A stretch of DNA of 18,522 nt. It comes from a bacterium (GTDB lineage Bacteria > CAIWAD01). Where the stretch lies: contig JAUXWS010000073.1 of the NCBI GenBank assembly GCA_030685015.1, forward strand, positions 1 to 18,522. Direction: 5' to 3'. The notes under the pieces are model-generated. The model ran no database searches, was not told where the DNA came from, and worked only from the letters and a program-made list of their open reading frames with translations. This document shows positions 1 through 18,522 of this stretch, piece after piece; the first letter of the stretch is position 1, and each line of letters begins with the position of its first letter. The translations under genes and the position numbers were made by a program.

Positions 1-19
1 ATGAGACATGGCTGCGTGA

Positions 20-262
20 GGTGAAGGCCGAGGGCCAACCTGTGGTTGGCCCTCGGCCTGAACCAATCACCATGGGGACCGCATCAGGTGATAGGGCCCT
101 CTGTGCGACGGCGGCCGTGAGGCCGCCTAGTTAGGGCCCTGCATGTCTTGGAGAGGGCTTTCTTTGGGCACCTTTCTTTCGCCCGTGAAAGAAAGGTGCG
201 AGAGCGCGGCGCTGGCGCCGCAAGACCCGGTGCCACCACGCGTGACGAGGCCGAAATCAGGG
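20..262. repeat. Structured intergenic repeat, unit 1 (four hairpins)
   Basis: First of three related units. In order it shows: a perfect 16-bp stem with a TGT triloop (25-59); an outer stem AGGGCCCT/AGGGCCCT (93-100 with 133-140) enclosing an inner stem GGCGGCC-GTGA-GGCCGCC (110-127); a 13-bp perfect stem GCACCTTTCTTTC with its complement (168-180 with 187-199, 6-nt loop); and GCGGCGC-TG-GCGCCGC (206-221). Bases 126-230 match 404-508 of unit 2 almost base for base, and similarity continues to 262. The spacer from 263 to 320 holds no gene that I can see. Short open frames crossing the repeat differ between units and are not credible genes. No T-run follows any stem, so these are not ordinary terminators. 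Confidence 0.85.
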
Positions 263-320
263 CCTTGGGGCAAACCCCCATCCTGGCCTTCCCCCTTGCT
301 GGGGAAAGGAGGTCTCCCGC

Positions 321-540
321 GGTGAAGCCGAAGGCTGAACCACTTGCCATTGGCAGCCGGCTCATGTCATCCGGCCCTCTGTCCGACGCCCGCCGTGAGG
401 CGGGCTAGTTAGGGCCGGTGATGTCTTGGAGAGGGCTTTCTTTGGGCACCTTTCTTTCGCCCGTGAAAGAAAGGTGCAAGAGCGCGGCGCTGGCGCCGCA
501 AGACCCGGCGCCGCGACGCGCGACGAGGCCGAAGACAGGG
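321..540. repeat. Structured intergenic repeat, unit 2 (covarying stems)
   Basis: Same module as unit 1, about 278 bases downstream in its conserved core. The first hairpin is the short form AGCC-GAA-GGCT (from 326). The outer stem is CCGGCCCT/AGGGCCGG (371-378 with 411-418) and the inner stem is GCCCGCC-GTGA-GGCGGGC (388-405). Both differ from unit 1 on the two arms in ways that keep pairing. The 13-bp hairpin (446-458 with 465-477) and the GCGGCGC/GCGCCGC hairpin are unchanged. The 541-589 spacer between this unit and the next has no recognisable feature. Confidence 0.85.
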
Positions 541-589
541 ATCAAGTCTGCGCAATGCCGCTTCGCGCGGGACGATTGGGCCGCTTGTT

Positions 590-723
590 GGTGAAGGCCG
601 AAGGCCTGAACCAATTGCCACGGTGTCCGCATCAGGTGCTAGGGCCCTCTGTCCGACGGCGGCCGTGAGGCCGCCTGGTTAGGGCCCTGCATGTCTTGGA
701 GAGGGCTTTCTTTAGCGCGGCGC
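590..723. repeat. Structured intergenic repeat, unit 3 (hairpin deleted)
   Basis: Third unit. It has the triloop hairpin AGGCC-GAA-GGCCT (from 595), the outer stem AGGGCCCT/AGGGCCCT (641-648 with 681-688) and the inner stem GGCGGCC-GTGA-GGCCGCC (658-675). After the shared core ending in TTTCTTT at 713, about 37 bases found in units 1 and 2 are missing. These are the whole 13-bp hairpin and its immediate flanks. The sequence resumes at AGCGCGGCGC and then runs into an unrelated hairpin repeat at 724. Confidence 0.8.
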
Positions 724-753
724 TTGGGATCCCAGCTTTCGCTGGGGTGACAG
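724..753. repeat. Short hairpin repeat upstream of elbB
   Basis: The stem CCCAGC-TTTC-GCTGGG (731-746) is preceded by the palindrome GGGATCCC (726-733) and followed by GGTGACAG. From general knowledge, this pattern resembles a short dispersed palindromic repeat seen between genes in many Proteobacteria. When translated it gives frames reading like VTPAKAGIP. It is fused directly to the truncated third unit of the upstream repeat. There is no T-run, so it is not a classic terminator. It sits 30 bases before the elbB start and could affect that mRNA's 5' end. Confidence 0.6.
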
Positions 754-782
754 GGGCGTTCGCTGGGCGATGGGAGGGAATC

Positions 783-1448
783 ATGGCCAAGAAGGTGGCG
801 GGAGTGCTGGCCGGCTGCGGCTTCCTGGACGGCGCCGAGATCCAGGAGGCGGTGCTCACCCTGCTGGCCCTGGAGCGGCGGGGCCTGGCCATGGCCTGGT
901 TCGCGCCGGACCAGGTCCAGGCCCATGTGGTGGACCACCGGGCCGGGCAACCGGTGGCGGGGGAGAGCCGCAACGTGCTGACGGAGAGCGCCCGCATCGT
1001 GCGGGGCGCCATCCAGCCCCTGGACCGGCTGGATCCGGCCGCCTTCGATGCGCTGGTGCTGCCCGGCGGCTTCGGCGCAGCCAAGAACCTGTGCAGTTTC
1101 GCCTTCGATGGGGCGGGCATGGCCGTGCTGCCGGAGCTGGAGCGCATCGTGCGGGCCTTCCATCAGGCGCGCAAGCCGCAAGGCTTCATCTGCATCGCGC
1201 CGGTGATCGCCGCCCGGGTGCTGGGGGCGGAGGGGGCGCGGCCGCGGGTCACCATCGGCCAGGACGCCGCCACGGCGGAGGCGATCCGCTCCTGGGGCGC
1301 CGAGCACGTGGACTGCGCCCCGGACGGGATCTGCCTGGATGAGCGCAACCGGCTGGTCAGCACCCCGGCCTGGAACGCGGCGGATTCCATTGTCCAGGTG
1401 GCGGCAGGCATCGATTTTCTGGTGGAGCGGTTGACGACATTGGATTGA
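783..1448 (+). CDS. elbB: ElbB-family isoprenoid biosynthesis/glyoxalase protein (DJ-1/PfpI superfamily)
   Basis: The 221-residue product matches the ElbB family (also called ElbB/YhbL) in length and motifs. It opens with a GCGFLDGAEIQEA segment (Gly11-Cys12 onward), has VLPGGFGAAKNL in the middle, and carries the nucleophile-elbow segment GFICIAP with Cys137, the position of the reactive cysteine in DJ-1/PfpI-like proteins. ElbB proteins are cytoplasmic. In E. coli they are linked to isoprenoid metabolism and have weak glyoxalase activity, but the physiological reaction is unsettled. The ATG at 783 is chosen because GGGAGGG lies 4 bases upstream and homology starts at residue 1. An in-frame extension back to 696 runs into the repeat and is unlikely. 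glgC follows on the same strand after 71 bases. Confidence 0.92.
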   Translation: MAKKVAGVLAGCGFLDGAEIQEAVLTLLALERRGLAMAWFAPDQVQAHVVDHRAGQPVAGESRNVLTESARIVRGAIQPLDRLDPAAFDALVLPGGFGAAKNLCSFAFDGAGMAVLPELERIVRAFHQARKPQGFICIAPVIAARVLGAEGARPRVTIGQDAATAEAIRSWGAEHVDCAPDGICLDERNRLVSTPAWNAADSIVQVAAGIDFLVERLTTLD

Positions 1449-1456
1449 TCCCGGCG

Positions 1457-1473
1457 CCGCCCGAGGCGGGCGG
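1457..1473. other. Small hairpin between elbB and glgC
   Basis: CCGCCC-GAGGC-GGGCGG forms a 6-bp GC stem within the 71-base gap. No T-run follows, so it is unlikely to terminate transcription. It may mark mRNA processing or be a chance fold in GC-rich sequence. Confidence 0.3.
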
Positions 1474-1519
1474 AGGATCCGGCGCGGTCGACAAGGGCGG
1501 GAAGCAGAGGGGGGGTCGG

Positions 1520-2758
1520 ATGGATCGGCTGGACCGGGTCGTCACGGTGATCCTGGGCGGTGGACGCGGCACGCGCCTGATGCCGCTCACCATGAAGCGC
1601 TCCAAACCCGCCGTCTCCTTCGGCGGCAAGTACCGCTTGGTGGACATCCCCATCAGCAACTGCCTGCACGCCGGGCTGGGCAAGGTCTTCGTGCTGACCC
1701 AGTTCAACAGCTACAGCCTCAATCGCCACGTCCAGTCCAGCTATGTCATGCGGGACTTCCGCGGCAGCTTCGTCGAGGTCTTCGCGGCCGAACAGACCCT
1801 GGACAATCCGGACTGGTTCCAGGGGACGGCCGACGCCGTGCGCCAGGTGATGCCCCACCTGCGCGCCTACCAGCCCACCCACGTGCTCATCCTTTCCGGC
1901 GACCAGCTCTACTCCATGAACCTGCGCGATTTCATCACCGCCCACATGGACTCGGCCGAGAGCATCACGGTGGCCACAACGGCGGTGGGGCGCGAGAGCG
2001 CCCGCGGTTTCGGCATCATGCGGACCAAGGGCGGCCGCATCACGGAGTTCGTGGAGAAACCCGGGGACGAGGCCCTGCTCGACAGCCTGGCCCAGCCCGA
2101 CGGGCACTTCCTGGCCTCCATGGGCATCTATGTTTTCTGCTTCGACACCCTGGAGCGCCTCCTCACCACCCACCGCTCCTGCACGGACTTCGGGCGCGAG
2201 ATCATCCCCGCCGCCCTCAAGGAGGAGCCGGTGCGCGCCTACCGCCATGAGGGCTACTGGGAGGACATCGGGACGATCCGCTCCTTCTACGAGGCCAACC
2301 TCATGCTCACCAAGCGCGTGCCCGAGGTGGAACTCTACGACCCGGAGCGCCCCATCTACACCAATGCCCGCTACCTGCCGCCCTCGCGCCTGTCCGGCTG
2401 CCAGGTGACGGACAGCCTCATCTGCGATGGCTGCTACATCAACGGGGCCCGCATCGAGCGCTCCATCATCGGCATCCGCTCCGTGATCGGCAACGACACC
2501 GAGATCACCGACTCCATCATCATGGGCGCCGACGAGTACGACTTCCGCAACCCGCCGCCCGGCAAGCTGCCCCAGGCCATCGGCCGCGGCGTGACCATCC
2601 GCCACGCCATCATCGACAAGGGGGCGCGCATCGGCGCCGACGTGCACCTGGTCAACGAGCGGGGATTGGAGGACTACACCGACGACTACGTCCACATCCG
2701 CGAGGGGATCATCGTGGTGCCGCGGGAGACGATGATCCCGTCGGGTTATCGCATCTAG
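1520..2758 (+). CDS. glgC: Glucose-1-phosphate adenylyltransferase (ADP-glucose pyrophosphorylase)
   Basis: Makes ADP-glucose from ATP and glucose-1-phosphate, the committed cytoplasmic step of glycogen synthesis. The 412-residue product has the nucleotidyltransferase signature GGGRGTRL (13-20), the substrate segment KPAVSFGGKYRLVDIPISN (29-47), WFQGTADAVRQ (99-109), SGDQLY with catalytic-type Asp128, VEKP, and GYWEDIGT, followed by a C-terminal left-handed beta-helix. The run LTQFNSYSLNRH and the ending VVPRETMIPSGYRI recall the cyanobacterial/plant subgroup more than the enterobacterial enzyme. The ATG at 1520 has a strong purine-rich site (AGAGGGGGG) upstream. A TTG 75 bases earlier gives only a low-complexity extension. 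The stop TAG lies inside the CTAG end of the adjoining 190-bp element. No glgA or glgB is in the window. Confidence 0.96.
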   Translation: MDRLDRVVTVILGGGRGTRLMPLTMKRSKPAVSFGGKYRLVDIPISNCLHAGLGKVFVLTQFNSYSLNRHVQSSYVMRDFRGSFVEVFAAEQTLDNPDWFQGTADAVRQVMPHLRAYQPTHVLILSGDQLYSMNLRDFITAHMDSAESITVATTAVGRESARGFGIMRTKGGRITEFVEKPGDEALLDSLAQPDGHFLASMGIYVFCFDTLERLLTTHRSCTDFGREIIPAALKEEPVRAYRHEGYWEDIGTIRSFYEANLMLTKRVPEVELYDPERPIYTNARYLPPSRLSGCQVTDSLICDGCYINGARIERSIIGIRSVIGNDTEITDSIIMGADEYDFRNPPPGKLPQAIGRGVTIRHAIIDKGARIGADVHLVNERGLEDYTDDYVHIREGIIVVPRETMIPSGYRI

Positions 2759-2944
2759 CAGCTTGTCGGACTTGGCCGCTTCGCGGTCTTCATCGCCCCA
2801 CCCGACGCTCGCGTCGGGCCTGTCGGTCCCATTCGACGCAGATTTCTTGCGAGCAAATACCATTACGCGACGCGAAATCTCCGCCGAATGGCCCTCGACA
2901 TGGGCGCGAATCCCATCGAAGGCCCAAGCCCGAAAGGCTGCTAG
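2755..2944. mobile_element. 190-bp MITE-like element with terminal inverted repeats
   Basis: The left end CTAGCAGCTTGTCGG (2755-2769) and the inverted right end CTAGCAGCCTTTCGG (read from 2944 to 2930) match at 13 of 15 positions. Inside are a second inverted repeat of 18 bases (2829-2846 with 2874-2891, 16 of 18 matching) and a stem CCCGACGC-TC-GCGTCGGG (2801-2818). It encodes no transposase. An open frame crosses it on each strand, but neither resembles a protein. If the palindromic CTAG is a target duplication, the inverted repeats proper are CAGCTTGTCGG and CAGCCTTTCGG. The combination fits a non-autonomous insertion element. The parent family cannot be named from the sequence. It begins within the glgC stop codon. 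Confidence 0.65.
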
Positions 2945-2974
2945 CCTGTTTGCCTGGCCGGTCATGCATCCCAC

Positions 2975-2999
2975 GGGCCCGGCTCCCCCGGCCGGGTCC
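2975..2999 (-). terminator. GC hairpin after the minus-strand membrane gene pair
   Basis: GGGCCCGGC (2975-2983) pairs with GCCGGGTCC (2991-2999) with one mismatch and a 7-nt loop. It lies 8 bases beyond the stop of the minus-strand membrane gene, where a terminator would be expected. It lacks a U-run, so it would be a weak or Rho-assisted terminator at best. Confidence 0.3.
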
Positions 3000-3006
3000 G
3001 GCGCGA

Positions 3007-3453
3007 TCAGGGGTGGCCGGGTCCAGTCGCGGGGCTGCTGTCCGTCCGGTGCAGGCCGGCCGACAGCCCCAGCGCCGTTCCCACCGCCAGATCCAGCCCG
3101 CCCAGCGCCGCCAGGCCCCAGGGGCTCTCCGCCGCCAGGAGCTTGAGCCAGCTGGAAAGGGCGATCATGGTCGCGATGAGCGCCAGCAGCCGCGGCTGGT
3201 AGACGCGCCAGGCCGGCACCCGTTCCCGCCCGCGCAGCCAGGCCACGTTGGCCGCCAGGATGCGCCGCATGACACGGCGTGCCTTGAACACGCCCAGGGC
3301 CAATCCCAATGGCAGCAACCAGGCGAAGTGCCCCGCGCCGAGGCCCAGGCCGAAGGCGCGGCTGAAGAGGCGCCAGGCGACCAGCAGGAGGATGAGGCTG
3401 GCCAGGCGCAGGACCCAGCCGCCCGCCACGATCAGGGTGTGTCCACTCAGCAT
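3007..3453 (-). CDS. Small integral membrane protein, paralogue of its upstream neighbour
   Basis: I do not recognise the family. The 148-residue product has about four hydrophobic stretches: near residues 8-30 (GGWVLRLASLILLLVAW), 40-56 (FAWLLPLGLALGV), 88-106 (LLALIATMIALSSWLKLL) and 111-133. Between the second and third is a basic segment, KARRVMRRILAANVAWLRGRE, that probably faces the cytoplasm. It aligns along its length with the product of 3487-3957: GGW.LRL, AWLLPL, KAR.VMRR, W..Y.P.L.A.IA.M, LG..DLA, ALL.SAG. The ATG at 3453 is 34 bases after the neighbour's stop and lacks a good Shine-Dalgarno, so translation may depend on the upstream gene. The tail after residue 135 is Pro/Gly-rich and differs from the paralogue. 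Confidence 0.75.
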   Translation of the reverse strand: MLSGHTLIVAGGWVLRLASLILLLVAWRLFSRAFGLGLGAGHFAWLLPLGLALGVFKARRVMRRILAANVAWLRGRERVPAWRVYQPRLLALIATMIALSSWLKLLAAESPWGLAALGGLDLAVGTALGLSAGLHRTDSSPATGPGHP

Positions 3454-3486
3454 GAAGGAAGGTGCAGCGGCGGCGGGGGCGGAATG

Positions 3487-3957
3487 TCAGGGGGATGTCG
3501 GACCGGGCCTCCCGCCGGTTGGCCGGGCCAGGCTCCCCTCGCCGGCTGCCGAGTAGATGCCCGCCGAGGCCAGCAGCGCGGCGGCGATGGCCAGGTCCAT
3601 GGCGCCAAGCAGGGCGGTGGGCAGCGCCCGGCCGGCGAAGATCTGGCGCAGCCAGGCCATCAGCATGACCATGGCGGCGATGAAGGCGAAGAGCTGGGGC
3701 GGGTAGAGCTGCCAGGGCCAGAGGCGGCCGCGGTGGGCGAGCAGGCGGTCCCGGTTCGCCACCATGCGGCGGCGCATGACGAAGCGGGCCTTGCCCCAGC
3801 CCCCGGCCGCCGCCAGGGGCAGCAGCCAGGCGAGGAGGACGGGCTCCAAGCCCAGCTGGAGGGCCTGGCGGAGCAGGACGCCCGTCTTCCACAGCAGGGA
3901 GAGCGCGCCCAGGCGCAGGATCCAGCCGCCCAGCCTCACCAAATGGATTCCACTCAC
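3487..3957 (-). CDS. Small integral membrane protein, first gene of a tandem paralogous pair
   Basis: The 156-residue product has unknown function and the same pattern as the protein at 3007-3453: hydrophobic segments around GGWILRLGALSLL, LLAWLLPLAAAGG, LFAFIAAMVMLMAWL and ALLGAMDLAIAAALLASAG, and a basic loop KARFVMRRRMVANRDRLLAH. I chose the GTG at 3957 because MSGIHLVRLGGW then aligns with MLSGHTLIVAGGW of the paralogue, and because GGGGGCGG lies just upstream. An ATG at 3987 would add ten residues with no counterpart. It is divergent from the formimidoyltransferase gene, with about 110 bases between starts that must hold both promoters. No convincing -35/-10 pair was found there. Confidence 0.75.
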   Translation of the reverse strand: MSGIHLVRLGGWILRLGALSLLWKTGVLLRQALQLGLEPVLLAWLLPLAAAGGWGKARFVMRRRMVANRDRLLAHRGRLWPWQLYPPQLFAFIAAMVMLMAWLRQIFAGRALPTALLGAMDLAIAAALLASAGIYSAAGEGSLARPTGGRPGPTSP

Positions 3958-4067
3958 ACCGCCCCCAATTTTGGCGCAACGTAGCATTGCCCCCGGCCTG
4001 GATGCGGCGGGATGACGAGCGGCTCCTTACCTTGCAGGCCGCCATGCAGATAGATCCGGAGGAAGCC

Positions 4068-5759
4068 ATGCCCGCCATCGTCGAGTGCGTCCCCAACTTC
4101 TCGGAGGGCCGCGACCGCGCCAGGATCGACCAGATCACCGCCGCCATCGCCGCCGTGCCCGGAGTCACCTTGCTGGATGTGGATCCCGGCGCCGCCACCC
4201 ATCGCACCGTCGTCACCTTCACCGGGGATCCCGACAGCGTGCTGGAGGCGGCCTTCCAGGCCATCAAGACCGCGGCCGAGACCATCGACATGCGGCGCCA
4301 CCAGGGCGAGCACGCGCGCATGGGCGCCACCGACGTCTGCCCCTTCGTGCCGGTCTCGGGGATCAGCATGGCGGAGTGCGCGGCCCTGGCCGAGCGGCTG
4401 GGGGAGCGGGTGGGCCGCGAGCTGGAGATCCCCGTCTACCTCTACGAGCAGGCCGCCCGCAGCGAGCAGCGGCGCAATCTGGCCGAAGTGCGCGCCGGCG
4501 AGTATGAGGGCCTGGGCCAGAAGCTGGCCGACCCCGCCTGGCGGCCCGACTTCGGCCCCGCCATCTTCGGCGAGCGCCAGCAGCGCACGGGCGCCACCGT
4601 CATCGGCGCGCGGCCCTTCCTCATCGCCTGGAACTTCAATCTCAACACCCGCGACGCGGCGCGCGCCCACGACGTGGCCATCACCCTGCGCGAGAAGGGC
4701 CGCCTGGCCAAGGATGCCCAGGGCAAGATCCTCAAGGACGCCGCCGGCAACAAGCTGCGCCAGCCGGGCCGCCTGCCCGCCACCAAGTGCGTGGGCTGGT
4801 ACATCCCTGAATTCCGCCGCGCCCAGATCAGCATGAACCTGACCGACTTCCGCGTCACGCCCATGGCCGTCGCCTTTGATGCGGCGGTGGAGGAGGCGGC
4901 CAAGGCGGGTTTGCGCGTGACGGGGGCGGAGGTCGTCGGCCTGGTGCCGCTGGAGGCCCTGCTCGAGGCGGGCCGCCATTACCTGGCCAGGCAGGGGCGC
5001 TGCACGGGCCAGAGCGAGGCCGAGCTGCTGGAGACGGCGGTGCAGAGCATGGGCCTCTCCGAGCTTTACCCCTTCAAGGCCGAGGAGAAGGTGGTGGACT
5101 ACCGCGTGTCCCGACGGAGCGGCCGCCTGGTGGACCTGGACCTGGGCGCTTTCGCCGACCTGCTCGCCTCCGACGCCCCAGCCCCCGGCGGCGGCTCCAC
5201 GGCCGCCCTCTGCGGCGCGTTGGGGGCGGCCCTGGCCGCCATGGTGGCCAACCTGACCCACGGCAAGAAGGGCCTGGGCCGGCATGACGAGGAGATGGAC
5301 CGCGTGGCGGCGGAGGGACAGCGCCTCAAGGCGCGCTTCCTGGGGCTCATGGACGAGGACACGGAGGCCTTCGCCGCCGTGATGGCCGCCATGAAGCTGC
5401 CCAAAGGGAGCGACGAGGAGAGAGCCGTCCGCGGCGCCGCCCTGGAGGAGGCCAACCGGCACGCCACGCTCATCCCTTTCCAGGTGGTGGAGCTGTGCGG
5501 CCCGGCCCTGGAGCTGGCCGTCGCCGTGGCCGCGCGCGGCAATCCCAACAGTCTGTCCGACGCCGGCGTGGCCGCCCTCTGCCTGGGCAGCGCCTGCGAT
5601 GGCGCGGCCATGAACGTGCGCATCAATCTGGCGGGCATCGCCGACAAGGCCTGGGCGGAAGAGATGGACCGCCGCGCGCGCGGGTTGCAGGAGGCCCTCC
5701 ACGCCCGGCGCACGCCGCTGCTGGCCGCCATCGAGGAGCGGCTGGCCTTTCGCGGATGA
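4068..5759 (+). CDS. Bifunctional glutamate formimidoyltransferase / formimidoyl-THF cyclodeaminase
   Basis: Transfers the formimino group from formiminoglutamate (histidine breakdown) to tetrahydrofolate, then releases ammonia to give methenyl-THF. The 563-residue protein has the fused architecture seen in animals and some bacteria. The N-terminal transferase begins IVECVPNFSEGRD (4-16) and has His82 in GEHARMGATDVCP, matching the catalytic His82 reported for the porcine enzyme. The second transferase subdomain runs to about residue 330. A linker then leads to the cyclodeaminase from about residue 355 (VDLDLGAFADLLAS, then APGGGSTAALCGALGAALAAMV). The ATG at 4068 is preferred because homology starts there and GGAGGAAG is placed correctly. 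Frames opening at 3987 lack such a site. No hut genes are in the window. The stop overlaps the next gene's ATG (ATGA). Confidence 0.95.
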   Translation: MPAIVECVPNFSEGRDRARIDQITAAIAAVPGVTLLDVDPGAATHRTVVTFTGDPDSVLEAAFQAIKTAAETIDMRRHQGEHARMGATDVCPFVPVSGISMAECAALAERLGERVGRELEIPVYLYEQAARSEQRRNLAEVRAGEYEGLGQKLADPAWRPDFGPAIFGERQQRTGATVIGARPFLIAWNFNLNTRDAARAHDVAITLREKGRLAKDAQGKILKDAAGNKLRQPGRLPATKCVGWYIPEFRRAQISMNLTDFRVTPMAVAFDAAVEEAAKAGLRVTGAEVVGLVPLEALLEAGRHYLARQGRCTGQSEAELLETAVQSMGLSELYPFKAEEKVVDYRVSRRSGRLVDLDLGAFADLLASDAPAPGGGSTAALCGALGAALAAMVANLTHGKKGLGRHDEEMDRVAAEGQRLKARFLGLMDEDTEAFAAVMAAMKLPKGSDEERAVRGAALEEANRHATLIPFQVVELCGPALELAVAVAARGNPNSLSDAGVAALCLGSACDGAAMNVRINLAGIADKAWAEEMDRRARGLQEALHARRTPLLAAIEERLAFRG

Positions 5760-6370
5760 CCTCACAGCCGAAGTTTCAAGCGGCCCGGCCTGATGCTGAC
5801 AAGGCCCTGCGGGGACGGATCCTGGCCTGTCTGCCCCATGCCATGGCATTTGACGGGGTGGGCTTCCGTTCCGTCGGCATGAAGTACGCCACGGAAGGGG
5901 ATCTGCTTTCCGGCCATGGAGCAAGCTGCTACGGCGGTCGGTGGAATCCACCCGGGATGCGCGCCGTGTACGTCTCCTTGAGTCCTGTCACTGCCGTCAA
6001 GGAGGCCTACCAGCTCTTCCTGCGCAACGGCATTTCTGCTGCCCAGATTCGTCCGCGCGTGCTGGCCGGCCTTCACCTTCGCGTGCAACGCCTCCTGGAT
6101 CTGACAGACACCTCGGTGCGCCGCCGGGTGGGTTTCCGCCTGCGCGACCTGTTGGAGGAATGGGCCGCCATCCAGCACCAGGGAGGTGAGGCCGGGACTC
6201 AAAGCGTGGGCCGGTGTGCCTTCGAGCTTGGTTTCGAGGGACTACTGGCACCCTCGGTCCAAGATCCACATGGAAGCAACTTGGTGGTGTTTCCAGAGCG
6301 CTTGCTGCCGGGAAGCGAGCTGCTGGTGATGGCCGCCGGCGACTTGCCTCCACATCCTCTGGCCTGTTGA
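5756..6370 (+). CDS. RES-domain toxin (ParT/MbcT-like NAD-targeting family)
   Basis: The 204-residue product carries a RES domain. Conserved positions visible are Phe37-Arg38 (GFRSV), YGGRWNPPG (59-67), Tyr72 and Ser74 (VYVSLS) and Glu83 (AVKEAY). Characterised members either degrade NAD+ (MbcT) or ADP-ribosylate phosphoribosyl pyrophosphate synthetase (ParT). Which applies here cannot be told. The ATG at 5756 overlaps the formimidoyltransferase stop by 4 bases and has only a weak upstream site, so expression may depend on read-through from that gene. Codon use is less GC-rich than in its neighbours, suggesting acquisition by transfer. The partner antitoxin follows at 6459, whereas in most RES-Xre pairs the antitoxin comes first. 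The key residues look intact. Confidence 0.85.
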   Translation: MTSQPKFQAARPDADKALRGRILACLPHAMAFDGVGFRSVGMKYATEGDLLSGHGASCYGGRWNPPGMRAVYVSLSPVTAVKEAYQLFLRNGISAAQIRPRVLAGLHLRVQRLLDLTDTSVRRRVGFRLRDLLEEWAAIQHQGGEAGTQSVGRCAFELGFEGLLAPSVQDPHGSNLVVFPERLLPGSELLVMAAGDLPPHPLAC

Positions 6371-6413
6371 CTGCATGCAGTCTTGCATGAAATTTTGCTT
6401 GCAAATTTTCATG
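6369..6413. promoter_or_regulatory. AT-rich palindromic operator/promoter region before the antitoxin
   Basis: Two inverted repeats lie in the only AT-rich stretch of the window: a perfect 14-bp palindrome GACTGCATGCAGTC (6369-6382), which includes part of the toxin's stop codon, and a 28-bp imperfect palindrome (6386-6413) with arms CATGAAATTTTGC and GCAAATTTTCATG (one mismatch). Candidate -35 hexamers TTGACT (6367) and TTGCAT (6384) are present, but no convincing -10 can be fixed. By analogy with other Xre antitoxins, these are likely autoregulatory binding sites. Confidence 0.6.
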
Positions 6414-6458
6414 TAAAAGAGCACATTCGACTTGAGGCAATGGATATGGGGGTGTAGC

Positions 6459-6881
6459 ATGGCAGGCAGAGCAAAAGCGACGGGAACGGCCGAACCCTTG
6501 GCCCAAGCCTATGGAGTGGCTGTGCCGGGCATGCACGGTGTCCAGGTGGTCACGGTGGGCCGGGAGACCAAGCTGGAACTGCGCCATCTGCTGGGGCTGG
6601 CGCGCGAGGCTTTCGGGCGCTTGGTGGATGTGTCCGTGCGCACTTTGGCCGAAGTGGAAAGCAAGGGAACCCGAGTCGACAAGCTTCAGCGCAACTATCT
6701 TGAGGTGAAGCGTTTGTGCGACGCGCTGGGTGAAGTCATGGAACCCGCCGCGTTGGGTCGCTGGCTCACCCTGCCCAACGAGGCCTTCGGCGGCCTGAAA
6801 CCCCTCGAGGTCATCGAGCGCGGCGAGATCGACCGATTGTGGGAACTGGCCTTCCGCCTGCGCGCGGGCCTGCCGTCCTGA
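6459..6881 (+). CDS. Xre/MbcA/ParS-type antitoxin of the RES toxin
   Basis: The 140-residue product has two parts. Residues about 38-80 resemble an Xre-like helix-turn-helix (LRHLLGLAREAFGRLVDVS...). Residues about 88-135 match the toxin-binding domain of this antitoxin group (DUF2384), with ALGRWLTLPNEAFGG and KPLEVIERGEIDRLWEL. Antitoxins of this class cap the RES active site and repress their own promoter. The ATG at 6459 has GGGGG about 6 bases upstream. A TTG 27 bases earlier extends it without homology. It lies 88 bases after the toxin gene, with its own AT-rich control region between, so the antitoxin can be made independently of the toxin transcript. Confidence 0.87.
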   Translation: MAGRAKATGTAEPLAQAYGVAVPGMHGVQVVTVGRETKLELRHLLGLAREAFGRLVDVSVRTLAEVESKGTRVDKLQRNYLEVKRLCDALGEVMEPAALGRWLTLPNEAFGGLKPLEVIERGEIDRLWELAFRLRAGLPS

Positions 6882-6962
6882 GGCGGCCCGTCCCGGACCT
6901 TGCTCCTCAGGCCCGGATCCGGCATCTTGGGCCCGGTCGCGACCCCGCGCCGCACCCTTTAA

Positions 6963-8657
<1,695 letters not shown>

Positions 8658-8668
<11 letters not shown>

Positions 8669-9956
8669 GCTGAACCTGATCGAGGGCGCCCGCCTGCTGC
8701 TCAAGGGCGCCCGCCTGCTGGATCCGGCCACCGGCCTGGACGCGGTGGAGGACCTGCTCATCGAGGACGGCCTCATCGCCGCCCGCGGCCCCGGGCTTGA
8801 GGCCGAGGACGCCGAGGTGCTGGAGCTGGAGGGACTGCTCGTCGTGCCCGGCTTCGTGGACCTGCGCGCCCGCTTCGGCGAGCCCGGCCACGAGGACCGC
8901 GAGACGATCGAAAGCGGCCTGGACGCGGCGGCGGCGGGCGGCTACACGGCGGTCTGCCTCACGCCGGAGAACGAGCCGGCGGGCGACACGGCGGGGGCGA
9001 TCGAGTTCCTCCTGGCCCGCGCCGAGGAGCATCCCGTCACCCTCCTGCCGCTGGGGGCCGTCACCCAGGGGCTGAAAGGCGAGCGGCTGGCCGACCTGGG
9101 CGAGCTGGCCCGCGCCGGCGTGGCCGGCTACTGCGAGGGCAACCGCGGCCTCAGGGGCGCCGCCGCCCTGCGCGGCGCGCTGAGCTACAGCCGCATGTTC
9201 GGCCTGCCCCTCTTCGAGCTGGCGCGCGATGCCAGTTTCGAGGGAGGCCACGTGCACGAGGGTCTCGCCAGCCTGCGCATGGGCCTCAAGGGCACGCCGC
9301 GCCTGGCCGAGGACCTGGGCGTGCAGCTGGGCATCCGCGTCGCCGAGTACGAGGAGGCCCGCCTGCACCTGCAGCTGATCAGCACGCGGGAGAGCATCGC
9401 CCTGCTGCGCGCCGCCAAGGCGCGGGGCGCGCTGGTGACGGCCGATTGCAGCCCGCAGCATCTGGCCCTGAGCGATGGGCGCTGCCTGGACTACGACCCG
9501 GCCGCCCGGCTGCTGCCGCCCCTGCGCCCCGAGGAGGACCGCCTTGCCCTGGTCGCCGCCGCCGCCGCCGGGGTGTTGGACGCTGTCTGCAGCGACCACC
9601 GGCCCGCCGAGTTCGACGACCTGGACAAGGAGTACCCCTTCGCCCCCTTCGGCTGCGCCTCCCTCGAGACGGCCTTCGCCGTGGCCCACCGCGCCCTCGT
9701 GGAGAGCGGCGCCTGCGACCTGGAGCGCCTCCTGGAGTTGTTCAGCGCCGGTCCCCGCCGCATCCTGGGGCTGCCCCCGGCCGGCTTCGAAGCGGGCACG
9801 CCCGCCGAGCTGACCCTGCTCGACCTGGCCTGCTCCTGGACCTACCGCGGCGCCGAGGCGCTCACCCTGGGCGTCAACAGTCCCTGGGAAGGCGTCGCCT
9901 TCACCGTGCGCCCGGCGGGGATGGTCAACGGCCGCTACGCCGCCCTGCGGGGCTGA
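8658..9956 (+). CDS. pyrC': Dihydroorotase homologue lacking metal ligands (PyrC', probably non-catalytic)
   Basis: The 432-residue protein follows type I dihydroorotase throughout, but the zinc site is gone. The usual His-x-His after PGFVD is Arg70-Ala71-Arg72 ([13 protein letters not shown]). The usual HCED is ELAR (187-190). The usual His before VST is Leu240 (LQLIST). Only Asp313 of the DHAPH motif is kept (CSDHRPAE). Non-ligand features such as [17 protein letters not shown] and [15 protein letters not shown] remain, so this is a maintained protein and not a decayed gene. In Pseudomonas, an inactive PyrC' is needed for PyrB assembly. The GTG at 8658 overlaps pyrB by 11 bases and has GGGAGG 8 bases upstream. 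A true dihydroorotase must be encoded elsewhere. The 100 bases after the stop show no clear terminator. Confidence 0.9.
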
Positions 9957-10056
9957 TCCGGTCTCCGGCCCCGCCTCGGGCGAACCGCTGATCCACGATG
10001 CGGAGGGGGGACGGGCCGGACTCGACCTGCCCGGCAATCTCCCGCGGCTGGCCGGG

Positions 10057-11220
10057 TCAGGGGGCGGGGGCCAGCCAGGGGGAGAGGCCGCGCTCGAGCA
10101 GCTCGGGCAGTTCGGGCAAGCCTGCGTAGCGGATGGCCTTGTCCGGCTGAAGGGTCCCCAAGGCCAGGCACAGCTCCCGCACCGCCTCCAGGTGTCGGCC
10201 CACCCGCAGCGTGAGGGGCAGGCCGGTGGAGTCCACCGGCACCTTGTTCATGCCCGGGATGGCCGCCGCCGCCTGGTAGCAGGGGTCGTCGCCGGCCAGG
10301 ATCTGGCGGGCGTCGGTGCGGCCGCGCAGGCGGCCCTGGCCGGGGTTGGCCGTCTCGAGCAAGGTGGCGAGCAGGCCGGGCACGGCGTCCCCCAGTTCGC
10401 GGTGGCTGAGGCCGCGCAGCCGGGGCGGCGAGGGTTCCAGCGTGATCTGGATCTCCTTCATGGCGAGGCCGAACACCGCCTCGGCGGCCAGCTCGCCCGC
10501 CGCCTCGTGGGCCACCACGGCATTGACCACCGGGTACTCGATGGCCGCCTCGTGCAGGTCGATGAGGAGGTCGATCCCCTCGCGCTCGATCAGGCGCCGG
10601 ATGGCCCAGGCCACCTGTTCGGTGAAGCAGCCATCGGCCCGGCCGGGGAAGCTGCGGTTGAGGTTGCGCACCTCGTTGCCGCTGAGGGCCTGCCCGCTGG
10701 GCCGGTGGATGGTGATCTCGGGGTCGGGCCACTGGTCGAGCGGGTTGGTGCCGCGTCCCCCCACCCGGAAAGCGCGCGGCCGACCGTCGGCGGCGGGCAG
10801 GACGATGAGCTGGGGCGTGCCCTCCTGGGGATCCGTCGCCGTGAAGGCGGAGGCGTTGGCCCGGGGCAGGACCCAGATCTCGCCCTGCTCCACCTGCAGG
10901 TTCTCCACGAGCAGGACGGCCGCCAGGTGCCCGGCCGGTTCGTTGGGATGGGATCCGCCCAGCACCAGCACGCGGCCGCCCGGCACGGCGCCGGCGAAGC
11001 GGAAGAGCTCCGTGTCACCCCGGGTGCCGGCCAGGGCCGGGTGCCAGTCCGCCAGCCGGTGCTGCCCGGCCAGGCCTGGACCGGGGAAGAGCGGCTCCAC
11101 CCGGCGCTGGGCGAGGAAATCCCGCCCCGCCGCCCAGGCCAGGAGCGCGACCCCCGCCAGCAGCAGGCCGCGCCGCCCCCAACTCCCGGTGTTCTGCCGC
11201 GCCCCGTTCGCCTTCATCAT
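10057..11220 (-). CDS. Membrane-anchored M14/AstE-like zinc hydrolase
   Basis: The 387-residue protein has an N-terminal hydrophobic anchor or signal (about 17-31, RGLLLAGVALLAWAAG) and a zinc carboxypeptidase-like domain of the succinylglutamate desuccinylase/aspartoacylase group. Zinc ligands are visible as His91-x-x-Glu94 (GGSHPNEPAG) and His223 (IDLHEA). The substrate-binding segment VRNLNRSFPG (184-193) and a general-base-type Glu289 in LLETANP complete the set. It probably acts outside the cytoplasm, cleaving an amide bond next to a carboxylate, such as an acyl- or gamma-glutamyl amino acid; the substrate is not determinable. Two adjacent ATG codons (11220 and 11217) follow GAAGGA very closely, so the second may be used. 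It is the last gene of the ggt operon, 40 bases after the small membrane gene. Confidence 0.85.
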   Translation of the reverse strand: MMKANGARQNTGSWGRRGLLLAGVALLAWAAGRDFLAQRRVEPLFPGPGLAGQHRLADWHPALAGTRGDTELFRFAGAVPGGRVLVLGGSHPNEPAGHLAAVLLVENLQVEQGEIWVLPRANASAFTATDPQEGTPQLIVLPAADGRPRAFRVGGRGTNPLDQWPDPEITIHRPSGQALSGNEVRNLNRSFPGRADGCFTEQVAWAIRRLIEREGIDLLIDLHEAAIEYPVVNAVVAHEAAGELAAEAVFGLAMKEIQITLEPSPPRLRGLSHRELGDAVPGLLATLLETANPGQGRLRGRTDARQILAGDDPCYQAAAAIPGMNKVPVDSTGLPLTLRVGRHLEAVRELCLALGTLQPDKAIRYAGLPELPELLERGLSPWLAPAP

Positions 11221-11260
11221 TCCTTCGCCGTTGTTGAGCAGGTCCGCCCGGGCCGCCCGC

Positions 11261-11416
11261 TCACTTGATGAGCAGCACCCGCAGGAGGAAGGGCACCAGG
11301 ACGAGGGCGGCCGTCGCCGCCTCGCGCCAGGAGGCCTCCCGCCGCCACAGCTCGGCCAGGCAGCCCAGGGCCAGCAGGCCGGCCAGGGCCCAGTAGATCC
11401 AGAAGAGGAGCTTCAT
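11261..11416 (-). CDS. 51-residue membrane protein in the ggt/permease operon
   Basis: This short protein has two predicted membrane segments, FWIYWALAGLLALGCLAEL (5-23) and AATAALVLVPFLLRVLLI (33-50), joined by a charged turn (WRREASWRE). The ATG at 11416 overlaps the permease stop (ATGA), the same coupling seen throughout this operon, which is good evidence that it is a real gene. It is far too short and has too few helices for a TRAP DctQ subunit (usually about 160-200 residues and four helices), but its place beside a DctM-like permease suggests a cut-down partner. Small proteins also occur in poly-gamma-glutamate operons (PgsE), though I see no sequence similarity that I can assert. Confidence 0.72.
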   Translation of the reverse strand: MKLLFWIYWALAGLLALGCLAELWRREASWREAATAALVLVPFLLRVLLIK

Positions 11417-12729
11417 CGTCCCCCCAGCCAGTCGGCCATCGGTCCGCCGAAGTAGATCAGCGCCAGGGCCCACAGGCCGATGGCGAGGGCGGGCAGCAGA
11501 CAGACGCGCAGCACTCTGAGGTAGTCCGGCTCGTCCACCACCTGCGCCGCGAAGATGCCTGAGAGCGCCGTGGGCGGCATCAGGTCGCCCAGGGCGGCCA
11601 GCAGCGAGAGGCCGGCCCCCACCCAGATCTCGGGCCGGCCCAGCATGGCCAGCAGGAAGGGGACGCCCAGCACGCTGGCGCTGCCGAAGGCGCTCACGGC
11701 CCCGAAGAGGGGCAGGCCGGCCAGCATGCCCAGCCAGGCGGCCCACTCGGGCAACTGCAGCACGGCGATGACGAGGCCGCCCCGCAGGCCGCTCACGGTC
11801 ATGATCTGGATGAAACAGCCCACGCCCACGAGGATGGCCATCACGGGCAGGGCCTGGCGCAGGGCGGCGCGGGCCACGTCCAGCGGGCGCAGGCGCTCGC
11901 CCACCCGCAAGCCCAGCAGGGAGGCCAGCACGAAGATGAGCGGCAGGCCGAGGGAGGGGAAGTGGCCAGGCCAGAGGCGCGGGCCGCCCATCAGCACGAG
12001 GACGAGGAGGACGGGCAGGAGCAGGCGCCAGCCGTGGCGCTGCCAGGGTCCGGGGTCGAGGCCGGCCAGGGCGGCCTCCGGGTCGCCCCGCCGCAGTGGA
12101 CCCCAGCCCAGCCAGAGCGCGATGAGCACCAGCGGCGGCACGCTGAGGAGGAGGAGGGGCAGGGTGAAACCCAGATAAGGCATGTCCACCCCGCCGCCGA
12201 TGATCATGACGGGCAGGTTGACCGGCGGCGCCACCATGCCGAGCAGGGCGGCCAGGGCGATGAAAGCGCCCACCCTGCGGCGGTCCATGCCCATGCGCAG
12301 CATGGGCGGCGCGGCGATGGCGCCGGTCGTCAGGACGCTGGCCGTGGTGAGGCCGGTGAGGGTGCCGGGGAAGGCGACGAAGGCGGCCAGCAGCACGGCC
12401 AGCAGGGCCGGGCGCCGGCCCAGGCGGGCCAGGATCAGCCAACTGAGCGAGGCGAGCAGACCGTTGCCTTCGATCACCTTCATGAACAGCAGGGCGGTGG
12501 CCATGATCAGGATGGGATCGATGTAGATGAATCCCCCTTCGACCAGATGGCGCCAGACCGAGCTGCCGGGCTCGACCAGGCCGCCCTGCGTCGTGGTCCA
12601 CAGCGGCAGGCCCGTCACCAGGCCCCCCGCCAGCGCCGCGGCGGCCAGGGCGAGACCCAGGGGCCAGCGCCGCCAGAGGAAGAGCGCGACGAAGATGAGG
12701 AGCATGACGCCCAGCGGCCACAAGGTCAC
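11413..12729 (-). CDS. DctM-like large permease (TRAP/ion-transporter superfamily)
   Basis: The 438-residue protein has roughly 11-12 membrane segments and resembles the large DctM subunit of TRAP transporters. The central stretch FPGTLTGLTTASVLTTGAIA, continuing through RMGMDRRRVGAFIALAALLG to MVAPPVNLPVMI, corresponds to the conserved DctM region with a small-residue loop and a PP motif. The second half has a comparable AVSAFGSASVLGVPFLLAM and LGDLMPPTALSG, consistent with the internal two-fold repeat of this fold. Such permeases import carboxylates using ion gradients. No periplasmic DctP or standard DctQ gene is nearby. The GTG at 12729 overlaps the previous gene's stop (GTGA). An ATG at 12705 is the alternative. 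Confidence 0.85.
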   Translation of the reverse strand: MTLWPLGVMLLIFVALFLWRRWPLGLALAAAALAGGLVTGLPLWTTTQGGLVEPGSSVWRHLVEGGFIYIDPILIMATALLFMKVIEGNGLLASLSWLILARLGRRPALLAVLLAAFVAFPGTLTGLTTASVLTTGAIAAPPMLRMGMDRRRVGAFIALAALLGMVAPPVNLPVMIIGGGVDMPYLGFTLPLLLLSVPPLVLIALWLGWGPLRRGDPEAALAGLDPGPWQRHGWRLLLPVLLVLVLMGGPRLWPGHFPSLGLPLIFVLASLLGLRVGERLRPLDVARAALRQALPVMAILVGVGCFIQIMTVSGLRGGLVIAVLQLPEWAAWLGMLAGLPLFGAVSAFGSASVLGVPFLLAMLGRPEIWVGAGLSLLAALGDLMPPTALSGIFAAQVVDEPDYLRVLRVCLLPALAIGLWALALIYFGGPMADWLGGR

Positions 12730-13712
12730 GGCCGCCTCGCGGGGCGGGCGGCGGGCCGGCAGTCCTTGGCCACCGCGGCCGGCGTGCGCGCCTCGCGGGG
12801 TGGCACGGGCAGGCCCCAACGCTTGGCCAGGCGCACGATGTCGCTCAAGTGCAGGACAGGCAGGCCCTCCTGCCAATAAAGCTGCATGACGCCGACCGTG
12901 CCCGCCTCCCCCTCGCCCTGCTGGACATGGGGGGCGTACTCGGCACCCAGCAGGCCGCCCGGCACCTGGCGCCCGAAATCGTTGCCGCCCAGCACGGCGT
13001 GGTTGCCGCCGATGTTGATGAGGAGGGCGAGGTGGGAGCGTGGCCCGAAGACCTCCCGCCGCAACTCGACCGCCTGATGCAGGTTGGTGGGGTGGAGGCT
13101 CTCCCCGTGGGGACGCAGGGCGGCCCCGGCCGCGCGCACAGCCTCCAGCGTCAAGCCGTTGAGACGGTCGCCGCTGCCTCCCGGCGTCACCACCATGGAG
13201 CCCATGCGCAGCAGGCTCCGTTCGCGCAGCCAGTCCTCCACCAGCGGCCAGTTGAAGCCGGGCTCGTTGGCGCCGAAAGTGGAGGCGCCCAGGCTGGAGA
13301 CGCAGCGATAGGGGATTCCGCCCGCCTCGAGGGTGAGGAGGACGGCCAGGTTGAGTCCGGGGAAGGAACCGGTCATGGCCACGGCCACCGTGTCGGCGGG
13401 GCCGATGCCCAGGCTGTCGAGCAGGCAGGCCACCACCCGGCACCAGCCGCTCTGGGCCGCCGCCAGCTTGGCGTCGAGCTGGCCCAGGGAGGTGGTGAGG
13501 AGGCCGTCCTCGGATCCGATCAAGCCGCTGAGGGCCGGGTCCAGCGCCTCCGACCAGGAGCCGGAGGCCCGTCGCTGGGCCAGCACCCAGCCGCTGGCCT
13601 CGAGCCAGGCATCCTCCGCCTGGCGGACCTGGCGCGGCGTGAAGGCGCCGGCGGCCAGGGAGGCGAGACCTGCCAGGAGCAGGACCGGCAGGAGGACGGC
13701 GTGGCCCCTCAC
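12726..13712 (-). CDS. pgsW: PgsW-like 'poly-gamma-glutamate system' protein (TIGR04332 type)
   Basis: The 328-residue exported protein has a hydrophobic signal (about 5-22, AVLLPVLLLAGLASLAAG). Its motifs match the family named poly-gamma-glutamate system protein: AMTGSFPGLNLAVLL (112-126), VSSLGASTFGANEPGFNW (138-155), a later INIGGNHAVLG, and GLPVLHLSDIVRLAKRWGLPVPP near the end. The biochemical role of the family is unknown. It is recognised by its usual neighbours, the PgsB/PgsC polymer synthase, which are missing here. The GTG at 13712 overlaps the ggt stop (GTGA), and its own stop overlaps the permease start, so it is tightly coupled to both. The last 25 residues are Ala/Arg/Pro-rich and poorly conserved. 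Confidence 0.82.
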   Translation of the reverse strand: MRGHAVLLPVLLLAGLASLAAGAFTPRQVRQAEDAWLEASGWVLAQRRASGSWSEALDPALSGLIGSEDGLLTTSLGQLDAKLAAAQSGWCRVVACLLDSLGIGPADTVAVAMTGSFPGLNLAVLLTLEAGGIPYRCVSSLGASTFGANEPGFNWPLVEDWLRERSLLRMGSMVVTPGGSGDRLNGLTLEAVRAAGAALRPHGESLHPTNLHQAVELRREVFGPRSHLALLINIGGNHAVLGGNDFGRQVPGGLLGAEYAPHVQQGEGEAGTVGVMQLYWQEGLPVLHLSDIVRLAKRWGLPVPPREARTPAAVAKDCRPAARPARRP

Positions 13713-15391
13713 GGCGTCCGGGCCTCCACGGCGCGGCCGTCGCGGCGGGGATCGGCGGCTCCGATCAGCGAGCCGCCCGCCACCGGCGCGGAGCGGATGC
13801 CATGGGCGCCACCGAAGAAGGTGTCGTAGGGACCCATGGGGTAGAGGCGGTAGCCGATCCCCTCCAGGGCCGCCGTGGTCTCGGCCGGGAAGCGCGGCTC
13901 GATGACCAGGGTCGTGCCCGCCGGATACCAGCGGGGGGCGTCCATCGCCTCCTGGAGGGACTGCCCCAGCGCGAGATGGCGCAGCAGGATCTCCACCATC
14001 GTCGAAGGAATGCGCAATCCGCCCGGCGTGCCCAGGCAGAGGAGGGGCGACCCGCCCTCCAGCACGATCATGGGCGCCATGCTGCTGCGCGGCCGCTTGC
14101 CCGGCTCCGGCAGGTTGGGGCTGTCCCCCTCCCAGCTGAAGTCGTCCATCTGGTTGTTGAGCAGGATGCCGTCCACCAGCAGGCCGGCCCCGAAGAAGTA
14201 GTTGATGCTCTGGGTCAGGCTCACCACGCCCCCCTCGCCGTCCCAGACCGAGATGTGGGTCGTGTTGCCCATGTCCCGCCGCTGGTCGGCGGGAGCCTCC
14301 CAGTAGGGCCGCGAACCCAGGGCCGGCCACACGGCCTGGATGGCGTCCGGATGGATGCGGGCCAGGGCGGCGCGGGCCAGATCGGGCGCCAGCAGGCTGT
14401 CCACCGGCGTGGCGTGGAAGGCCGGATCGGCGCAATGGCGGGCGCGATCGCGCAGGGCCTTGCGCAGGGCTTCGCTGATCACGTGGATGCGTCCCGCCTC
14501 GTCCAGGGCCGACAGGTCGAGGGGCTCCAGGATCTCCAGGGTCTGCATGGCGGCCAGGGCGCCGCTGGCGGGCGGGGGCGCGCCCACCAGGGTGTGGCCG
14601 CGCCATTGGCTGCGGAGCGGCTCACGGACGATGGCCTGGTAGGAGGCCATCTCCCCGGCCGTCAGCCAGCCGCCCGCGTCGCGCACGGCCGCGGCGATCG
14701 CTTCCCCGCGGCGGGCGGGGAAGGCGGCGAAGCCCCCGGCGGCGATCTCCTCGAGGGCGCGGGCCAGCCCCGGATTGCGCAGGCTGTCCCCCTCCATGGG
14801 CGGCAGGCCGGTGGGGAGGAAGAGGGCGGTGAAGCTGCTGTCCGTCAGGAACTGGCCGGCCCGCTCGCCGATGAGGGCGGCCAGGGAGGGACTGACCGGG
14901 AAGCCGTCCCGCGCCAAGCGGATGGCGGGGGCGGCGAGGCGGTCCAGGGGCAGGCGGCCATGCCGTTCATGGAGCAGGCCCAGACCGGCGGCGGCGCCCG
15001 GCACGGCCACGGCCGTGCCGCCGCGGGAGCGGGCGGTGTGGAGCGTGTCGGCCGGATCGAAAAAGACCTCCACCCTCAGGTCGCGCGGGGCCTCCTCGCG
15101 GTAGTCGATGGACTCGATGGTCCCGATTGGCGAGCGCACCAGGGCGAAGCCGCCGCCGCCCAGACCCGAGGCCTGCGGCTCGACCACGGCCAGGACCAGG
15201 GCGACCGCCACGGCCGCGTCGGCCGCCGTGCCACCCTCCTCCAGCACCGCGGCTCCGGCCTCGGCCGCCAGGGGATGGGCCGCCACCACCATGGCGGGCG
15301 CCGCCTCCGTCCCATGACACAGCCCGAACAGGAGACACCAAGCCTTCAGCGGCCAATTGGACCGCGCCTGTCGCGTGAAATGGGCCATCAT
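13709..15391 (-). CDS. ggt: Gamma-glutamyltranspeptidase (exported, self-processing)
   Basis: The 560-residue precursor has an N-terminal signal (about 13-31) followed by AAHPLAAEAGAAVLEEGGTAADAAVA, the usual start of the large subunit. Self-cleavage should occur before Thr377 in GNTTHISVWD, which becomes the nucleophile of the small subunit. NNQMDDFS and KRPRSSMAP, the substrate and oxyanion segments, are intact, as is CLGTPGG. Such enzymes remove terminal gamma-glutamyl groups from glutathione, gamma-peptides or poly-gamma-glutamate in the periplasm or outside. Two adjacent ATGs (15391, 15388) follow GGGGAGG directly, so the second may be the true start. It is the first gene of a five-gene minus-strand operon and is divergent from the secreted orphan at 15505. 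Confidence 0.95.
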   Translation of the reverse strand: MMAHFTRQARSNWPLKAWCLLFGLCHGTEAAPAMVVAAHPLAAEAGAAVLEEGGTAADAAVAVALVLAVVEPQASGLGGGGFALVRSPIGTIESIDYREEAPRDLRVEVFFDPADTLHTARSRGGTAVAVPGAAAGLGLLHERHGRLPLDRLAAPAIRLARDGFPVSPSLAALIGERAGQFLTDSSFTALFLPTGLPPMEGDSLRNPGLARALEEIAAGGFAAFPARRGEAIAAAVRDAGGWLTAGEMASYQAIVREPLRSQWRGHTLVGAPPPASGALAAMQTLEILEPLDLSALDEAGRIHVISEALRKALRDRARHCADPAFHATPVDSLLAPDLARAALARIHPDAIQAVWPALGSRPYWEAPADQRRDMGNTTHISVWDGEGGVVSLTQSINYFFGAGLLVDGILLNNQMDDFSWEGDSPNLPEPGKRPRSSMAPMIVLEGGSPLLCLGTPGGLRIPSTMVEILLRHLALGQSLQEAMDAPRWYPAGTTLVIEPRFPAETTAALEGIGYRLYPMGPYDTFFGGAHGIRSAPVAGGSLIGAADPRRDGRAVEARTP

Positions 15392-15450
15392 CCTCCCCGC
15401 ATCTGGAAGTCCGTGCCGGCACGTCCGCCCAGGCCGCGCCCGGCTTGTCC

Positions 15451-15456
15451 ATCATA
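15451..15456 (-). promoter_or_regulatory. Candidate -10 box for the ggt operon
   Basis: On the minus strand this reads TATGAT, one base from the sigma-70 consensus, about 60 bases before the ggt start. No good -35 is found at 16-19 bases. It lies in the 113-base gap between ggt and the divergent gene. The opposite-strand TACATT at 15482 could serve the plus-strand gene but also lacks a -35. Confidence 0.35.
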
Positions 15457-15504
15457 GCAAAGGGGCTGGCCATTGGCTTTGTACATTGCGGCCAAGGAGG
15501 AGAC

Positions 15505-16119
15505 ATGAAAGCCCTTGCCGCCTTGTCCCTGGCCGCCTGCCTGCTGGCGGTCCATCCAACCGGGAGCCGGGCCGTCGAGCTGACGCCCCGCTCCCAGGAC
15601 CCCCGCGACGTGGCGCGCGTGACCAGTCGCCAGGCCAGACCGATCCTCGTCTTTCCGGCGGAGGAGGCCTGGACCCTGGCCGAGCATCACGCCGAGCCCC
15701 GTCTCATGACCCGCAGCTTCGTGGCCGGCCAGCCGGCGGGCGAACCGGGCGTGGATTTCGCCACCATCACCCTGATGCGCGGCATCTGGGAGGCGGACTT
15801 CGACCGGGTGCAGCGCCTGTTCGGGCAGAAGCTGGGCGCCGAGTGCGCGGAGCCGCAGGCCAGCCAATGGTTCGACACGATGGATCCCATCCCCCGTCGC
15901 CTCATCGTCTGGACCTGCCCGTCGGCCGATCCGCCTTTCGCCATCCTCCAACTGCTCATCCAGGGACCGGACGACCTCTTCAGCGTCGAACTCTACAGCC
16001 GCTCCGGCCTCCCGGCCGAGGGTCTTCTCGTGCGCTGGGCGGAGTGGCTGAAGGAGATCGCCTTGTGTGATCGCGGCGCGGGCGGTGCGCCCTGTCCGCC
16101 CGGCAACTGGGACGAGTGA
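15505..16119 (+). CDS. Secreted protein of unknown function
   Basis: The 204-residue product has a clear signal peptide (MKALAALSLAACLLAVHPTG, with likely cleavage after SRA at about residue 23). I do not recognise the mature domain. It has four cysteines after the signal (in GAECAEP, VWTCPSA, ALCDRG, APCPPG), so two disulfides are possible in an exported protein. The centre, PRRLIVWTCPSADPPFAILQLLIQG followed by DDLFSVELYSRSG, looks like a beta-rich fold. The start is secure: ATG at 15505 with AAGGAGG (15494-15500) is the strongest ribosome site in the window, implying good expression. It is divergent from the ggt operon and may share its control region. No link in function can be shown. Confidence 0.82.
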   Translation: MKALAALSLAACLLAVHPTGSRAVELTPRSQDPRDVARVTSRQARPILVFPAEEAWTLAEHHAEPRLMTRSFVAGQPAGEPGVDFATITLMRGIWEADFDRVQRLFGQKLGAECAEPQASQWFDTMDPIPRRLIVWTCPSADPPFAILQLLIQGPDDLFSVELYSRSGLPAEGLLVRWAEWLKEIALCDRGAGGAPCPPGNWDE

Positions 16120-16265
16120 GGCGCGGGAGTCCGGCGGGCTCGACCACTTTGCCTGCGTGGCTGCGCCTTGCGCCGAGCGAAGTGGGCGCATCATCATCCG
16201 GCCTTCCCCGCGCCCGGCCACCCTCCACCGGCCTGGACGGGCGATGTCCTCTTGCCCGGGCCCAC

Positions 16266-16290
16266 CTGACAGCGGATGTCAACATGTCAG
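16266..16290. promoter_or_regulatory. Inverted/direct repeat upstream of the uvrB promoter
   Basis: CTGACA (16266-16271) is the inverse of TGTCAG (16285-16290), and a further TGTCA at 16277 makes a direct repeat TGTCA-ACA-TGTCA. The site lies about 30 bases before the proposed -35. uvrB is commonly under SOS control, but the motif does not match any LexA box I can name with confidence. Confidence 0.35.
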
Positions 16291-16319
16291 CCGCCCGCGG
16301 CACGGCTTCCCCGCTCGCT

Positions 16320-16347
16320 TTGCGAGGGGGCCGATTTTCTGTTATCT
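16320..16347 (+). promoter_or_regulatory. Candidate sigma-70 promoter of uvrB
   Basis: TTGCGA (16320-16325), a 16-base spacer and TTATCT (16342-16347) form a plausible -35/-10 pair, with an AT-richer spacer than its surroundings. Transcription would start near 16354, leaving about 95 bases before the uvrB ATG. Confidence 0.45.
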
Positions 16348-16449
16348 TCCTTCCGCACAAGGAAGTTGTTGGCAGACGGTTCCTTCCGCCCTGTCCGAAG
16401 GCCGCCCGCGCGGCCCCGGCGGGAGCGGAGGCCGGGTCAGGAAGGGCGG

Positions 16450-18522
16450 ATGAGCGACACCTTCACCCTGGTGAGTGACTTCGCCCCATGCGGGGATCAG
16501 GGAGAGGCCATCCGCCAGCTCGTGGAAGGCTTCGCCGGCGCCGCGCCAGGCGCGGGCAGGGCCCAGGTCCTGTTGGGCGTGACCGGCTCGGGCAAGACCT
16601 ACACCGTGGCGCAGACCATCGCGCGGCTGGGGCGGCCCACCCTCGTCCTCTCCCACAACAAGACCCTGGCCGCCCAGCTCTACGGCGAACTGAAGGGCTT
16701 CTTTCCGCGCAATGCCGTCGAGTTCTTCATCAGCTACTACGACTACTACCAGCCCGAGGCCTATCTCCCGGCCAGCGACACCTACATCGAGAAGGACTCG
16801 TCCATCAACGCCGAGATCGACCGGCTGCGGCTCAAGGCGACCAGCTCGCTCATCGAGCGGCGGGACGTCATCATCGTCGCCAGCGTGTCGGCCATCTACG
16901 GCCTGGGCAATCCCGAGGAGTACCGCAAAGGCCTGGTGGTGGTGCGCGCCGGGGAACCGATCCAGCGACGCGAGCTGCTGCGCGGCCTGGTGGACATCCA
17001 CTACACGCGGGCCCCGGCACAGTTGGAGCGCGGCACTTTCCGCGTCAACGGCGACGTGCTGGAGATCCAGCCCGCCTACGAGGAGACGGCGCTCCGTCTG
17101 GACACCTTTGGCGACGAGCTGGAGCGCATCCAGGTGATCAATCCCCTCACGGGCGAGGTGCTGGGGGAGAAGCCCGCCGCCGCCATCTACCCGGCCAAGC
17201 ACTTCGTCACGGACCGTGGCAGCCTGGAGCGCGCCGCCGCCTCGATCGAAGCCGAGCTGGCGGAGCGGCTGGGGGAGCTGGAGCGGGCCGGCCGCGCCGT
17301 GGAGGCCCACCGCCTGCGCCAGCGGACGCGCTTCGACCTCGAGATGATGCTGGAGATCGGCTACTGCTCGGGCATCGAGAACTACAGCCGGCACCTGGAC
17401 AGCCGCGCCCCCGGCTCGCGCCCCTCCTGCCTGCTGGACTACTTCCCCTCCGACCTGCTGGTTGTGGTGGACGAGAGCCACGCCTCGCTGCCCCAGCTGC
17501 GCGCCATGTACCGGGGCGACCGCATGCGCAAGGAGACGCTGGTCGAGCATGGTTTCCGCCTGCCCAGCGCCCTGGACAACCGGCCCCTCACCTTCGAGGA
17601 GTTCGAGGCGCTGGCCCCCGACCTGCTCTTCGTCAGCGCCACGCCGGCGGACTACGAGCTGGCGCGCGCCGGCGGGGCCTATGTCGAGCAGCTCATCCGG
17701 CCCACCGGCCTGCTTGACCCCGAGATCATCCAGCGGACGACGGAGGGGCAGGTCGAGGATCTGGCCGAGGAGATCGGCCGCTGCGCCGAGGCCGGGGAGC
17801 GTGTCCTCGTCACCACGCTGACCAAGCGCATGGCCGAGGATCTGGCCGCCTTCCTGGGCCGCCGGGGCATCCGGGTGCGCTACCTGCACAGCGACATCGA
17901 GAGCCTGCGCCGCGTCGAGCTGGTGCGGGACCTGCGCCTGGGCGTCTTCGACGTGCTGGTGGGCGTCAACCTGCTGCGCGAGGGGCTCGACCTGCCCGAG
18001 GTCAGCCTCGTCGCGGTGCTGGACGCCGACAAGGAGGGCTTCCTGCGCAGCGCCCGCAGCCTCTTCCAGATCACGGGACGGGCCGCCCGCCACCTGCAGG
18101 GCCGCGTCATCCTCTACGCCGACTCCACCAGCCCGGCCATGGCCCAGGTCATCGCCGAGACGGCCCGCCGGCGGGTGATCCAGGCGGCCTGGAACGAGGC
18201 GAACGGCGTCACGCCGCGCTCGGTGCGCAAGACGGAGGCGGAGATCCGCGCCACCACCACCGTCCTGGACGAGGCCCGCCGCATCGAGGAGTACGACCGC
18301 GGGTCCTCCCGGGCGCGCCGCGTGGCGGAGGGCGGGGCCCTCTACGCCGGCCTGGAGGACTGCCGCGACCGCGAGTTGCTGCACAGCCTGATGGAAGAGG
18401 CCGCCGCCCGCCTGGATTTCGAGCAGGCCGCCCTCTTGCGCGACCGTCTGCGCGCCGTGGAGGCGGAGGAGGGGCCGGGCGCCGCAGCGGCGGGCGCCGT
18501 GCCGGCGGGCGCCGTGCCGGCG
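16450..18522 (+). CDS. uvrB: UvrABC system protein B (excinuclease helicase subunit), 3' end cut by window
   Basis: Damage-verifying helicase of nucleotide excision repair, working with UvrA and UvrC. The open frame runs 691 codons to the window edge without a stop. Visible in order: Walker A GVTGSGKT (43-50); the beta-hairpin segment FFISYYDYYQPEAYLP and SDTYIEKDSSINAEIDRLR; Walker B VVVDESH (Asp341-Glu342); LFVSATPADYE; motif V GVNLLREGLDLPEVSLVA; motif VI QITGRAARH; and the UvrC-binding UVR domain at about 641-675 (LHSLMEEAAARLDFEQAALLRDRL). Motif VI usually reads QTIGRAARN, so two positions differ. The ATG at 16450 has AGGAAGGG upstream. Family members normally end soon after the UVR domain, but here an Ala/Gly/Val/Pro repeat tail continues past the window. 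Confidence 0.97.
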   Translation, partial: MSDTFTLVSDFAPCGDQGEAIRQLVEGFAGAAPGAGRAQVLLGVTGSGKTYTVAQTIARLGRPTLVLSHNKTLAAQLYGELKGFFPRNAVEFFISYYDYYQPEAYLPASDTYIEKDSSINAEIDRLRLKATSSLIERRDVIIVASVSAIYGLGNPEEYRKGLVVVRAGEPIQRRELLRGLVDIHYTRAPAQLERGTFRVNGDVLEIQPAYEETALRLDTFGDELERIQVINPLTGEVLGEKPAAAIYPAKHFVTDRGSLERAAASIEAELAERLGELERAGRAVEAHRLRQRTRFDLEMMLEIGYCSGIENYSRHLDSRAPGSRPSCLLDYFPSDLLVVVDESHASLPQLRAMYRGDRMRKETLVEHGFRLPSALDNRPLTFEEFEALAPDLLFVSATPADYELARAGGAYVEQLIRPTGLLDPEIIQRTTEGQVEDLAEEIGRCAEAGERVLVTTLTKRMAEDLAAFLGRRGIRVRYLHSDIESLRRVELVRDLRLGVFDVLVGVNLLREGLDLPEVSLVAVLDADKEGFLRSARSLFQITGRAARHLQGRVILYADSTSPAMAQVIAETARRRVIQAAWNEANGVTPRSVRKTEAEIRATTTVLDEARRIEEYDRGSSRARRVAEGGALYAGLEDCRDRELLHSLMEEAAARLDFEQAALLRDRLRAVEAEEGPGAAAAGAVPAGAVPA
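18490..18522 (+). repeat. 15-bp tandem repeat in the uvrB 3' end
   Basis: The unit GCGGGCGCCGTGCCG occurs twice exactly (18490-18504, 18505-18519), and a third copy begins at 18520, where the window stops. In frame it encodes the pentapeptide AGAVP. The copy number and the end of the protein lie outside the window. Confidence 0.85.

Follow-up and report, generated by a model that had tools for sequence, protein, structure and literature searches.

The closest described systems are the poly-gamma-glutamate (gamma-PGA) operons, pgsBCA or capBCA in Bacillus and capBCA in Francisella, and PgsB and PgsC genes are known far outside Bacillus, for example in Cloacimonadota (PMC13082233). The PgsW family (TIGR04332) apparently corresponds to the Francisella protein annotated as CapA, a 'poly-gamma-glutamate system protein' (PMC5362203). 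The capB and capC genes of Francisella are not required for its capsule (PMC4688374), which counts against assuming that the product of PgsBC is gamma-PGA. Among turnover enzymes (GGT, CapD and PgdS), the gamma-glutamyltransferases (GGTs) of Bacillus have been described as gamma-PGA degraders (PMC9073855, PMC8062742). The lid loop of GGT gates the size of the donor, and gamma-PGA is the physiological substrate of the B. subtilis enzyme (PMC9073855). CapD, a relative of GGT, anchors poly-gamma-glutamate to peptidoglycan (PMC8062742), and the gamma-PGA hydrolases PghL and PghP have a fold and zinc site like those of zinc carboxypeptidases (PMC6506827).

In the window, by which we mean the whole 18,522-nt stretch of DNA that was analysed, a five-gene cassette occupies positions 10057-15391 of the minus strand. 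Its features, in the order in which the genes are read, are as follows.

13709..15391, minus strand: GGT, a predicted secreted gamma-glutamyltransferase of 560 aa, of the lid-loop-less type, with the catalytic Thr at residue 377 (GN-TTH)
13709..13712, minus strand: GGT/PgsW2 stop/start overlap of 4 bases, GTGA
12726..13712, minus strand: PgsW2, a PgsW-like protein (tail-less PgsW paralogue) of 328 aa with an N-terminal signal or anchor helix; TIGR04332
12726..12729, minus strand: PgsW2/DctM stop/start overlap of 4 bases, GTGA, kept in all four family genomes
11413..12729, minus strand: DctM-like permease of the ion-transporter (IT) superfamily, 438 aa; PF06808
11413..11416, minus strand: DctM/p51 stop/start overlap of 4 bases, ATGA
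11261..11416, minus strand: p51, a membrane protein of 51 aa with two predicted helices and a conserved C-terminal P..LR....K motif
10057..11220, minus strand: M14 hydrolase, a predicted membrane-anchored zinc enzyme of the AstE/AspA type, 387 aa; PF24827, with HPNE and DLHE motifs

The genome carrying this cassette shares the PgsB and PgsC families with the gamma-PGA operons, but here pgsBC lies on another contig and the cassette holds a tail-less PgsW2, a GGT, a permease, p51 and an M14 enzyme. Its GGT has the autoprocessing site and lid-less architecture of the gamma-PGA-degrading Bacillus GGTs, but is encoded with a permease and an M14 protein and is nearer to general GGTs than to CapD. 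The permease has PF06808 and the TRAP/DASS IT fold in common with TRAP transporters (DctPQM, SiaPQM, IseQM), whereas no DctP/TAXI receptor was recognised among the cassette genes and p51 has two helices and no recognised similarity to DctQ. Zinc ligand motifs and fold family link the M14 protein to the AstE/AspA/DoeB deacylases and to PghP/PghL, from which it differs in forming an anchored subfamily that has a WPDPE region and, in this survey, occurs in PgsW genomes alone. We found no earlier description of the module in the open-licence PMC literature, nor a match there for PgsW as this protein, for DUF6305 (PF19823), or for GGT together with TRAP and poly-gamma-glutamate. In line with the sequence-only reading, the cassette with PgsW2 gives the PgsW family a context that did not turn up in that literature.

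All five genes are present at the positions, in the order and on the strand first reported, and four of the families are matched by curated models. The three successive 4-base junctions (GTGA, GTGA and ATGA) likewise read as described, and p51 is followed by the M14 gene after 40 nt. Overlaps of 4 bases are frequent within bacterial operons, so that those seen here support co-transcription and coupling but fall short of showing the fixed ratio of products that had been suggested. Measured against two congeners, dN/dS for the five genes is 0.26-0.49 (0.39-0.49 for p51), well under 1, and p51 is therefore a real gene.

The five-gene set is found in unchanged order in all three family relatives examined (G002, G003 and G004). 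The flanking pyrB, pyrC and uvrB genes were not found adjoining the cassette in G004, where the cassette itself is kept, and the five genes are therefore the conserved unit, an arrangement that goes beyond chance. The only junction with a 4-base overlap in all four genomes, as read from the ORFs, is PgsW2/DctM; the remaining junctions show a 4-base overlap, a 1-base overlap or a gap, the gaps being mostly short and the longest about 118 nt, between GGT and PgsW2 in G004. Tight packing is thus largely preserved in the relatives, while the exact overlaps vary. The lack of conservation that would have spoken against the sequence-only reading was not seen.

That reading also held PgsB and PgsC to be missing, which is true of the 18,522-nt window but not of the genome. 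Contig C13 carries a complete pgsB-pgsC-pgsW1 cluster in which PgsB (422.9 bits) and PgsC (119 bits) are adjacent and above cut-off, with PgsW1 at 283.7 bits. A complete synthesis operon elsewhere in the genome, serving the same transcript, had been named as evidence against the proposal; the complete set is indeed present, and its location is a contig separate from that of the cassette. Each of the three relatives likewise carries one pgsBC along with two PgsW genes. Proteins of the CapA/PgsA type (PF09587) occur in the genome of the window only at an unlinked place.

A scan of the genome collection with a PgsW alignment returned 29 loci. GGT-PgsW-DctM arrays are found in Calditrichota (L033), KSB1 (L034) and SJ276 (L053), together with p51 and M14 if the contig extends far enough, and STB_160 (L041) has PgsW-DctM-p51-M14 on a contig that begins inside PgsW. 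Two MAGs, one of Mailhella (L036) and one of Eubacteriales (L046), have a DctM-p51-M14 core immediately upstream of PgsB-PgsC-PgsW. Overall the carriers of this core, mostly accompanied by GGT and a DUF6305 gene, are Bacillota and one Desulfovibrionaceae MAG. Core genes adjoin pgsBC in 15 genomes of Bacillota and Mailhella (L036, L046, L101, L102, L103, L105, L113, L114, L118, L119, L120, L196, L197, L198 and L204). A broad search of the Mailhella phylum gave a full-length match in the Mailhella genome only. The module or its core recurs across several bacterial phyla. Search profiles were derived from the cassette genes, those for p51, DctM and M14 from few seeds, and the genomes surveyed were mostly MAGs; absence from a draft is weak evidence.

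The M14 subfamily was detected in 7 of 20 PgsW genomes searched, all seven being cassette, core or Caldithrix genomes, and the other 13 lacked it. Among 398 genomes from the phylum of L046, it was present in 24 and PgsW exceeded the cut-off in 25; every one of the 24 M14 genomes has PgsW (Fisher 1e-37, with no correction for relatedness). Of the 31 module or PgsW genomes, 29 had PgsC; in one of the two exceptions (G297) PgsW lies at a contig edge, and the other (G022) is a draft. The dependence is one-way: PgsBCW is found without the module, but the module without PgsBC was not convincingly seen. The search for the families with and without pgsBC that had been proposed thus places the module almost exclusively in PgsBC/PgsW genomes. 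The assignment of the cassette to gamma-glutamyl/PgsW biology is supported.

The same distribution bears on the scavenging route first put forward, here taken in the wider form of a module that works independently of PgsBC to break down and import poly-gamma-glutamate, gamma-glutamyl peptides or N-acyl amino acids of foreign origin. Two enzymes predicted to act outside the cytoplasm and a permease with an IT-type uptake fold would suit such a route, and carrying several modules would suit a cell that meets several substrates. A scavenging system should however be frequent in non-producers, yet M14 is confined to PgsW genomes (all 24 among the 398), nearly all module or PgsW genomes have PgsC, and the core is linked to pgsBC in 15 genomes. 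Since the module is found almost only in PgsBC/PgsW genomes, stand-alone scavenging is disfavoured and we consider it unlikely.

The reading that we favour, tentatively but as a quite possible one, is that the cassette serves the cell's own PgsBC-type gamma-glutamyl polymer system as its arm for processing and uptake, responsible for trimming at the envelope and re-import. PgsBC would make and export a poly- or oligo-gamma-glutamyl product, from one end of which the secreted, lid-less GGT would remove or transfer gamma-glutamyl units, whilst, working from the carboxyl side, the anchored M14 zinc enzyme may cleave a gamma-amide or N-acyl bond. Released glutamate or short carboxylates would be taken up again by the permease and its small partner p51, and PgsW2 might bind the chain or its fragments outside the cytoplasm, linking the polymer to the enzymes and the transporter. 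Turnover of the cell's own product is favoured because the module is nearly confined to PgsBC/PgsW genomes and its core can lie beside pgsBC. If correct, such polymers would be made, trimmed and taken back, and so be more than static capsules. The conserved partner module is a concrete gene set: besides a transporter it has a lid-less GGT, an M14 subfamily dedicated to it and a new family of 51-aa proteins, and it brings in two uncharacterised, predicted extracytoplasmic families, tail-less PgsW and DUF6305.

The properties of the GGT are consistent with this turnover scheme. The protein matches TIGR00066 at 400.9 bits (cut-off 357.85) as well as PF01019, and small-subunit chains begin aligning at residue 377, the catalytic Thr of the autoprocessing site. 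In the lid region it aligns without gaps to the Bacillus GGT 4y23 and is about 10 residues shorter than the E. coli GGT 2e0w, which makes it a GGT of the lid-loop-negative type; the spacing of this region is unchanged in those GGTs where the motif was found. Absence of the lid, as in the gamma-PGA-degrading Bacillus GGTs, supports turnover of the cell's own product. We regard as rather unlikely, though deserving of some weight, a role in maturation or anchoring instead, with a CapD-like GGT transferring chains to an envelope acceptor, M14 trimming the ends, PgsW2 holding the chain and DctM/p51 supporting export or glutamate supply. CapD, with the anchoring activity noted above (PMC8062742), is represented by the 3g9k chains among the structural-database matches to the GGT; the module accompanies the synthase, and acceptor-specific modules would suit multiple copies per synthase. 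Against this, the GGT scores far better against full-length Bacillus and E. coli GGT chains (289 and 281 bits), and the large chain of CapD gives 121 bits compared with 182-193 bits for the large chains of other GGTs. A carboxylate-type transporter also has no obvious place in an anchoring system, and M14 is absent from many PgsBCW genomes.

For turnover of the cell's own polymer the M14 enzyme points both ways. It matches PF24827 at 33.8 bits (cut-off 25), has the HPNE and DLHE zinc motifs, and represents a separate subfamily, anchored in the membrane and marked by a characteristic WPDPE region. Net positive charge lies on the N side of the N-terminal anchor in 37 of 43 members, and the catalytic domain is therefore predicted to be extracytoplasmic, as is the GGT. 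The anchor of the M14 protein in the window is itself just moderately hydrophobic. Since PghL and PghP share the zinc-carboxypeptidase fold and the M14 site is predicted to face outside, turnover of the cell's own product gains support; but the nearest solved relatives by profile match are deacylases of the AstE/AspA and DoeB types, and the Pfam scan returned only PF24827, placing the protein outside the PghP sequence family. That its nearest relatives are N-acyl amino-acid deacylases, and not PghP, counts against turnover of the cell's own polymer. Weak similarity to the M99 (Csd4) and MpaA models brings to mind the recycling of envelope peptides, in which an MpaA/Csd4-like M14 enzyme acts on gamma-D-glutamyl-diaminopimelate bonds of peptidoglycan and GGT and the permease handle the fragments. 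This seems very improbable, given the better match to DoeB/AstE/AspA-type enzymes and the fact that such recycling, common to most bacteria, would not track PgsBC/PgsW.

The permease matches PF06808 at 36.7 bits (cut-off 23.8), and its AF2 model (pLDDT 92.3) finds the TRAP protein IseQM as best Foldseek match (E 3.4e-9). Over nearly the full length, VIA Z is 20-29 against TRAP, DASS and ArsB structures alike, so the modelled fold makes membership of the IT superfamily secure but does not separate TRAP from DASS. This carboxylate/anion transporter fold supports the re-import step of the turnover scheme. A family scan of the cassette genes found no DctP/TAXI receptor. For p51, no match above cut-off was obtained in Pfam or NCBIfam; with 51 aa and two predicted helices, it is not a four-helix subunit of the DctQ type. 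In its family (A6, 26 sequences) Y8, P42 and R46 are invariant and L45 and K51 nearly so, and these conserved residues, with the position between DctM and M14, suggest a dedicated partner of DctM, M14 or both. Derivation of p51 from a piece of PgsC or DctM was rejected (hhalign probability 0.3 percent each). Kinship with small proteins of the PgsE/CapE kind was also considered, but drew no family match above cut-off in Pfam or NCBIfam.

PgsW2 matches TIGR04332 at 198 bits (cut-off 100). In an unrooted tree that includes long branches, nine module-linked PgsW proteins fall on one side of a branch and 35 PgsBC-linked ones on the other (support 98/90). From hydropathy and reading of the tails, PgsBC-linked PgsW proteins have a hydrophobic C-terminal helix, whereas the module-linked proteins stop close to where the conserved domain ends, without a C-terminal membrane helix. 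With no adjacent pgsB or pgsC in the window, no tail helix and a place in a separate clade, PgsW2 does not fit the synthase-component type. The best inference is that PgsW2 lies outside the cytoplasm, either soluble or held by an N-terminal anchor, and probably shares its family origin with the synthase PgsW. The AF2 model of PgsW2 is an alpha/beta fold (pLDDT 91, pTM 0.90) with no Foldseek match in the PDB at E 0.001 or better; the best VIA Z, 7.3, is no higher than would be expected if no true relative were present. Because there is no confident fold match, the chain-binding role given to PgsW2 above is a guess.

The composition and number of modules vary between lineages. Bacillota have DUF6305 in place of PgsW between GGT and DctM, while in KSB1, Calditrichota and SJ276 DUF6305 comes after M14. 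Several Bacillota genomes with a single PgsC have at least four M14 copies and as many as nine DUF6305 genes. The M14 counts are lower bounds, since no more than four candidates were scored in each genome, and they take in a shorter M14 type that is more distant. At least four M14 copies per PgsC argue for something richer than simple recycling. Elsewhere DUF6305 adjoins histidine kinase, response regulator and peptide ABC transporter genes, neighbours suggesting that it may have a role in ligand sensing. Both the copy numbers and this possible sensing role would fit an extracytoplasmic gamma-glutamyl cycle, in which the PgsBC polymer, not glutathione, is the donor, GGT conjugates environmental amino compounds, DctM-p51 imports the conjugates, for which PgsW2 or DUF6305 is the receptor, and M14 frees the acceptor. 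We hold such a cycle to be distinctly unlikely: the prediction for M14 is that it acts on the outer side, ahead of any uptake, and the GGT is lid-less, a type in which transpeptidation is lowered relative to hydrolysis in the B. subtilis enzyme (PMC9073855). Were it nevertheless to operate, DctM-p51 would be a new type of IT-fold transporter and the several modules in a genome would serve different substrates, a prospect for which we hold equally little expectation. PgsW2 and DUF6305 were rejected as one family (hhalign probability 2.3 percent). DUF6305 was likewise rejected as a sixth cassette gene, the genome of the window having one such gene, unlinked, on contig C21.

At all four DUF6305 loci inspected in genomes lacking PgsW (L187, L188, L191 and L193), genes for a membrane histidine kinase and a response regulator lie directly downstream of this family, with oligopeptide ABC transporter genes as the usual neighbours. 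HisKA/HATPase_c domains were found in both of the kinases tested among these loci. A possible role for DUF6305 is that of a sensor or ligand-binding domain outside the cytoplasm.

At three of the loci where the module core stands beside pgsBC, a second, shorter M14-type domain is fused to DUF6305, and the fusion gene directly adjoins PgsW of the pgsBCW operon:

L114:13416-14624, minus strand, DUF6305-short M14 fusion
L119:13623-14831, minus strand, DUF6305-short M14 fusion
L120:13363-14589, minus strand, DUF6305-short M14 fusion

Several Bacillota carry an extra short M14 gene, placed between the module M14 gene and PgsB:

L101:2686-3429, second short AstE/AspA-type M14 gene
L102:9084-9899, second short AstE/AspA-type M14 gene
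L105:4594-5373, second short AstE/AspA-type M14 gene

The Caldithrix module is spread over contigs, with PgsW2, the module-linked paralogue, alone on one, M14-DUF6305 on another and pgsBCW1 on a third:

L096:9623-11474 and L038:6776-7723, parts of the split module

Two secreted proteins are encoded near module or synthase genes in the window genome:

15505-16119, plus strand, secreted protein, no family, divergent from GGT
L001:277-1242 (contig C13), minus strand, 322-aa secreted protein, no Pfam family

The first has a counterpart in the family relative G003 (54 percent identity), likewise divergent from GGT; elsewhere it was not seen to belong to the module. The gene for the second directly follows PgsW1 in the pgsBCW cluster.

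Elsewhere in the window lie:

3987-5759, plus strand, fusion of glutamate formimidoyltransferase with a cyclodeaminase/cyclohydrolase-type domain
5762-6370, plus strand, RES-domain gene
6432-6881, plus strand, gene after the RES gene, weakly matching Xre/MbcA/ParS antitoxins

The last two are likely to form a toxin-antitoxin pair in which the RES gene leads.
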